From Sedimentisphaera salicampi (lineage in GTDB: Bacteria; Planctomycetota; Phycisphaerae; Sedimentisphaerales; Sedimentisphaeraceae), in NCBI RefSeq assembly GCF_002117005.1, contig NZ_CP021023.1, positions 2,342,995 through 2,406,994 on the forward strand: a stretch of 64,000 bases of DNA, given 5' to 3'. The stretch's first letter is position 1. Every line of letters starts with the position of its first letter. Made by a program: the position numbers and the translations under genes. Below the pieces are notes generated by a model. It saw nothing but the letters and a program-made list of their open reading frames with translations. It did not search any database and was not told the origin of the DNA. This document shows positions 1 to 64,000 of the stretch, piece after piece.

Positions 1-18
1 TTAGAGCGGGTGAGTTGA
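1..18 (+). CDS. Possible 3' end of an upstream gene (yajC-like?)
   Basis: Reading from base 1, the frame TTA GAG CGG GTG AGT TGA gives L-E-R-V-S and then a stop. In many bacteria the gene before secD is yajC, a small membrane subunit of the Sec translocon, so this could be its last five codons. Five residues cannot identify a protein and the stop may be chance. The call rests on context only. Confidence 0.22.
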   Translation, partial: LERVS

Positions 19-54
19 TATATTTAGTGTAAAGACATTGTCAGGAATATAGCG

Positions 55-3000
55 ATGGAGAAAAAACAGCACTGGAAAGGTGTTTTAATCTTAGTTCTTG
101 TAGTTTTTGCGGCGCTTTCCCTTTGGCCGCCGCAGAGTAAGCTCAAGCCCGGGCTTGATCTCGCCGGCGGTGCGAGTCTGGTGTACAGTATCGATACCGA
201 AGGTATGAGCGATTCTGAAACCGACGGACTGGCCGCAAAGGTGATTCCGGTTATAAAGAAGCGTTTAGACCCCGACGGACTGTCGAATATTGTAATTCGT
301 CCGCAGGGCGATACGAGATTCGAAATCCAGCTTCCTCTCGCAAGCGAGGAAACTCAGAAGCTCAGGGAGAAATACCAGAAGGCTTACGATGCCCTCGCGG
401 ATACCAACATAAATCTTGCGGTGGTTATCAACTCCCTGTCTCTGCCTGAAGAAGAGCGTCAGGAGAAGTTCAAAGAATTTGCGAAGTCTGATTCACACAG
501 AGAATTGCTCAATACTCTTGCTTCAATTTATGATAAACGCCAGAGGCTTCGGGACCAGCGAGATTCAGCCAAGGAGGCGATGGAGAATGCCAAGTCTTCC
601 ATGGAAGATCTCGGTATGCGCACAACAGGCCTTCAGTATCAGTATGAAAGCTGGTCTGAGAAAGAAGGCGAGGAACTGACAAAAGCCCTGAATTCTTTTG
701 TAGAGAAGACGGCAGAGGAAGGCGAAGAGCCCGAAAATGCCCAGAAGAAGGTTTCCCTGCTAAAGGACTATATCCAGAGCAGGAGTAAATATGTGCAGGT
801 GGTTGATGAGCTTGCAGGAGAAGTGGCGGATAAATACAAAGATGCCCTTAACGACATCTCAAAGCTCAATATCAGCCTTGAAGCCTTTACCGAGATGCTC
901 GGTTCTAGCGGAAGGCAGGAATACCTCGCAGAGATAAAAAACAAATTCCCCGACAGAATCGAGGAGATTGAAAATTTTGTTTCAGCCTACGATTCCTATG
1001 CGGGTGTTCGCGGAAGGCTCGACGATCCGGAAGACGTCAAGCGTATGCTTAAAGGTGCAGGCGTTCTCGAATTCAGAATTATCCCCAGAGCCGCTTCAGG
1101 AGACATCAGCAGCGATGAAGCCCAGAACTATATCCAGCAGCTAAAGACTAAAGGGCCGAAGCTCGCATCAGATTCTGATTATGTATGGTGCGAAGTGGAC
1201 GACCCGCGCGGGAAAGGTTTCCCGGGTTCTGTAACAGGTGAGTTTGCAGGTAAGAAGTATGTACTTGCAAGCAACAAAGATGGTGAAGTGCTTCTGAACA
1301 ATCAGGACGGAAAAGACTGGAAGCTGGCCAAGGCAAGGCGTGAAACCGATCGGGCCGGAAGAAGGGCGATAGGTTTCCAGATGAACGAGATCGGCGCTAA
1401 TATGTTCTATGATCTTACCGATTCGAATATGAACCGCCAGTTAGGCGTTCTTCTCGACGGCAAGCTCCTCAGCAGCGCCACAATTCAGGCTGCTATCGGC
1501 AAGCGGGGTATCATCACAGGAAACTTCTCGCAGGTTGAGCAGGCCGATATGGTGAACAAACTCAACGCCGGCTCTCTTCCAGCAAGGATAAGCCCGGCAC
1601 CTATCTCCGAGAAGACAATCGGTGCGACAATAGGCGAGGATAACCGCGATAAGGGTATCACTGCCGGAATTATCGGGCTGGTATTAGTGATGATCTTTAT
1701 GCTTATCTACTACACCCTCAGCGGCTCGATTGCAGATATAGCGCTTCTTTTGAATATGCTGTTTATCCTCGGAGTGATGGCGTTTTCCGGCGCAACATTC
1801 ACCCTTCCGGGTATTGCAGGTTTGATTCTTACTATAGGTATGGCAGTTGATGCGAATGTGCTTATATTTGAGCGTATCAGGGAAGAGCAGGAATCAGGCG
1901 CTACCCTCAAAACAGCCATAAAATCCGGCTACGATAAGGCTTTCTCGACAATATTCGATGCGAACATTACTACCTTCATCACAGCCTTCATTCTGTACAA
2001 AGTGGCTTCGGAGGAGATTAAGGGTTTCGCAATCGTTCTTATGATTGGTATTGTCTCAAGTATGTTTACAGCACTGTTCGTTTCCAGAACAGTTTTCCAA
2101 TGGCTGATCGGTGCTGGAATAATTAAAGATAAGCTCGTTATGCTCAAGATGATTCGCAAGCCGAATGTTCAGTGGATGAATATGCGCTTCGGCTTCTTTG
2201 CTGTTTCGGGCGTTGTAGTTGTAACCGGTCTGTTCATCTTTTTCGCTCGAGGAAGCGATAAATACGATATTGAATTTACCGGCGGTACAAGCGTTCAGGT
2301 GAACTTCAAGGAAAACGTTTCTTACCAGCGTGATGAAGTTGAGAAGAAGATCAAACAAGCCGGCCTTGAATCTGCTGAGGTTTACAGCGTAGGCGATAAC
2401 GACCAGAGCTACGAAATCATTACAACTGAGACCAACAAGAGCAGAGTGAAGGTTGCTTTTGAAGGCGAGGTCCCTTCGCAGCAGAAGGCTGTATCTCTGC
2501 TTAACACAAATTCAAGCGATTATGTCAAGCATATAGAGGTCAGCAAAAACGGCAGCACCCTTGAGGTTTCAACCAGCCAGCTTGCAAAATCCGAAATGCG
2601 TGATGTACTCTCACAGGCATTCAGTGATTATGAGTATGAGATTGGCGAACAGAAGGTCGATGAGGTTGTAAACAATGCAATAATCGATGCCTTCGGCAAA
2701 GAGCTTGAAAGACGTATGGCTCTCGGGCTGGAAGCTGAAGAGCCTGTAATGATTGATGATAAGGTGGCAGATAAGAAGCCGGTTCTGCTTAATTATATCG
2801 GCGGGCTCTATATAAACTGCCAAATAGATAATTCTGCACAGGCAGGGCAGATTGAGGCAAGGCTCAACGACCTCCGCTTCAAGCCGGATATGCGAGACCT
2901 CACTTGGTTCAAGTTCCATATTCTGAGCATGGACGGCGAAGAGCTTGATGAAACTGAGCAGGTAAGCGAGTTTAAGTATGTGGCTCTGCACCCTGATGCG

Positions 3001-3690
3001 GGTTCCAGAGAGCTTACTGAAGACGAGATTGAAAACTTCAAGAATAATGAGCTTGCGAAAATCAAGGCAGCTGCTGCTATTGAAACATCGCTGCCGAGGG
3101 TTACACAGATCAACCCTTCTATCGGAAGCGAATCGCAAACGAAGGCATTGGTGGCGATTGTGCTTTCTCTGATAGCTATTATCGCATATATATGGATTCG
3201 TTTCGGGAATCTCTCGTTCGGTCTTGCCGCTATCGCAGCTCTTGTACACGATGTCTGCATTACTCTTGGTATCCTTGCAGGATGCGTCTTTGTTGCAAAC
3301 ACAGCAATAGGCGAGATGCTTGGAATCCGAGATTTCAAGATCAATCTCGAGATAATAGCGGCCTTCCTCACGATTATCGGTTATTCGCTTAACGATACGA
3401 TCGTCGTGTTCGACCGAATCAGAGAAAACCGCGGCTCAAACCTCAATGTATGGAAAGAGCTGCTTAACAGAAGTATTAACCAAACGCTTTCAAGGACAAT
3501 CCTTACATCCGCTACAACGTTCGTAGTTGTGCTGATTATGTACATCTGGGGCGGCGTAGGCCTGAGAGGATTTACCTTTGCAATGCTGCTCGGCGTGCTT
3601 GCGGGTACGTATTCATCAATAGCAATTGCATCCCCTGTACTGCTTATCGGAGCAGGGGCGGGAAGCAAAAAAGCAAAATCCAAGAAGTGA
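55..3690 (+). CDS. secDF: Fused protein translocase subunit SecDF
   Basis: Membrane accessory of the SecYEG channel that uses the proton-motive force to help pull proteins across the membrane. SecD and SecF are joined in one 1211-aa chain. The SecD half has a first membrane helix at about residues 9-24, the G-L-D-L-x-G-G motif at 33-39 and five C-terminal helices at about 535-690, with the G-M-A-V-D-A-N-V-L-I-F-E motif near 595-606. The SecF half starts with a helix near 711-731, then Y-D-I-E-F-T-G-G at 737-744 and a second helix bundle at about 1030-1203. The chain is well above the roughly 750-850 aa usual for fused SecDF. A charged, coiled-coil-like insertion lies at about 100-325 in the P1 region, and the SecF periplasmic loop (about 735-1025) is also enlarged. 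It starts at ATG 55 after AGGAA and ends with a K-rich tail. The LysM gene follows after 8 nt. Confidence 0.96.
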   Translation: MEKKQHWKGVLILVLVVFAALSLWPPQSKLKPGLDLAGGASLVYSIDTEGMSDSETDGLAAKVIPVIKKRLDPDGLSNIVIRPQGDTRFEIQLPLASEETQKLREKYQKAYDALADTNINLAVVINSLSLPEEERQEKFKEFAKSDSHRELLNTLASIYDKRQRLRDQRDSAKEAMENAKSSMEDLGMRTTGLQYQYESWSEKEGEELTKALNSFVEKTAEEGEEPENAQKKVSLLKDYIQSRSKYVQVVDELAGEVADKYKDALNDISKLNISLEAFTEMLGSSGRQEYLAEIKNKFPDRIEEIENFVSAYDSYAGVRGRLDDPEDVKRMLKGAGVLEFRIIPRAASGDISSDEAQNYIQQLKTKGPKLASDSDYVWCEVDDPRGKGFPGSVTGEFAGKKYVLASNKDGEVLLNNQDGKDWKLAKARRETDRAGRRAIGFQMNEIGANMFYDLTDSNMNRQLGVLLDGKLLSSATIQAAIGKRGIITGNFSQVEQADMVNKLNAGSLPARISPAPISEKTIGATIGEDNRDKGITAGIIGLVLVMIFMLIYYTLSGSIADIALLLNMLFILGVMAFSGATFTLPGIAGLILTIGMAVDANVLIFERIREEQESGATLKTAIKSGYDKAFSTIFDANITTFITAFILYKVASEEIKGFAIVLMIGIVSSMFTALFVSRTVFQWLIGAGIIKDKLVMLKMIRKPNVQWMNMRFGFFAVSGVVVVTGLFIFFARGSDKYDIEFTGGTSVQVNFKENVSYQRDEVEKKIKQAGLESAEVYSVGDNDQSYEIITTETNKSRVKVAFEGEVPSQQKAVSLLNTNSSDYVKHIEVSKNGSTLEVSTSQLAKSEMRDVLSQAFSDYEYEIGEQKVDEVVNNAIIDAFGKELERRMALGLEAEEPVMIDDKVADKKPVLLNYIGGLYINCQIDNSAQAGQIEARLNDLRFKPDMRDLTWFKFHILSMDGEELDETEQVSEFKYVALHPDAGSRELTEDEIENFKNNELAKIKAAAAIETSLPRVTQINPSIGSESQTKALVAIVLSLIAIIAYIWIRFGNLSFGLAAIAALVHDVCITLGILAGCVFVANTAIGEMLGIRDFKINLEIIAAFLTIIGYSLNDTIVVFDRIRENRGSNLNVWKELLNRSINQTLSRTILTSATTFVVVLIMYIWGGVGLRGFTFAMLLGVLAGTYSSIAIASPVLLIGAGAGSKKAKSKK

Positions 3691-3698
3691 GCTGAAGA

Positions 3699-4166
3699 AT
3701 GCGAAAAGACTATAAATTCGGTTTAATAGTCGGCTCGCTTATATCGGCAGTTATACTTTCTTGTTACATAAAAATGAGAACAGCTGACCCGGAGACGGAG
3801 GTTTCGTCTTCGGGTCTTTCTGTTTCAAGTGAAAACCAGAGGCATAAAGAGGCCGTGCAGGCTCAGACCCCAGATTCCTTCAGGGCTCGGCTTGAGGGCA
3901 GCGAAGACGATCAAAGCGGCAGCTTCTCTGCCGGCACAATCGAGGAAGCAAAGCCTGATAAGAGCAGGACTGATAAGGGCAGTGAAACACCTGCGGTTTA
4001 TCATATTGTAAAAAAAGGCGAAACGCTTTCCTCAATTTCAAAGAAATATTTCGGCAAGTCTTCTAAATGGAATGAGATATTAAAGGCCAATCAGGATCAA
4101 ATAAATTCAGCGGCAGAGCTTAAGCCCGGGATGAATCTCAGGATTCCTGAAAAGAGCGGGAAATGA
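3699..4166 (+). CDS. Membrane-anchored LysM domain protein
   Basis: 155-aa protein. Residues 1-7 are basic, 8-24 form one hydrophobic anchor, 25-98 are a polar low-complexity linker, and 99-150 are a single LysM module (Y-H-I-V-K-K-G-E-T-L at the front, L-K-P-G-M-N-L-R-I-P at the end). LysM modules bind N-acetylglucosamine chains in peptidoglycan. No catalytic domain is present, so it is probably a wall-tethering or assembly factor. It begins 8 nt after secDF, so cotranscription is likely. ftsW and murG follow, but a separate promoter appears to lie between. Confidence 0.8.
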   Translation: MRKDYKFGLIVGSLISAVILSCYIKMRTADPETEVSSSGLSVSSENQRHKEAVQAQTPDSFRARLEGSEDDQSGSFSAGTIEEAKPDKSRTDKGSETPAVYHIVKKGETLSSISKKYFGKSSKWNEILKANQDQINSAAELKPGMNLRIPEKSGK

Positions 4167-4187
4167 GATGCTGCGCGCTGGGGGTAT

Positions 4188-4216
4188 TTGCCGCAGGTTT
4201 GTTTTTTTAATATAAT
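4188..4216 (+). promoter_or_regulatory. Predicted sigma70-type promoter for ftsW-murG
   Basis: TTGCCG at 4188-4193 and a perfect TATAAT at 4211-4216, spaced 17 nt, about 28 nt before the ftsW ATG. CTGCG (4171-4175) can pair with CGCAG (4192-4196) and is followed by a T-rich run to 4208, so a weak terminator for the secDF-LysM transcript may overlap the promoter. Confidence 0.5.
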
Positions 4217-4243
4217 CGGCATAATGGAAATGCCGGAAAGCTT

Positions 4244-5491
4244 ATGGAAAAGCATAGGGATTATTCAGATGCAATCGCAATGGTCGCCTTTACTCTAATG
4301 GGTATCGGCGTTGTGATGGTATATTCCTCAAAAGCAGACTGGGATTTTCAGTTCACCTCCTACCGCCTGCTTTTATATGCCTTTGCTGTTTTGATAGTTT
4401 TTATCTTCAGCGCTGTTCCGTATCAGTGGTTTTCTATGCCTGAAAGGGGCGAGATAAAGGGCAGAATCCAAGAGGCAGTTGAACTGGGTTCCTCAAAATT
4501 TCTGGCTTTTCTAAGAGGTGTTTTGAGATGTTTGGCTCTCCCGTCATTTATGCTTGCCACTTTAGCCCTTCTGGTTTTGATTTTTGCAGGCTTCGGGAAA
4601 AGCGTGAACAATTCAATGCGGTGGGTTGAGTTTGGGCCTGTGAAGTTTCAGCCATCGGAGATGGCCAAATACTGCGTTATATTTTTCCTCTGCTGGTTTG
4701 CTGTTAAGCATTCGCAGGTTTTGAAAAGGTGCAGCATTATAAAACCGAAAAACAGCCTGGATTTGCCTTATAAAGGCCCGCGCGGGCTGAATTTTCTTGT
4801 CCTGCTCAGTATTGCCTTTATTGTTCCTGCCGCCTACATACTGCTTGTAATAGTAAATGATTTTGGTACAGGCGCTTTTATGTGCCTTATTGCAGCAATG
4901 ATCCTGTTCCTCGGGGGGCTGCCTCTCTGGATGCTTTCAGGCGGTATAATTGCCGGCGTGCCGCTTCTTTCTGTTTTTGTCTGGCTAAGGCCTTACCGCG
5001 TAAAGAGGATTCTCGCTTTTCTCAACGAAAACGAGCAGTACAAGGATATCAACTATCAGCAGAATCAGTCTTTAGCTGCGATATACAACGGCGGCTTTTT
5101 CGGTGAGGGGCTTGGAAGAGGAATCTGCAAGCGCGGGGCGGTGCCGGAAGCGGAGACGGATTTTATCTTCAGCGTGGTATGCGAGGAGCTTGGCTTGCTT
5201 GGAGCGCTTTTAGTAATAGCACTTTTCGTTGTGCTGCTGATTCTGGGGTTGAAAGCTGCAAAGCAGTGCAGAGAGCCGTTCGGCAGGCTGCTTGCATTTA
5301 CGATCTCCGCTGCGTTTACAATACAGGCGTTTATGAATATTCTTGTTGTGCTTAAAATGCTTCCTAACAAGGGCATACCTCTGCCTTTTATAAGTGCGGG
5401 CGGGACGAGTCTGTTTATAAGCTGCATGGGCATTGGAATACTTATGAATATTGCGCGTCAGTCTTCCCGAAGGCTGGATGAGGATTATTAA
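4244..5491 (+). CDS. ftsW: SEDS-family peptidoglycan glycosyltransferase FtsW
   Basis: Polytopic membrane enzyme that polymerises lipid II into glycan strands, in FtsW's case at the division septum. The 415-aa chain has about ten membrane helices. SEDS signatures are visible: R-W-V-E-F-G-P-V-K-F-Q-P-S-E near 126-140, the N-Q-S-L-A-A-I-Y-N-G-G-F-F-G-E-G-L-G block near 275-290, P-E-A-E-T-D-F-I-F-S-V-V-C-E-E-L-G near 299-315, and P-F-I-S-A-G-G-T-S-L-F near the C-terminus. A cytoplasmic loop of about 35 residues follows helix 2. FtsW is preferred over RodA because murG follows 22 nt downstream, as in dcw-type clusters; sequence alone does not fully separate them. Confidence 0.88.
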   Translation: MEKHRDYSDAIAMVAFTLMGIGVVMVYSSKADWDFQFTSYRLLLYAFAVLIVFIFSAVPYQWFSMPERGEIKGRIQEAVELGSSKFLAFLRGVLRCLALPSFMLATLALLVLIFAGFGKSVNNSMRWVEFGPVKFQPSEMAKYCVIFFLCWFAVKHSQVLKRCSIIKPKNSLDLPYKGPRGLNFLVLLSIAFIVPAAYILLVIVNDFGTGAFMCLIAAMILFLGGLPLWMLSGGIIAGVPLLSVFVWLRPYRVKRILAFLNENEQYKDINYQQNQSLAAIYNGGFFGEGLGRGICKRGAVPEAETDFIFSVVCEELGLLGALLVIALFVVLLILGLKAAKQCREPFGRLLAFTISAAFTIQAFMNILVVLKMLPNKGIPLPFISAGGTSLFISCMGIGILMNIARQSSRRLDEDY

Positions 5492-5513
5492 GGTATTGGA
5501 ATTTGGTGTTTGA

Positions 5514-6602
5514 ATGAGTAAGCGTATTTTCTTTGCAGGCGGCGGGACAGGGGGGCATATATATCCTTCTCTCGCAGCAGCTGAGGCGCTCGAGAAGAGA
5601 GCAGATTTGGATATATCATTCTTCTGCAGCGAAAGGGCGGTTGACAGTGAGATACTGGATAATCAGCCATACAGTTTTTTTCCTCTTCCTGCTGAAAAAT
5701 TCGGTTTGAATTTCTCGTTTGCTGCCGGTTTTATAAAGAGCCTGCTTAAATCGATTCGGATTTTAAAACGCTCAAAGCCCTGCGTGGTTGTAGGCTGCGG
5801 TGGATTTGTGTCTGCCCCCGTTCTGTTAGCCGCAAGGCTTTTGGCAGTTCCGTCGGTGTTTATAAATATTGATATAATTCCGGGCAGGGCAAACAGGCTT
5901 TTTATAAATATGTGCAGAGAGGTTTATCTCCAGTTTGAAGATACGCTCAAATATTTTGATTCGGGGAAAGTTGCGCCTCTGGTAACAGGCTGCCCCCTGA
6001 GAAATGCATTCAGCCAACCCGAAAAGCTGTACAAGCCATCGTTTCTTTCGCCCGACAAGAAGCTTTTGCTCGTAAGCGGAGCCTCAAGCGGTGCGCTGAG
6101 CATAAACAAGGCGATGTGCCTTTTAGCGGTAGAATTTGAACGATTTGCACAAAGCTGGCAGATTGTGGTTATAGCTGGAAGAGGCAAGTCGGATGAGCTG
6201 AGAGAGGTTTATGCAGGCAGGGAAATCGAAGCTCATATACTTGAATATACCGACCAGATGCCCCCGCTCCTTGCAAACGCCTCTCTTGCGGCAGGGCGAA
6301 GCGGAGCTTTGAGCGTGGCGGAATATGCCTTTTCAGGTGTGCCTGCTGTCTGCATTCCTTACCCATACCATAAAGACCAGCACCAGCTTCTCAATGCACG
6401 CAAGCTTGAGGAGAAAGGTGTTGCTCTGATTGCCGAGGATTGCAGGGATGATTATCAGAGCACAGCGGATAATCTGCGCAATTCTTTATTTCCGCTTATG
6501 GAAGATGAGAAAAGGTTGGAGGAAATGAAAAAGAAATCATTAAATCTCGGCTCAGGCAGAAACGCTGCAGAGCTTATAGCAGAAAGGATATGCTCTTTTT
6601 AA
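5514..6602 (+). CDS. murG: UDP-GlcNAc:undecaprenyl-PP-MurNAc-pentapeptide GlcNAc transferase MurG
   Basis: Converts lipid I to lipid II on the inner face of the cytoplasmic membrane, supplying FtsW. The 362-aa protein has the GT-B fold signatures of MurG: G-G-G-T-G-G-H at residues 9-15, G-C-G-G-F-V-S-A-P near 92-100, and a C-terminal donor site with G-R-S-G-A-L-S-V-A-E followed by H-K-D-Q-H-Q-L-L-N-A. Length is normal. The ATG at 5514 begins 22 nt after ftsW. The stop codon shares the palindrome TTAA (6599-6602) with the stop of the opposing kinase gene. Confidence 0.95.
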   Translation: MSKRIFFAGGGTGGHIYPSLAAAEALEKRADLDISFFCSERAVDSEILDNQPYSFFPLPAEKFGLNFSFAAGFIKSLLKSIRILKRSKPCVVVGCGGFVSAPVLLAARLLAVPSVFINIDIIPGRANRLFINMCREVYLQFEDTLKYFDSGKVAPLVTGCPLRNAFSQPEKLYKPSFLSPDKKLLLVSGASSGALSINKAMCLLAVEFERFAQSWQIVVIAGRGKSDELREVYAGREIEAHILEYTDQMPPLLANASLAAGRSGALSVAEYAFSGVPAVCIPYPYHKDQHQLLNARKLEEKGVALIAEDCRDDYQSTADNLRNSLFPLMEDEKRLEEMKKKSLNLGSGRNAAELIAERICSF

Positions 6603-9600
6603 ACCTCTTCGTTTTCAATGGAACATATATCTTCAAGCTTGTTTATAAGCTTTTCAATTTGAACCACGTCAAAAGTTTCGACAGCCATTTTCAGCTTTTT
6701 GCCCAGTTCTATCAGCCCCTCTTCATCTTTTTCCTCACCGAAAGAGATGAGCTTATCTGCTGCCAAAGATACCTCGTTTATCACAAGCCCTGAATGTATC
6801 ATTTTCTTCAGGTTTTTTATTGTGCTTTCCCAGATATCGCCGGCATTCTCGGGCGAAACTTTCTTGTACTCATCCTCATAAGCCTCAAAGTTTGAGCTTT
6901 CAAAATCAAAGTACCGGCTCAAAACATCGCAAAGTTCGCTGAAGTTTACCGGCTTCAGCAGTGTTTCATCAAAGCTTGTGAGGTCGTAAGAGATGCTGCT
7001 TTCCATCGCAGCGGTAAGTGCGATTATCGGTATATCGCAGAAGGTTTCGTTTTGTCTGATCTGTTTGGCGAAGCTGCTTCCGTCTATCACCGGCATCCTC
7101 AGATCTGAGATTATTATGTCCGGCTTGAAGCCTTCAAGTTTGCTGAGCCCTTCTTCTGCGCCCTGAACTGACAGGGTTTCGAAGCCGATCTTCTGGAGGT
7201 ATTCCTCGAGCATATAGCGGTTGTCCTGAATATCATCGACCACCATAGCTCTTACGCCTCTTGCAGTGAGGAATACATCTTCCTGATGCTGGTCGATTAT
7301 TACATCAGGCTTATCCACTGTTTTTTGATTCGGCAAAACTATCGTAAAACAGCTGCCTGCTCCGAGGGCGCTTTCAAGGAATATCTCACCACCCATCTGT
7401 TTGATGAGCTTCTTGGATATGCTCAGGCCGAGTCCGGTGCCTTCGTAGCTCCTTGAATCGGAAAGCTCCACCTGCTCGAATTCTTCAAAGATTCGTTTCT
7501 GATTTTCCTCTGAGATGCCTATTCCGCTGTCTTTAACCCAAATTGTAAGGGTGCCGCTGGTGTTATCCCCATAGTTGTACTGGAAGTCTGCGCCCATTTC
7601 AATAGTGCCCTCGTCGGTGAATTTTACCGCATTCCCGGCGAGGTTAATCAAAACCTGATTCAGACGTTTATTATCCAGCATAAGTACTGGGATGTTTCCT
7701 GCATCCAGAGAGAAGCTGAGATTCTTCTGCATAACCTTGTATTTGAAGATCATGCTTATCTCTTCGAGAAGTTTTAAAACATCCGTTTCTTTAGAGATCA
7801 TACTGATCTTCTCGGCCTCGATTTTCGAGATATCGAGTATGTCGTTTACAAGAGAAAGCAGAGCCTGCCCGGCGGTATTGATCGATTCCACATAGCTCTT
7901 ATGGCTCTCTTTTTCTATCTCAAGTGCGAGAATCTGGCTGAAACCTATGATCGCATTAAGAGGCGTGCGGATTTCGTGGCTCATATTTGCTATGAAGGTG
8001 CTCTTGGCCTTATTTGCAGATTCAGCTGCCTGTTTGGCCTCAAGGAGTCTTTCCTCGTAGGCCTCTCTCTCGCTTACGTCTGTTACGATTGCTGCAAGGA
8101 GCTTTTCGCCGTCATGAGAATTAAAGGCTATAATATCAACCTCGACGCTGATAAGGCTGCCGTCTTTTCTTCTCTGTTTGCTTCTTCTTGTTAGATTCTG
8201 CCCCGGCTGGAGGCTGTTGTAAAGCTTGCGGTAGTCTTCCAGATTTCTCATAGTTTCAGATTGAGACATTGTCCAAGCCCTGACAGATTCCATATCCTCC
8301 TGCGTGTAGCCTGTGTTTTTCAGAACAGTTTCATTGCAGTAGATAATATGTGAATCTTTATCAGCGATATAGATCTCATTGCTGGAGGAGTTGATTGCCT
8401 TGCTCATAAGCTGAAGGCTCTTCTGCATCTCGATTCGTTCTGTTATATCTCTTGAAACGATGCAGTAAAGCTGTTTGTCTTCGGGCGAGATGAAGCTTGT
8501 GATATTAACTTCTGAGGTGTATTCGCTTCCATCTCTTCGTTTTTGTACAAATTTATCTATCCGGTTTTTGCCCTCAACAAGCAGGCGGCTTTGATATTGT
8601 TCTGTCGTGTTGAATACCATTGAGATATTTTCGCCCATCAGAGAATGCTTGTCGTAGCCGGTATTATGGGCAACTGCTTCATTGCAGTAGATAATATTGC
8701 CTCTTTCATCGCATACATAGATCTCATCGTTGCTCGAATCCATTGCAAATTGATTCAGCCGGAGCTTCTGCTCGGTTTCGGCCTTTTCTGTATCGTCCCA
8801 GAGCATTACCAGCAAACACTCGCGGGAGTTGTATTCAATGCTCCTCTGGTAGATGTTTGCAATAAAGCTCCTGCCTTCTTTCGTGCTTATCTTGATACCG
8901 AAGTTAAGCGGATTATTCTCGCTTCCGTCTTTGCTGGTATTGATCTCTGAAAGCTCTGAGCAGGTTTTCTCAGCGAAAATTTCGCTGTAGTTCTTTCCGA
9001 TTAAGCTGTCCGGGCTTTCGCCTATAAGCTCTGCAAAACGTTCATTGGCATATACAAACTCGTTGTCTTTAGTTATAAACACGCCGAACATTGAGTTTTC
9101 CGTGATATCGCGGAACAGGGCGGATTTCTCTACTGCCTCTTTGCGTGCCTTTTCAAAATCGGTTACATCCTGCACCACGCCCCAAAGCCCAACAGGCTCG
9201 CCTTTTTTATTTCTTTCTACCTGAGGCTGAACCCTGAGCGTTTTTCTAACGCCTCTGTAATTCAGCGTCATTAAAAATTTCCGGGGCTCAATGCCAGGCC
9301 CGTATTTGTCAAAGTTTTTGGCTACCAGAGGAATTTGGTCCTCCCCGCCCTCTATCGAATCAAGCAGCTGATCAAGCGAGATTTCGGTTTGTCCCTCGGG
9401 CATACCCATAATCTTTCTTATTCCGTCGGAGATTTCGTATGTCTTCTTTTCGAAGTTGTAGTTGTAGTATCCGAGGCTCGCAATCTCTGCCACATCATGG
9501 AGCGTATGGCTTTCAGCAATCTTACGCTCTGAGTCCACCTGCTCTGTTATATCCTGATTGAAGCCGGCGAGGCGGTCTTTCGAGCCTGTGTTGTGATAGT

Positions 9601-11197
9601 CGAGAAATTCGCAGTATATATATATTTTCCGCCATTTCCCGCAGCCGCTCAAAAATCTTGCATTTATTCCGTTCTTTGGATTTTCGCTGAAATTGAGAAT
9701 TGAATCCATCAGATTCTCATAGTCGTCCGGGTGGCATATGTCTTTTATGATATTAGGCGAATGCGGCCCCTCGCCGAGCGTTTCTAAACCGAGCATCTTG
9801 AAAAATCCCGGCTGGGTGTAGAAAGCATTTTCTTTGTAGTCGTATTCCCACATCCCGAGCATAGAGCCTTTGAGCAGGAGTTCAAACTTCTTTTGAGCTT
9901 CAACAAGCTTCTCGAACTGCCTGTGCTGGAAAGTGAAATCAAAAATCGATATGATTACGTTTGTTGTTCCCCCTCTTTCATTCTGCAGAGGCTTGGCAAT
10001 CAGCTCGATTATATATTCAGCCCCTTGAGCAGATTTCATATTGAGGTCTTTCTTGAGGCTTTTGCTTTCTCCTCTGGCGATTACATTGTCTATGAGCTCT
10101 TCAACGCTCACTTTCTTGCGGTTCTGATGGAGCTTTAATATATCATCAGCTTTGCTCCCGCCCTCAGGCTGAACCTTCATTCCCGTCATTCGAACGGCAG
10201 ACTCGTTCATTCTGAGTATCTCCTTATCCGGCGAGCAAACGATTATGGCCTCATTTACAGAACTTAGTATTGTTCTCAGGAATTCGTAATTGTTAGAGAG
10301 CCTTGCTGTGAGGGTGTTGAAAGATTTCGCCAGCCTGCCAATCTCATCTTCGCTCTCTCCTAAGTCAAGCCTTGCCGAGAGGTTTTCCTCATTGATGTTT
10401 TTCTCCATTGATTCAGAGCCCTTCAGGATTCGGCTTATTATCTTCCTGTTCATAAACACAGAAAGACCTATAAGACCAATAATAGAGAGCCCAGTAGCTG
10501 CCTGACTCACAAAAGACATCACCGAAAGATGCTGGATATTCTGCTCGCGGAGCTTGTTTGAAGAATCTCCCATCTCAGATATCACCCCATCTAAATTGTC
10601 CCTGATGCGAAGCCTTTTCTGGAAGTAGTTTTCGTAAACATCAGGTGCCATAACATCCTCTCTGCCTGAGAGGATTGAATATCTGCTTGCAAGCTTCGGA
10701 TCTACGGAATTAGGCTCGCGTCCAGTGTATTTCTCCCGAATCTTCTTGGAGAATTCTATTTCAAAATTTATGAGATTGTTGATTTGCTCGATGATGCTGT
10801 TGAGGCTGGATGCCTGCGAACTGTTTAGCCCGAACCGTTCCGGTGATACATTTGAATAGAGATGTCTTTTTTCGTCGAAACCTTCCTGGAAGGGCTCTGC
10901 CTTGGTTCCGCCCATCTGGTTTACGATTTTTGCGAATTCTACTGCGTAGCTCTCCTCGCCGGAGATGCAGTAGGTTTCGAAATACTGAGAGGCAATGCGC
11001 ATTTTAAGCTGCATCTGATAGGCTAAAGACAGAAGTGCTTCCTCTCTTTCTGCCTGCTGCTCAATTTTCTTTGACAGTCGAAGTGAATACTGCTGGCAGA
11101 TAAGCGGCGTTATAAAAAGCACGAACATACCCGTCAGGTAAATTATATGCGCTTTGCGAAGGCTTTTAGTCTTTAAGTTTATTCTAGGTAATCTCAA
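6599..11197 (-). CDS. Membrane-bound hybrid sensor histidine kinase with six PAS domains
   Basis: 1532-aa two-component sensor. Order: membrane helix about 17-35, periplasmic helical region 36-227, second helix about 228-249, HAMP about 250-302, then six PAS/PAC modules (about 305-425, 430-555, 560-680, 690-805, 810-925, 928-1045). The HisKA domain has its phosphoacceptor at H1074 in M-S-H-E-I-R-T-P-L. The HATPase follows at about 1175-1290 (D-S-G-I-G-I and G-T-G-L-G-L-S-I), then a receiver domain at about 1310-1430 with D1365 in S-D-L-R-M-P. A helical tail of about 90 residues ends the chain; a role in phosphotransfer is not clear from sequence. No response regulator or target operon is adjacent, so the signal is unknown. 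The start is TTG at 11197 because the next ATG lies inside the first membrane helix. The gene converges on murG. Confidence 0.92.
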   Translation of the reverse strand: MRLPRINLKTKSLRKAHIIYLTGMFVLFITPLICQQYSLRLSKKIEQQAEREEALLSLAYQMQLKMRIASQYFETYCISGEESYAVEFAKIVNQMGGTKAEPFQEGFDEKRHLYSNVSPERFGLNSSQASSLNSIIEQINNLINFEIEFSKKIREKYTGREPNSVDPKLASRYSILSGREDVMAPDVYENYFQKRLRIRDNLDGVISEMGDSSNKLREQNIQHLSVMSFVSQAATGLSIIGLIGLSVFMNRKIISRILKGSESMEKNINEENLSARLDLGESEDEIGRLAKSFNTLTARLSNNYEFLRTILSSVNEAIIVCSPDKEILRMNESAVRMTGMKVQPEGGSKADDILKLHQNRKKVSVEELIDNVIARGESKSLKKDLNMKSAQGAEYIIELIAKPLQNERGGTTNVIISIFDFTFQHRQFEKLVEAQKKFELLLKGSMLGMWEYDYKENAFYTQPGFFKMLGLETLGEGPHSPNIIKDICHPDDYENLMDSILNFSENPKNGINARFLSGCGKWRKIYIYCEFLDYHNTGSKDRLAGFNQDITEQVDSERKIAESHTLHDVAEIASLGYYNYNFEKKTYEISDGIRKIMGMPEGQTEISLDQLLDSIEGGEDQIPLVAKNFDKYGPGIEPRKFLMTLNYRGVRKTLRVQPQVERNKKGEPVGLWGVVQDVTDFEKARKEAVEKSALFRDITENSMFGVFITKDNEFVYANERFAELIGESPDSLIGKNYSEIFAEKTCSELSEINTSKDGSENNPLNFGIKISTKEGRSFIANIYQRSIEYNSRECLLVMLWDDTEKAETEQKLRLNQFAMDSSNDEIYVCDERGNIIYCNEAVAHNTGYDKHSLMGENISMVFNTTEQYQSRLLVEGKNRIDKFVQKRRDGSEYTSEVNITSFISPEDKQLYCIVSRDITERIEMQKSLQLMSKAINSSSNEIYIADKDSHIIYCNETVLKNTGYTQEDMESVRAWTMSQSETMRNLEDYRKLYNSLQPGQNLTRRSKQRRKDGSLISVEVDIIAFNSHDGEKLLAAIVTDVSEREAYEERLLEAKQAAESANKAKSTFIANMSHEIRTPLNAIIGFSQILALEIEKESHKSYVESINTAGQALLSLVNDILDISKIEAEKISMISKETDVLKLLEEISMIFKYKVMQKNLSFSLDAGNIPVLMLDNKRLNQVLINLAGNAVKFTDEGTIEMGADFQYNYGDNTSGTLTIWVKDSGIGISEENQKRIFEEFEQVELSDSRSYEGTGLGLSISKKLIKQMGGEIFLESALGAGSCFTIVLPNQKTVDKPDVIIDQHQEDVFLTARGVRAMVVDDIQDNRYMLEEYLQKIGFETLSVQGAEEGLSKLEGFKPDIIISDLRMPVIDGSSFAKQIRQNETFCDIPIIALTAAMESSISYDLTSFDETLLKPVNFSELCDVLSRYFDFESSNFEAYEDEYKKVSPENAGDIWESTIKNLKKMIHSGLVINEVSLAADKLISFGEEKDEEGLIELGKKLKMAVETFDVVQIEKLINKLEDICSIENEEV

Positions 11198-11313
11198 AAC
11201 TCTCTCAGTTTTGTTAAACCGTTTCCCTTAATATTCTCTTATAAATACTGCCTTCAATATTTTATCAAATATTTATATGAGTTACAGAATAATTACGTGA
11301 AATTTTGAAATTT

Positions 11314-13863
11314 TTACAGTTTTTTGTACTTGAGGAAAAGAAAATCGCCTGGTTTATCCATCCTCAAACCTACAAAACCATCATCGCAATCTGTTATTTT
11401 TTCTGTTTCTTCAAGGAGATTCGTGATTTTTAGTTTTCCAGAACCCAGAAATTTTAATCTCACAGTGTTTTTTGAGTAAGTATTTTCTTTTTCGCGGAAA
11501 ATCAGGATAAAGCCCTCTTTATCTCCCGGGCTGCAAAACTGAAATCCTGCCCAGGACCTGCCATTGGGTCTTTCCCCTATCGGGAAAGTGAAATGGCTGT
11601 ACAGCTCAGCTGAATTCTGCGCATAAACCTCGAACACGTTGGAAACCGCTTGTTTATCTTCGATATCTTCAAAAAACTGAGCTTTCATGCCGGGAAGCCC
11701 TGCGCAGCTGGCTGCCGCAGCAAATTCGGGGCTGTAATCCCCAAAATCCTGCAATAGAAGCTGCCATTTCCCCGGGTTGTTGTATTTTGCAAGCTCCCAG
11801 CAGTCTTGCAATATGTGATTGCCGTTTCGCTGGAGCTCTGTATTATCGGGATAAAGGCGGATTTTTCCGTATTCTCTGAGGCAGTAGTATCCTGCGCTTG
11901 GGTATTCTTTGCCGGTTTCCATGGAGAAACACGAATTGCCTTCGGTCTGATTCAGGTATTCCTCGCTTCTCCGGCGGAAGCTTTCGAGTTCTTTGTAATC
12001 TCTGATTTTAGAATTGTCCAGCGTCCAGAATGAATTCTTTAATTTTTCATAATTCCAGTTCAAATCCTGCGTTTCTATGCTGTTTTTAGCAGAAAGCCCT
12101 GTTCTAAGGTTATTCTCAAGCATCGCTTTGAAAACATCCTCCCACTGGTTGGGGAAGAATTCGCTGTCCGGCCGCCACATATCTCTGCCGATCAATCTCT
12201 TTTCCTTTTGAAGCTCCCAGCCAGAATCTATGTTTACAATCCCAAACCCTGCCTTGCCTGCCCGAGCCATATTCTCGGTTACATTTTTGCTGTTAACCGG
12301 ATTCTTCTCAAGTTTGGTATTGTACCTGCTTCCTGTCCTGCAGTAGGTAAATCTGCCTAATGAATCTTCGGGGAAAACCAGCCTGTCGAATTTTTTCATG
12401 GAAAGCAGGAGCTCGTCTTTATCGCCCTTCGATAAGATTACCCAAGTCGGCCATCCCTTTCTGAATCTATCCGCTTTCATTTCAAACTGCCTTATTCCCC
12501 AGCCTGTTACTGTAAGACCGGATGGGGTGAGAGAAAACCAGCCGGTATCAAAGCTGTCTAAATTGCGGCATTGATTAGATTCCTTCACTACTGCAATCCC
12601 GTTTTCCCCGCTTTGGAATGTCATAAGATTTGCCCACTCAAACTGCCGGGAAGTATCTGACTGCACGTTCAGCGTTTCTTCTTTTAGAAGCGGCTGTTGA
12701 GGCTCGTTTTTCAGGAAATCTTCATTGATGCAGTTGTAGCCTGCAAAATTCACTTTCCCGCCTGAGAAATTGATGTTAAGTTCTTCAGTTACGCCTCGGC
12801 TCTGATTGTAGCTTCTTCTCTGCAGGTTTCTCTCGCCGCAGTCCATATAGGCAGCGAGCCCGAAGCCCTCGGGCGCTTTGCCGAGGATAACCTCTGCACG
12901 ATTTACCGGCAGTTCAGAACGGTGCATTGGTTTTCTGCAATTCTCTTCATAAATCCATATTTCGCTTATAACTGCATCCGGCCCCTGACGCTTCTGCACC
13001 TCAACAATGAAATCATCTTCCAGAAGCATATCGCCGGGTACGGTTATAGAGAATTCATCCGGCTTTTCCTGCTTGTTTTTGTAGTCCGGCAGTGTTGTTG
13101 TGGGGATTAAGATGGCCTCAGAGCGTTCGCCTTCAATTCTCGCCACCACTCTCTGCCTTCTGCCGGTTCCGTTCCAGTCCCACCAGCTCAGGCCTAGAAC
13201 GTAATCCCTGTCGTAGCTGATGTTTTTAATTTGAAAGCTGATTTTTGAGCTGCTCGAGAGCACAGTTGCGAAAGCAGGGTCTGTTTGGTCTCTGAAATCA
13301 TCCGGGAAGTGAGTGGAGCCGTTTTCCGCCTTGATTATTATTTTATTTTTTTCCGTTTTTATCGGTGCTATATTTTGCGGCGGCCTTTTTATCCCGAGCT
13401 GAGTCTTAATTCCTTCTGCGCCCGGGTAAACGCAGACCTCATACAAAACTGAAGTTCTCTCGGAAGGGTAGTATATTACTGCTCTGAGCCTCAGATGCTC
13501 TTTGGAAAACGGCGTGGCCTGCTGAACTTCGGCATCTAATTTTCTGATAACACCCTTTTTGTCTTCTGTTATTCCGAAGTACGCCCAGTCGCAGTTGTTT
13601 TCGGGTTCTTCGATCCATTCTTTGCCGGTGCTGAGATTCTTTAGGCTCACTGTTCCAAAGCCGTAATCTGTCCATTGCCATACCCGCTGAACCTTGCCCG
13701 TAGAGGCGATGAGCTGTTCGTCCTCGCTGTATATCCTTGCCTTCCCGAGGGATTTATCTATTTGCGGTATAAAGGCAAAACAAAACGCTGGAATGAACAA
13801 GAAAGCAAAGGCCGCTGCTTTTATCACTGATGCATAATTCTTTAATGCCGTTTTTGATATCAT
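11314..13863 (-). CDS. Secreted glycoside-hydrolase-like protein (GH36/GH-D-like, tentative)
   Basis: 849-aa exported protein with a signal peptide at about 1-29. Residues 30-490 look like beta-sandwich material. A Trp-rich segment (L-S-W-W-D-W-N-G-T-G near 224-233) resembles NPCBM-type carbohydrate-binding modules. Residues about 500-745 look like a TIM barrel with I-D-S-G-W at 546-550, similar to the D-D-G-W strand motif of alpha-galactosidase-like GH-D families, and L-L-L-Q-D-F-G-D near 702-709. A short beta-rich C-terminal domain follows. Acid residues in I-D-S-G-W and Q-D-F-G-D could be catalytic, but I cannot assign a CAZy family or substrate. Neighbours (kinase, Nif3) give no help. Export suggests polysaccharide breakdown. 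Confidence 0.6.
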   Translation of the reverse strand: MISKTALKNYASVIKAAAFAFLFIPAFCFAFIPQIDKSLGKARIYSEDEQLIASTGKVQRVWQWTDYGFGTVSLKNLSTGKEWIEEPENNCDWAYFGITEDKKGVIRKLDAEVQQATPFSKEHLRLRAVIYYPSERTSVLYEVCVYPGAEGIKTQLGIKRPPQNIAPIKTEKNKIIIKAENGSTHFPDDFRDQTDPAFATVLSSSSKISFQIKNISYDRDYVLGLSWWDWNGTGRRQRVVARIEGERSEAILIPTTTLPDYKNKQEKPDEFSITVPGDMLLEDDFIVEVQKRQGPDAVISEIWIYEENCRKPMHRSELPVNRAEVILGKAPEGFGLAAYMDCGERNLQRRSYNQSRGVTEELNINFSGGKVNFAGYNCINEDFLKNEPQQPLLKEETLNVQSDTSRQFEWANLMTFQSGENGIAVVKESNQCRNLDSFDTGWFSLTPSGLTVTGWGIRQFEMKADRFRKGWPTWVILSKGDKDELLLSMKKFDRLVFPEDSLGRFTYCRTGSRYNTKLEKNPVNSKNVTENMARAGKAGFGIVNIDSGWELQKEKRLIGRDMWRPDSEFFPNQWEDVFKAMLENNLRTGLSAKNSIETQDLNWNYEKLKNSFWTLDNSKIRDYKELESFRRRSEEYLNQTEGNSCFSMETGKEYPSAGYYCLREYGKIRLYPDNTELQRNGNHILQDCWELAKYNNPGKWQLLLQDFGDYSPEFAAAASCAGLPGMKAQFFEDIEDKQAVSNVFEVYAQNSAELYSHFTFPIGERPNGRSWAGFQFCSPGDKEGFILIFREKENTYSKNTVRLKFLGSGKLKITNLLEETEKITDCDDGFVGLRMDKPGDFLFLKYKKL

Positions 13864-13907
13864 TTATTTTTCCTGCTTCTTGAAGCTGTTAATTCAGCTG
13901 ATTGAAA

Positions 13908-15026
13908 CTATAACATAGTCCACCTGAAAGGGTCCTTATCTTCTTTGGATACTTCAGCTAAGATGTCTTTGTTCAGGGATTTCAGGTTTTCAGCGAGGCT
14001 TTTTAGTATGAATCTTTCTGATACGCTGTGGCTCAGGCAGATGCAGCTCAGCCCTTCTTCCTGAGCCATAAGAGCCTCGTGATGTTTCATCTCGCCGGTG
14101 ATGTAGAGCTGGCAGCCAGCCTTGATCGCAGAAGAAAAAATGCTTCCGCAAGAACCTGCGCATACAGCAGCGGTTTCCACTGTTCTCTTCGTATTTCCTA
14201 TAAGGCCGAAAACCTCTCCGCCGGCAGCCTGTTTTATCCTTTTCGCCACTTCCTCCACTGTCGCCGGGGCCTTGAGCTTCCCGTATCTTCCGAGCCCGTA
14301 TTTTGTTTTGAGCGTTTCCATCGAAACAAAATCATAAGCGGGCATTTCGTAGGGATGAGCTTTCAGCACGGCCTCAAGCACTTTTCTGCGTTTGTCTTCC
14401 GGCACTACTGCCTCAAGCCGGATCTCCGATACCTCTTCAAATGAATCAACGCTTCCCATTGCAGGTTTTGCCCCTGAAAGCGGGCGGAAGGTTCCTTTGC
14501 CTTCAGTTCTGAAGCTGCATGCTTCGTAGTTGCCTATCTTCCCTGCACCTGCCTTGAATGCAGCCTCTGCTGCGCTGGCTGCATAATCCTTCGGCACGAA
14601 GACCGTGAGCTTCCAGAGTTTGTCTGAATCCAGCTCGATAGGGTCGCTCAGGATTTTGGGCTTTTCTATCCCCACTGCCTCTGCGAGCTTATCGTTTACC
14701 CCGCCCTGAGCAGCGTCGCAGGCAGTGTGTACGCTGAATACATTGAATCCGTTTCTGATCAGCTTGTAAATCACAGGCTTTTTAGACTGCTTTGTAACCT
14801 TTTTAAGTCCTTCCCATATCACGGGGTGATAGCAGAGGATTGCATCGAAGCCGCCTCTTTCTGCTTCGCTGTAAACCGCTTCTGTGAGGTCTATGCAGAG
14901 AAGAACCTTGCGAACCTGCCCGTCTTCATCACCGATCAAATGCCCCGTATTATCCCATTGCTGTGCGAGCTGGAGCGGGTAGATCTGATTTATCAAGCTT
15001 AGAAACTGTTTTGCGTTTACGCCCAT
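13908..15026 (-). CDS. Nif3/YqfO-family dinuclear metal-binding protein
   Basis: 372-aa member of the Nif3 family (often labelled GTP cyclohydrolase 1 type 2), a conserved hexameric-ring family with two metals per subunit and uncertain cellular function. The N-terminal half has W-D-N-T-G-H-L-I-G, C-Y-H-P-V-I-W and H-T-A-C-D-A-A-Q-G-G-V-N. The C-terminal half has G-E-M-K-H-H-E-A and C-L-S-H-S-V-S-E-R-F. Residues about 125-235 form the CutA/PII-like insertion seen in the long YqfO type. The usual H-H-P at the first metal site reads Y-H-P here, so one ligand may be missing. It lies between ilvD and the glycosidase gene; a terminator upstream separates it from ilvD. Confidence 0.85.
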   Translation of the reverse strand: MGVNAKQFLSLINQIYPLQLAQQWDNTGHLIGDEDGQVRKVLLCIDLTEAVYSEAERGGFDAILCYHPVIWEGLKKVTKQSKKPVIYKLIRNGFNVFSVHTACDAAQGGVNDKLAEAVGIEKPKILSDPIELDSDKLWKLTVFVPKDYAASAAEAAFKAGAGKIGNYEACSFRTEGKGTFRPLSGAKPAMGSVDSFEEVSEIRLEAVVPEDKRRKVLEAVLKAHPYEMPAYDFVSMETLKTKYGLGRYGKLKAPATVEEVAKRIKQAAGGEVFGLIGNTKRTVETAAVCAGSCGSIFSSAIKAGCQLYITGEMKHHEALMAQEEGLSCICLSHSVSERFILKSLAENLKSLNKDILAEVSKEDKDPFRWTML

Positions 15027-15055
15027 ATCTTATAACACTAAAAACATTAAATTGT

Positions 15056-15097
15056 TAAAAACAGGCGGCCTCAAAGCTTTGCAGTGAAAACCGCCTG
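15056..15097 (-). terminator. Intrinsic terminator after ilvD
   Basis: On the minus strand CAGGCGG (15097-15091) pairs with CCGCCTG (15068-15062), followed by TTTTT (15061-15056 region). It lies between the ilvD stop and the Nif3 gene and so should end ilvD transcripts. Confidence 0.6.
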
Positions 15098-15127
15098 AAG
15101 TTTTTTATCAAATTAGAAATGCCTTAA

Positions 15128-16795
15128 TTACCATTCAAGCACAGCGCCTTTATCTGCGCTCTGTGCAATCTTTGCGTATTTGGCCAAATAGCCCGTTTTG
15201 ATTTTTGCCTCACGCGGTTTCCATTTGCTGCGTCTTTCCTTCATCTGCTCTTCGGAGATGTTAATTTTGATTGAATTCTCAGGGATGTCGATTTCGATTA
15301 TATCCCCGCTTTCAACAAGCCCTATCGGGCCTCCTGAAGCCGCCTCGGGGCTAACATGCCCGATGCAGGCTCCTCTTGTTCCTCCGCTGAAGCGTCCGTC
15401 GGTTATCAGTGCTACGCTTTCGCCGAGCCCTGCTCCCATTATGTAACTGGTGGGGCTGAGCATTTCCTGCATCCCTGGACCGCCTTTAGGCCCTTCATAG
15501 CGGATAATCACAACATCGCCTTCTTTTACCTTACCGCCGAGGATTCCCTCGCAGGCCTCTTCCTGGCTCTCGAATATCACGGCAGGGCCTTTGTGTTTCA
15601 TCATAGATTTATCAACGCCCGCCGTCTTTACCACGCATCCGTTTGGAGCGAGATTTCCGGTGAGGATTGACAGCCCGCCGGTTTTGCTGTATGCCTTATC
15701 GAGCGGATGGATGCATTCTTCGTTTTTGATTTCCGCATCGGAAATATTTTCGCCGATTGTTTTGCCTGTAACGCTTAGGCAGTCTTCGTGTATCAGGCCT
15801 TCTGTTTTTGAGATTTCCTTCATTATAGCGCTTATTCCGCCCGCCTCGTTTACATCCTGTATGTGCCATTCGCTGGAGGGGGAAACCTTGCAGATATTCG
15901 GGCATTTTCTGCTTATGCCGTTGATTCTTTCAAGGTCGTAGTCAACTCCCGCCTCTTTGGCTACAGCGAGGGTGTGCAGGATTGTGTTTGTAGAACCGCC
16001 CATTGCCATATCTATAGTGAACGCATTATCAATGGATTTCTCGTTGATGATATCCAGCGGCTTGAGCCCTTTCTCGAGGAGTTTGATTATCTGGCTTCCT
16101 GCCTGTTTATACAGTTTCTCCCTTTCGGGATCTGCTGCAAGAACAGTTCCGTTGCCCGGGAGGGCCATTCCTATCGCCTCGCACAGGCAGTTCATACTGT
16201 TCGCTGTGAACATCCCTGAGCAGCTCCCCTCTCCCGGGCAGCCGTTTGCCTCGAGGTCTGCGAGGTCTTCATCTGTGATCAGGTCTTTGTTTCTCTTAGC
16301 AACGCCTTCGAATATGCTGATCAGATCAACCACGTTTCCGTTCTTGTCAACGCCGGCCTTCATCGGCCCGCCGGAAACGAAAACTGTAGGGATGTTTACA
16401 CGCATAGCACCCATAAGCATTCCGGGAACAATCTTATCGCAGTTCGGGATGCAGACCATTCCATCGAAGCAGTGTGCGTTGCACATTGTTTCCACAGAAT
16501 CTGCGATAATCTCCCTTGAGGCAAGCGAGTATTTCATGCCGCTGTGCCCCATGGCGATTCCGTCGCATACGGCGATTGTGTTGAATTCAAACGGCACTCC
16601 GCCCGCATCACGAATCGCCTGTTTTACGATTTTAGCCACGAGATTGAGATGTACGTGCCCGGGCACAACCTCGCAGAAACTGTTTGCCACAGCGATGAAG
16701 GGCTTGCCCATATTTTCTCTTTTTATTCCGCATGCTCCGAGCAGACCGCGGTGCGGGGCCCTTTCTATTCCGCTTTTTACTGTATCACTTCTCAT
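15128..16795 (-). CDS. ilvD: Dihydroxy-acid dehydratase IlvD
   Basis: Iron-sulfur enzyme that dehydrates 2,3-dihydroxy-isovalerate and -methylvalerate to the 2-keto acids in valine and isoleucine synthesis. The 555-aa length is normal. Signatures: [12 protein letters not shown] (cluster cysteine), [14 protein letters not shown] (second cysteine, substrate site), and G-R-F-S-G-G-T-R-G near 455. The ATG at 16795 is preceded by AGGAGAT. No other ilv gene is adjacent, so it is expressed as a single gene or from its own promoter. Confidence 0.96.
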
Positions 16796-16862
16796 TTGTT
16801 ATCTCCTGCAAACTCTTTTAAGCAATTTTTCCCATAATAACATTGAACTCTGAAAATACAAA

Positions 16863-17630
16863 CTATATTTTCCAGTTTACATCGCCTGTGTATATCTTTT
16901 CAATTTTATTGTCTCTGCGCTCAAGCACAAGTGCTCCCTCATTGGATATGCCTCTAAAAATTCCGGTTTGAACCGCCTGTCCGTTTTCGGTTATCTCAAT
17001 CTCAAGCCCTTTGCCGAAGGCCAGCTCTTCCCAGCGTTTTTTTATTCCTGAAAACCCTTCATTCAGCCATATTTCAAGCCAAGAGCTCATTTTTTCGAGT
17101 ATCGTATTGAGGATATCCTCCGGACGGTAGCAGATGCCGGTTTCAAGATATACAGAACTTGCAGGCTTGTCTATCTTTGCAAGCTGACTGTCTGTCATAT
17201 TAACGTTCAGCCCTATCCCGCAGACTGCCAGGGTTTGGCCGGCGAAATCCGCAGTTTCGCAGAGAATCCCGCATATCTTTTTGCCGCCGCAGAGGATGTC
17301 GTTCGGCCATTTTATCTCTGCACGCTCTATTCCCATTCCCCTCAGCGCCTCGCATACAGCCACCCCTGCGGCAAGGGTAATGCCTGATATATCTCTTCTT
17401 TCATCCCTTATTTTTGAGGCAAAGGAAAATGTAAGGTTCTCGCCTTCAATCGAATTCCAGACCCTTTCCTTTCTGCCTCTGCCTTTTAGCTGCCTTTTTG
17501 CTGCCGCAACAGCACCTGCCGGGCAGGAGAGCAGTCCTGAGGATATTTTTTCCTTGAGATAGGTGTTGGTGGAATCAAGCTCATCAAACCAGAGCGGTTT
17601 TTGGAAGCGGTTTTGAGTTCTTTTTTTTAT
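16863..17630 (-). CDS. birA: Biotin-[acetyl-CoA-carboxylase] ligase BirA, non-canonical start
   Basis: Activates biotin to biotinyl-AMP and attaches it to the carboxyl carrier protein. The reading frame shows F-D-E-L-D-S-T-N-T-Y, then G-R-G-R-K-E-R-V-W-N-S (biotinyl-AMP loop), K-W-P-N-D-I, and C-G-I-G-L-N-V-N. A small C-terminal beta domain follows. There is no DNA-binding N-terminus. The frame is open back to a stop at 17643-17645 but has no ATG, GTG or TTG before a GTG at 17363, which would delete the biotin-binding loop. An AAGGAG Shine-Dalgarno (about 17639-17644) is followed 8 nt later by ATA at 17628-17630, taken here as start (255 aa). An ATG at 17638 is out of frame and meets TAA after three codons. 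The alternative is a one-base indel. The gene follows the DtxR-type gene on the same strand. Confidence 0.75.
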   Translation of the reverse strand: MKKRTQNRFQKPLWFDELDSTNTYLKEKISSGLLSCPAGAVAAAKRQLKGRGRKERVWNSIEGENLTFSFASKIRDERRDISGITLAAGVAVCEALRGMGIERAEIKWPNDILCGGKKICGILCETADFAGQTLAVCGIGLNVNMTDSQLAKIDKPASSVYLETGICYRPEDILNTILEKMSSWLEIWLNEGFSGIKKRWEELAFGKGLEIEITENGQAVQTGIFRGISNEGALVLERRDNKIEKIYTGDVNWKI

Positions 17631-17662
17631 CTTCTCATCTCCTTAACCTTGAACAGATCCAT

Positions 17663-18097
17663 CTACTGCTCATTATTGAGGCGTTTTTTGAGTGTGTCTG
17701 CTAATTCTGCTCCTTCCGGGCTTTCAAGGAAATACATAAGCGATGTGAATTTGTCGTAAATTTCCTGATGGAGTCCGTGTTCGCATTTGCAGGCGGCTTC
17801 TCCTGCCTTCTGCTCATCAACACAAAGCACATCTTCGAAAAATCTCTTCAGGAGCCTGTGCCTTGATTCCACGCGGACCGCCTCATTCCGCCCCTTTTTT
17901 GTGAGTCTGATATGTTCGTACGGGGTGTAGTTGATAAGACCCTTGGCCGATAAGGACTGAAGCGCGCCGGTTACAGAAGCCGCTCTTACACTCATCTTCT
18001 CTGCGATTTGCTTAACCCTTGCTGAACCCTCTTTTTCCTGAATTAAGTATATCGCTTCAAGATAATCCTCAAGCCCAGAGGTTAATTTCTTTTCCAT
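17663..18097 (-). CDS. DtxR/MntR-family metal-dependent transcriptional regulator
   Basis: 144-aa cytoplasmic repressor of the family that senses Mn(II) or Fe(II). N-terminal winged helix at about 6-65 (L-E-D-Y-L-E-A-I-Y-L-I, then V-R-A-A-S-V-T-G-A-L-Q-S-L as recognition helix), and a dimerisation/metal domain at about 70-135 with E-S-R-H-R-L-L-K-R-F-F, C-K-C-E-H and H-Q-E. There is no SH3-like FeoA domain, so it is the short MntR-like class. The ATG at 18097 has AAAGGTGA upstream. birA follows 32 nt downstream and is probably cotranscribed. No metal transporter is adjacent, so target and metal are unknown. Confidence 0.85.
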   Translation of the reverse strand: MEKKLTSGLEDYLEAIYLIQEKEGSARVKQIAEKMSVRAASVTGALQSLSAKGLINYTPYEHIRLTKKGRNEAVRVESRHRLLKRFFEDVLCVDEQKAGEAACKCEHGLHQEIYDKFTSLMYFLESPEGAELADTLKKRLNNEQ

Positions 18098-18114
18098 AAA
18101 TCACCTTTGTCAAT

Positions 18115-18155
18115 GCCTGTAAACAGGCCGATTTTTGTTTATTAGCTTCCCCTAA
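18115..18155 (-). promoter_or_regulatory. Candidate operator region of the DtxR-type regulator
   Basis: Two palindromic elements lie just upstream of the regulator start: GCCTGT-AA-ACAGGC at 18115-18128 (perfect 6-2-6 inverted repeat) and TTAGCTTCCCCTAA at 18142-18155, whose TTAG...CTAA ends resemble DtxR-box half-sites. Autoregulation is inferred from position only. Confidence 0.3.
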
Positions 18156-18218
18156 CGATTGCGAGTTGAATCTTAATCTTATATGATGAATATGTCAAGT
18201 ATAGTCAGATTTTGCCGC

Positions 18219-18268
18219 TGGCCACGAGCCGCTTGCCGCAAAAAATTGTCGCATACTTGCTCTAAACA
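18219..18268. repeat. Copy of dispersed intergenic repeat module
   Basis: Contains GCCACGAGC and GCAAAAAATTGTCGCA followed by CTCTAAAC. Related strings occur at 25412-25440 (inverted), 25790-25825 and 28913-28950. No coding potential is visible. Confidence 0.5.
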
Positions 18269-18341
18269 AAAAGCGGAAATATTTGTAAGCGACGGGTTTT
18301 TATGATAAAGTTAGCCTCCGTGAAGTTTTGCGGGTTTGAAA

Positions 18342-19091
18342 ATGAGGATTCTGGCAGAACAAATTTGCGATAATCTCATCCATACGGCAAACGCTGTTCT
18401 CTGGCCTTCCAGATGCCTTGCCTGCGGGGAGCTCACTGCTGCTGGACAGCCGCTCTGCGGGGACTGCTGGGACGGGCTCAAAGATGCCTGCAGCGACTGC
18501 GCGTGCCCGAGGTGCGGGGCGGTTGTGAGCGAGGAGGCAGCGAAAAATGATATGTGCGGATTCTGCATAAACAAAAAGCTGCATATAAACGGATTCGCCC
18601 GCGCCGGCAGATACGAAAGCACCCTCAGAAACCTCGTGCTGATGCTCAAACGCTCGGAAAATGCTGCCCTGATTAAGCTTGTTCGAATCCTCGCAGTTTC
18701 ATCCTTCCAGAACAGATTCGCCTCTGAGCGGATAGATTTTGTGTGCCCTGTGCCTCTGCACTGGACTCGCCGCTGGGCAAGGGGATTCAATCAGGCCGGC
18801 ATACTCGCTGCTGGGCTCAAATCCATCGGCATCCCTTCCCGAACTGTGCTAAAGCGCACAAGGCAGACAAGACCCCAGCCGGTGATGGAAAGCTACAGCA
18901 AGCGAATGAGAAACGTGAGAGGGGCTTTCGCTCTGAAAAGATTCGCTGATGTGCAAGGCAAAAGTATCCTGCTCGCTGACGACGTTCGAACCTCCGGTGC
19001 AACGATCAACGAATGCGCTCGTGTGCTCAAAGAGGCGGGAGCAGAAAAGGCATTCGCCCTAACCCTCACCGTACCGGCAGGGCAGATTTAG
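18342..19091 (+). CDS. comF: ComF-family phosphoribosyltransferase-like protein
   Basis: About 249 aa. The N-terminus (about 20-85) carries four Cys pairs (C-L-A-C, C-G-D-C, C-P-R-C, C-G-F-C), a zinc-ribbon-like region. The C-terminal half is a type I phosphoribosyltransferase fold with C-P-V-P-L-H, R-G-F-N-Q-A and the PRPP loop L-L-A-D-D-V-R-T-S-G-A-T near 208-219. In naturally competent bacteria ComF acts in DNA uptake; its role elsewhere is unclear and no other competence gene is here. ATG 18342 is chosen; an in-frame TTG lies 6 nt upstream and no strong Shine-Dalgarno decides. It is monocistronic between repeat-bearing spacers. Confidence 0.82.
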   Translation: MRILAEQICDNLIHTANAVLWPSRCLACGELTAAGQPLCGDCWDGLKDACSDCACPRCGAVVSEEAAKNDMCGFCINKKLHINGFARAGRYESTLRNLVLMLKRSENAALIKLVRILAVSSFQNRFASERIDFVCPVPLHWTRRWARGFNQAGILAAGLKSIGIPSRTVLKRTRQTRPQPVMESYSKRMRNVRGAFALKRFADVQGKSILLADDVRTSGATINECARVLKEAGAEKAFALTLTVPAGQI

Positions 19092-19461
19092 CCCCCGGCT
19101 CAATTCGTAATTGCTGCGCCAGTCTGTAATGAGCGTCTGCTGTCCACTTATTTCTCCCCCGGAGGCGGAAAGTAAGCGGATAGATTCGTGGCTCGTGGCG
19201 AGCAATAAAATCATTAGAGAAAATTAGTGTGAATTAGTGAGTGAGTGGACAAGGTGGACGAGGTGGACTCGGTCAGCGGAACTTTAGCCTTTTGCCTTCC
19301 CATTGCCTTGAACCTTAAAAATCCTGTAGATACTTGCCCCGCAGCCAAAGCGGTTCGGGGCTGTAAATCCTGTCAAAAAAAACTCTGTGCAACCTGTGGA
19401 TTATATCTCCTTGCTATCTGCGGGTCTGATTTCTCTGGTCTTTTTGCCTACGAGAGTTTTC
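19092..19461. repeat. Non-coding spacer made of dispersed repeat modules
   Basis: No credible gene. TGTCCACTTATTTC at 19141-19154 recurs at 25638-25651, each followed by a CCGCC/GGCGG-type palindrome. The 26-mer at 19174-19199 recurs inverted at 28763-28788 with one mismatch, and its first 15 nt again at 25771-25785. A GTGGAC-rich run (19232-19265) and repeated AAATCCTGT strings follow. The 76-codon ORF at 19245 is low-complexity repeat translation, not a gene. Confidence 0.6.
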
Positions 19462-19788
19462 TCAGAAGTGGATAGCGAGCCATATTGTCTTTTCGCTTTG
19501 CGAAGTATCCGCCACTCTGTGTTTGCAGCCTGCTGGAATAAAACAATAGTCTCCTCGAGCAAGCCTTACCGGGCTATTCTGGGCGAATTCAAGGATTCCC
19601 TCTCCCTCAAGCACAACAACCCATTCGTTCTTCCCGCTGCAGAGCCACTGTCCTTCGGGGGTTTTATGCCCATCGGAGATTATGCGCTCGATTGTAACAC
19701 CACCTCTGAAGAGAAGCTCATCGAACTGCTCACCTTCCGGAAAACTCTCAGGCAGATTTTTGAATATATTTGCCGGATGCAACATCAA
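19462..19788 (-). CDS. Small cupin-domain protein
   Basis: 108-aa single-domain cupin. The second cupin motif is clear (G-D-Y-C-F-I-P-A-G-C-K-H-R-V near 79-92). The first is degenerate (G-H-K-T-P-E-G-Q-W-L-C then E-W-V-V-V-L-E-G-E-G). Cupins of this size are often metal-binding enzymes or sugar/phosphate-ester sensors; the substrate cannot be read here. Its ATG overlaps the stop of the upstream ACT-domain gene by 4 nt (ATGA), so the two are translationally coupled. Confidence 0.75.
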   Translation of the reverse strand: MMLHPANIFKNLPESFPEGEQFDELLFRGGVTIERIISDGHKTPEGQWLCSGKNEWVVVLEGEGILEFAQNSPVRLARGDYCFIPAGCKHRVADTSQSEKTIWLAIHF

Positions 19789-20078
19789 ACCCTGTGCATC
19801 TCGGTGAACAGCTTTTCATCCTGGCAGTTTATGCGGAGATCAAGCTGCTCACCAGCCTCTGCAAGACGCTTTTTTAATTCGCTCATCGTCGTACTGCTGG
19901 AGGCCATATCGCAGGCCATTGTCATTACAAACAGCTCTTCGCTCATAATCTTCTGGTTTACGTCTATGATGTTTACGTCCAGCTCGGCAAGCTCCCTGCT
20001 GATGCGGGCAATAATCCCCACCTGATCCTTGCCGGTTACTGTGATTATGCATACCCGTGAGTGGCTTTCGTTTTTCAT
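19785..20078 (-). CDS. ACT-domain protein, UPF0237-like
   Basis: 97-aa protein almost entirely an ACT domain: V-C-I-I-T-V-T-G-K-D-Q-V-G-I-I-A-R-I near 9-26, then V-N-I-I-D-V-N-Q and M-T-M-A-C-D. ACT domains bind amino acids and usually regulate partner enzymes. The stand-alone UPF0237 type is conserved but of unknown function. Coupled to the cupin gene downstream by a 4-nt overlap, suggesting a shared task. Start ATG at 20078 preceded by AAGGAATAT. Confidence 0.82.
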   Translation of the reverse strand: MKNESHSRVCIITVTGKDQVGIIARISRELAELDVNIIDVNQKIMSEELFVMTMACDMASSSTTMSELKKRLAEAGEQLDLRINCQDEKLFTEMHRV

Positions 20079-20277
20079 ATATATTCCTTCAGCTGTATTA
20101 GCTTTTTCTTCGCTGCCGGCGGCTCAAATCAGCCGGCATTTATTAGATAAGGCTTAAATTATATCCTTTCAGCTTTGAGTAAAAAGAATTTTCTCGGCTC
20201 ACCCTGCCCTGCTCAGCTGAAAACAAAAGTGGAAAAAGCTGCGGGCAGAAATATAATCATCGCCGGAAGGAAAGATT

Positions 20278-20697
20278 ATGATTATTTTAGCAGTAGATTA
20301 CGGGCTCAAACGCACAGGACTCGCAGTTTGCGACAGGGACGAGATTATCTGCTCGCCGCTGGAGGTGGTGCAGCAGAAGGACGATGGACTTGCGGAGAAA
20401 ATTGCCCAAACAGCACAGGACTACAAAGCAGAGGCTCTTGTATTCGGTCTGCCTTACAATATGGACGGCACAGAAGGCAAGCAGGCGAAAAAGGTGCGAA
20501 GCTTCGCAGAAAAGGCAGGGAAGATTGCCGGTCTTGAAGTTTTCTTTCAGGATGAAAGGCTCACAAGCGAATTTGCATCTGATATGCTCCGCCCAGCAGA
20601 GCTAACGCGAAAGAAGAAAAAAAAGAGGCTGGATGCTGTGGCTGCTGCGGCAATACTCAAGGCCTTTACCGAGAAAAGAAAGCTTGAGAATTCATAG
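20278..20697 (+). CDS. ruvX: RuvX/YqgF family RNase H-fold nuclease
   Basis: 139-aa protein of the YqgF family, placed in pre-16S rRNA 5' end processing and proposed as a Holliday junction resolvase. Signatures: D-Y-G-L-K-R-T-G (residues 7-14, catalytic Asp), V-F-G-L-P-Y-N-M-D-G-T-E-G, Q-D-E-R-L-T-S, and a final D-A-V-A-A-A-A-I-L carrying the last conserved Asp. Length is normal. ATG 20278 follows GGAAGGAAAG. It is a single gene facing the acyl-CoA dehydrogenase, with a shared terminator between them. Confidence 0.9.
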   Translation: MIILAVDYGLKRTGLAVCDRDEIICSPLEVVQQKDDGLAEKIAQTAQDYKAEALVFGLPYNMDGTEGKQAKKVRSFAEKAGKIAGLEVFFQDERLTSEFASDMLRPAELTRKKKKKRLDAVAAAAILKAFTEKRKLENS

Positions 20698-20699
20698 AA

Positions 20700-20730
20700 A
20701 AAGCCGCAGAGAAAAGCTCCCTGCGGCTTT
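20700..20730. terminator. Bidirectional intrinsic terminator
   Basis: AAAGCCGCAG (20700-20709) pairs with CTGCGGCTTT (20721-20730), with A runs 5' and T's 3'. It lies between the convergent ruvX and acyl-CoA dehydrogenase genes and can serve both. Confidence 0.7.
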
Positions 20731-20758
20731 GATTTCTAAGCATTCAGCCATCAGAAAA

Positions 20759-22549
20759 TCAGACAAGCTCAGGCACAGGGCCTGCGATGTCTTCGTAATC
20801 TTGGAATGTTGATTTATCTCCGAGCAGGATTTGGTCTGCAAGGGCTTTGATAATCGGCGAATTGCGTTTTATGTATCTCTTTGCAATCACTGCCTTGCGT
20901 TTTTTCATACTCACAGTTTCGCCTTCTTTGGCGCTTGCTGTCTGCATATCGCTGGTGCAGCTTGCATGACGGCATAACAGATACCCGCATATAATCTTAA
21001 TCGCTATATCCACGATCCTGCGGCCGTAGAGATCCATAAATTCTACGCTCTCTTCTTTTATATGCTTTATGCACTGATCCATTGTTTTCCTGTTCTGCTT
21101 GAGGATCTCGAGAAGCTCTTCAAGCTCCGGGTCAAACTGGAAATCAGCAAGCTCTTCGATGTATTTCTGGGCTGTTCCGTTGCAAACGCCGCGAACACAG
21201 GCCACAATCTGGAGCTGGGTAGTGCCCTCGTAAATCGTTGTGATTCTCGCATCGCGGTAGTACTGCTCGGTGGGGTAGTCCCGCATAAATCCCGAGCCCG
21301 CAAGCACCTGAATCGAATCATAGGCCACCTTGTTAGACATTTCCGTTGAGAGATACTTGCTCATAGGCGTGAGCATAGCGGCGTAGCGTTTTATCATCCG
21401 AAGCTGCTTTTTGGCGTCTTTCTGCTCTTCTTTGCTGTAGTCGTCGCTTTCAGTTATTCTGGTAAGCCCGATTTCCAAATCCACCACGCGGCATGTTTCA
21501 TAGAGCAGAGCCCTGCTCTCTTCCACGTCTATCTTCATCTCGACGACCATATCACGAACTGCCGGGAGGTGTTCGATAGGTCCGCCGAACTGCTCTCTGC
21601 TCGCTGCATAATCCCTCGCAACACGGTATGCCGCCTCGCCTATTCCCACAGACTGGGCGGATATCCCGATCCTTGCTCCGTTCATAAGAGCCATAACATA
21701 GGTTACCAGCCCGCGGCGGGTTTCGCCGATGAGCTTGCAGGGGGTGTTGTCAAAGTATATCTCGCAGGTGGGAGAGGCATGGATTCCCATCTTATCCTCA
21801 ATTCTGCGGATTTTCACACTAGGCCCGCTGTGGCAGACGAACAGACTCAGGCCAAGGCCGTCTTTGCGGTCGTGCTCGCTCCTTGCCATCACAAGGAGAA
21901 CCTCGCCGCAGCCGTTTGTGATAAACCGCTTCACGCCGTGGAGATACCACTGCCCGCTGGAATCCTGAAAGGCCTTCACCTTGCAAACCTGCAAATCTGA
22001 TCCGGCATCCGGCTCGGTTAGAACCATTGCTCCGGTTTTTGTGCCCGCTGCGAGGTCGTGAAGGTATTCCTGCTTAATCTCTTCTGAAGCGAACGAGTTT
22101 ATTGTTTCCGCAATACCCTGAAGCCCGAAGATATTCATCAGCGAGGCATCTGCCCGAGATATCATCTCGTTTGCCACAGACAGAATCGTGGTTGGGAAAT
22201 TCAGGCCGCCGAAACGGTATGGGAGGGTCATCCCCATCACATCCGCCTTGGCGAGCTTATCGAGAATTTCATTCATCGCTTCAGGACGCTCCACTCTCCC
22301 GTCTTCGGTGAGCGTGTTGCCCTGCCTGTCCATCTCTTCGCTTCTTGGAGCAATGAAATCTGCACATAGCTGGCCGAGAGATTCCATCACCATATTGTAA
22401 TTCTGGATTGCCTCCTCAGCACTTGCCGGGGCATAATCGAATTTATCTGCAAATTTATACCCTTGCTCTGTCAGGTTGGAGATACCGCTGAGGTCCATAT
22501 TGTTCAATACAAAGCGAAGGTCGTCGTTATCTGTAAAAAAGTTGCCCAT
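20759..22549 (-). CDS. Acyl-CoA dehydrogenase family protein
   Basis: 596-aa FAD flavoenzyme that oxidises an acyl-CoA to the 2-enoyl-CoA and passes electrons to ETF. Visible: an extended N-terminus, the FAD/substrate segment M-V-L-T-E-P-D-A-G-S-D, F-I-T-N-G-C, R-E-Q-F-G, and the catalytic Glu motif Y-E-G-T-T-Q-L-Q. About 150 residues extend beyond that motif, as in the 600-aa subclass of anaerobes. It is the last gene of an etfB-etfA-acd operon, 30 nt after etfA. Chain-length specificity cannot be read. It could work in fatty-acid oxidation, or in the reductive direction as in enoyl-CoA reductase complexes. Confidence 0.9.
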   Translation of the reverse strand: MGNFFTDNDDLRFVLNNMDLSGISNLTEQGYKFADKFDYAPASAEEAIQNYNMVMESLGQLCADFIAPRSEEMDRQGNTLTEDGRVERPEAMNEILDKLAKADVMGMTLPYRFGGLNFPTTILSVANEMISRADASLMNIFGLQGIAETINSFASEEIKQEYLHDLAAGTKTGAMVLTEPDAGSDLQVCKVKAFQDSSGQWYLHGVKRFITNGCGEVLLVMARSEHDRKDGLGLSLFVCHSGPSVKIRRIEDKMGIHASPTCEIYFDNTPCKLIGETRRGLVTYVMALMNGARIGISAQSVGIGEAAYRVARDYAASREQFGGPIEHLPAVRDMVVEMKIDVEESRALLYETCRVVDLEIGLTRITESDDYSKEEQKDAKKQLRMIKRYAAMLTPMSKYLSTEMSNKVAYDSIQVLAGSGFMRDYPTEQYYRDARITTIYEGTTQLQIVACVRGVCNGTAQKYIEELADFQFDPELEELLEILKQNRKTMDQCIKHIKEESVEFMDLYGRRIVDIAIKIICGYLLCRHASCTSDMQTASAKEGETVSMKKRKAVIAKRYIKRNSPIIKALADQILLGDKSTFQDYEDIAGPVPELV

Positions 22550-22579
22550 AATCTTTTCCTTATCTTTCTATTCCGGCCT

Positions 22580-23608
22580 TTAAACCTTCTCTTTAACCGC
22601 CTTAATCATCTGCGGAACAACTTCGTTGAGATCTCCGCAAACCTTGTAATGCGCCACATCAAAAATCGCTGCGTCCGGATCGTTGTTCACAGCAATAATC
22701 TTCTTCGATTCGCTCATCCCCGCCTGATGCTGAATAGCTCCGCTCAGGCCGATAGCTATATAAAGGCTGGGACGAACGGTAGTGCCTGTCTGGCCTACCT
22801 GATAATCCTTCCCGATATAACCGAGATCCGCTGCTGCTCTTGTGGCAGCGGGAACTCCGCCGAGGGCGTTTGCAAGATCCCATATCATCCGGAAGTTCTC
22901 CTTGCTGCCTACTCCTGCTCCGCCTGCAACAATAATTCTTGAGGCCTTCAGATTAACCGACTTCTCCCTTCGTACTTGCTCAATAATCTCTATCGGCAGG
23001 TCTTGGGCGGAAAGGCTTACGCTCTCATCTATCACCTCGCCTTTGCGTTTTGCATCCGGCTCGGGCATCGGCATAACCCCTTCACGAACCGTTGCCATCT
23101 GAGGCCAGCGGTCGTAATTTATGATTGTTGCGATGATATTTCCGCCGAAGGCAGGACGTATCTGCAGGAGCAGATTTTCGTGCTTTTCGCCGGTCTTCTT
23201 GATTTCATGGTTTCCGATCTGCAGGTCTGTACAGTCCGCTGTGAGACCGGCCTTCATCTTGCTCGCCACTCTCGGGGCGAGATCCCTTCCCACAGGCGAA
23301 GCTCCATAGAGCACAATCTGCGGCTTATGTTTTTCAATTAGAGTACATAAGACTTTCGTGTATGAATTTGTCTGGTAATGCTCGAGCAGGTTGTTCTCAA
23401 CTGCATAAACCTTATCCGCGCCGTACTGTATCAGCTCCTCGCAGACAGATTTAATGCTGTCTCCGGCAATAACAGCCCCCACTTTCACGCCGAGCTTATC
23501 TGCAAGCTCTCTGGCTCTTCCAAGCAGTTCGAAGGCAATATCTTCCACCTTCCCAAGATGCTGCTCGGCAAAAACCCACACCTCGCCTTGTCTGTTTACT
23601 TCTATCAT
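22580..23608 (-). CDS. etfA: Electron transfer flavoprotein alpha subunit
   Basis: 342-aa large ETF subunit that binds FAD and shuttles electrons from acyl-CoA dehydrogenase. N-terminal AANH-like domain (about 1-195) and C-terminal FAD domain with G-G-A-G-V-G-S-K near 227-234, A-A-D-L-G-Y-I, Q-V-G-Q-T-G-T-T-V-R-P and G-L-S-G-A-I-Q-H-Q-A-G-M. The order etfB-etfA-acd on one strand with gaps of 61 and 30 nt makes a single functional unit. Confidence 0.95.
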   Translation of the reverse strand: MIEVNRQGEVWVFAEQHLGKVEDIAFELLGRARELADKLGVKVGAVIAGDSIKSVCEELIQYGADKVYAVENNLLEHYQTNSYTKVLCTLIEKHKPQIVLYGASPVGRDLAPRVASKMKAGLTADCTDLQIGNHEIKKTGEKHENLLLQIRPAFGGNIIATIINYDRWPQMATVREGVMPMPEPDAKRKGEVIDESVSLSAQDLPIEIIEQVRREKSVNLKASRIIVAGGAGVGSKENFRMIWDLANALGGVPAATRAAADLGYIGKDYQVGQTGTTVRPSLYIAIGLSGAIQHQAGMSESKKIIAVNNDPDAAIFDVAHYKVCGDLNEVVPQMIKAVKEKV

Positions 23609-23669
23609 TTATAAATCCCTTGAAAATCAGCAGGCTTGAAAACAAGGCCTGCGTAAACATCATTTTTAA

Positions 23670-24539
23670 TCAGCCTATTGTATGGTCTTCTATAAGCTCG
23701 TGCACCATATCGTTGATGCCCTGAGCACTAGGCTCCACTTCTTTGCTCTCTTTTGCAGTGAGCACAACGCTCATTATCCGATGAACCTTGGTTGGAGAGC
23801 CGTCTCTGCCGCACCACTGCAAATCTGCCTGAACATCATCCAAATTAAGCTGTCCGATAAGCAGCCCCTTATCTCTCATCAGGCTGATATCCTCTTCACT
23901 TCCGCCTTCTTTGGTTATCTCGGCAGGGGTTTTGGCGTTCTTAAACTTCATTATCCGTCTTGCAGCCCCGATTCTCGGCTCGTTTGCCTGATCGGTAACA
24001 GTGAGCAGAACTGGGAGTTTGCAGGCTGTTTTCTGCCAGCCGTTACCCATATTTCGCCGGCAGACAATCTTCTCAGGGCTGAGCTCGTGAACCTGTTCCA
24101 CGTAAGTTATCTGCGGGATATCGAGCTTCTCTGCCATCTGAGGGCCAACCTGCGCGGTATCTCCGTCTATAGCCTGCCTTCCGCAAAGCACCAGGTCGTA
24201 GCCGATTTTCTCAGCAGCTCTTGTGAGAATATAGCTGGTAGCGAGCGTATCGCTCGCAGCGCAGCGGCGGTCGGTAACCAGAACCGCATCATCAGCACCC
24301 ATAAACATGGCCTCACGCAGAACCTCTGAGGCTGAGGGCAGACCCATCGTTACAGCGGTAACTGAGCCGCCGTATTTTTCTTTGATTTGGAGAGCAAGCT
24401 CAAGGGCGTTGAGATCTTCGGGATTGAAGATCGCAGGCAGCGCCCCTCGGTTTACCGTTCCGTCCTCGTTCATCGCTTCGCCCGTGATACGGCTGGTATC
24501 AGGGACTTGCTTAATAAGAACTATGCACTTATAAGCCAC
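23670..24539 (-). CDS. etfB: Electron transfer flavoprotein beta subunit
   Basis: 289-aa small ETF subunit; partner of EtfA. N-terminal V-L-I-K-Q-V-P-D-T, then N-P-E-D-L-N-A-L-E-L-A-L, M-G-A-D-D-A-V-L-V-T-D and G-R-Q-A-I-D-G-D-T-A-Q-V-G-P-Q, the ETF beta signature region. The start is GTG at 24539, chosen because TTAGGAG lies at a good distance upstream and V-A-Y-K-C matches the family N-terminus. It is first gene of the etf-acd operon. Confidence 0.95.
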   Translation of the reverse strand: MAYKCIVLIKQVPDTSRITGEAMNEDGTVNRGALPAIFNPEDLNALELALQIKEKYGGSVTAVTMGLPSASEVLREAMFMGADDAVLVTDRRCAASDTLATSYILTRAAEKIGYDLVLCGRQAIDGDTAQVGPQMAEKLDIPQITYVEQVHELSPEKIVCRRNMGNGWQKTACKLPVLLTVTDQANEPRIGAARRIMKFKNAKTPAEITKEGGSEEDISLMRDKGLLIGQLNLDDVQADLQWCGRDGSPTKVHRIMSVVLTAKESKEVEPSAQGINDMVHELIEDHTIG

Positions 24540-24815
24540 AAATTTTCTCCTAATATTACTAATTTCTGTTTTAATTCAGTGAAAATCCGTATCAGTCTAT
24601 TAAAAAGCGGGTTAAAGTCAATATGTGCGACGTGTCGCAGAAGCCTCGGAAACGCCCAAAACCATCCAGATATTACTCTCTTTTTCAGCCGAAAGCTTTT
24701 CTAAGCTGTTGAAATTTTCGTTTACTGACTGACAGACTGAACGGCTTTAAGACTCAAAGAATGGGAAAAAATTAAGCTTAGATTTAAAAAATGTTAAAAA
24801 TTTTTTAATTTTGGC
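24540..24815. other. AT-rich divergent spacer
   Basis: Separates the etf operon (minus) from the leader of the 61-aa gene (plus). It should hold the etf promoter, but I could not pick a convincing -35/-10 pair. No gene, tRNA or repeat is seen. Confidence 0.4.
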
Positions 24816-24844
24816 TTGAATCGCAGCTTTTAATCTGCTATATT
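24816..24844 (+). promoter_or_regulatory. Predicted sigma70-type promoter of the 61-aa gene leader
   Basis: TTGAAT (24816-24821), 17-nt spacer, TATATT (24839-24844). Predicted transcription start is around 24851, almost at an ATG (24853) that opens a 13-codon ORF ending TGA at 24894. Confidence 0.6.
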
Positions 24845-24919
24845 AACAGCCAATGAGATTTGGAAGATTCATTATTAGAGGCTATCCAAGTTGAGAAAAG
24901 TAAAAAAACCAGAAGAACA

Positions 24920-24963
24920 AACCCGGTGAGCCAGAACGTAAGTTCCGGCGAGTCGGGTTTTTT
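24920..24963 (+). terminator. Terminator hairpin 1 of the leader
   Basis: AACCCG (24920-24925) pairs with CGGGTT (24954-24959). An inner stem GCCaGAAC/GTTCcGGC is capped by a GTAA tetraloop of the GNRA type (24938-24941). A run of six T's (24958-24963) follows. Confidence 0.65.
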
Positions 24964-24984
24964 CTTTGGTGAAACGAGACACGT

Positions 24985-25029
24985 ATGAACGAAAAAGAAA
25001 AGTTAAATACAAACCGCTTCGGAGAATAA
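24985..25029 (+). CDS. Candidate 14-codon leader ORF
   Basis: ATG at 24985 to TAA at 25027-25029 encodes M-N-E-K-E-K-L-N-T-N-R-F-G-E. The last six codons lie in the 5' arm of terminator 2, so a ribosome here would block that hairpin. The Shine-Dalgarno is poor (GGTGA about 12 nt upstream). Translation is not shown; it is listed because of its placement. Confidence 0.25.
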   Translation: MNEKEKLNTNRFGE

Positions 25030-25058
25030 GGAGTATTATTCTTGAAGCGGTTTTTTTT
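25012..25058 (+). terminator. Terminator hairpin 2 of the leader
   Basis: AACCGCTTC (25012-25020) pairs with GAAGCGGTT (25044-25052); inside, AGAATAA (25023-25029) pairs with TTATTCT (25036-25042). Eight T's (25051-25058) follow. It lies 41 nt before the ATG of the 61-aa gene, in the position of an attenuator. Confidence 0.7.
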
Positions 25059-25098
25059 GTGTTAATTAAAAAACATTATTTATTCACGGAGGTGAACT

Positions 25099-25284
25099 AT
25101 GGATGCACTGGAACAGAAGGTAACCAAGACTCTTGAGAAGTCCGGATGGCGTACAGAAGTTAGAGACGGCGTAGATATGGTCGGCTATCGACCTCGGACT
25201 AAGAAGATGTTCTACGGCAACATGTTCCACCTCTGCCACGACCACGAGATTGATATGGTGCTTAAGCACGATTACTCTCACTAA
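25099..25284 (+). CDS. 61-aa His-rich small protein of unknown function
   Basis: I do not recognise this protein. A strong GGAGGTGA Shine-Dalgarno just before ATG 25099 and a terminator after the stop show a real gene. Residues 1-35 are charged and probably helical then beta (L-E-Q-K-V-T-K-T-L-E-K-S-G-W-R, D-M-V-G-Y-R-P-R-T-K-K). The last 20 residues are rich in possible metal ligands: H44, C46, H47, H49, H57 and H61 with several Asp/Glu. There is no signal peptide or membrane segment, so it is cytoplasmic. Its leader has two terminators, suggesting tight control of its amount. Metal binding is inference. Confidence 0.7.
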   Translation: MDALEQKVTKTLEKSGWRTEVRDGVDMVGYRPRTKKMFYGNMFHLCHDHEIDMVLKHDYSH

Positions 25285-25321
25285 ATAAGTCGTTGCAGTA
25301 TTTTCCTTTTGTTTATCATAT

Positions 25322-25360
25322 AAGGGCTGCATGAGTTTTGCTTTTGCAGCCCTTTTTTTT
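25322..25360 (+). terminator. Intrinsic terminator after the 61-aa gene
   Basis: AAGGGCTGCA (25322-25331) pairs with TGCAGCCCTT (25345-25354) and is followed by T's to 25360. It closes the transcription unit 38 nt after the stop. Confidence 0.8.
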
Positions 25361-25404
25361 AAGAAATCCATCGCGGCAAGACCCGCATAGATTTCACAAC
25401 TGCT

Positions 25405-25810
25405 ATCAGTGTGCGACAATATTTTTTGGCAAAATGCAAATCATCATGCTGCAATGCTTTGTAGAATTTATTGTTATCTATATTACTGAGCCAGTCCGCC
25501 TGCGGCGGAAAACTCGCTAAGGATTTTTTGTCTGCGGGTTTCGTTGGCGAGTAGGGGCGAACATGCGCGAGTGATCGCCTGTGCAGCGTGAAAATTCTGC
25601 GAATAAAACTTATGCCTATTGCCTTCTCATTGCCTTTTGTCCACTTATTTCGTCCGCCGAAGGCGGACTACATGCGTGGCTCTGATTGTCGTTAGTATTC
25701 CGCAGCGATTTTACAAGGCAAACATTTAAACCGAGCCGCACGTGGAGGCCCGCCGCAGGCGGGCCGGAACAAGCGGATAGATTCGGCTTTAAAAAGCTTT
25801 GCCCAAAAAA
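25405..25810. repeat. Mosaic of dispersed intergenic repeats with GC-rich palindromes
   Basis: Non-coding. Modules: inverted TGCGACAATATTTTTTGGC (25412-25430); ACTGAGCCAG plus CCGCCTGCGGCGG (25484-25508), recurring at 53773-53796; TGTCCACTTATTTC (25638-25651) plus GTCCGCC-GAA-GGCGGAC; a 56-nt block at 25681-25736 matching 28821-28876; palindrome GGCCCGCCGCAGGCGGGCC (25749-25767); AAGCGGATAGATTCG (25771-25785). Short ORFs across it are repeat translations. Confidence 0.6.
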
Positions 25811-25837
25811 ATTGTCGCACTCCTCAATATTTCCAGC

Positions 25838-26194
25838 AGGCTCGCTCAGCTTCCCCCCGAGCATCCGGCTTTGATGCGATTCAAGTCGAGAAGATGCAGC
25901 AGCTTGCAGCAATTCAGGGAATGGATAATCTCAGAGAGAAAGATTAAGACGCCCACAGACATCCACGGACAAACACAAGATGAAGGCGTGGGAGTCCGTG
26001 ATGGACGGTGCAGAGTCTTTGTGAGCCAGGAGCTGGCAGCGAACGGGGCATTATCGCTTTTAAATCTTGCGTGCTGGCTGCTGGATAAGCAGATCTACTG
26101 CCTCGCGGAAAAATTTGAGCAGGAAGGCGGGTTTTCAGAAAGAATGCATCGAATCAGAAAGCAGAAAAGAGATGGCAATCATAATCAGCATTGA
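25838..26194 (+). pseudogene. 5'-truncated four-helix-bundle suffix-domain protein
   Basis: The frame ending at 26194 translates to a C-terminal half typical of four-helix-bundle proteins of the 23S-intervening-sequence/S23 type that carry a suffix domain. It has P-P-E-H-P-A-L-M-R-F-K-S-R-R-C, L-Q-Q-F-R-E-W-I, a low-complexity T-D-I-H-G-Q-T-Q link, then A-A-N-G-A-L-S-L-L-N-L-A-C-W-L-L-D-K-Q and F-E-Q-E-G-G-F-S-E-R. The expected first helices (about 100 residues) are missing: the upstream DNA is repeat, and the only in-frame start is a TTG in that repeat at 25799 without a Shine-Dalgarno. It is probably a remnant. Family assignment is from memory of the motif pattern; function of the family is unknown. 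Confidence 0.6.
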
Positions 26195-26213
26195 AAACCG
26201 TGGAGCGGGGGAA

Positions 26214-26249
26214 TAAAAAAAGCCGCCTCCGTCGTTTGCGGAAGCGGCT
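26214..26249 (-). terminator. Intrinsic terminator after tRNA-Glu
   Basis: On the minus strand AGCCGCTTCCG pairs with CGGAGGCGGCT around a CAAACGA loop (26249-26221), followed by six T's (26220-26215). It lies 4 nt past the tRNA 3' end. Confidence 0.75.
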
Positions 26250-26252
26250 CAA

Positions 26253-26325
26253 TAGCCCCAAGGAGAATCGAACTCCTGTTTTCAGGATGAAAACCTGATG
26301 TCCTAGTCCACTAGACGATGGGGCC
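26253..26325 (-). tRNA. tRNA-Glu (anticodon TTC)
   Basis: 73-nt cloverleaf on the minus strand. Acceptor arm GGCCCCA with TGGGGCT (first pair G-U), D arm with TAGTGGACTAGGAC, anticodon stem TCAGG/CCTGA with loop TTTTCAT giving anticodon TTC, and T arm with CAGGAGTTCGATTCTCCT. Discriminator A. The 3' CCA is not encoded and must be added by enzyme. Confidence 0.95.
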
Positions 26326-26444
26326 TTATGGAGAGCGGGGAGTCCCCGCGGAATTAAACAGGAACGGGTATGATACAGACTCGCCCAGCCATTTCAATTT
26401 TTTTTTGCGAAAAATTGAAAAATTTTCTCCGCTCGTGTTCATAT

Positions 26445-26876
26445 TTATGAGCCGTATGCGGCTTTGATCTGGGCTTTTGTCGGTAGGGTGGAATATGTTT
26501 CGCCCTGCGGTCCTACCCATTTGCCGTTGATGTATCTCAGCGTAACCGAAGACTGCGAGCCGTTGCTGTTTTCAAAGGAGACAGTTTTCTCGATCGTCTC
26601 GGAGTCTGAAGGGCTGTAATTCTGCTGCTGGGCGGGGGTTTGTGATTGTTTCCGCTGGTTTTCCTTATGCTTGCCCACGCCGTAGCCCACAGCACCGCCA
26701 ACGCCGGCACCGATAGCAGTGGATTCGGTATCCCCGCCTACGGCCTGTCCGATAGCGGCTCCGATTCCTGCTCCCAGAAGCGTTCCAGTGCCCGATTCGC
26801 TCTGGCAGCCCGCTGCTGAGATAACCAGTCCGATCGCTGCGGCCAGAAGGAATGTGTTTTTGATCAATGAGCTCAT
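26445..26876 (-). CDS. Glycine-zipper lipoprotein
   Basis: 143-aa predicted lipoprotein. Signal peptide with lipobox S-A-A-G-C, Cys24 as lipid anchor. Residues about 31-70 form a glycine zipper (G-A-G-I-G-A-A-I-G-Q-A-V-G-G then G-A-G-V-G-G-A-V-G-Y-G-V-G), a membrane-inserting motif common in outer-membrane proteins. A Gln/Ser-rich linker follows, then a beta-type C-terminal domain (V-T-L-R-Y-I-N-G-K-W-V-G-P-Q-G-E). The family is conserved in envelopes but of unclear function. Divergent from dapB; the 158-nt spacer carries the dapB promoter. Confidence 0.8.
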   Translation of the reverse strand: MSSLIKNTFLLAAAIGLVISAAGCQSESGTGTLLGAGIGAAIGQAVGGDTESTAIGAGVGGAVGYGVGKHKENQRKQSQTPAQQQNYSPSDSETIEKTVSFENSNGSQSSVTLRYINGKWVGPQGETYSTLPTKAQIKAAYGS

Positions 26877-26913
26877 TTTATCTTAACCTCGCAAAATGAT
26901 ATTTCTAAAAACC

Positions 26914-26942
26914 TTGAAACATACTGTAAATACTGATATATT
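26914..26942 (+). promoter_or_regulatory. Predicted sigma70-type promoter for dapB
   Basis: TTGAAA (26914-26919), 17-nt spacer, TATATT (26937-26942). Predicted start near 26949, giving an 85-nt leader before the dapB ATG at 27035. Confidence 0.55.
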
Positions 26943-27034
26943 GCTGTATTAGTTCGCTGAGTGCTGAAAACCCTGCGAACTTGCAACTTATAACAATTTT
27001 AACTGAACTTTCAATAAATTTGAAGGAGTTTTTT

Positions 27035-27826
27035 ATGACAAAACTGGTAATAAACGGTGCTGCTGGAAGAATGGGCAAGAGGATTCTTGCGTTGGCTGTG
27101 GAGAGCGGGGAATTCGATATTGTGGGGGCTTTGGAGCACAGCTCCTCAGAGCTTCTGGGCAATGATGCCGGCGAGGCTGCCGGAATCGGGAGGATCGGCC
27201 TGCCTCTGAGCTCGAGGAAGCCGGAGATTGCGGATGTTATGATCGATTTCACCCTCGCACCTGCCGCCGATGAGACAATCGAATACTGCCAAAACGCAGG
27301 AATCGGCCTTGTTATGGGCACTACAGGGCTCTCTGACGAGCAGATAAGTAAGCTCGAGCGGGCGGCAAAGGATATCCCCGTGATATACGGGACGAATATG
27401 AGCGTCGGGATGAATTTCCTGTTCGAGATGGTGGGCAAATTCGCCAAGATGCTGGGCGAGAAATATGATATCGAGATTATCGAGCATCATCATAAGTTCA
27501 AGAAGGATGCCCCCAGCGGCTCTGCCACAACCCTCGCCGAGAGGATTGCCGAGGAGACCGGCCGCGATATGCCCGGAAGCGTGCAGCACGGAAGGCAGGG
27601 ACCCGATTCGCTCCGCAAAGACGGCGAGATCGGTATGCACGCCGTGCGAGGCGGCGATATAATCGGCTTCCACGAGGTGATGTATTCCACGCTCGGGGAA
27701 ACTGTTACCGTTCAGCACAGGGCGCACAACCGCGATAATTTCGTGCGGGGGGCGATAAGGGCAGCAGGCTGGCTTGCCGGCAAAGAGCCGGGCTGGTATA
27801 AGATGAAGGATGTGCTCGGGCTGTAG
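27035..27826 (+). CDS. dapB: 4-hydroxy-tetrahydrodipicolinate reductase DapB
   Basis: NAD(P)H-dependent reductase of the diaminopimelate/lysine pathway, feeding peptidoglycan precursors. 263 aa, normal length. Rossmann motif G-A-A-G-R-M-G near residues 8-14; active-site block E-H-H-H-K-F-K-K-D-A-P-S-G-S-A with catalytic His and Lys; C-terminal F-H-E-V-M-Y-S-T-L-G-E. The start is ATG 27035, eight nt after GAAGGAG; a longer frame from 26981 adds residues unlike the family. A GNAT gene starts 1 nt after the stop. Confidence 0.96.
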   Translation: MTKLVINGAAGRMGKRILALAVESGEFDIVGALEHSSSELLGNDAGEAAGIGRIGLPLSSRKPEIADVMIDFTLAPAADETIEYCQNAGIGLVMGTTGLSDEQISKLERAAKDIPVIYGTNMSVGMNFLFEMVGKFAKMLGEKYDIEIIEHHHKFKKDAPSGSATTLAERIAEETGRDMPGSVQHGRQGPDSLRKDGEIGMHAVRGGDIIGFHEVMYSTLGETVTVQHRAHNRDNFVRGAIRAAGWLAGKEPGWYKMKDVLGL

Positions 27827-27827
27827 G

Positions 27828-28328
27828 ATGGCGGAATTTGTGAAAGTTTGGGGCGAGGAGCTTATCCGACGCACATCAAGGCTTGCCTTCGCAATCTGGA
27901 GAGAGCATTATATCCCGATTGTAGGCGAGGCGCAGGTGGAGTATATGCTGGATAAGTTTCAGAGCGAGCGGGCAATAGCCCGGAGCATCGCTGAGGGCTG
28001 CGAATACTGCCTTACCACAACTGCCGGCGAGGATGCGGGGTATTTCGCCCTGCAGATTGAGCCTGAGAAGAAGGCGTTTTTAAGCAAGTTTTACGTAGCC
28101 AAGAGATTCAGAGGCGAGGGGCTTGGCAGAGAGAGCCTTGAATACGTTAAGCAGCTTGCCGAAGCCGGCGGTGCAGATGAGATTTACCTCACGGTGAATA
28201 AGAACAACTCCGATTCGATCAGGATCTACGAGAAGCTCGGTTTTGAAAACCGCGGGTCTATCGTGATGGATATCGGCGGCGGGTATGTGATGGATGACTA
28301 CAAGATGGTGTTCGAGCTGGGAGGCTGA
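27828..28328 (+). CDS. GNAT-family N-acetyltransferase
   Basis: 166-aa acetyl-CoA-dependent acyltransferase of the GNAT fold. The acetyl-CoA loop region reads K-F-Y-V-A-K-R-F-R-G-E-G-L-G-R (motif A), then N-K-N-N-S-D-S-I-R-I-Y-E-K-L-G-F (motif B). The N-terminal R-L-A-F-A-I-W-R-E-H-Y resembles acyltransferases acting on small molecules or N-termini; the acceptor is unknown. The ATG at 27828 follows the dapB stop by 1 nt, so it is translationally coupled to dapB. Confidence 0.85.
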   Translation: MAEFVKVWGEELIRRTSRLAFAIWREHYIPIVGEAQVEYMLDKFQSERAIARSIAEGCEYCLTTTAGEDAGYFALQIEPEKKAFLSKFYVAKRFRGEGLGRESLEYVKQLAEAGGADEIYLTVNKNNSDSIRIYEKLGFENRGSIVMDIGGGYVMDDYKMVFELGG

Positions 28329-28355
28329 CCGGCCGGCGGAGAGGGGATTTTTCAG

Positions 28356-28390
28356 CCGCTAATCAGTACTTATTTTTCACTAATGATTTA
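28356..28390. repeat. Local direct repeat, copy 1
   Basis: 35 nt beginning CCGCTAATCAG and ending CACTAATGATTTA; matches copy 2 at 28675-28709 in 30 of 35 positions. Confidence 0.7.
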
Positions 28391-28674
28391 AGATAAGGTT
28401 CTTTTGATGGAGAAAGCCAATTTAAAATTAATATGAAATCTTTATCTCATCCTGTCAATCTTGTTAATCCTGTCTAATTTCTTGCCTCCCTCTCCGCCTT
28501 CGGCGGACAGGTTCGGTTTAACTCTCTTTTACATCAGAGAAAACATTTTCATAAATGAGAGGGGAAAGCTCTCTGCCGGAAGAACGTTTCACCGCAATAC
28601 CAAACTCTTCTCCAATGTTTAAATTGTATTTTTTACACGGAGATATCGGAGGAAGCGGAGAGATATTTTTTTAA

Positions 28675-28709
28675 CCACTAATCAGCGCTGATTTTTCACT
28701 AATGATTTT
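28675..28709. repeat. Local direct repeat, copy 2
   Basis: 35 nt beginning CCACTAATCAG and ending CACTAATGATTTT; second copy, 319 nt after the first. Confidence 0.7.
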
Positions 28710-29020
28710 GCCACGAGCTACTCTGCCATCCGCCGCAGGCGGACTTGCAGCTCTGCTACTCTGCCACGAGCCACGAATCTATCCGTTTGTTCTCCCCCTG
28801 CGGCGGACTCCACGTGCGTCTCTGATTGTGGCTAGTAACACGCAGCGATTTCACGAAACGAAATATTTAAACCGAGCTACGCTTAAAATCCTCTGCAGGC
28901 TGGACGGAACACAAAGCTTTGCCAAAAATATTCTCGCACACTAGAGCAAACTTTTCAGTGAACTTTGTATGCTTGAGGGTGTATTAAGAATTTTTAAGCG
29001 GTTTTTATCTCATATTATTG

Positions 29021-29050
29021 TTTGGTAAATCCCAGCTAAAGGGTTATAAT
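29021..29050 (+). promoter_or_regulatory. Possible promoter for rnr
   Basis: A perfect TATAAT at 29045-29050 with a weak -35 (TTTGGT, 29021-29026) at 18 nt. It is 35 nt before the rnr ATG. Confidence 0.35.
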
Positions 29051-29085
29051 CCCGTTTTATTAAATTTGCAAAAGGACAAGATTTT

Positions 29086-31335
29086 ATGAAAAGTCTTAAA
29101 AACAGGATTCTGAAATTCGTAAAGAATTCTGAATATTCCCCCGTAACTGAAAAAGAGCTCGCGGAGATGCTCGGAGCTGATGATAAGCAGCAGAGAGAGC
29201 AGTTCAGCGAGACTGTGCGGAAGATGCTCGAGGAAGGTCTGCTGGATCTCGGTAAAAATTCCCGCATCACCCTGCCCAGCTCAGGAGATGTTGTGAAGGG
29301 CACATTCCGCTCAACGAGGCAGGAATTCGGCTTCGTTTCCCCGCTCATTGCCACAAGAGACGGCGATCTCCGCATAGAACGGCACAATATAAACGGTGCG
29401 TGCGACGGGGATACCGTGGAGGCGAAGGTAATACGAAGGCGCCGCAAGGGCAAGAAATTCCTGCTTGCCGGCAAGATAACAAAGGTGATTGAGCGTGCTA
29501 AAACCACCTCCACCGGCACACTTTATAAGAATGAGGGCAGGTGGATGATTGTCCCGGACGGGAATTTCTTCAAGGCCCCGTTCTTCGTTGACGACCCGAA
29601 GATCAAGGGGGCAAAGCAGGAGGATAAGGTTTATTATGAGGTGCTGAAGTATCCAAAGGATAAAAACTTCGGGAAGGCCGTGATAATTGAGGTTATAGGC
29701 AGGGCGGGGCTCTACGAAACCGAAATCGAAGCTACTGTCAAGAATTTCGAGCTTCGAAGCGGATTCGATGAAAAATGCAGGAATCAGGCGAGAAAATGTG
29801 CAGAAGTTGATTTCAAGCCGGGCAAGGGCTATGAGGATATCCGCAGCAAGGAGCTTATCACAATAGACCCAGATACAGCCAAAGACTACGACGATGCTAT
29901 CAGCCTCGAATTTGATGAAGAAAACAACCCCGTGCTGGGGATCCATATTGCAGATGTAAGCCGGTTTGTAACCGAGGGCTCAGCTCTCGATGAGGAGGCA
30001 GGCCTTCGGGGAAACAGCGTGTATCTGCCCGGAAGGGTTCTCCCGATGCTCCCGGAGGTGCTCAGCAACGGCGTATGCTCGCTCCAGCCGCACCAGCCGC
30101 GATTCGCCAAGAGCGTTTACATCACATACGACAAGCGGGGCAGGGTAGTCAAGAACAAAACCAAATATGCCAACAGCCTGATTCAGTCTTCAGCGAGGCT
30201 CACCTACAGGGACGCAGACAGGATGCTTCAGGGCGAAAAGCTCGATTTCCCGCAGGAGATCAACAAGCTGCTCAGAGATATGGATATGCTCGCCCGCCGG
30301 ATCGAAAAACGCCGCGAGGAGGACGGGATGATACATCTCGACCTGCCGGATATAGACCTAGTGCTAAACGACGACGGCGAGGTGGTTGATGCAAACCCCG
30401 CAGACCAGAGCTACCCGCATACGATAATCGAGATGTTTATGGTGGAGGCGAATGAGGCGGTTGCAAGACTGCTCGAGAGCTTCGATATCCCGTTCATCCG
30501 CAGGATACACCCAGACCCGGACGCCTTCAGCGCCCAGAGACTTGCGGATTTTGTGAGCGTTTGCGGGATGAAAATGCCGCCAAGCGCAGACAGAGAATCC
30601 CTGCGCAAAATCCTCGATAAGGTTCGCGGAACGGGGCTGGAGTATGCAGTGAATAATGCCGTGCTCCGGAGCCTTCAGAAGGCGGTTTATTCGCCCGAGA
30701 ACATCGGCCATTATGCCCTCGCTTCCCGTCATTACACCCACTTTACAAGCCCCATCAGAAGGTATGCAGACCTCACCATACACCGCCTGCTCGATAAATA
30801 TCTCAAAGAAGGCAGGCTCAGCGAAAAGATGGAAATCCCCTCAGAGCAAGACCTTGTCCAGCTTGGTACGCATATAAGCGAAACGGAAGACAAGGCGGAG
30901 AACGCCGAGAGAGACCTCAAGAAGGTGCTGGTTCTTCAGATGCTCGAGAAGAAGGTCGGCGAAACACTCGAGTGCTACGTCTGCGGTGTTGTGCGCAAGG
31001 GGATCTTCGTTCAGTGCAAGAAATTCGGGATTGAAGGATTTATACCTTCTGAGCAGCTCGGGCCGGACAGATGGGAGTTTCACGAGAAATCCCAAACCCT
31101 TACCGGTCAGCACAGCGGAGTGCGCGTGCGGATTGGGCTGGAGATAGATGTTACCATCTCGAATGTGGTTGTTCCGATTCGCCAGATCACCCTGCTGCCA
31201 AATGAGCCGCTCGTAAAAAAAACAGAACTCAAACCCAAACACGAAAAGAAACACAAGTTCAAGGCGAAAACCAAAGACAGGCGTTCATACACACAGAGCA
31301 GAAAAAGACGCAAATCCAAACGAAAGAGCAAATAG
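29086..31335 (+). CDS. rnr: Ribonuclease R
   Basis: Processive 3'-5' exoribonuclease that degrades structured RNA and takes part in rRNA quality control. 749 aa: helix-turn-helix N-terminus (about 1-70), cold-shock domains (about 70-240), RNB catalytic domain (about 250-590) with the acidic motif D-P-D-T-A-K-D-Y-D-D-A-I, R-R-Y-A-D-L-T-I-H, then an S1 domain (about 630-710, C-Y-V-C-G-V-V-R-K-G-I-F-V) and a Lys/Arg-rich tail (about 715-749) that can help unwind duplexes. The ATG 29086 follows AAAAGGACAAG. It stands alone; the facing membrane gene ends 80 nt away. Confidence 0.95.
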   Translation: MKSLKNRILKFVKNSEYSPVTEKELAEMLGADDKQQREQFSETVRKMLEEGLLDLGKNSRITLPSSGDVVKGTFRSTRQEFGFVSPLIATRDGDLRIERHNINGACDGDTVEAKVIRRRRKGKKFLLAGKITKVIERAKTTSTGTLYKNEGRWMIVPDGNFFKAPFFVDDPKIKGAKQEDKVYYEVLKYPKDKNFGKAVIIEVIGRAGLYETEIEATVKNFELRSGFDEKCRNQARKCAEVDFKPGKGYEDIRSKELITIDPDTAKDYDDAISLEFDEENNPVLGIHIADVSRFVTEGSALDEEAGLRGNSVYLPGRVLPMLPEVLSNGVCSLQPHQPRFAKSVYITYDKRGRVVKNKTKYANSLIQSSARLTYRDADRMLQGEKLDFPQEINKLLRDMDMLARRIEKRREEDGMIHLDLPDIDLVLNDDGEVVDANPADQSYPHTIIEMFMVEANEAVARLLESFDIPFIRRIHPDPDAFSAQRLADFVSVCGMKMPPSADRESLRKILDKVRGTGLEYAVNNAVLRSLQKAVYSPENIGHYALASRHYTHFTSPIRRYADLTIHRLLDKYLKEGRLSEKMEIPSEQDLVQLGTHISETEDKAENAERDLKKVLVLQMLEKKVGETLECYVCGVVRKGIFVQCKKFGIEGFIPSEQLGPDRWEFHEKSQTLTGQHSGVRVRIGLEIDVTISNVVVPIRQITLLPNEPLVKKTELKPKHEKKHKFKAKTKDRRSYTQSRKRRKSKRKSK

Positions 31336-31414
31336 CGGGATTCGCCTTAAAGGGCTGATGATTTACGAAACGCTTTATGCTTGCCATCCTGCCTTCAGGG
31401 GCGCTGAGCAGCTT

Positions 31415-32161
31415 TTACTCTGGTTTTTTTGTTTTGATTTCCTTCAGCTTTCTGAAAACGAAGGTGAATACGCAAACCATAAACGGCATAACAATCACCG
31501 TTGCGAAACCGTAGGTGTACAGCGTGAGCAGGAATGCGGCGAATACCGTGAGGATAAGCTTGAGCATTAAGCCGTGTTCGCTGCCGGTCATGGCGAGGCT
31601 GGAGAGCACAGACTCCCGCACAGTCATTTTCGTTTCGGCGATAAAGAAAAGCGCAAAAATCATCCTCATCACCAGATACGCCGACACGCCAAAGGCAGCA
31701 ACAGTTCCCGTCCCGCCTGCAATCGCTGCAAGCCCGAGCACGCCCGCTGCAAACACCGGCACAAGGGCTGCGATATGCATTGCAAAGTAGCAGCCTAAAA
31801 TCCGCCAGAAGCAGTCTGAACAGTTTGTGAGCATTGATGCTGAATGCTCCTTTTCCTCCAGCATCGCCCCCGCAACGCGTATCAGCCCGGTTATTAGGCA
31901 AACCGCTATAAGCTGGGTAACCACTGAGAGCATAAAGATTACTCCAAGCGAATTTGGCGAGAGCTTATTGAAAAACTTTATCAGGTCGGTTTGTTCGCCG
32001 TAGCCCTGCGAGAAAAGATAAACCACAATCGGCACCTGAGCGAGGGTCATTATGATAAAGAATATCGCACCGTATTTGAGCAGTGCCTGCCAGTTGGCCT
32101 TATAGAAATCGTATGCCTTGTTTAACAGTTCGAAATAGTTCAGTTTTTTTCCGTCGTCCAT
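31415..32161 (-). CDS. Multi-pass membrane protein of unknown function
   Basis: 248 aa with about five or six hydrophobic helices (near 28-52, 78-101, 120-150, 150-175, 195-230) and a polar N-terminus (L-N-Y-F-E-L-L-N-K-A-Y-D-F-Y-K-A-N-W). Such short N-terminal segments before a helix bundle occur in DUF975-like and related glycerophosphoryl-type membrane families, but I cannot name the family. No catalytic motif is seen. It lies 40 nt after the PBP gene on the same strand and is probably cotranscribed, which hints at an envelope role. Confidence 0.7.
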   Translation of the reverse strand: MDDGKKLNYFELLNKAYDFYKANWQALLKYGAIFFIIMTLAQVPIVVYLFSQGYGEQTDLIKFFNKLSPNSLGVIFMLSVVTQLIAVCLITGLIRVAGAMLEEKEHSASMLTNCSDCFWRILGCYFAMHIAALVPVFAAGVLGLAAIAGGTGTVAAFGVSAYLVMRMIFALFFIAETKMTVRESVLSSLAMTGSEHGLMLKLILTVFAAFLLTLYTYGFATVIVMPFMVCVFTFVFRKLKEIKTKKPE

Positions 32162-32201
32162 ATATCCCCGTAAAATAATTTTTCAAAACCAGACTGCTAA
32201 T

Positions 32202-34265
32202 TTAATCGAAATAGCCGCATTCTTCAATCACTTTAAAGAGCTCTCTTCCAAGCGGGGCTCCGTCTCTTGCCCCGCTCTGTCCGCCTTCCACGATCACAGC
32301 GATCGCAACAGTGGAATTCTCAGCCTCGATGTAGCCTGCGAAAAGGGCGTTTTCAGGGTTTTGGGTGGAGCCGGTTTTTCCGTATATCTCAACGTCCAGC
32401 TCCATTAGCTCCGAACCCTTGAACTGCTTGTATGCAGTGCCGTGAATCTTGTTTACCACCATCCAGAGCCCCTTTTCGACGTTTTTAACCGTTGCCTCAG
32501 ACCAGCCCAGATCCTGCTTTCTCAGCGGCTCGGAGATGTTTGAATAAATTACTGGCCTCTCAAACACCCCGCCCCTTGCTATAGATGCGTACAGGTTTGC
32601 GATTTGAAGCAGACTCACTCTCAGATTTCCCTGCCCCATTCCAAACCAGCGTTTCTCCCCGTTGCTAAGCGGCGGGATCCCCTCAAAGCTCGTTCCTTCG
32701 GGGGTGTTGTATCCGCTCCATATTATGCCCCGAGATTCGGGGAGGTTTCTGTCTTCAGAGGGCATATTTTCCACCTTCCATCCCACAAGCGAGAAATCAA
32801 TCGGGCAGAGAATCTCCCTTCCGAAGCCTGCGGCGAAAAGGTGTTTTTGCAGTTTGCGGGGCTCGAGCCTGTGAGCGGCTTTAGTGAAGTACACATTGCA
32901 GCTGCCGCGAATGGCGTTTCTGCCGTTGTTCCCGCCTTCACCCTCAAACTGATAATCATGGCAGCTCCCGAGCCTCTGAAGCCAGCAGCGCGGCCAGTTC
33001 TCGTCGGCCGGCAGAGAGCAGCTTATTGTTTCATCAATGCCCACTTCCCCCTCCTCCAGAGCAGCGGCGAGGATAAGCGGTTTTATCGTGGAACCAGGCG
33101 GATAGAGCTTTTCGAAAGCCTTGTTCACGGAGGGTTTATTTGGATCAGATATGATCTGGTTGTAGTTTTGCCTTGCGTTTTGCAGATTGAAGCCGGGCTG
33201 AGAAACAGCGGCAAGGATCTCTGAATTGCGTGCATCAATGACCACAGCATTGCAGATCTTATCGCTGTTTGGATTCCTCAGGGGGTCTTTGAGCAGCTTC
33301 TCAATCTTTTCTTGGAGTTTGATGTCGAGGGTGAGGCGAACGTTATCGCCGAATTCCCTTGCCTTCTCTTTGGGAGGCCTGTCCCGCTTTGTGTACACAA
33401 TCTTGCCCCGCCTGCCTCTCAAGAAAGGCTCGCATATCCTTTCAGTTCCCGCAAACCCCGCCACTTCCTTCTCTTTGTAGCGAATGAGCTCGTCGTTTTT
33501 GAAAAGCTCTTTATCGGGCTGTGAGGGGTTAACCCAGCCGATAATCTGCGAGGCGGTTTTCCCGTACGGGTATTTCCTTCTGCCCCTTGTGGATATCTTA
33601 ACTTCGGGATTTGAGGAAAGGGTGTTTTGGGCGTGATAAATCTTGTCCTGAGAGATATCGGCAACAGCGAACCACTTATTTTTCATCTCCCAGAGGTCGT
33701 TTACAAAGGCCTCTTTAGCGAGCCTCTCACGCTGTGGAAGGCTGTCGAAATCGGATATTGAGCTGGAATTGGGGAAGTTTCTCCGCCAGGCGAAATACCT
33801 TCTCAAACGCCACATCCTGTCGTTGATTTGCGATATTTCCTGTTTGATTTCCTCAAGGCTTGCCGGCGAGAATTTCTCTGCATATTCGAGGATCGTATCC
33901 AGAAGCTCAATATCAGAGGCGAGCTGATTTTCCCAATACTCCCTCGCCTCTTCCAAGCCTATGCCCTTATCCTCCGAGCGGACGATAGCGTTAGCAAGCC
34001 AGAATCTCTCATCAAGCAGTCTTGAAAGCTCATAGCGAATCATCAGCTGGAATACGGGACTGTCAACAGCGAGTTTCTCGCCGAAGCGGTCGGTGATGCT
34101 GCCCCTTACAGTGGGCAAAACACGTGCCGATTTAACGCCGGTGCGGGAGATCTGGTCCCTGGTTGCCTCGCAGTGAACGAGCTGGAGGTTTACCAGCCTC
34201 GCTGCGGTTATGCAGAGAAGAAAGATAAACACAGCCACTATAAACTTGATTCTGCCTTCGTACAT
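32202..34265 (-). CDS. Class B penicillin-binding protein (PBP2-like transpeptidase)
   Basis: 687-aa membrane-anchored D,D-transpeptidase that crosslinks peptidoglycan. N-terminal helix about 8-25; pedestal domain about 45-330 with R-G-S-I-T-D-R-F-G; transpeptidase domain with S392-T-I-K (acylated Ser), S455-C-N and K630-T-G-S. An insertion of about 120 coiled-coil-like residues (about 75-200) splits the pedestal. The V-R-G-S-I-T-D-R start resembles both PBP2 and FtsI; PBP2 is preferred, with moderate confidence. No mreCD or rodA is adjacent. A membrane protein gene follows in the same direction. Confidence 0.88.
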   Translation of the reverse strand: MYEGRIKFIVAVFIFLLCITAARLVNLQLVHCEATRDQISRTGVKSARVLPTVRGSITDRFGEKLAVDSPVFQLMIRYELSRLLDERFWLANAIVRSEDKGIGLEEAREYWENQLASDIELLDTILEYAEKFSPASLEEIKQEISQINDRMWRLRRYFAWRRNFPNSSSISDFDSLPQRERLAKEAFVNDLWEMKNKWFAVADISQDKIYHAQNTLSSNPEVKISTRGRRKYPYGKTASQIIGWVNPSQPDKELFKNDELIRYKEKEVAGFAGTERICEPFLRGRRGKIVYTKRDRPPKEKAREFGDNVRLTLDIKLQEKIEKLLKDPLRNPNSDKICNAVVIDARNSEILAAVSQPGFNLQNARQNYNQIISDPNKPSVNKAFEKLYPPGSTIKPLILAAALEEGEVGIDETISCSLPADENWPRCWLQRLGSCHDYQFEGEGGNNGRNAIRGSCNVYFTKAAHRLEPRKLQKHLFAAGFGREILCPIDFSLVGWKVENMPSEDRNLPESRGIIWSGYNTPEGTSFEGIPPLSNGEKRWFGMGQGNLRVSLLQIANLYASIARGGVFERPVIYSNISEPLRKQDLGWSEATVKNVEKGLWMVVNKIHGTAYKQFKGSELMELDVEIYGKTGSTQNPENALFAGYIEAENSTVAIAVIVEGGQSGARDGAPLGRELFKVIEECGYFD

Positions 34266-34636
34266 CCGATAAATTTATTCTGAAATATGTTTACATTGAA
34301 GAAAAATTCGGCTGGGAGAGCCCGCTTTCAGCAATATTGAGAATTCGGTTTTTTGGCTCAATATTCACGCCGGCCATTTTCAGCTCAAAGCCTTTTATCG
34401 GCAGACTGAACACTGATAATATTGTATATTTTGCTCCGGGCAAATCAAAAATAGCCCGTTTTCGATTTATTTTCCCTGTGCCGGTCAATTTTTCTCTGTT
34501 TACTTCGCTTTTTTGAGCCGTATTTGAGAGATACAAAGCTTGCTTGTTCTGGCTCTCATTTTGTCTTTACGGTGAACTTTTTATTAAGTTTTTTCACCTT
34601 CAGCAGTTAGATTTTCCAAAATAATATTATAAGCAG
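34266..34636. other. Non-coding spacer upstream of the PBP gene
   Basis: AT-rich, no convincing gene. A 9-nt inverted repeat AATATTGAG (34333-34341) / CTCAATATT (34357-34365) with a 15-nt spacer can form a hairpin. The PBP promoter must lie here. The 81-codon minus-strand frame at 34291-34536 starts with TTG and has no Shine-Dalgarno. Confidence 0.45.
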
Positions 34637-34665
34637 TTGACACGCCTTAGCGGTTGTATTAGAAT
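34637..34665 (+). promoter_or_regulatory. Strong predicted sigma70-type promoter
   Basis: Consensus TTGACA (34637-34642), 17-nt spacer, TAGAAT (34660-34665). It is the closest match to consensus found in the window. Predicted start about 34672, directly at the 5' hairpin of the candidate small RNA. Confidence 0.65.
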
Positions 34666-34670
34666 AGCTC

Positions 34671-34749
34671 CAGTTGCAGTGTCAGCTAACTGCGAACTGC
34701 GGCGGGAAATGTCTAATTAATTATAAAGACACGGAAGTGTCTTTTTTTT
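34671..34749 (+). ncRNA. Candidate ~78-nt small RNA
   Basis: Starts where the promoter predicts. 5' hairpin: CAGTTGCAGT (34671-34680) pairs with ACTGCgAACTG (34689-34699, one bulged G). A single-stranded A/T-rich link follows, then a terminator with AAAGACAC (34725-34732), GGAA tetraloop and GTGTCTTT (34737-34744) and T's to 34749. No ORF with a ribosome-binding site. It could be an independent sRNA or a prematurely terminated nusA leader. Confidence 0.5.
34725..34749 (+). terminator. Intrinsic terminator of the candidate small RNA
   Basis: Eight base pairs AAAGACAC/GTGTCTTT capped by GGAA (GNRA type), and a T run at 34742-34749. Confidence 0.75.
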
Positions 34750-34762
34750 GTGAACAGTTTAC

Positions 34763-34790
34763 TTATAGCGGGTTTATGCTTCGTTATACT
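34763..34790 (+). promoter_or_regulatory. Possible second promoter ahead of nusA
   Basis: TATACT (34785-34790) with a weak TTATAG (34763-34768) at 16 nt. It would initiate after the small-RNA terminator and transcribe the nusA leader. Confidence 0.35.
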
Positions 34791-34896
34791 GAGAAAAATA
34801 TTTTTAGCAAAGGCGATTGCAGATGATTACGTAATTGCTCCGGTTTTCGAGCTGCTGCGGCAGGCGGCGGTGTATATTTTTGTCAGTTATAGAGAG

Positions 34897-34922
34897 GCGG
34901 CGCCCGTGGGTTCCGCTTTTTT
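34897..34922 (+). terminator. Terminator-like attenuator just before nusA
   Basis: GCGGcGCCC (34897-34905) pairs with GGGttCCGC (34908-34916) and six T's follow (34917-34922), 24 nt before the nusA ATG. The position fits a regulated attenuator rather than an end of operon, since no gene stops here. Confidence 0.5.
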
Positions 34923-34946
34923 GTTTTTATATGGAACGGAAAAAAT

Positions 34947-36221
34947 ATGAATCAGGAACTTGTCAGGATAATAGAGAATATAGCCAGAGATAAGAATATT
35001 GATCTGGAGTCGCTTTTTCAGGACCTCGAAACAGCAATGGCTTCCGGTGTGCGCAAATACTACGGCGTTCAGGATGCCGAGTACACCATCCATATAGACA
35101 GAACAAGCGGAGAGATAACGGCGTATATGGACGATGAACCGCTTGATATAAGCGTTATGGGCAGGATAGCCGCTCAGACGGTTAAGCAGGTAATGATTCA
35201 GCGGATTAAAGCAGACGAGCGAGGCAGCATCTTTGCCGAGTTTGTCCAGCGTAAAGGCGATATAATCACAGGTACAGTTCTGCGGAAAGAACGCCGCAAA
35301 AAGATTGTCGTAGGCCTTGGAAACCGCGTGGAAGCCGAGCTGCCCAAGGACGAACAGATAGCAGGCGAAAACTTCCGCCCGGGCGAGACAGTTCGAGCCC
35401 TCGTAACAGAGGTGAAAGAAGGCACGAGTCAGGTGAGGATCGTTCTGTCTCGAACGCACCCTGATTTTGTCCGAAGGCTGTTTGAGCTTGAAGTACCGGA
35501 AATTGCAGACGGCATCGTTGAGGTTCGCTCGCTTTCGAGAGAAGCGGGATACCGCACGAAGATTGCTGTGGAATCAGTTGACGATCGAATAGATCCAATC
35601 GGTGCGTGCGTAGGTGTTCGAGGAAGCAGAATCAAGAGCATTGTGGATGAGCTCAGCGGGGAGAAGATTGATATAGTCCCGTGGAGCGAGTCTTCTCAGG
35701 CATTCATTATCAACGCTGTAAAGCCGGCGGTTGCCTCGGAGATCACCCTCTGTTTTGAGCTCGGCAAGGCGGTAGTAGTGGTCCCGGAAGACCAGCTCAG
35801 TCTCGCTATAGGCAAGCACGGGCAAAACGTACGTCTTGCTGCAAGGCTTACCGACTGGGATATTGAAATTCTTACGCCTGATGAATATAATGAAAGCGTA
35901 GATACACTTAATAATGCCCTTGAACATCTTTTAGAGGGCGAGCCGAGGCTTGTGGATGAACTGATAGCCTTGGGCATAATTTCCCTTGACGATCTTGATG
36001 AAGTGGGCGCTGAGCCGCTCGTTGAGGAGCTGAATTTTGAGCCCGAGCTGGCCGAAAAGGTTATTGAGGCTGCAAGAGAAAAGCTCAAAGAGGAATTCCC
36101 GGAGCAGGCAGAAGGTGGTGCTAAAGCCGCTGAAGAGCAAGATGCTCAGCAAGAGGATGCTCAGCAAGAGGATGAACAGCCCGAGCAGCAGTCAGACCTG
36201 CAGGAAGACCGGGAAGAGTAA
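34947..36221 (+). CDS. nusA: Transcription termination/antitermination factor NusA
   Basis: RNA-polymerase-binding factor that modulates pausing, termination and antitermination. 424 aa: N-terminal RNAP-binding domain (about 1-125), S1 domain (about 130-200, K-G-D-I-I-T-G-T-V), two KH domains (about 230-345, with I-G-A-C-V-G-V-R-G and [10 protein letters not shown]). A short helix-hairpin-like segment (about 350-390) and an acidic Glu/Gln tail follow. The tail contains a duplicated 15-nt unit (A-Q-Q-E-D). It heads a nusA-infB-rbfA operon. rimP, the usual upstream gene, is absent; in its place are the small RNA and attenuator. Confidence 0.95.
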
Positions 36222-36260
36222 AAGTTTCAGGGTTTTCGAGCCCAAAAAGGGAGCAATAAT

Positions 36261-39017
36261 TTGGCAAAACCGGTAACAAGAGTTCATATTTTAGCTAAGG
36301 AACTTGGCGTTAAGAGCAAGGTGATTGTGGAAAAATGCCAGGCAGAGGGTATGGATGTGAAAAATCATATGTCAACCCTTTCTGCTGGGCGTGCAGCTAC
36401 AATCAGAGAATGGTTCTCCGCTGGTGAACACAACACCACTGTGGAGACCGCTGCTCCCGTTGATGATAAATACCGCGTAGAACAGCAGAAGAAAAAGGCC
36501 GAAAAGGCCGAAACTCCTTCACAAGAAGTACAGCCCGAGCAGCAGGAACCTCAGGACCAGAAAACTGCAGGGGAAAAACCTGTGCCCAGAAGCAAACTCA
36601 CCGGCAAGACCTCCAAAAGGCATAAAGCTCCCGCCAAGGCTGAAAAGCCGGCGGGCGAAGGGCATAAACCCGAAGAAAAACCGGAAGAAAAACCGGAAGA
36701 AAAAACCGAAGAAAAGCAGGAAGAGAGCTCTGCTCAAAAGACGCCTGCTTCCGCTGAGAAGGAAGAGAAGAAAACCGACGACGGCAAAAACCCTCAGATG
36801 GTTGAGCTTCCAAAGGCTGAAGACATCAAACCGGCAGGACCGAGGCTGGATGCGCCGGCTCCTGCGAAGCTGAGCGGGCCGAAGGTTGTGAGGATGGAGT
36901 CTGTTCACAAACCCAGACACCACAAAAAGAGGCCTGCAAAGAAGGGCGAGGAAACAAAGCAGCATTTCAAAAAGAAACCTGAGCCTGCTTCGCCTCAGCC
37001 AGTACCGGAATCTGCTCAGCCCCAGCCGGCCAAAAGCAAAAAAGATAAGAAAAAGAAAGAGCACAAAGGCGGAGAAGACGAAAAAATCAAAACCCCGAAG
37101 ATTGCCAAGAAAAGCAAGCTCAGGGGCAGGGATGTTGAGGAAAGAAAAGCCCGTCTTGCTGCCGCAAGAGGCAAGAAAGTGGGCTTCAAAACCCCGCGCA
37201 AGATAGAGTCCAAGAAGAAGGACGAAAAGCAGCAGAAAACAGCAGAGCAGCAGCGTCCTAAAAAGGCCGTAATCTCAGAGCCGATCAGTGTTAAGTCTCT
37301 CTCATCTGCCCTTGCTGTTAAGGTGAACGATATAATCCTTCAGCTTATGAAGCAGGGAGTGATGGCGAATGCCAATCAGAGCATCTCTGTTGAGGCGGCC
37401 GAGCTGGTTGCGCTGGAGTTTGGCGTAGAGCTTGAGATTGAACACCAGAAGACAATAGAAGAACAAATCAGCGAGGAATTCGAAAACCGTGAACGCAAAG
37501 AAGTTAAGCGTCCGGCTATCGTAACGATGCTCGGCCACGTTGACCACGGAAAGACCTCGCTTCTGGATAAGATTCGCTCGGCGTCTGTGGCATCAGGCGA
37601 GGCGGGCGGAATCACACAGCATGTCAGCGCTTATCAGGCTGAAATTGGCGGAAAGAAAGTAACCTTCCTCGATACTCCCGGGCACGCTGCATTCACCTCA
37701 ATGCGTGCAAGGGGAGCCAATATGACAGATATTGTTGTGCTTGTGGTGGCAGCAGACGACGGCGTGATGCCTCAGACAGTTGAAGCTATCCGGCACGCAC
37801 AGGCTGCTGAGGTTCCGATAGTGATTGCGCTGAACAAGATAGATATCCCGGGCGTTGACACCAACAAGATCTACGGCCAGCTTGCCGAGCACGACCTTGT
37901 GCCCACAGAATGGGGCGGACAGACTGATGTGATAAAAACCAGCGCCGAAACGGGCGAGGGAATCAGCGAGCTCGTTGAGCATTTAGATCTCGTTGCAGAT
38001 ATTAACGAATTCAATGCAGACCCGGGCATACCCGCAACAGGCTGGGTAGTTGAGGCGAGAATGACCACCACTCAAGGCGTGGTTGCCACTGTGCTCGTTC
38101 GCGAGGGCTGCATGAAGAAGGGCGATGTGATCCTTGCAGGGCCGGGCTACGGAAGAATCCGCTCAATGAAAAACAGCTTCGGTAAATCGCTCAAGGAAGC
38201 GAAGTCTTCAATGCCGGTAGAGGTAACAGGGCTCAGCGATGTGCCTTCTGCGGGAGACAAATTCTTCATACTCAGAGATATTAACAAGGCTCAGAAGGCC
38301 GCAGAAGAGATTAAATCCCACGCAAGAGAACGCAGGCTCTCGAAACGCTCGCAGGTTACTCTCGACAACCTCTTCTCACAGATTGAAGCGGGCAATGTTC
38401 AGGAGCTGAAGGTGATTATCCGTGCTGATGTCCAGGGCTCTGTAGATGTGCTCCATAAATACATCTCCGACTTAACCACAGACGAGATTAGAATAAATAT
38501 CATCCACTCCGGCGTAGGCGGAGTAACTGAGGGTGATGTTGTTTTGGCAGAGGCCTCCGATGCGGTGGTTATAGGATTTAATGTAGTTCCTGATGTGAAA
38601 GTAAAACAGCTTGCTGATGCCAAGGGCGTTGATATAAGGCTCTACAATGTGATTTACAGAATCACAGAAGACCTAAAGGATGCAATGTCTGGTATGCTCG
38701 CTCCGGATGAGGTGGAGCAGAGCCTCGGCCGGCTGAAAGTTCGAGATACATTCAGGGTTCCGGGAGTGGGCACTATTGCCGGCTGCTACGTAACCGACGG
38801 GAAGGTAACAAGAAACAGCAGGGTAAGGCTCATCAGGGATAATATTGTAATAAAAGATAACGCTTCTGTAGAATCATTGAAACACTTCAAGGAAGATGTT
38901 CGTGAAATTAAAAGCGGATATGAATGCGGGCTGAAAATCGCCGGCTATGATGATGTGAAAGTGGATGATCAGATAGAAGCTTACGAAATTGTAGAAGTAA
39001 AAAGGACGGTAGAATAA
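36261..39017 (+). CDS. infB: Translation initiation factor IF-2
   Basis: GTPase that brings initiator tRNA to the 30S subunit. 918 aa. N-terminal IF2_N module (about 4-55), a long Lys/Glu/Pro-rich linker (about 70-330) with repeated K-P-E-E units, a second N domain (about 335-400), then the G domain: G425-H-V-D-H-G-K-T, D-T-P-G-H, N-K-I-D. Domains II, III and the C-terminal tRNA-binding domain follow. The start is TTG at 36261, eight nt after AGGGAG; no ATG or GTG fits. It begins 39 nt after nusA. Confidence 0.96.
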
Positions 39018-39039
39018 GTCCTTAGAAGGCTGGTGCTCT

Positions 39040-39438
39040 ATGAACAGTTCCAGAAGGCAGCTTCGGGTGGCCAGAGTTATCCGAGATATAGTGAGCGAGG
39101 CTATCGGGGAGCTTCAGGACCCGAGAATAAAGTCGTTTGTAAGCGTCAATTCAGTGGAGTTATCGCCGGATCTGCGGTATGCAGACGTGTTTTTGAGCTG
39201 TTTCGGCGTTTCAGAAGAAGAAAGCAGGCTTTCATTCAAGGCCATAACCCATGCAAGGGGCTTTATTCAGTCTGAGATCGCCGGCGAGCTGCAGATGAGG
39301 TTTTGCCCTTTGATAACACTGCATCAGGATATCAAGCAGGACCAAACCAATGAAACGCTGAAAATAATCGACAAGATTTCAAAAGAGCTTCACCAGAACG
39401 ACAGCGATGATGAACAGAAACCTGAAGACGAAGAATAG
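39040..39438 (+). CDS. rbfA: Ribosome-binding factor A
   Basis: Cold-shock-linked 30S maturation factor with a KH-like fold that binds near helix 1 of 16S rRNA. 132 aa. R-R-Q-L-R-V-A-R-V-I-R-D-I and D-P-R-I-K-S-F-V-S-V-N-S-V-E-L-S-P-D-L-R-Y-A are the family blocks, followed by an acidic tail. It begins 22 nt after infB in the canonical nusA-infB-rbfA order. Confidence 0.93.
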   Translation: MNSSRRQLRVARVIRDIVSEAIGELQDPRIKSFVSVNSVELSPDLRYADVFLSCFGVSEEESRLSFKAITHARGFIQSEIAGELQMRFCPLITLHQDIKQDQTNETLKIIDKISKELHQNDSDDEQKPEDEE

Positions 39439-39465
39439 TTGTCCCCCAATTAAGGGTAGTTGTAA

Positions 39466-40674
39466 ATGAAAAACTCCAAGCAGTATTCAGAGAAGCTGAA
39501 AAATTTCCTTAAAAAGTCTTTCAAAGGCAGGAATTACGAATCAGCACAGTTCCCAACCAACACTGACTGTATGGTTAGGGGGATTTTAAGCGAGTTTATT
39601 TCTGAAAAGATGGTGGATAAGTGCCTCAAGCTAATGCGCGAGCACTTTGTTGACTGGAACGATCTGAGGGTATCAAGGAATGAAGAGATTATTTCTATCC
39701 TTGATAAAGCAGGGGTGAGCCCAGATTTGCAGAGGAAAATATCGGATGATCTTATTAACACCCTCAATGCAATATTCACCAATCTCGACAGAACAACCCT
39801 CGAAGAGCTTGATGAGGCAGGCAAAAAGCAGGCCAAACAGATACTTGATGACGTTGGCGGGATCTCTGAGTTTGCAGCTGATTATGTCCTGCTCTTCTTA
39901 AAGCATTCGCACGTCTTACCGGTTAATCAGTGCATTGCCGATATGCTCAAGAGCGAGGGGCTCGTTCATCCAGACTCTGAAAACAAGGAGATTAAGAATT
40001 TCGTTGTAAGGCAGATTACCAGCAAGGATACAGAAAAAACCTTCTATTTGCTCAGAGAGCTTGCTGCTGAGTATGAAGAAAAAGAGAAGGAAAAGGAGAA
40101 GTCTTCAGCGAAAAAGAAAACCGCTTCAAAGAAGGCTGCAAAGAAAACAACGAAGAAAAAATCTGCGGCTAAGAAAAAGGCCGCTCCTGCTGAGAAAAAA
40201 ACTGAAGCTAAAGCTGATGACAAAAACTCAGTAAAGGCGCCTTCAAAGAAAACCTCCACTAAGAAAACTTCCACCAAAAAGGCTTCGGCAAAGAAGAAGT
40301 CTTCCAGCACAAAGAGCTCTGAGAAGGAAACGGGGGCAAAAAAGAAAGCTTCTTCAAAGACCGCCAAGAAAACAGCTAAGAAAACGGCCAAAAAAACCGC
40401 AAAGAAGACAGCTAAAAAAGCTTCCGCAAAGAAAAGCTCTGCGGACAGTTCTTCTGCTGCAAAGAAGAAGGCTTCGAAAAGCTCAGCAAAGAAAACTGCT
40501 TCCAAAAAGGTCTCCGCTTCCAAGAAAACCGGCACAAAGAAAGCTGCCTCTAAGAAAACTTCAGCAAAAAAGAAGGCTTCAACTAAGAAAACTGCCGGCA
40601 AAAAGACTTCAAAAAAGGCTTCAGCCGGCAAAAAGACTTCCGCTAAAACCAAAAAAACAAAAAAGAAAAGCTGA
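39466..40674 (+). CDS. EndoIII/HhH-fold domain fused to histone-H1-like lysine-rich tail
   Basis: 402 aa in two parts. Residues 1-205 look like an all-helical HhH-GPD (endonuclease III-like) fold, with a hairpin segment D-V-G-G-I-S-E-F-A-A-D-Y near 129-140 and L-P-V-N-Q-C-I-A-D at 151-159. In active family members the hairpin holds a Lys (G-x-G-x-K-T-A) and the next motif a catalytic Asp (V-D-T-H-V). Neither is present here, nor the Fe-S cysteines. Residues 212-402 are repeated K-K-A/S/T with A-K-K-T units, like bacterial histone H1-like proteins, and should bind DNA or RNA non-specifically. It starts 27 nt after rbfA, so probably in that operon. It may be a nucleoid or ribosome-associated factor; function unknown. 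Confidence 0.7.
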   Translation: MKNSKQYSEKLKNFLKKSFKGRNYESAQFPTNTDCMVRGILSEFISEKMVDKCLKLMREHFVDWNDLRVSRNEEIISILDKAGVSPDLQRKISDDLINTLNAIFTNLDRTTLEELDEAGKKQAKQILDDVGGISEFAADYVLLFLKHSHVLPVNQCIADMLKSEGLVHPDSENKEIKNFVVRQITSKDTEKTFYLLRELAAEYEEKEKEKEKSSAKKKTASKKAAKKTTKKKSAAKKKAAPAEKKTEAKADDKNSVKAPSKKTSTKKTSTKKASAKKKSSSTKSSEKETGAKKKASSKTAKKTAKKTAKKTAKKTAKKASAKKSSADSSSAAKKKASKSSAKKTASKKVSASKKTGTKKAASKKTSAKKKASTKKTAGKKTSKKASAGKKTSAKTKKTKKKS

Positions 40675-40679
40675 AATGA

Positions 40680-40699
40680 AAGTCTCAAGTTTGAGACTT
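40680..40699 (+). promoter_or_regulatory. Perfect inverted repeat upstream of yebC
   Basis: AAGTCTCAA-GT-TTGAGACTT, nine nt each side (eight-pair hairpin with a tetraloop). No T run follows, so a classic terminator is unlikely. It could be an operator or an mRNA processing hairpin between the H1-like gene and yebC. Confidence 0.5.
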
Positions 40700-40737
40700 G
40701 TAAAATATAACGATTTTAATATAAGGAATCAACATAA

Positions 40738-41490
40738 ATGGCAGGTCATTCACACTGGGCTGGAATTAAACACAAAAAGGCTGCAAACGACGCCAAACGC
40801 GGCAAAATATGGAGCAAGATTTCACGTTTGATTATGGTAGCAGCCAAAAACGGCGGAGGCGATCCGAATACGAATCTGCCCCTGCGCTACGCCATCGATA
40901 AGGGCAAGCAGGCCAATATGCCCAAAGATACTATCGAAAAGGCCATCAAGAAGGGCACCGGCGAGCTTGGAGCTGTGAGCTTTGAGGAGGTGGTTTACGA
41001 GGGATACGCTCCCGGCGGCGTGGCGGTTATGATAGATGCGCTCACAGACAACAGAAACAGAACAGCCCCGGAGATTCGAAAGCTCTTTGAAAAGAGAGGC
41101 GGGTCTATGGGGACAAGCGGCTGCGTGAGCTATATGTTTGCCAAAAAAGGCATTATTTTCATCTCTGCTGATAAGGCCGATGAGGAGCAGCTTATGGATC
41201 TTGTCCTCAGCAGCGGAGCGGATGATATGGAAAACCACGGCGATATGTACGAGATAAGCTGCGCTCCGGAGGCATACAACGACCTTAAATCTGCGATTGA
41301 TGATGCAGGCATTGAGGTAGAAAGCGCTGAGGTGGCGATGGTTCCCGATAACAACGTGGAAATATCAGACCCGGAGAAAGCCCAGAAAATCCTCAATCTC
41401 ATAGAGTCTTTCGAAGAACACGATGATGTACAGAACGTGTACTCAAACTTCGATATTCCCGATTCGGTTATGAAGCAGATTGAATCTTAA
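40738..41490 (+). CDS. yebC: YebC/PmpR-family DNA-binding/translation factor
   Basis: 250-aa protein of the TACO1/YebC family, first described as transcriptional regulators and more recently linked to relief of ribosome stalling. Family N-terminus M-A-G-H-S-H-W-A-G-I-K-H-K-K-A-A-N-D, then R-N-R-T-A-P-E-I-R-K and G-G-S-M-G-T-S-G-C-V-S-Y-M-F. Length is normal. The ATG 40738 has AAGGAAT upstream. Its 3' end overlaps the opposing esterase gene by 23 nt. It follows the H1-like gene. Confidence 0.93.
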   Translation: MAGHSHWAGIKHKKAANDAKRGKIWSKISRLIMVAAKNGGGDPNTNLPLRYAIDKGKQANMPKDTIEKAIKKGTGELGAVSFEEVVYEGYAPGGVAVMIDALTDNRNRTAPEIRKLFEKRGGSMGTSGCVSYMFAKKGIIFISADKADEEQLMDLVLSSGADDMENHGDMYEISCAPEAYNDLKSAIDDAGIEVESAEVAMVPDNNVEISDPEKAQKILNLIESFEEHDDVQNVYSNFDIPDSVMKQIES

Positions 41491-42460
41491 AGCTCTCTGC
41501 CTTCTTTGATGGTTTCGGAGAATCGAAAACAGTCTGATAAAACTGCCAGTAGCTGGAGGATTTTTCCAAAACCTGCATAAGCTGAGCGGTATCGTGCTTC
41601 ACGCCTTCTAAAACGATAAACTCATGAGGGATATCAAGGCCTTCTAAATGCCTGTGAAAATCAACATTATCGGGCAGACAGTAATCTTTATCCCCAATAA
41701 TCTGACGGATTTTCAGATTCCCGCGAATTTTATCTGCATTTTTCTCTGCCAGATAACACGGGCTGAGTTTTTTGAAGTATTCCTGATCAGAGCCGTAAAT
41801 TTTCCTGAGAATCCGCCTGCGGGTTTGAGCGTTCCCTTTCGGCCCTATCGAAGGGGTAAACACCTCCTGCAGCGGCCCTGAACCCCGCATCGACACAGCG
41901 CAGAAAATCTCTGGATATTTGAAGCCGATCCTCGCTGCTCCGTATCCGCCTGCGCTGTGGCCGGCGATCATACGTCCTGATTTCTCCGAAATAGTACGGA
42001 AATTTTCGTCTATATGCGGGATCAACTCCTTGACCAGCAGCGATTCTACCGGCGTTTTTCCGTCTTTCGAATCAACCCACATCCCCTTTCGAAGCCCGTT
42101 TGGATACACAATAATCATTGGCGGTATTTTTCCAGCCCGCATAGCTCCGCCGAAATGCCCAGAAAGCACGGCAGGCCCTCTGCCCCCGCCTGCTTGATAA
42201 TCCTGTGCAGGGCGGCCTCCGCTGCCGTGAAGCCAGTACATAACTGGAAAATGATTTTCCCGCTGCATACTATACACCTCTGGAAGATAAATATGAAAGC
42301 TCACCTCCTGCCCGATTATCTTGCTCTCAAAGGTACTCTGCTGCAAGCCCTCTGCCTTCAACGCCCGTGAAACCCATTCTATAGAATCCTCGTTTCCCGC
42401 GCTGGCTGCTGCGAAAGCTGCCTGAAGAATACCGATAAAAATTGCTGCTGAGTTACTCAT
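41468..42460 (-). CDS. Secreted alpha/beta-hydrolase esterase (feruloyl esterase/EstD-like)
   Basis: 330-aa exported esterase. Signal peptide about 1-22; putative esterase domain with P-V-M-Y-W-L-H-G-S-G-G-R, nucleophile S169 in G-H-S-A-G-G-Y-G-A, and a C-terminal L-E-G-V-K-H-D with the likely catalytic His. Relatives remove acyl or feruloyl groups from plant and algal polysaccharides; the substrate is unknown. ATG 42460 is chosen because AAGGGGA lies 6-7 nt upstream and a signal peptide follows. An in-frame longer version starts at 42505. It converges on yebC with a 23-nt overlap of coding ends. Confidence 0.82.
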   Translation of the reverse strand: MSNSAAIFIGILQAAFAAASAGNEDSIEWVSRALKAEGLQQSTFESKIIGQEVSFHIYLPEVYSMQRENHFPVMYWLHGSGGRPAQDYQAGGGRGPAVLSGHFGGAMRAGKIPPMIIVYPNGLRKGMWVDSKDGKTPVESLLVKELIPHIDENFRTISEKSGRMIAGHSAGGYGAARIGFKYPEIFCAVSMRGSGPLQEVFTPSIGPKGNAQTRRRILRKIYGSDQEYFKKLSPCYLAEKNADKIRGNLKIRQIIGDKDYCLPDNVDFHRHLEGLDIPHEFIVLEGVKHDTAQLMQVLEKSSSYWQFYQTVFDSPKPSKKAESFKIQSAS

Positions 42461-42689
42461 CTTATTCCCCTTCATAAATTGATTTAACCATACCCTTAAA
42501 CTCATACCAGCGCCGGTTTGGATTGAAAGACGAGAAATCTGCGGATATTATTTCAAAAACTTTCCCGCACCGATTGAGAGCATATTAAAAAAAATCGGAT
42601 TTTGAAAAAAAACGTTTGAACGAGGGGATTTCGTGGTAAAATACCTGTAGAGAATTTTGTACGGTTTTTAGGTATTAAAGGAGTATAAA

Positions 42690-43793
42690 ATGAAGTATCT
42701 TATTGTTTTATTATCAACCCTTTTTATCGCAGCATCAGTTTCAGCCGCTTGGGATCCGGCAAGCGATATTAACAACGATGGGATTGTTGATATTGAAGAC
42801 TTCTCCCGCCTCTGTATGCACTGGCTGGAGGTAGAGTTTGTGCAGGTGCCTGTTGTTGAGGGTATGGATTATAATGATGCCGAAGCTGCGATACTCGCCG
42901 CCGATCTCGTCGTAGGAAACGTAAGCCAGCGATACGATGAATCAGTTCAGAAGGGGCATATTATAAGCCAGAGCCCCGCCGGCGGGGAGAACGTTTCGCC
43001 CGCAAGCGCGGTTGATTTGCTTTCATCTAAGGGAGCAGTGGGCGATGCTGCCGGAATGACATGGGTTTACATTGAGGACGACGGCTCGAATATGAAGGAC
43101 ACCGCAGGCAATCCTATTGACGGGCAGGGCGGTTTCACCGGCTATATGAGCAAGTATGAAACCACAAACGCCCAATACTGCCAGTTCCTCAATGATGCTG
43201 CTGCGAGCGGGGATATCAAATTGGTTAGCGGCGTAGTTACAGGTGCAGACGAACAGAACGACCTCGTGTATTACGATACCACTCAATCTTCCAGCCAGAT
43301 TGCTTGGTCAGGCGAGGTTTTCTATGTGGAAACGTTCGAGGGGCAGGATGTGAGCGGATTCCCGGTTGCGTGCTTGAGCTATTACGGAGCAAAGGCCTTC
43401 TGCGACTACTACAGCTGGTATCGTCTGCCCACAGATTTTGAGTGGCAGGCGGCTGCAGATTTCGACGGCTCGTATGTGTATGCAACTGGAGCTGCGATAG
43501 ACTTCTCCAAAGCAAATTACTATGAAGACGGCGTTTTCGCCAATCCTGAAGGATTCTCAAGCTTCCCATACACATCTTCGGTTGGGCACTTCGGCGAATT
43601 CGGCTACGGCCTTTGCGATATGTCGGGGAATGTATGCGAATGGACAGAATACGGCGCTTCCGGCAATTACAAAACCCTGCAGGGCGGAGGCTGGAGCAAC
43701 GATAAGTCTTACTGCAGCGTATCACATAAGATTTATCAGCAAAAAGACTTTATGAGCCATAACTACGGCTTCCGCGTTGTGCTGGATGAATAA
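42690..43793 (+). CDS. Secreted dockerin-like/PASTA/FGE-like (SUMF1) protein
   Basis: 367 aa. Signal peptide 1-20; one EF-hand/dockerin-like repeat at about 26-46 (D-I-N-N-D-G-I-V-D-I-E-D-F, then H-W-L); PASTA-like module at about 53-112 (V-P-V-V-E-G-M-D-Y-N-D-A-E-A-A-I and G-H-I-I-S-Q-S-P-A-G-G); FGE-sulfatase/C-lectin-like fold at about 120-367 (R-L-P-T-D-F-E-W-Q-A-A, L-C-D-M-S-G-N-V-C-E-W-T, L-Q-G-G-G-W-S, Y-G-F-R-V). True formylglycine-generating enzymes need a Cys pair near the end; only one candidate (S-Y-C-S) is seen, so this is probably a binding module or another SUMF1-type enzyme. AAAGGAG precedes ATG 42690. Single gene. Confidence 0.82.
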   Translation: MKYLIVLLSTLFIAASVSAAWDPASDINNDGIVDIEDFSRLCMHWLEVEFVQVPVVEGMDYNDAEAAILAADLVVGNVSQRYDESVQKGHIISQSPAGGENVSPASAVDLLSSKGAVGDAAGMTWVYIEDDGSNMKDTAGNPIDGQGGFTGYMSKYETTNAQYCQFLNDAAASGDIKLVSGVVTGADEQNDLVYYDTTQSSSQIAWSGEVFYVETFEGQDVSGFPVACLSYYGAKAFCDYYSWYRLPTDFEWQAAADFDGSYVYATGAAIDFSKANYYEDGVFANPEGFSSFPYTSSVGHFGEFGYGLCDMSGNVCEWTEYGASGNYKTLQGGGWSNDKSYCSVSHKIYQQKDFMSHNYGFRVVLDE

Positions 43794-43933
43794 CCTTAAA
43801 TAGGGACAGCTGCCTGTTTCTTGAATATAAGCTATTTATTGATAAACATCTGCAAATAAAGCTTAAAACTTCAGAAACGGGCAGCTGATCGCAGCTAAAT
43901 GATTTACCGCTTCGGTTTTCTGCATTCTGTGAT

Positions 43934-46900
43934 TCAGTTTTCTGCAAACCTGAAGCGATTGAATTTTTCGCCGAGCATTTTTACATCGTCCAGTATTACA
44001 TACAGGCACGGCACGAGGATCAGTGTAATAACGGTTGCAAAGACGATCCCGAAGCCCAGCGATATTGCCATCGGAATCATAAACCTTGCCTGCCGGGAAG
44101 TTTCGAAGATCATCGGCGCAAGCCCCCCGAACGTTGTGAGGGTGGTGAGCATAATCGGCCTGAAACGTCTCAGCCCCGCCCTGTGCACGGCCTGCAGGGG
44201 CGTGGAGCCTTCGAGCTTGTGATTGTTTGCAAAATCGATCAGCACGAGCGAATCGTTCACCACCACTCCCGCAAGCGCAACCACGCCCATCATACTCATA
44301 ATGCTGAGCGAATATCCCATCAGTATATGCCCGAGCACAGCCCCGATAATCCCGAACGGAATCGCCATCATCACAATCACTGGCTGCCAGTAGCTGCGGA
44401 ACGGAATTGCAAGCACCGCATAAATGCACAGAACCGCCATTATCAGCCCGAGGAAAAGCGCTTTCATACTTTCGTTGAAGTCTTCCTGCCGGCCTTCCCA
44501 GCCGTATGAAAGGCCCGGGAAGTCTTTCTTCACCTCGGGGAGTATCTCTTCCATAAGGGCAGTCTGCACTTTGCTCGTCTGGCTTATCGGCTCAACATTC
44601 GCTGTAACCTGAATCACCCGCTTGCCCTCTTTTCTGTCGATTGTAGTGTACGACCGGCCGATATAATAATCTGCCACCTGCAAAAGCGGAACGTCTGTAC
44701 CTGAGGGCGTGCGAACGAGGAACTGCTCTATGTCATACTCGCTCACTCGCTGGCTTTCGGGATACTTCACTCGCACCTGCACTTCGTTTCTGCCTCTCTG
44801 CTGCCTTACTGCCTCTGCTCCGTAGAAGGCATTTCGCACCTGCGAGGCGATTCCCGCTGCGGTCAGACCGAGGCTTCGTCCCTCCGGCTTTATCTTGAAG
44901 TTGTACTGCCTTTTGCCCGGCGTATATCCGTCGTCAACATCTTTCACATTGCCGAATTCAGAGAGCTCTGCGGCCAGAGCCTCCCCAGCGTTTTCGAGTA
45001 TGCCGATATTTCTATGGCTCAGCTCAACGGTAATCGCAGCTCCCGAGCCCGGTCCGCCTCTGTCGGCTTCGAAACGAAGCATTTCAAGCCCGGGTATCTC
45101 TCCTGTATTTTTGCGCCAGAGGCGGGTAACCTGCGTTGTTGAGAGCGGTCTTTCGTCGGCATCTGTGAGAAAGAAACGCACAGAAACATTGTTCCCGTTA
45201 ATAACTGAATACAGCCCGCGGGAGAGATTGTCTGTTCCGTTCTTTTCGGCGATATCTCTTCCAGCTTTCACTAATATATCCTCCACCTCTCTTGCGTCTT
45301 CCAGCGGTGCTCCGAAGGGCAGCTTTGCAGAGGCATAGGCAAAATCAGATTCCACGCGCGGCATAAGGATCGTCCCGATTCGTCCGCTCTGGACGTAGCC
45401 GAGAATGCCGATAAAAATCGCTATTCCTGACGCTATAACCACATACCTCCATCGGAGCAGGAATTTCAGCAGAGGGCCGAACTGATTGGTTATGAATTTT
45501 TCATATTTTCTGCTGAATGCCTGCTGATACTTATGGATTTTGGAGATAAGCCAGCCTTCGCGTTTATGCTGTCGTGAGAGGTGCGCAGGGAGAATGAAAA
45601 GCGCCTCAACGAGCGAAATTATAAACACTGTTGAAACAACCAGCGGGATTACCTTCCATATCTTGCCCACAAAACCGGGCACAAACATAAGCGGCATAAA
45701 GGCCACAACGTTGGTAATAATGCTGAATGTTACCGGCCCTGCCACTTCCCTTGCACCTTTGACAGCAGCTTCAAGGAAGTTTCCGCCACGTTTTCGGTAT
45801 TCGTATATATTCTCGCCCACAACGATTGCATCATCAACCACAATACCAAGCGAGATTATAAATGCGAACATCGATATCATATTTATTGTTACCCCGAGCC
45901 CGGGCAAAAACAGCAGTCCGCCGAGGAACGAAATCGGGATACCCATCGTTACCCAGAAAGCCAGCCTTATCTCAAGGAATATACCCAGCGTTAGAAGCAC
46001 GAGCGTAAGGCCGATGAAGGCATTCTTCAAGAGCAGCTCAAGCCTCTGACGGTAGATATCAGAGCGGTCTCTGGTGATAACCCAGTCTATCCCGGGCGGG
46101 ATGCTGCTTTCTATCGACTGCATCGCCTCATTCACGCTCTCAGACACACCGATGGGTGTCTGCTTTCCGATTCTGAATACATTTATCCCGACTGCCCGTT
46201 TGCCGTTGAAGAAGCCCTCGGTTTTCGTGTCTTCGAATGTGTCTGTTACCTCCGCTATATCCCTAAGATAAAGCACAGACCCGTCATCATTGGTAACAAT
46301 CGGGATACGGGCAAACTCATCTGCCCAGTCTTTCCTCTGCATAATGCGAACGAGGATATCGCCGGAATCGGTGCGAAGTGTGCCGCAGGGAATCTCCTGA
46401 GAGTTTGTGTCTATGATCCTTGATACCTCGCTGAGGGTGAGGCCAAGCCCGCGAAGCTTGTTCTTGTCTATCTCTACGTATATCTCATAATCGCGAACGC
46501 CGGAAAGGTCCACCTGAGTTATGCCCTCGCTGTTGAGCAGACGGTCCCGCACCTGCTCTGCCACCTCGCGCAGTACCCACTCGGAGCTGTCTCCGTAGAT
46601 CTGCATATCGATAACCTGCCTGCGTATTACGTTCAGGTTTACCTCCGGTTCCTCGGCATCGTCCGGAAATGTTATAATCCTGTCCACCTCCTGCTGGATA
46701 TCCTGATACACCTTCTGCTGGTCTGCGCTTTCCAAGAGCTCCGCAGTTACCACGCCCACCCCTTCAGAAGCGTTGGCGGTGATCTCTTTCACCCCGTCCA
46801 GACCGCGCACGGCCTCTTCAACCACAAGCACAATCCCCTGCTCTACTTCCTCTGGGCTTGCGCCCGGGTAAGGAACGGTGATTGTAACTCTGTCCAGATC

Positions 46901-47044
46901 GAATTCAGGGAACACCTCCTGCTTTATCTGCGAAGAAAGCAGAAAGCCCCCCACAAGAAAAACAATCATCAGCAGGTTGGCCACAACATGATTCTTGGCC
47001 ATCCATGCGATTGGGCCGGTGAGTTTAGTATGGCTGTTATTCAT
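43934..47044 (-). CDS. RND-family efflux pump inner-membrane permease
   Basis: 1036-aa proton-driven transporter of the AcrB/HAE class, the engine of a tripartite pump. Twelve membrane helices with two large periplasmic loops; the proton-relay motif G-I-V-V-D-D-A-I-V-V-G-E-N in helix 4; F-x-x-x-x-G-L and P-Y-P-G-A-S-P-E-E-V-E near the N-terminus. Overlaps the adaptor gene stop by 8 nt, so translation is coupled. Within a tetR-OMF-MFP-RND operon. Substrate is unknown; both drug efflux and lipid/envelope export are possible. Confidence 0.93.
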   Translation of the reverse strand: MNNSHTKLTGPIAWMAKNHVVANLLMIVFLVGGFLLSSQIKQEVFPEFDLDRVTITVPYPGASPEEVEQGIVLVVEEAVRGLDGVKEITANASEGVGVVTAELLESADQQKVYQDIQQEVDRIITFPDDAEEPEVNLNVIRRQVIDMQIYGDSSEWVLREVAEQVRDRLLNSEGITQVDLSGVRDYEIYVEIDKNKLRGLGLTLSEVSRIIDTNSQEIPCGTLRTDSGDILVRIMQRKDWADEFARIPIVTNDDGSVLYLRDIAEVTDTFEDTKTEGFFNGKRAVGINVFRIGKQTPIGVSESVNEAMQSIESSIPPGIDWVITRDRSDIYRQRLELLLKNAFIGLTLVLLTLGIFLEIRLAFWVTMGIPISFLGGLLFLPGLGVTINMISMFAFIISLGIVVDDAIVVGENIYEYRKRGGNFLEAAVKGAREVAGPVTFSIITNVVAFMPLMFVPGFVGKIWKVIPLVVSTVFIISLVEALFILPAHLSRQHKREGWLISKIHKYQQAFSRKYEKFITNQFGPLLKFLLRWRYVVIASGIAIFIGILGYVQSGRIGTILMPRVESDFAYASAKLPFGAPLEDAREVEDILVKAGRDIAEKNGTDNLSRGLYSVINGNNVSVRFFLTDADERPLSTTQVTRLWRKNTGEIPGLEMLRFEADRGGPGSGAAITVELSHRNIGILENAGEALAAELSEFGNVKDVDDGYTPGKRQYNFKIKPEGRSLGLTAAGIASQVRNAFYGAEAVRQQRGRNEVQVRVKYPESQRVSEYDIEQFLVRTPSGTDVPLLQVADYYIGRSYTTIDRKEGKRVIQVTANVEPISQTSKVQTALMEEILPEVKKDFPGLSYGWEGRQEDFNESMKALFLGLIMAVLCIYAVLAIPFRSYWQPVIVMMAIPFGIIGAVLGHILMGYSLSIMSMMGVVALAGVVVNDSLVLIDFANNHKLEGSTPLQAVHRAGLRRFRPIMLTTLTTFGGLAPMIFETSRQARFMIPMAISLGFGIVFATVITLILVPCLYVILDDVKMLGEKFNRFRFAEN

Positions 47045-48236
47045 AGGCGTTCTCCTCGGCTGCTGCCTCGCTTATTCGGAGCGGCATACCCTCCACAGGA
47101 GCGGCGATATCGGATGTAACCACTGTGTCGGACTCTGTGATTCCGCTCTTTACATAAACAAAACTGTGTTCTCTGAAAACGATTTCAGCCTTCCTGATTT
47201 CGAGTTTATTATCCTCTCCGACCACCCATAGGGTGTTGTTGTCGTGGATGTACCTTCTTTTGAGCCGGAAAACATCTTCAATCGTCCTGCCGTGAATCCG
47301 GCACCTGAGATACGCTCCGAAAAGGATTTCCTCTCCGCCTTTGTTCTGCTCATTCAGGCAGAACGGGTCTTCCGCCTCCACGAGCACCCTTGCCATACGC
47401 CCGTTTTTCTCGAGCGTGCCTATAAGCCGAAGGACAGAGCCTTCCCTGAATGCATCCGCAGGCCATACAGAATCGTTGTAGATTTTAACCTTTGAGCCCT
47501 CATTCCCGCTTTTCTGCGGCAGCTCAATCCATTTGAGCTGCTTTTCCGGAACGAGCACCTCGATCCAAGCTGCTTCTGTGCCCACCAGCTCTAAAACGCC
47601 TGCAGATGCATTTGCCAGCTCGCCGAGCTCAACGTTTTTCTCATTTATTCTTGCATCAAAGGGGGCCTTTATTACGCATCTTTCGTAGTTTTTCTTTGCT
47701 CTTGCAAGGGCGGCTTCTGCGCTTTTTACGTTCGCTTCTGCCTTTCGCAGCTGCGGCTTTTTCAGCACGAGAGCCTTGTCTTCTTCGCTCAATTTCTCGC
47801 CCATCATTTCATAATCACTCCTTGCAGCACGCACATTTCCCTTCTGAATCTCTAAATCGGCCTTTGCAGAGCTCAGAGCGCTTTGGGCTTTTTCAAGATC
47901 GCTGAGGTAGTCTGTCTTTTCAATATGCACAAGCTCGCTGCCCGACTGTACAAAGCTTCCCGGGATGAGCCTGTCAGCTATCCATTCCACCTTGCCCGAG
48001 ACCTCCGGTCTTAACGAAACTGTCCTTGCAGGCTGGGCTGTTCCCATAGCCCGCACTTCGGCGGGATAATCACCCTTTCTGAAGCTCTCGGCTGTTACGA
48101 GCCTCGCCTGCTTTTCGGGCTTTCTTTTTTTTGCCTCCGGTTTGTTGTCGAGCTGATACTTCGCTATTAACAATCCGCCTGCTATTATCAAAAGAGGAAG
48201 TATTAAATTGATTGAAATGTTGAGTAGTTTCTTCAT
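47037..48236 (-). CDS. Periplasmic adaptor (membrane fusion protein) of the RND pump
   Basis: 399 aa from ATG 48236. N-terminal membrane helix (about 5-25), beta-barrel and lipoyl half-motifs (V-R-A-M-G-T-A-Q-P-A-R-T-V-S-L-R-P-E-V-S-G), a coiled-coil hairpin (about 110-190) and I-K-A-P-F-D-A-R-I. It bridges the RND permease and the outer-membrane channel. The shorter start is chosen because the basic-hydrophobic N-terminus begins there; a frame from 48302 overlaps the OMF gene and adds polar residues. The stop lies inside the RND start region. Confidence 0.88.
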   Translation of the reverse strand: MKKLLNISINLILPLLIIAGGLLIAKYQLDNKPEAKKRKPEKQARLVTAESFRKGDYPAEVRAMGTAQPARTVSLRPEVSGKVEWIADRLIPGSFVQSGSELVHIEKTDYLSDLEKAQSALSSAKADLEIQKGNVRAARSDYEMMGEKLSEEDKALVLKKPQLRKAEANVKSAEAALARAKKNYERCVIKAPFDARINEKNVELGELANASAGVLELVGTEAAWIEVLVPEKQLKWIELPQKSGNEGSKVKIYNDSVWPADAFREGSVLRLIGTLEKNGRMARVLVEAEDPFCLNEQNKGGEEILFGAYLRCRIHGRTIEDVFRLKRRYIHDNNTLWVVGEDNKLEIRKAEIVFREHSFVYVKSGITESDTVVTSDIAAPVEGMPLRISEAAAEENAYE

Positions 48237-48273
48237 ATTTATTCGTATGTCCCTGTTTGATTTTGCTAAAAAT

Positions 48274-49641
48274 TCAGCTGCTCTTCTCCCAGCCTCCTGC
48301 AAGAGCCCTGCACAGTGCTATTCTCGCCTTAACCAGATTAAGCCTTGAATTCACGAGCGAAATCTCGAGTTCCTGCTGGTTTTCGATTGCATTGAGCAGG
48401 TATATATATCCCTGCTGGCCGTTTATGTACTGCTGTTTTACAGACTTTGTGTTTTTCTTTGCCATCTCGAGCTGTTTTTGCAGGCTCCTGAAATACTCAT
48501 TCTCCCGCTGCTCGGTTTCGAGTGCATCTTCCACATCCTTCACAGCCGTAATAACGTTCTGGCGGTAGCTGCTTATTCGCTCCTGCAATACTGCCCTTGC
48601 CCTGTTTGCCTCTGCCTCACGCTTGCCTGCATCGAAAAGCGGGCCGGTGAGTCCGGCGGCAATCGAGCCGAGCCAATTGTCGAAAACGTCTTCAATATCG
48701 CTGTCTGCTCCGGAAAGCGAGCCGGTGAGAGTGAGCGAGGGATACTGCTGGGCGATAGATGCCGCTGCAGAATAGTCTGCAGAGCGAACGGAATTCAGCG
48801 AGCTGATCAAGTCCGGCCTTCGCTGGAGGAGCGTGGCAGGTACCCCCGCCTCAGGAAGCGCGGGCAGCTTGGGGATTTCTGCTTCGGGGTCGGCAGAAAA
48901 TTCTTTCGGCTCTCTGCCCAGAAGAACAGCAAGCTGATTCTCCAGAAGATTAACGTTTTTCCCAGCATTTATAAGCCTGCCTTTTGCCGCCTCAAGAAGC
49001 CTTTCCTGACTGTGAACATCGGAGGCATTTGCCATTCCCTGACGGTACTGCATCCGTACAGTTTCGAGCGATTTGAGGTTTGTTTGAACCTGCTTTTCTA
49101 TAATCTGCTTCTCAAGGAGTCCAGCTTTCAGGTTGTACCAGACTTCGGCTATATCAGCGCTCAGACTGATTTTGGCGGCTGTCAAATCCTGCCGGCTTGC
49201 CTCAAAGGTTTTCTGCGCTGCCTTCTGAGATGCATCAATGCGCTTCCAGAGGTCTATTTCATAGGAGGCTTGAAGGCCGGCGGAAAACTGATTCGAGTAA
49301 GCGGTTTCGTTCATTGCCTTGCTTCTGCTGCGCGAGCCCTGAGCCGAGTAGTTCACCTCGGGAAGCTTTCCTGCGCCAGCTTTGACAGCGTTTTGCCTTG
49401 CCTGCTCCATACGTGAGTAGGCGGCTTTGATTGTGAAATTGTCTTGCAGGGCATCTTCTATAAGCCCGCTGAGCCTCTCATCGCCGAAATGCTGCCACCA
49501 TTTCTCAGGCAGCTTAGCATTGCCATTTCGGCTAAACTCCGCTGGAATCTGCCGGCTGGTCTCAATCTTCTCCGGCGATTTTGTGGAACAGCCTGAAAGA
49601 ATGAATGCAGCAGAGAAGAGATATAAAAGTGTTATTTTCAT
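48274..49641 (-). CDS. Outer-membrane efflux lipoprotein (TolC/NodT type)
   Basis: 455-aa outer-membrane channel of the pump. Signal peptide with lipobox L-S-G-C, Cys18. Two OEP repeats of long helices (about 50-240 and 250-445), with P-E-V-N-Y-S-A-Q-G-S, V-P-A-T-L-L-Q-R-R-P-D-L-I and Y-P-S-L-T-L-T-G-S. The R-R-P-D signature is typical of the NodT class. Located directly after tetR and before the adaptor. Confidence 0.92.
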   Translation of the reverse strand: MKITLLYLFSAAFILSGCSTKSPEKIETSRQIPAEFSRNGNAKLPEKWWQHFGDERLSGLIEDALQDNFTIKAAYSRMEQARQNAVKAGAGKLPEVNYSAQGSRSRSKAMNETAYSNQFSAGLQASYEIDLWKRIDASQKAAQKTFEASRQDLTAAKISLSADIAEVWYNLKAGLLEKQIIEKQVQTNLKSLETVRMQYRQGMANASDVHSQERLLEAAKGRLINAGKNVNLLENQLAVLLGREPKEFSADPEAEIPKLPALPEAGVPATLLQRRPDLISSLNSVRSADYSAAASIAQQYPSLTLTGSLSGADSDIEDVFDNWLGSIAAGLTGPLFDAGKREAEANRARAVLQERISSYRQNVITAVKDVEDALETEQRENEYFRSLQKQLEMAKKNTKSVKQQYINGQQGYIYLLNAIENQQELEISLVNSRLNLVKARIALCRALAGGWEKSS

Positions 49642-49664
49642 ATTTGCTTTCCGTTTTAACGAAA

Positions 49665-50336
49665 CTAATCTTTCTGCTCTTGGCAGTTTTCTGCAATCTT
49701 TCTTATTCCGGCAAGAGAAAACTGGTAGATATGCTCAGCGATTTTCTCAAGACCTGCCTCACGGTTTTTCGAGTCTGGAATAACGCCGGAAAATATGTTT
49801 TTCGGCCCAAAAGCCCCTTTCGCCTGCATTACACCAAGCACTATGCACTGATTGATTATGCTCATTGCGCAGAGTTTTACCTGCCGCTCTTGCGCGTTTG
49901 AGCCCAGAATCTTGCGTACAATAGATTCAAGCAGCTCTGCCATTGGCAGGATCACCTCATGCTTAATTTCTTTGAGGATTTCGGTTTCCTGACTGAGCTC
50001 GTTTGAAAGTATCTTTCCGGCTGAGCCGAGCTTGCCCGGGTTGAGAAGCTGATAAACCTTTGCCTGAATAAATGCCCGAAGCTGATCTTCAGGCGGGGCA
50101 TCCTCTCCGAGCCCGCCGTCGAGGGGGTATTTCTCGAGGGCTATTGCGAAAGCCCGCCGCCATACCTCCTGATAGAGGCGGTCTTTAGAGCCAAAATAAT
50201 AATTCACGGAAGCTATGTTTACCTCCGCTTGGCTGCAGATCTGGGCGATTGTGGCGTTTCGATAGCCTTTTTCGGAAAAAACTTCCATTCCGGCCTCAAT
50301 CAGCCTATCCTTTACCTCTTTATGCGTTTTTGGCAT
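49665..50336 (-). CDS. TetR-family repressor of the efflux operon
   Basis: 223 aa. N-terminal helix-turn-helix (about 8-55) with G-Y-R-N-A-T-I-A-Q-I-C-S-Q-A-E-V-N-I-A-S-V-N-Y-Y-F; the ligand-binding C-terminus resembles the CerR/YbiH type. It is the first gene of the efflux operon (23 nt before the OMF gene) and probably represses it together with itself. A perfect inverted repeat lies 26 nt upstream of the start. Inducer unknown. Confidence 0.9.
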   Translation of the reverse strand: MPKTHKEVKDRLIEAGMEVFSEKGYRNATIAQICSQAEVNIASVNYYFGSKDRLYQEVWRRAFAIALEKYPLDGGLGEDAPPEDQLRAFIQAKVYQLLNPGKLGSAGKILSNELSQETEILKEIKHEVILPMAELLESIVRKILGSNAQERQVKLCAMSIINQCIVLGVMQAKGAFGPKNIFSGVIPDSKNREAGLEKIAEHIYQFSLAGIRKIAENCQEQKD

Positions 50337-50361
50337 TTTCTTCTTTCAATTAAACGAACAT

Positions 50362-50379
50362 TTCAAATGCTTATTTGAA
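50362..50379 (-). promoter_or_regulatory. Candidate TetR operator
   Basis: TTCAAAT-GCTT-ATTTGAA is a perfect 7-4-7 inverted repeat 26 nt upstream of tetR. Further related half-sites flank it (GAACATTTC; GTTTGAAC at 50386-50393), as expected for extended TetR operators. Confidence 0.55.
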
Positions 50380-50620
50380 TTATGCGTTTGAACTGAGAAT
50401 GTTCAATTATTTTTTATTGTGAGAATAATTTTTTGCCTAATCAGACAAAAGGAAGAGATAAAGGCTCACAGACAAACAAAGGGGAACCCAGAATCTTCAA
50501 GGAATCGCACGGACAGCCGCTCGGGAATAAGTGTTCGTTCTTGAAAGGCCCTGTTGGTCGGAGCAGAAAAAACCGTCGCCCGCACTGATCCGCCCTTACA
50601 TTTTTTACGGCAAAAGAAAC
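50380..50620. other. Spacer between tetR and ispH
   Basis: No gene seen. AATTATT (about 50404-50410) and AATAATT (about 50423-50429) can pair. The remainder shows no terminator with a T run for ispH. Confidence 0.35.
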
Positions 50621-51454
50621 TCAAATCTCACGGATTGTTTCGGTGAATTCCTGAATCACCCAGTCCGGCGTTGATGCGCCTGCGGTAATTCCTGCAGAGC
50701 TGCAATCTCTCAGCATCTCCTGCTTGAGCTCAGATTTGTTCTGCAAGTGATATACGTTTTTGCATCCTTCACTGCACAGCTCGGCGAGTTTTCTGGTGTT
50801 TGCGCTGTGAAGCCCGCCGAGAACGAACATCACATCCACTTTTTCAGACAGCTGCTTCGCTGCCTGCTGCCTCCTCTGCGATTCTCTGCACAGCGTGTTT
50901 ACCGCCCTTATCTCTGAGAAGTCAGCGTTTACCGCTGCCGCTGCCATATTGGAGAAAAATCCGTAAGACTGCGTAGTCTGGCATAAAAGAGCCGTTTTTT
51001 CGTGTGAACCTGCAAGCTCCTTCATCTGCTCGGGGGTCTCGGCTACCACAGCAGACTCAGTATGACCGGCGATTGAGATTATCTCGGGGTGCCTCGGGTC
51101 TCCTGCTATAACAACCATCCAGCCCTCAGCCTCAAGCCGAGCGGCCTTCTGCTGAACATGCTTTACCAGCACGCAGGTTGCATCAACTATGCTCAGACCT
51201 CTGCTCTGAATATCTTCGATCATTGCCTTTGTTGCCCCGTGCGAGCGAATCAGTACAGTGCCTCCGGGTATTTTATCAAGGCTTTCAACTGTAACTAACC
51301 CCTTATCAGCGAGTCTGCTTACGACATCCTGATTGTGTATTACAGGCCCGAGGCTGTAAACGGGGGATTCTTTTTCGAGCGTCTGTTCGGCGATTTTAAT
51401 TGCATTGCGAACGCCGAGGCAGAAACCGCATTTTTCTGCTGTTAATACTTTCAT
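50621..51454 (-). CDS. ispH: 4-hydroxy-3-methylbut-2-enyl diphosphate reductase IspH
   Basis: [4Fe-4S] enzyme of the last step of the MEP isoprenoid pathway, giving IPP and DMAPP. About 277 aa, normal length. Cluster cysteines in C-G-F-C-L-G-V (Cys12), D-A-T-C and N-T-L-C; substrate motif G-P-V-I-H-N, R-S-H-G-A and G-D-P-R-H-P-E. ATG 51454 is chosen; an in-frame GTG lies 6 nt upstream. Monocistronic, divergent from the zinc-ribbon gene. Confidence 0.94.
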   Translation of the reverse strand: MKVLTAEKCGFCLGVRNAIKIAEQTLEKESPVYSLGPVIHNQDVVSRLADKGLVTVESLDKIPGGTVLIRSHGATKAMIEDIQSRGLSIVDATCVLVKHVQQKAARLEAEGWMVVIAGDPRHPEIISIAGHTESAVVAETPEQMKELAGSHEKTALLCQTTQSYGFFSNMAAAAVNADFSEIRAVNTLCRESQRRQQAAKQLSEKVDVMFVLGGLHSANTRKLAELCSEGCKNVYHLQNKSELKQEMLRDCSSAGITAGASTPDWVIQEFTETIREI

Positions 51455-51588
51455 ATTCACCTTGTGTAATCAGTTTAATTTTGTTATTATCCAAAAACTT
51501 GAGTTCAGGGCAATTGTTTTGCCGAAATCGGCACAACTGTTCCTTTAAGCGCAATCTCTAAAATAATCTTATTTACAGGGGAAGCAAT

Positions 51589-52221
51589 ATGTATTGCAGT
51601 AAATGCGGCAGGCAGATCAGCGATGATGCGAGGTTCTGCGAGGGCTGCGGCGCACCGACAGCAGAATATAACTCGGCTGGAAGCAGCCAAAATGATTACA
51701 CTCAGCACGATGCAGGGAGCCCTTCGATAAAGGTGAGCCCTACGTTCAATCCGCTTCTTAGTGTGGCATCTTTTATTCCTGTCCAATTGTTCCTCACGGC
51801 ATGGGGAGCAGGTTTTCTCGGGGGGATGAGTTTGGGCGCAGTTAAGGCTTGGAAACTGGGGATCCCCGAATGGGCGCCTTTTGTTTTCTTTGGTGCGATT
51901 TTCTTTTTCGCAGTGCCGGCTTTGGTTTATTTTTTCAAGAAGAAAACCTACGAGAAAACTGAATACCGCTTCTTCAAAGACCGCCTCGAATATTCCGAGG
52001 GCTTTCTTACAGCTCAGGATAAAACAATCAAATACGATAAAATCACCGAGACTTCCATGCGAAGGGGGGTTGTGCAGAAGCGTTTCGGGCTTGGAACAAT
52101 CTTCCTCGCAACGCCTGCAAGCGGCTATCAGCAAAACCGTGCTTCAAGCGGGATAAGGATAAAAGACGTTGAGCAGCCCGAAAAACTGTACTCTCAGATA
52201 GAATCCTTAATAGGGAAATAG
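51589..52221 (+). CDS. Zinc-ribbon membrane protein with bacterial PH-like domain
   Basis: 210 aa. N-terminal zinc ribbon (M-Y-C-S-K-C-G-R, C-E-G-C-G-A; residues 3-22), a polar linker, two membrane helices (about 64-88 and 103-122), then a YdbT/bPH2-like domain (about 128-210: Y-R-F-F-K-D-R-L-E-Y-S-E-G and Y-D-K-I-T-E-T-S-M-R-R-G). The domain combination is common in uncharacterised membrane proteins; no enzymatic function is known. ATG 51589 follows AGGGGAAGC. Confidence 0.75.
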   Translation: MYCSKCGRQISDDARFCEGCGAPTAEYNSAGSSQNDYTQHDAGSPSIKVSPTFNPLLSVASFIPVQLFLTAWGAGFLGGMSLGAVKAWKLGIPEWAPFVFFGAIFFFAVPALVYFFKKKTYEKTEYRFFKDRLEYSEGFLTAQDKTIKYDKITETSMRRGVVQKRFGLGTIFLATPASGYQQNRASSGIRIKDVEQPEKLYSQIESLIGK

Positions 52222-52260
52222 CGAAGTCTGCCTTGGGCGGAAAATGCTTAACTGATAATG

Positions 52261-52288
52261 TTGACCTTCCTGCCGGTGCGGGTAGAAT
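52261..52288 (+). promoter_or_regulatory. Predicted promoter for the Lol-like permease gene
   Basis: TTGACC (52261-52266), 16-nt spacer, TAGAAT (52283-52288). A small perfect hairpin AGCCGA-GAA-TCGGCT lies just downstream (about 52296-52310) in the leader. Confidence 0.45.
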
Positions 52289-52346
52289 TATGCCGAGCCG
52301 AGAATCGGCTGCATATTCGATTGTAATTTTCTGAGAAAGGCAAACA

Positions 52347-53693
52347 TTGAGCAGGCTCGAAAACATCCTTGCGGCAAGGTATTTCCGCAGAAGGCTTATA
52401 ACATTCCTCGCTGCAGGGGCTGTGGCGGTGTCTGTGTTTATCGTTATTGTTGTGATGACGATAATGAACGGCCTTGTGCTGGATTTCAAAGACCGCAATC
52501 ACGATTTCTTCGGAGACTGCATCATAAGCTCCACCTCCCTCACCGGTTTTGCAGGATTTGAGGAGCTAGAAGAGAGGCTTCTGGCAAGCGAAAAGATTGA
52601 GGCGGCAAGCCCTGTTGTAAACAGCTACGGGTTGCTCTCAAGCAGGCTGCTGCCCAGCAATATCGGCGTGAATATTATCGGCGTTCTCCCCGAGAAGCAC
52701 TGCGAGGTTACCAGTTTCTGCGGGAGCCTTTATGAACCTGCCGGCAAGCCTTCCGATGTCTTTAAAACGCAGGGCAGTGATGCAGCAGGGTGCATTAGAG
52801 GTGTGGCAATGATGAATCAGCGAAGCGAAAGCGGAAAATACAACCACACCATCGATACCAGCATTGAATTCACACTCACCACATTCCCCCTGTCTCCAAG
52901 CGGTATGCCCGCGCAGGCGGGGGCGGATATCTCGAGCAGCAAAACATTCCGCCTTGTGAACGATTCGAACTCAAAGCTCGCAAAAGAAGACAACTACAAT
53001 TTCTACGTGCCATTGGAAGAGGCGCAGCTGCTCTGCGGAATGGCAGGACAGAGCCCGAGAGTTACCTCGCTCCACCTTCGCTTTTCCCCGAAAACAGGGC
53101 TGCAGGAAGGCTGCCGAGAGGCAAGGACAGTTCTTGCTGATTTCAGGGAGGGCTATTCGGGAGAACACCCCGAGCTGCTGGACAACGTACGGGCAGAGAG
53201 CTGGAAGCAGTATCGAAGCGAGGTGATAGCGCCGGTGGAGAAAGAGCAGATTATGCTTACGATTATGTTCCTGCTTATCGGGATCGTAACGGTGTTCGTA
53301 GTGCTTGTGGTGTTTGTGCTGATAGTGAGCGGGAAAACGAAGGATATCGGAATCCTGAAAAGCTGCGGGCTCTCGAATGGATCCGTTCTTGCTGTTTTTA
53401 TGAAATTTGCAGCGCTCACAGGAGCCCTCGGGGCATCTGCCGGAGCGATTGGGGCGTGGGCGTTTCTGAGCAAGATAAACGAGCTTGAAACATGGCTGTT
53501 TGAGAATTACGGCTGGCAGCTCTGGAACCGGAGCATGTATGTAATCGATGAGATACCCAATAAGCTTCAGCCGGGCGTGATAGCGCCGGTGTTTATATTT
53601 GCTGTGCTCGCCTCGCTGCTTGGGGCGGCAGTGCCCGCTGTGCAGGCTGCTTTTAGACGCCCGTCTGAAACGCTCAGAGTAGAAAACCTCTAA
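52347..53693 (+). CDS. LolC/LolE-like (FtsX-superfamily) ABC transporter permease
   Basis: 448-aa permease with the MacB/Lol architecture. One N-terminal helix (about 17-40), a periplasmic domain (about 45-295), and three C-terminal helices (about 300-330, 345-375, 408-430) with the FtsX block D-I-G-I-L-K-S-C-G. Lol-type systems extract lipoproteins from the inner membrane. The ATPase partner (LolD) is not adjacent, so the transported substrate is uncertain. Start TTG 52347 with GAAAGG seven nt upstream; the A-A-R-Y-F-R-R-R sequence after it matches Lol permease N-termini. Single gene. Confidence 0.82.
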   Translation: MSRLENILAARYFRRRLITFLAAGAVAVSVFIVIVVMTIMNGLVLDFKDRNHDFFGDCIISSTSLTGFAGFEELEERLLASEKIEAASPVVNSYGLLSSRLLPSNIGVNIIGVLPEKHCEVTSFCGSLYEPAGKPSDVFKTQGSDAAGCIRGVAMMNQRSESGKYNHTIDTSIEFTLTTFPLSPSGMPAQAGADISSSKTFRLVNDSNSKLAKEDNYNFYVPLEEAQLLCGMAGQSPRVTSLHLRFSPKTGLQEGCREARTVLADFREGYSGEHPELLDNVRAESWKQYRSEVIAPVEKEQIMLTIMFLLIGIVTVFVVLVVFVLIVSGKTKDIGILKSCGLSNGSVLAVFMKFAALTGALGASAGAIGAWAFLSKINELETWLFENYGWQLWNRSMYVIDEIPNKLQPGVIAPVFIFAVLASLLGAAVPAVQAAFRRPSETLRVENL

Positions 53694-54007
53694 CTCCTTG
53701 CAGGCGGGATAATCCGCAGAGATTTCACGGAGATATGATCCACAGGTTACACAGATTTTTTTCGTTTTCTTCACTGAGCCAGCCCGCCTGCGGCGAAAAG
53801 GGAACGAAGGGGATTAAAGAAGTTCTGCGAGAACGCTTTGCTTGTACAATAATGAGTTATCCCTGTCCCCCCTTGTTCTGTATGGTTTAATAGGAGTTAA
53901 CCAGAGCGGGCGCCGGACGGCTAAAATTAGGCTTTACTTTGCTGGAGTTATTTGTACTCTTTGCGCAAATCATTCACTTACCAATTCTACCCCAAAGAGG
54001 AAATTAA
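53694..54007. repeat. Spacer with dispersed repeat copy
   Basis: No gene. ACTGAGCCAGCCCGCCTGCGGCG (53773-53795) copies 25484-25506. Strings of the GATTTCACGGAG and CACAGGTTACACAG type also occur, as in other spacers. The typA promoter should lie in the second half; no clear -35/-10 pair was found. Confidence 0.5.
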
Positions 54008-55873
54008 ATGGAAATTCATCATATAAGGAATGTTGCGATAATAGCACACGTTGACCACGGCAAGACAACGCTTGTAGATCAGCTCCTGTACCAAAGCGGT
54101 ATGTTTCGAAGCGCAGATCTCGACAAGCTCGCCGGCGGACAACATAATCTTGTGATGGATTCTGATCCGCTCGAGCGTGAGCGCGGGATCACGATCCTCA
54201 GCAAAAACTGCGCAGTAAACTATACCACGCCCGAGGGCGAGGAATTCAAAATCAACATAGTTGACACCCCCGGGCACGCCGATTTCGGAGGCGAAGTTGA
54301 GCGGGTGATGAAAATGGCCGACGGCGTGATTCTCATTGTCGATTCGTTTGAGGGGCCGATGCCGCAAACAAGATTCGTTCTCGGGAAGGCTCTGGAGAAC
54401 GGGCTCAAGCCGATAGTGGTTATAAACAAGGCAGACCGCCCCGATGCCAGATGCGATGATGTGGCCGATGAGGTGTTTGAGCTGCTTATTCAGCTTGGCG
54501 CTGATGATGAAACGCTTGATTTTCCGATAGTTTATGCCTCGGCGAAGGAAGGCTGGGCGCGAGCTGAGCTAAGCAGCGGGAATGACAATATGAAGCCGGT
54601 TTTCGATGCTGTTATTCAAAACGTTCCCGCTCCCGTATGCGATCCGAAAACCCCTCTGCAGATGCTCGTTACTACGCTGGATTATTCCGAGTATGTGGGC
54701 AAGATTGCAGTGGGCAGGGTTTTTGCGGGCAGGATCGCTAAGGCTCAGAAGGTTACGGTGATCGATAAAGAAGGCAGACACACCCTTCAGAAGATTGTTG
54801 ATCTGTATGAATTTGAAGGTCTCGGAAAACGCCCTGTTGACTGGATTGACTGCGGGGATATCTGCGCTGCTGCGGGGCTTGAACCGGTGGATATAGGCAA
54901 CACCATCGCCTGTCCGGATAAGCCCTCTCCGCTGCCGCTTATATCGGTTGATGAGCCCACAATGACAATGACGTTCCGGGTGAATGACGGCCCGCTTGCC
55001 GGCAAAGACGGCAAGTATGTAACAGGCCGGCAGATATGGGCGAGGCTTCAGAAAGAGCTGCAGACAAACGTTGCTCTCAGGGTTGAGCCCGGGCCGACAG
55101 GCGAGCAGTTCAAGGTTTCCGGCAGGGGGCTTATGCACCTTGGAATTTTGCTTGAAAATATGCGGCGAGAGGGATACGAGGTATGCGTAGGCAAACCGGA
55201 GGTGATATTTAAAGAGTTCGATGGTGTGCTTCAGGAGCCTCTTGAAATCCTCAGCATAGACTGCCCTATGGACTGTCAGAACTCTGTGATGAGCCTGCTT
55301 GGAGACCGCCGCGCTGAAATGCAGGACCTTACCACAAAATCCGGAGCGGATAATTTCGTTCATATTGAGTTTCTCATTCCAAGCCGCGGGCTTTTCGGGC
55401 TCCACGCCAGACTGCTCAACGCAACGCAGGGCAGAGCTGTGGTTCACCATCGTTTCGAGAGGTACGGCCCAATGAGAGGCTCGATACCGCAGCGTCAGGC
55501 GGGAGTGATGATTGCCACAGACCCCGGACAGGTTACGCCCTATTCGCTGGATAATTTGTTCGACAGGGGCTTTTTCTTTGTTTCGCCTGGAGACATTGTT
55601 TATGAAGGGCAGGTTGTTGGCGAGCACTGCAAGGATAAGGATATACCCGTAAATCCGGTAAGGCAGAAGGCCCTGTCTAACGTGCGTGCTTCCGGCAAGG
55701 ATGATTCTGCAAAGGTTAAGCCGGCAAGGAAGATGAGCCTTGAGGCCACGCTTGAATATATACAGGATGATGAGCTTGTTGAAATTACGCCGAATTTTGT
55801 GAGAATGAGGAAGGTTTACCTCAAAGAGGCGGACAGAAGAAGAGCGGACAGAAAGAAGCAGACTGAAAAATGA
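54008..55873 (+). CDS. typA: Ribosome-associated GTPase TypA/BipA
   Basis: 621-aa translational GTPase of the EF-G family, needed for 50S assembly and stress growth. G1 A-H-V-D-H-G-K-T-T at about 13-21, R-G-I-T-I-L switch, [16 protein letters not shown]; the C-terminal BipA-specific domain has G-R-G-L-M-H-L and the conserved K-K/R patches. Length normal. The stop overlaps the tmk ATG by 4 nt, so the two are coupled. Confidence 0.95.
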
Positions 55874-56523
55874 TTTCTCCGGAGATATACAGAGGAAAGT
55901 TTATAGTGCTCGACGGCCCAGACGGCAGCGGCAAAAGCACTCAGGCTCAGATGCTCAGAAAAGCCTTAAACAAAGCAGGCGTTGAAACCTCTGCATTCAG
56001 AGACCCTGGCGACACTGTTATCGGCGAGAAGATTCGTGATATCCTTCTAAGCCCTGAGCATTCGGCGATGTCTGATAATTCTGAAGTCCTCCTTTATATG
56101 GCAGCGAGAGCCCAGCTGTGGAGAGAAAAGATCTCGCCTGCGATTGAAGAGGGCAAGTGTGTTGTGATGGACCGCTGGCTTTCCAGCACATGTGCATATC
56201 AGGGCAAGGCTGGCGGCTTCGGGATTGAAAACGTTATAAAAATCGCTGAGCTTAGCCTGCCGCGGGTATGGCCGGATAAAACTTTCATCATCGAGGTTGA
56301 CCCGCAGGAGGGGCTGAATAGAATAACCCGAAGCTTCGACAGAATGGAGCAGAAAGGTATTGGTTATCATCGGCTGGTATATGAAGGATACTTGGAGCTG
56401 GCCGCTTTATCCAAACACTTAGAGGACTTTGACGTATCGGTTGTTTCAGGATATGGAAGTATTGAACAAGTTCACAGAAATGTTTTGGAAAAACTGGAAT
56501 TAACAGATGGTAGAAACAGCTAA
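55870..56523 (+). CDS. tmk: Thymidylate kinase
   Basis: Phosphorylates dTMP to dTDP for DNA synthesis. 217 aa; P-loop D-G-P-D-G-S-G-K-S-T at 15-24; F-R-D-P-G-D-T for substrate binding; D-R-W-L-S-S-T-C-A-Y-Q-G. ATG 55870 overlaps the typA stop (ATGA). Its own end overlaps the next gene by 17 nt. Confidence 0.93.
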   Translation: MISPEIYRGKFIVLDGPDGSGKSTQAQMLRKALNKAGVETSAFRDPGDTVIGEKIRDILLSPEHSAMSDNSEVLLYMAARAQLWREKISPAIEEGKCVVMDRWLSSTCAYQGKAGGFGIENVIKIAELSLPRVWPDKTFIIEVDPQEGLNRITRSFDRMEQKGIGYHRLVYEGYLELAALSKHLEDFDVSVVSGYGSIEQVHRNVLEKLELTDGRNS

Positions 56524-56851
56524 GAAAAAATTTCACGGCGAAGAGAGATATAATTGTGCTCAGGCAGTTTTATCTGCCTTTAGAGATAAATACGCAGTTT
56601 CAGAAGACTGCATAAAAAGCCATAGAACCTCAGGCGGAGGAAGAGCCGAAGGGGGCACTTGCGGTGCGCTCTATGCTGCTTTGATGCTCGTTGAAAACAA
56701 TCCCGAAAAGGCCGAAAAGCTTTGCAGAAGATTCGAACAAAAAGCAGGACATACAAAATGCAGAGAGCTCAAAAGGCTCGGCTTCCCGTGCAGAGAATGT
56801 GTGGGACTTGCTGCCGAGCTGCTTGCAGAGCTTGAGCAAAAGTGCGCATAG
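56507..56851 (+). CDS. C_GCAxxG_C_C-family redox/metal protein
   Basis: 114-aa Cys-rich protein. Seven Cys at conserved spots: R-Y-N-C-A-Q-A-V, D-C-I, G-G-T-C-G-A-L-Y-A-A, K-L-C-R-R-F, T-K-C-R-E-L and F-P-C-R-E-C-V. The G-T-C-G-A-L-Y-A-A block is the family signature (G-x-C-G-A-x-x-G variant). The family is thought to bind metal or act in redox chemistry; function is unproven. Its start lies inside tmk (17-nt overlap), so it belongs to the typA-tmk operon. Confidence 0.8.
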   Translation: MVETAKKKFHGEERYNCAQAVLSAFRDKYAVSEDCIKSHRTSGGGRAEGGTCGALYAALMLVENNPEKAEKLCRRFEQKAGHTKCRELKRLGFPCRECVGLAAELLAELEQKCA

Positions 56852-56867
56852 ATTTTTACTGCGCACT
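56841..56867 (+). terminator. Hairpin at the end of the typA-tmk operon
   Basis: AGTGCGCA (56841-56848) pairs with TGCGCACT (56860-56867), covering the stop codon. No long T run follows, so terminator function is only possible. Confidence 0.35.
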
Positions 56868-57073
56868 GAGTATTTATCATAGGTTTATTTTTTTGGCCGG
56901 AGAAGAATTTGCATTAATCTTTGCAAATTTGAACATAATATTCACTCTTTTAGCCTCTCAGCGGCGATATCCTGTTGACACAAAGCACTCTGCTTATATA
57001 CTCCATTAAAAAGAGTTTTGTATTGCCTATGGCGATGCATGAGACAAATTCGTCTTAATTCAGGAGAAATCTT

Positions 57074-59779
57074 ATGGCTGAGAAAAGGGTTTATTTCTTT
57101 GGCAAAGGCAAAGCCGAAGGAAAGGCTGAAATGAAACATCTGCTTGGAGGCAAAGGTGCTAACCTTGCAGAAATGACAAATCTTGGAGTGCCGGTTCCGC
57201 CGGGCTTCACAATAGCCACTTCGGTTTGTCAAGAGTATGAAAGCAACAAAGGCAAATGGCCGGCAGGCTTGAACAAGGAAGTCGATGAGAACATCGCTAA
57301 GCTTGAGAAGGCGATGGGGCAGAAATTCGGCGACAACAAGAACCCGCTGCTTGTAAGCGTTAGAAGCGGGGCGGCTGTATCAATGCCCGGTATGATGGAT
57401 ACCGTTTTGAACCTCGGCCTCAACGACAAGGCTGTTGAAGGGCTTATCGAGAAAACCGGCAACCCTAAGTTCGTTTACGATATCTACCGCAGGTTCATTG
57501 ATATGTTTGCTGATGTTGTGATGGGATGTTCACACAGCAACTTCGAAAAAGCAATACATGCCGCAAAAGAAAAGGCCGGCGTTGAAAACGACAATCAGCT
57601 TTCTGCTGAGCAGCTTCAGGATGTAGTTGAGAAATACAAGGCTATATACAAAAAGCACGTTGGCTCAGCTTTCCCGCAGGACCCAAAGAAACAGCTTGTA
57701 AATGCAGTGAATGCTGTATTCGGCTCTTGGGAGAGCGAAAGGGCAATCAAATACCGCAAGCTTAATAAGATTGAGTCACTCCTCGGAACTGCGGTAAACG
57801 TTCAGGCGATGGCTTTCGGAAATATGGGCGAGGATTCAGGTACAGGCGTTTGCTTCACAAGAAACCCCAGCACCGGAAAGAAAGAATTTTACGGTGAGTA
57901 TCTTATTAATGCTCAGGGCGAGGATGTTGTTGCGGGAATCAGAACTCCGCAGCCGCTTAAGAGCCTCAATAAAGCTATGCCGAATCTTTACAAAGAGCTT
58001 ACCGCATTAATGACCAAGCTCGAGAAGCACTACAAAGATATGCAGGACATTGAATTTACGATTCAGGAAGGCGAGCTTTTTGTGCTTCAAACCAGAAACG
58101 GCAAGAGAACTGCCGCAGCTGCTATCAAAATTGCAGTTGATATGCTCAAAGAGCGTTTGATTAACAACCGCGAAGCGGTTCACAGAGTAACGGCGAATCA
58201 GCTCGATACGCTGCTTCACCCAAGCTTTGATACAAATGCCAAGAGGGATGTTGTGGCTAAAGGGCTGCCGGCATCTCCAGGCGCTGCTGTTGGTCAGGTA
58301 GTTTTCGATGCTGAAGCAGCAGAGAAATGGGAAGCTCAGGGCAAAAAGACAGTGCTTGTTCGTACAGAAACAAGCCCCGAAGATATCGGCGGAATGGCAG
58401 CGGCAGAAGGCATCCTCACAGTACGCGGCGGAATGACCTCACACGCCGCTGTTGTGGCAAGAGGTATGGGCAAGTGCTGCGTTGCAGGATGCAGCGATAT
58501 CTCAATTAACGAAAAGACCAAGAAGTTCAGCGTTGCCGGCAAGACATTCAAAGAGGGCGACTGGGTTAGCCTTGACGGGTCTAACGGTCAGCTGATGGCA
58601 GGTGCTGTGCCCACTGTAGAGCCGAAGATGAGCGGAGACTTCAGGAAGTTTATGACAATCTGCGATAAGGTTCGCAAGATTAAAGTACGCACAAACGCCG
58701 ACACGCCGGAAGACGCCGAAAAGGCCGTAGGTTTCGGTGCTGAAGGTATCGGGCTCTGCCGTACTGAGCATATGTTCTTCGAGGGCAAGAGGGTCTGGTA
58801 TGTTCGTCAGGCTATCCTCGAAGCAGACAACTATGCCGAAATGAAAAAAGAAATGGAAGAAGCCGAAACAAAGACAGAGCAGCAGAAGATTAAGTCTAAG
58901 TATTCTGAGACAAAGAAGAACTTCGAAAGTGCTCTCAGAAGGCTTGCTTCATATCAGAAGAAGGATTTCGAAGGTATATTCAAGGCGATGGCAGGCAAGC
59001 CGGTTACGGTGAGACTGCTCGACCCGCCTCTGCACGAATTCCTGCCTCACGATAAGGCAACACAGTCTGAGATGGCTAAACGCTTGGGCGTTTCGCTCAA
59101 GAAGGTTAAAGAGCAGGTTGAAAAGCTCAATGAATTCAATCCGATGCTCGGACACCGCGGCTGCCGTCTCGCTGTTACATACCCTGAATTCTACAGGATG
59201 CAGGCAAAGGCAATCATTGAGGCAGCAATAGCAGCCAGCACACCTAAGAAGAAGGTTGTACCTGAGATTATGATTCCGCTTGTAGGCCATGTTGAAGAGC
59301 TCAAGATCGTGAAGGAAGAGATCGTTGACGAGATCAAGCAGGTTCTCAAAAGCCACGACACAAAGCTTACCTACAAGATTGGAACTATGATTGAAGTTCC
59401 AAGAGCCGCTCTCACTGCTGATGAAATTGCCGCAGAGGCAGACTTCTTCAGCTTCGGCACCAACGACCTCACTCAGATGGCTCTGGGCTTCAGCCGTGAT
59501 GATGTTGCCAAGTTTACCGCCAAGTATATTGAATACGGCATATACAAAGACGACCCGTTCCAGGTTCTCGACCAGAGCGGTGTCGGCAAATTGATAGAAA
59601 CGGGCGTTAAGCTTGGTCGTGAGCAGAAGAAAACCCTCAAGGTTGGTATCTGCGGCGAACACGGCGGTGAACCCAACACTATTGAATTCTGCGCTGACCA
59701 AGGTATGAACTACGTTTCATGCTCTCCATACCGCGTGCCGATTGCAAGGCTCTCGGCCGCACAGGCAGCGTCTAAGTAG
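57074..59779 (+). CDS. ppdK: Pyruvate, phosphate dikinase
   Basis: Interconverts PEP + AMP + PPi and pyruvate + ATP + Pi; in anaerobes often works in PPi-linked glycolysis. 901 aa. N-terminal ATP-grasp domain with V-Y-F-F-G-K-G, L-L-G-G-K-G-A-N-L-A-E-M, S-V-R-S-G-A; swivelling His domain with G-G-M-T-S-H457-A-A; C-terminal TIM barrel with G-L-C-R-T-E-H, G-T-N-D-L-T-Q, and catalytic C860 in G-I-C-G-E-H-G-G. The T-S-H-A (not the PEP synthase type) and length support PPDK. ATG 57074 is preceded by AGGAGA. Single gene with its own terminator. Confidence 0.97.
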   Translation: MAEKRVYFFGKGKAEGKAEMKHLLGGKGANLAEMTNLGVPVPPGFTIATSVCQEYESNKGKWPAGLNKEVDENIAKLEKAMGQKFGDNKNPLLVSVRSGAAVSMPGMMDTVLNLGLNDKAVEGLIEKTGNPKFVYDIYRRFIDMFADVVMGCSHSNFEKAIHAAKEKAGVENDNQLSAEQLQDVVEKYKAIYKKHVGSAFPQDPKKQLVNAVNAVFGSWESERAIKYRKLNKIESLLGTAVNVQAMAFGNMGEDSGTGVCFTRNPSTGKKEFYGEYLINAQGEDVVAGIRTPQPLKSLNKAMPNLYKELTALMTKLEKHYKDMQDIEFTIQEGELFVLQTRNGKRTAAAAIKIAVDMLKERLINNREAVHRVTANQLDTLLHPSFDTNAKRDVVAKGLPASPGAAVGQVVFDAEAAEKWEAQGKKTVLVRTETSPEDIGGMAAAEGILTVRGGMTSHAAVVARGMGKCCVAGCSDISINEKTKKFSVAGKTFKEGDWVSLDGSNGQLMAGAVPTVEPKMSGDFRKFMTICDKVRKIKVRTNADTPEDAEKAVGFGAEGIGLCRTEHMFFEGKRVWYVRQAILEADNYAEMKKEMEEAETKTEQQKIKSKYSETKKNFESALRRLASYQKKDFEGIFKAMAGKPVTVRLLDPPLHEFLPHDKATQSEMAKRLGVSLKKVKEQVEKLNEFNPMLGHRGCRLAVTYPEFYRMQAKAIIEAAIAASTPKKKVVPEIMIPLVGHVEELKIVKEEIVDEIKQVLKSHDTKLTYKIGTMIEVPRAALTADEIAAEADFFSFGTNDLTQMALGFSRDDVAKFTAKYIEYGIYKDDPFQVLDQSGVGKLIETGVKLGREQKKTLKVGICGEHGGEPNTIEFCADQGMNYVSCSPYRVPIARLSAAQAASK

Positions 59780-59801
59780 TTCTCGATTACAGCAGATCCA
59801 C

Positions 59802-59832
59802 AGCAGAGCTCGGGTTTTCGGGCTCTGCTTTT
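59802..59832 (+). terminator. Intrinsic terminator after ppdK
   Basis: AGCAGAGC (59802-59809) pairs with GCTCTGCT (59822-59829) with T's to 59832; 22 nt after the ppdK stop. Confidence 0.7.
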
Positions 59833-60091
59833 CTATGCGCCGGATGAGAGGCTGTAATGAGTGTCCTATGTTCGCTTATTTTATCCGTCTGTTGTGTGCC
59901 TTTTGTGCGGGAGTGATTGTCATTTGTATTCAGCAGAAAAGAAAATGCTCTTTTTCCTCGCTATCTGCCTCTAATATGATTAAAAAAACGTCAGCGGAAG
60001 AAAAAATTGTTTTTTCCGTAAAAATACCCCTCACTTATAACATATCTAAAGTGATAAGCCAGTTTTTTAATAAATGATAATAGGAGACAAA
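59833..60091. other. Spacer upstream of the sulfatase cluster
   Basis: No gene. An A/T-rich inverted repeat GGAAgAAAAAA/TTTTTTCC lies at about 59996-60018. No promoter of consensus type was found. Confidence 0.35.
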
Positions 60092-61954
60092 ATGAGTAGT
60101 AAATTTAAATTTTTCATTTTAGCGGTGTTCACCTTGACCTTTGGATTTTCAAACGTTGATGCAGATCAGCAATGGCGGTTTATAACCCTCTCAGACTGGC
60201 ACTCCGCCGAAAAATACATCCACGTTCGAGGGGATGATTACGGCAGCAGAGAGAAGGCGGTTAAGGAAGATATCGCAGCCGCAAAAATGCTTAAGGATAA
60301 TTACGGCGGAGAATTTGTCTTTATCCCTGGCGACAGCAACGGCGGCCACTGGGACACAAAGCGCTTCAGAAATAATTACTCACCAAACCTCTCGCCGGAA
60401 GAAACCGTTCTGAAGGCCGGCCATTACTGTTATGAAGGTATGCTCAATGCATTCGCAAAAGGCGGATATGATAAAATAATAATGGCAGTAGGCGATCACG
60501 AAATGGGCGATAACCCATGGCCTGCGGGGAGTATGGTATCAAAGCTCCAGCCGGAGTTTCGTGAGGCCTTCGCGAAAGAGTTCAATTATGATGAAAACGG
60601 TGAATTTATTTATGACAAGCCGATAGGCGATGCACCTTCCCGTCCTCTGGGCACAAAGTATCAGGACACTTCTTTCGCTTACCAGCATAAAAACGTGCTT
60701 TTCATCACGGTTGATCAGTTTCATCAGGAAAACCCAAACAAGCGTATCGGCGGCGAGGGCTCTGTAACAGGCACCGTTACCGGCAGACACCTCGACTGGC
60801 TCAAGAACGTGCTCAGCGAGGCAAACAAAGACAGCTCAATCAAGCACATAATCGTGCAGGGTCATCTGCCCGTTATTTACCCTGTTCGCAAGGTAAACAG
60901 CAGCGGTATGATGATGGACGATAATTCTGATAATCCGTTTTGGAAGGTGCTCAGGGAATACGGCGTTGATTTGTATTTCGCAGGAGAGGTGCATTCAAAC
61001 ACCGTAACCAAAGACAGCGGCTCTGATTTGGTTCAGCTTGTAAGCCGCGGAAACTTCTTTACAAACCTCCTCACCGCAGATATTACAGATGATGTTATAG
61101 ACATCAATCTCTATGAAAACCCGAATCGCAGCGTACTTGAAGGCAGCTATTCGAAAGCTGGGAGGCTAATAATAGATAAATCCGAAGGCGAGACTGAATT
61201 CAAGGGCGAGGGTATGCTCGATTTCATGGACCCCGATGCCCGCCTGTTTTACTTTGATTTTGAAGAGCTCAGCAATCTGCACAAAAGACCAATTTTCGGC
61301 CTGCGCGACAGAAATATCAGAGGAATCAAAACCACCACTGAAACCATCCCGAATAAAGGTGAGTTCGGCGTTCAGTACGATGCTGTGCAGGCAAACGTAA
61401 GCCTTGCCGAAACCGGCAGCGGCAAAGCCGGCAAGTTTACAGAGAAAAGCCGAATGGCCTGCTACGGAATGGGCCCGCTTCAGGATGAACACGCTGTTAG
61501 CTATTCAGTGCGAGTGAAAACCGAATCCCCCGAAAAGATGGTGCTTATAAACACCGGCTCAATATGGGGTAATAACGTAAGGGACTTTATGAACCTGAAT
61601 CTCAATCAGGGGCTCGTTCAGGTTGAAGTGAGCAAATCTTCAAGCCTATTTGCCCGGTCTGAGCGTCTTAACGACAATAATTGGCATCATATAGCCGCCG
61701 TTATGCCGAAAGACGGCTGCAAGCTCTCGGAAGTTGTCGTGTATGTTGACGGCGAGAAATGCCAAACGAAGCTCAAAGGCAGCGATACTAAGCTCTCATT
61801 CAATCAGGCAGTGAGGCTCTCTTTCGGCGGCCTTGGATACAGCAAGAAGGCCTTCGATTCGCTGAATGTAACGCCTTTTGTTGGAATGATGGATGATATA
61901 TCCCTCTGGACAAGACCTCTGAGCCCGGCAGAAGTGAGCGGGATGGCGGAATAG
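60092..61954 (+). CDS. Secreted metallophosphoesterase with LamG-like domain
   Basis: 620 aa from ATG 60092, preceded by TAGGAG. Signal peptide about 1-24. Calcineurin-type phosphoesterase domain (about 28-330): D35-W-H37, P-G-D-S-N-G-G, V-G-D-H-E, Q-G-H-L-P and G-E-V-H-S are the metal-binding blocks in the right order. C-terminal concanavalin/LamG-like domain (about 440-618) with N-W-H-H-I-A-A-V-M and V-D-G-E-K; such folds often bind glycans. Substrate unknown. It starts an operon with two sulfatases (gaps 10 and 3 nt), pointing to a sulfated and perhaps phosphorylated polysaccharide. A longer start at 60074 is less likely. Confidence 0.85.
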   Translation: MSSKFKFFILAVFTLTFGFSNVDADQQWRFITLSDWHSAEKYIHVRGDDYGSREKAVKEDIAAAKMLKDNYGGEFVFIPGDSNGGHWDTKRFRNNYSPNLSPEETVLKAGHYCYEGMLNAFAKGGYDKIIMAVGDHEMGDNPWPAGSMVSKLQPEFREAFAKEFNYDENGEFIYDKPIGDAPSRPLGTKYQDTSFAYQHKNVLFITVDQFHQENPNKRIGGEGSVTGTVTGRHLDWLKNVLSEANKDSSIKHIIVQGHLPVIYPVRKVNSSGMMMDDNSDNPFWKVLREYGVDLYFAGEVHSNTVTKDSGSDLVQLVSRGNFFTNLLTADITDDVIDINLYENPNRSVLEGSYSKAGRLIIDKSEGETEFKGEGMLDFMDPDARLFYFDFEELSNLHKRPIFGLRDRNIRGIKTTTETIPNKGEFGVQYDAVQANVSLAETGSGKAGKFTEKSRMACYGMGPLQDEHAVSYSVRVKTESPEKMVLINTGSIWGNNVRDFMNLNLNQGLVQVEVSKSSSLFARSERLNDNNWHHIAAVMPKDGCKLSEVVVYVDGEKCQTKLKGSDTKLSFNQAVRLSFGGLGYSKKAFDSLNVTPFVGMMDDISLWTRPLSPAEVSGMAE

Positions 61955-61964
61955 GAGAGCACTA

Positions 61965-63470
61965 ATGAGAAAAGATAAAAGCAATATATCACGAAGGCAG
62001 TTTCTTTCTGCGGCTGGAGGCAGTCTTGCGGCAGCATCTTTGGGTTCGGGTTTGCAAGCTGCGAAGAGAGATTCCCGCCCGAACATCCTGCTTATCGTTA
62101 CCGATCAGGAAAGCTGGATGGACAGGCAGACAAGAGGTCTGCTTGATATGCCAGCAAACCGCTGGCTCTATGAAAACGGCACCTCATTCTCCAGCTTCTA
62201 CTGCACTACAGCACAATGCACCCCCGCAAGAAGCACAATCCAGACCGGTCTCTATCCGCATCAAACGCGGCACGTTGCCAACACCAACAAAAAATACTGC
62301 GCACATATCCCCGAAGGCGTGGAATTTCTCGGCAATAAGATGCGGCAAGCTGGATACTTCAACGGTTACGGCGGGAAGTGGCATCTGCTTGAGCCCAAGA
62401 AAAGGCTCGGCGTGGGGAGAGTGTTGGGCGGAACAGATGATGCCGCGCAGGATGACTACTTCAAAAGATTTATGAAGATCAGGGATGAATCAAAGCCATG
62501 GTTTTATCAGGCGCATTTCCTCAATCCGCACGATATATACCATATGAACTATATCTTCGAGGGTGAAGAGCTTCCCGATCCCGAGAATGCAACAAAGTGG
62601 CTCAAAGGTAAAATCAAACGAGTGCCCGGAGAAGAAAAAAGAGCGAAAAGGATATTAAAAAGGCTCGGCGATAAGCTTAGCCCTCCTCCCGGCTGGGATA
62701 AAGAGATAGAAGGCATCCCGCCGGCAATAGGAGACTGGGCATACCCTTACGGGAACAGCGGAAAATACAAGGCCCTCTCCCGCAAAGAAAAACTCGAATA
62801 CTGGAAGAAATACCGCGCATTGTACTATTCGCTTCATGAGATGGTGGACGAGCAGATAGGCGATCTGCTGAATGTGTTGAAAGAAGATTATCCCGAGCAG
62901 TTCAGGAACACAATCATAATTCGCACAGCAGATCACGGAGATATGAGCGGCGAGCATGAAAGCCTGAAGTATAAAGGGCCTGTGCCGTTTGATGCGCAGA
63001 TGCACATACAGCTGATATTGGCAGGCCCAGGAATACCCAAGGGCAAAGAGATTGAAGATATTGCGAGTCAGGCAGACCTTGCTGCAACTATCTGCGAGCT
63101 TGCTGGGGCTGAGAAGCCCAACGAGGGCAGGTCGGATGCGGAGAGCCTCGTAAAGGCGATAAAAACTTCTAAACCTGTGGGAAGGGAATACGTATTCATT
63201 GAATACTACTTCCTCGGGGCTGTTCAGCCTTTGCGGATTATAAGGAGCAAAGACTACAAATACGCAGTGCATTACGCAGAGAACAAAACAGCATTATTCG
63301 ATTACTCCAAAGACCCTTGGGAAAGGAACAACCTCAGCGGAAATCCCGCCTACAGCCGGATTGAAAACAAACTGAAGAATGAGCTTATCGCTTGGCAGAA
63401 AGATATGGACGATCCGGTTACAACGGATAAATACGTTATTCAAGAATGGAAGAATCCAAGGAAAGGTTAA
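61965..63470 (+). CDS. Tat-exported arylsulfatase-type sulfatase
   Basis: 501-aa formylglycine sulfatase that cleaves sulfate esters, probably in polysaccharides. Twin-arginine signal S-R-R-Q-F-L at 9-14 followed by an Ala-rich h-region. Catalytic C85 in C-T-P-A-R-S-T-I-Q-T-G, the motif converted to formylglycine. Metal ligands near N-I-L-L-I-V-T-D-Q and T-A-D-H-G-D. K-W-H-L follows the standard order. It starts 10 nt after the phosphoesterase gene. The required maturase is not in this window. Confidence 0.93.
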   Translation: MRKDKSNISRRQFLSAAGGSLAAASLGSGLQAAKRDSRPNILLIVTDQESWMDRQTRGLLDMPANRWLYENGTSFSSFYCTTAQCTPARSTIQTGLYPHQTRHVANTNKKYCAHIPEGVEFLGNKMRQAGYFNGYGGKWHLLEPKKRLGVGRVLGGTDDAAQDDYFKRFMKIRDESKPWFYQAHFLNPHDIYHMNYIFEGEELPDPENATKWLKGKIKRVPGEEKRAKRILKRLGDKLSPPPGWDKEIEGIPPAIGDWAYPYGNSGKYKALSRKEKLEYWKKYRALYYSLHEMVDEQIGDLLNVLKEDYPEQFRNTIIIRTADHGDMSGEHESLKYKGPVPFDAQMHIQLILAGPGIPKGKEIEDIASQADLAATICELAGAEKPNEGRSDAESLVKAIKTSKPVGREYVFIEYYFLGAVQPLRIIRSKDYKYAVHYAENKTALFDYSKDPWERNNLSGNPAYSRIENKLKNELIAWQKDMDDPVTTDKYVIQEWKNPRKG

Positions 63471-63473
63471 TCA

Positions 63474-64000
63474 GTGAGTAGAGCAAATATTTTATCAAGA
63501 CGTCAATTCATCAGCTCTGCGGCCTGCTCTGCTGCGGCATTAGCACTTGCAGGGGAAACATTAGGAGCAAGAAAAACCGGCCGGCCGAATCTCGTTATAA
63601 TACACACCGACGAACACAATTTCAGAACCCTCGGCTGCTGCCGTGATATGCTCAGTAAAGAACAGGCATATATGTGGGGCGAGGGGCTTAAGGTTGATAC
63701 CCCTCACATAGACTCCATTGCAAAACAAGGCGCAATCGCTACAAGCTGCTATTCGAGCTCGCCGGTATGCTCGCCTTCCCGCTCCTCTCTTCAGACCGGA
63801 CTCTATCCGCAAGCCACAGCGGTAAAAAAGAATGATATTCCCATGCTATCAAGCGTGAAAACATTTGCAGGCGTTCTTCAGGAAAAGGGCTACGCCACAA
63901 CGTATCTGGGTAAATGGCATCTGGACGGCAACGGCAAACCGCAGTGGGATCCAAAACGGAATTTCGGCTATCAGGATAATCGATATATGTACAACCGCGG
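63474..64000 (+). CDS. Second Tat-exported sulfatase, truncated by the window end
   Basis: An open frame from GTG 63474 to the end of the window gives 175 residues and continues beyond. The GTG start is supported by GGAAAGG seven nt upstream and by a twin-arginine signal L-S-R-R-Q-F-I immediately after it. Sulfatase features are N-L-V-I-I-H-T-D-E-H, C99 in V-C-S-P-S-R-S-S-L-Q-T-G and Y-L-G-K-W-H. The 3-nt gap from the previous sulfatase makes it the third gene of one operon. It differs clearly from its neighbour, so it is not a recent duplicate and may act on another linkage. Confidence 0.9.
   Translation, partial: MSRANILSRRQFISSAACSAAALALAGETLGARKTGRPNLVIIHTDEHNFRTLGCCRDMLSKEQAYMWGEGLKVDTPHIDSIAKQGAIATSCYSSSPVCSPSRSSLQTGLYPQATAVKKNDIPMLSSVKTFAGVLQEKGYATTYLGKWHLDGNGKPQWDPKRNFGYQDNRYMYNR

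Follow-up and report, generated by a model that had tools for sequence, protein, structure and literature searches.

How can a gene be expressed from a promoter that is separated from it by two successive intrinsic terminators? The question is posed by a small transcription unit in the window, the 64,000-nucleotide stretch of the Sedimentisphaera salicampi chromosome analyzed here (host genome 3.19 Mb, single contig), where such a leader precedes a gene for a 61-residue protein. An initial annotation had proposed either ribosome-dependent attenuation or a small RNA followed by a regulated small gene. Comparison with related genomes indicates that the conserved leader, new as far as the tools can tell, is most likely a tandem translation-coupled attenuator.

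A discrete transcription unit with tandem terminators

The unit spans window positions 24766-25364 (the unit and its parts are on the + strand) and consists of its own promoter, a leader, the 61-residue protein gene and its own terminator, making the gene a stand-alone one. A promoter scan places TTGAAT-17-TATATT at 24816-24844, as first annotated, and transcription would begin near 24851. Directly 5' of the -35 hexamer and inside the conserved block lies an A/T-rich tract (AAAAATTTTTTAATTTT, 24786-24812) that may serve as an UP element; it is retained in the sister species (G001) and has a similar counterpart, AAAATTTTTAATTTTT, in G002. Terminator 1 (24919-24963; hairpin 24919-24957, U-tract 24958-24963) has a GUAA loop of the GNRA type and six T's, and its hairpin folds at -21.7 kcal/mol (-30.9 with flanks, z -5.6). 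Terminator 2 (25011-25058; hairpin 25011-25050, U-tract 25051-25058) has eight T's and a hairpin of equal predicted stability (-21.7, z -5.9), and the leader RNA as a whole reaches -65.8 kcal/mol against -40.7 +/- 4.1 in shuffles (z -6.2). The main gene follows, with its Shine-Dalgarno (SD) sequence GGAGGTGA at 25088-25095, the open reading frame at 25099-25284 and terminator 3 at 25322-25360 (fold z -4.9), shortly before the conserved block ends at 25364. The promoter, both leader terminators, the second of two annotated mini-ORFs and the small gene are thus real, and on these points the initial annotation had read the locus correctly. One scan of 464 kb of this genome (the window and a further 400 kb of sampled sequence) gave 98 terminator-like hairpins, among which the leader pair is the sole convincing same-strand tandem, and two further same-strand pairs less than 160 nt apart resembled, on reading, intragenic hairpins or A/T-rich chance pairs.

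Aligned to G001, the unit has sharp limits at either end. The stretch running from the -10 hexamer to terminator 1 is 95% identical, that separating the two terminators 96%, terminator 2 itself 100%, the remainder up to the start codon 97.5% and the coding sequence 97% (100% in the protein); the housekeeping references rnr and the etf genes are 88% and 90% identical, respectively, and the core promoter 83%. Judged by this alignment, 24766-25364 is a discrete unit under constraint. The G001 copy sits at another chromosomal site (G001:C1 near 1834433-1834863), and the sharp edges at different sites in two congeners look as if the unit had been moved like a cassette. Among the eight genomes with the gene, flanking proteins are common only to G003 and G004, which are congeneric MAGs.

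Those eight genomes, all from one Phycisphaerae order (G000, G001, G002, G003, G004, G006, G040 and G462), were found by homologue search with the 61-residue protein, and two of the relatives are Phycisphaerae MAGs. They provide eight leaders but only six independent lineages. Each of the leaders has a good promoter (TTGACA/TTGAAT-17/18-TATANT or similar) at the equivalent position, 194-399 nt 5' of the start codon, with TTGACA-17/18-TATANT in five of the others, and the first U-tract lies 96-114 nt past the end of the -10 hexamer. A scan of the stretches 3' of the terminators matched no promoter of comparable strength: the best matches beyond the last terminator score 6-8.5 of 12, whereas the main promoters, scored by eye, reach 9-11. 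At least one strong terminator stands between promoter and gene in every leader and a second in six of the eight, its U-tract 81-97 nt 3' of the first; a second terminator is missing from G006 and G040, which counts against the tandem-attenuator reading. Compensating base changes, which the initial annotation had suggested looking for, are present in terminator 1, where both sides have changed at three of nine outer-stem pairs among the family sequences, only three of which are distinct.

Known RNA families do not account for the leader. Against Rfam 15, the window yields only a tRNA above the gathering score, and a relaxed search gave chance-level matches. A leader model (R1) found no second convincing copy in the eight genomes, although it does not reach G006, G040 and G462 genome-wide and marks the correct place in the leaders of G006 and G040 only weakly (21 bits). 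Within that reach, we rejected the idea that the leader is a repeated or regulon element.

Short ORFs placed at similar distances from the terminators

The first mini-ORF of the initial annotation (MRFGRFIIRGYPS, 24853-24894), whose stop lies 24 nt 5' of the hairpin, is probably non-functional: a 1-nt insertion in G001 breaks its frame and brings a stop after 8 codons. A different ORF stands at terminator 1. This uORF1 (24891-24929) has a TTG start, 12 codons (LRKVKKPEEQTR) and a stop in the 5' arm of the terminator, and is preceded 9 nt upstream by the SD sequence GAGG (24878-24881). The earlier statement that both mini-ORFs lack ribosome sites was therefore about the wrong first ORF, the TTG ORF with its GAGG having been overlooked; the second mini-ORF has a weak SD (GAG). 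The uORF1 frame is intact in the window species and in G001 (LRKVKKPVEETR), and its counterparts are MSKLKLTI in G002, LARIIK in G003 and G004, MTIDKYSLEPKAEI in G006, LHDLDRYSDPANKGF in G040 and LRNTRIESCCRK in G462. A similar SD occupies the equivalent place in G001, G003, G004, G006, G040 and G462, so that uORF1 has an SD in five of the six lineages, the exception being G002, where no good one is present. In all eight leaders uORF1 starts 59-70 nt 5' of the terminator-1 U-tract and 23-28 nt 5' of the hairpin base, and it stops between -7 and +25 nt relative to that base.

Most uORF1 starts are TTG codons that predicted folds place partly in base pairs, which counts against an attenuator driven by uORF1 translation. 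The SD and TTG of the window's uORF1 lie inside a small predicted 5' hairpin (UUUGGA/UCCAAG, 24857-24893), and the predicted folds of the other leaders likewise show partial pairing of the SD region. If it forms, this pairing could tune initiation at uORF1.

The second mini-ORF, here uORF2 (24985-25029, ATG start, 14 codons, MNEKEKLNTNRFGE), stops inside terminator 2, within its 5' half, in agreement with the initial annotation. From its ATG to the second U-tract the distance is 66, 66, 66, 65 and 65 nt in the five genomes of the family (G000-G004) and 69 or 63 nt in G462, and in all six leaders that have terminator 2 the frame enters or crosses the hairpin. Because the uORF starts sit at matching distances from their U-tracts, the two terminator modules share one geometry. 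A proper uORF2 SD is found solely in G003 and G004, which, like the lack of a good uORF1 SD in G002, counts against the attenuator reading; in these two genomes a 34-35-codon frame with a GGAG SD reads right through terminator 2. The differences between these two versions are mostly non-synonymous, and the coding of the peptide is therefore not itself under selection.

How often would such an arrangement arise by chance? When the sequence before each hairpin was dinucleotide-shuffled, an ORF with an SD reached the terminator-1 hairpin in 16-45% of cases per lineage if geometry was ignored and in 5-9% if it was required; G002 was left out, as its leader offers no SD for shuffling. Of the 98 hairpins in this genome, 15% have such an ORF and 4% have this geometry. 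At a chance of 15%, occurrence in five of six lineages corresponds to about 4e-4, a figure obtained by simple arithmetic and meant only as a guide. For uORF2, shuffles gave an ATG at 63-69 nt with a probability of 8-33% per lineage. The small probabilities are optimistic, since the geometry ranges were set after seeing the data.

The same comparison bears on the small-RNA proposal, according to which about 24851-24963 would be a small RNA gene, terminator 2 a fail-safe and the main gene a product of low read-through. A strong promoter followed by a strong terminator within about 115 nt, and 95% identity of the leader within the genus, are what a small RNA gene might look like. However, the RNA always accompanies the 61-residue protein gene though the flanking genes differ, R1 found no other convincing copy in the eight genomes, and a fail-safe terminator would not require an ATG at 65-66 nt. 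A free-standing small RNA is the weaker of the two original proposals because outside the genus only the layout of SD, ORF and hairpin is kept, not the sequence, and we consider it very unlikely. Attenuation dependent on ribosomes was the better guess, given that the ORF-in-terminator geometry is maintained at both sites and that terminator 1 shows compensatory changes.

Would the ribosome act by stalling? In a classical leader-peptide attenuator, a ribosome held up by a missing aminoacyl-tRNA or by an antibiotic switches the RNA between terminator and antiterminator. A short ORF with an SD 5' of a terminator fits such a scheme, as does a stretch, [LI]D[KR]YS, common to the uORF1 peptides of G006 and G040. 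Against it, no uORF1 contains a run of a single amino acid, the peptides differ between lineages, partial folds omitting the terminator 3' arm revealed no antiterminator pairing common to the leaders, and the ORF runs into the terminator itself. The run of codons for a regulated amino acid expected of a trp-type attenuator is absent from every uORF1. With no common antiterminator, no shared codon run and little shared sequence, stalling at particular codons is unlikely, and we judge the classical scheme as a whole highly improbable.

The peptide sequences are barely conserved between lineages. G006 and G040 represent two families and their uORF1 peptides are otherwise unrelated; the serine of their shared stretch is encoded by TCA in one leader and AGT in the other, a hint of constraint at the peptide level in this branch.

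A small-protein family found in one order

What is the gene that lies behind these terminators? Relative to the window protein, amino-acid identity is 100% in G001, about 70% in G002-G004 and 33-47% in G006, G040 and G462; seven more genomes of the order gave matches at E 0.01-0.1 and were not counted as homologues. No homologue was found outside the order in samples spanning the class and the phylum, each comprising about 400 genomes, nor in one scan of IMG/VR contigs or in phage records, and Pfam, NCBIfam, PHROGs and PDB sequences gave nothing significant. By sequence, then, the 61-residue protein is a new family, confined within the searches made to one Phycisphaerae order. Twelve columns are invariant (M1, E5, G16, W17, T19, E20, Y30, P32, K36, Y39, G40 and L55). 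The five histidines and one cysteine that had suggested metal binding are indeed present at the C-terminus of the window protein, but they are largely absent from G006, G040 and G462; the tail is restricted to the window's own family, and metal binding through it cannot be a property of all members.

Two structure predictions agree on an alpha-beta-beta-beta-alpha arrangement (pLDDT 78 and 84.5). Fold searches with these models gave weak and mixed matches, to a Holliday-junction resolvase (Z 5.6), to HicA (Z 5.0-5.1) and to dsRNA-binding domains. The predicted elements follow the order of the dsRBD-like HicA fold, the best matches (Z 5.0-5.1) lying within the background. A HicA toxin (PF07927) was rejected by sequence: a Pfam scan of six members and a genome search both miss the 61-residue protein gene, and hhalign of the family against HicA gave a probability of 6.6% over 14 columns. 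Nor is there a histidine motif of the GSHH type, as the family has no invariant histidine and the local HicAs have invariant H22 and H39.

The weak resemblance of the predicted fold to dsRNA-binding domains is of interest for another explanation, in which a trans-acting factor overcomes two intrinsic attenuators in the leader and the short ORFs are incidental. The factor could be an antitermination protein, a cold-shock-type RNA chaperone, a processive antitermination system or the 61-residue protein itself acting on the hairpins, and a single processive factor would naturally overcome two serial terminators. Against this explanation, the position of the ORFs relative to both U-tracts is conserved across lineages; moreover, the leader comparison shows no conserved loop or box outside the genus and the fold matches are weak. 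We therefore regard a trans-acting factor as unlikely.

Two proposed ribosome-polymerase races in series

We consider it probable that the leader comprises two translation-coupled attenuators in series that control the 61-residue protein gene. By analogy, it would work most like two attenuators of E. coli. In the ampC growth-rate attenuator, an SD and start codon lie directly 5' of an intrinsic terminator, the start is followed by an immediate stop, and ribosome binding itself is sufficient to prevent termination, whatever the peptide. In pyrBI, a ribosome closely following a polymerase that pauses in a UTP-sensitive manner along a 44-codon leader prevents the hairpin from folding. The present leader shares with ampC the SD and start codon 5' of an intrinsic terminator, and ribosome entry is proposed to prevent termination here as well, again with no part for the peptide itself. 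It differs in that the start is 23-33 nt before the hairpin, so that several codons must be read, and in that the module is present twice. With pyrBI it shares the placing of the terminator within a leader ORF or at its end, but neither the long leader nor UTP-sensitive pausing is seen. Features of this type of attenuator recur throughout: an intrinsic terminator lies between promoter and gene and a conserved short ORF overlaps or abuts terminator 1 in 8/8 leaders, with an SD in 5/6 lineages, and at terminator 2 an ORF is present in 6/6, with a good SD only in G003/G004.

We infer the following sequence of events, in which the uORFs would be translated, the hairpins would terminate transcription in vivo and translation would raise expression. 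Both modules have a short ORF whose start lies about 66 nt 5' of the U-tract and 23-33 nt 5' of the hairpin base, so that the hairpin is just clear of the footprint of an initiating ribosome; the stop falls at the hairpin, within it or past it. Unless something intervened, the hairpins would fold and transcription would end. A ribosome that reads a few codons before the polymerase leaves the U-tract would cover the 5' arm and permit read-through, and the gene would be transcribed only when both races are won. The leader would thus report how fast translation runs, or how well ribosomes are supplied, in relation to the speed of the polymerase, and having two such modules one after the other would make the response sharper. 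The toeprint edge of an initiating ribosome lies at +16 (PMC9226507), and with the hairpin just beyond this edge, initiation alone should not block folding but a few codons would. For E. coli it has been shown that the ribosome almost fully represses a terminator lying a few bases 3' of a translated stop and that this effect wanes at distances above about 27 nt; terminators placed in the first 100 bp of coding sequence stay efficient (PMC4824070), presumably because the ribosome lags.

Other leaders share parts of this design. Salmonella mgtCBR also has two short ORFs and two attenuators serially in one leader, but each responds to its own signal (ATP, and proline-tRNA via proline codons), whereas here there is one geometry and there are no signal codons (PMC3641672). 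A Sinorhizobium leader likewise controls a small DUF protein (DUF1127) by uORF-dependent attenuation and is a proposed monitor of ribosome availability; it has no intrinsic terminator, is probably Rho-dependent, and translation lowers rather than raises expression of its gene (PMC12218461). Bacillus subtilis vmlR has a short uORF with an SD 5' of an intrinsic terminator, but depends on antibiotic stalling and on anti-antiterminator and antiterminator structures, an alternative pairing not seen here (PMC9226507).

A literature search found no such regulation described for the phylum. If the proposed mechanism is correct, a simple repeated module, a start about 66 nt before a U-tract, would report on the coupling of transcription and translation with no need for a particular peptide, codon or ligand, and the conserved spacing makes a testable prediction of how closely a ribosome must trail the polymerase. 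The analysis also defines an uncharacterized family of small proteins, and its proposed regulation hints at a function when translation or growth rate is altered. A more elaborate version, in which a dsRBD-like protein is gated by two races of equal geometry as a coupling gauge in Planctomycetota and possibly autoregulates through its own leader hairpins, appears quite unlikely.

The surroundings of the unit contain a separate element. The palindrome TCCGCCNNNGGCGGA occurs four times in the window (25495-25509, 25653-25667, 28493-28507 and 28729-28743), with none expected in shuffles, and the longer GTCCGCCNNNGGCGGAC was counted at 27 genomic places, those listed spanning 0.76 to 3.02 Mb, compared with 0 for the reversed control. 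Together they constitute a dispersed, REP-like repeat.
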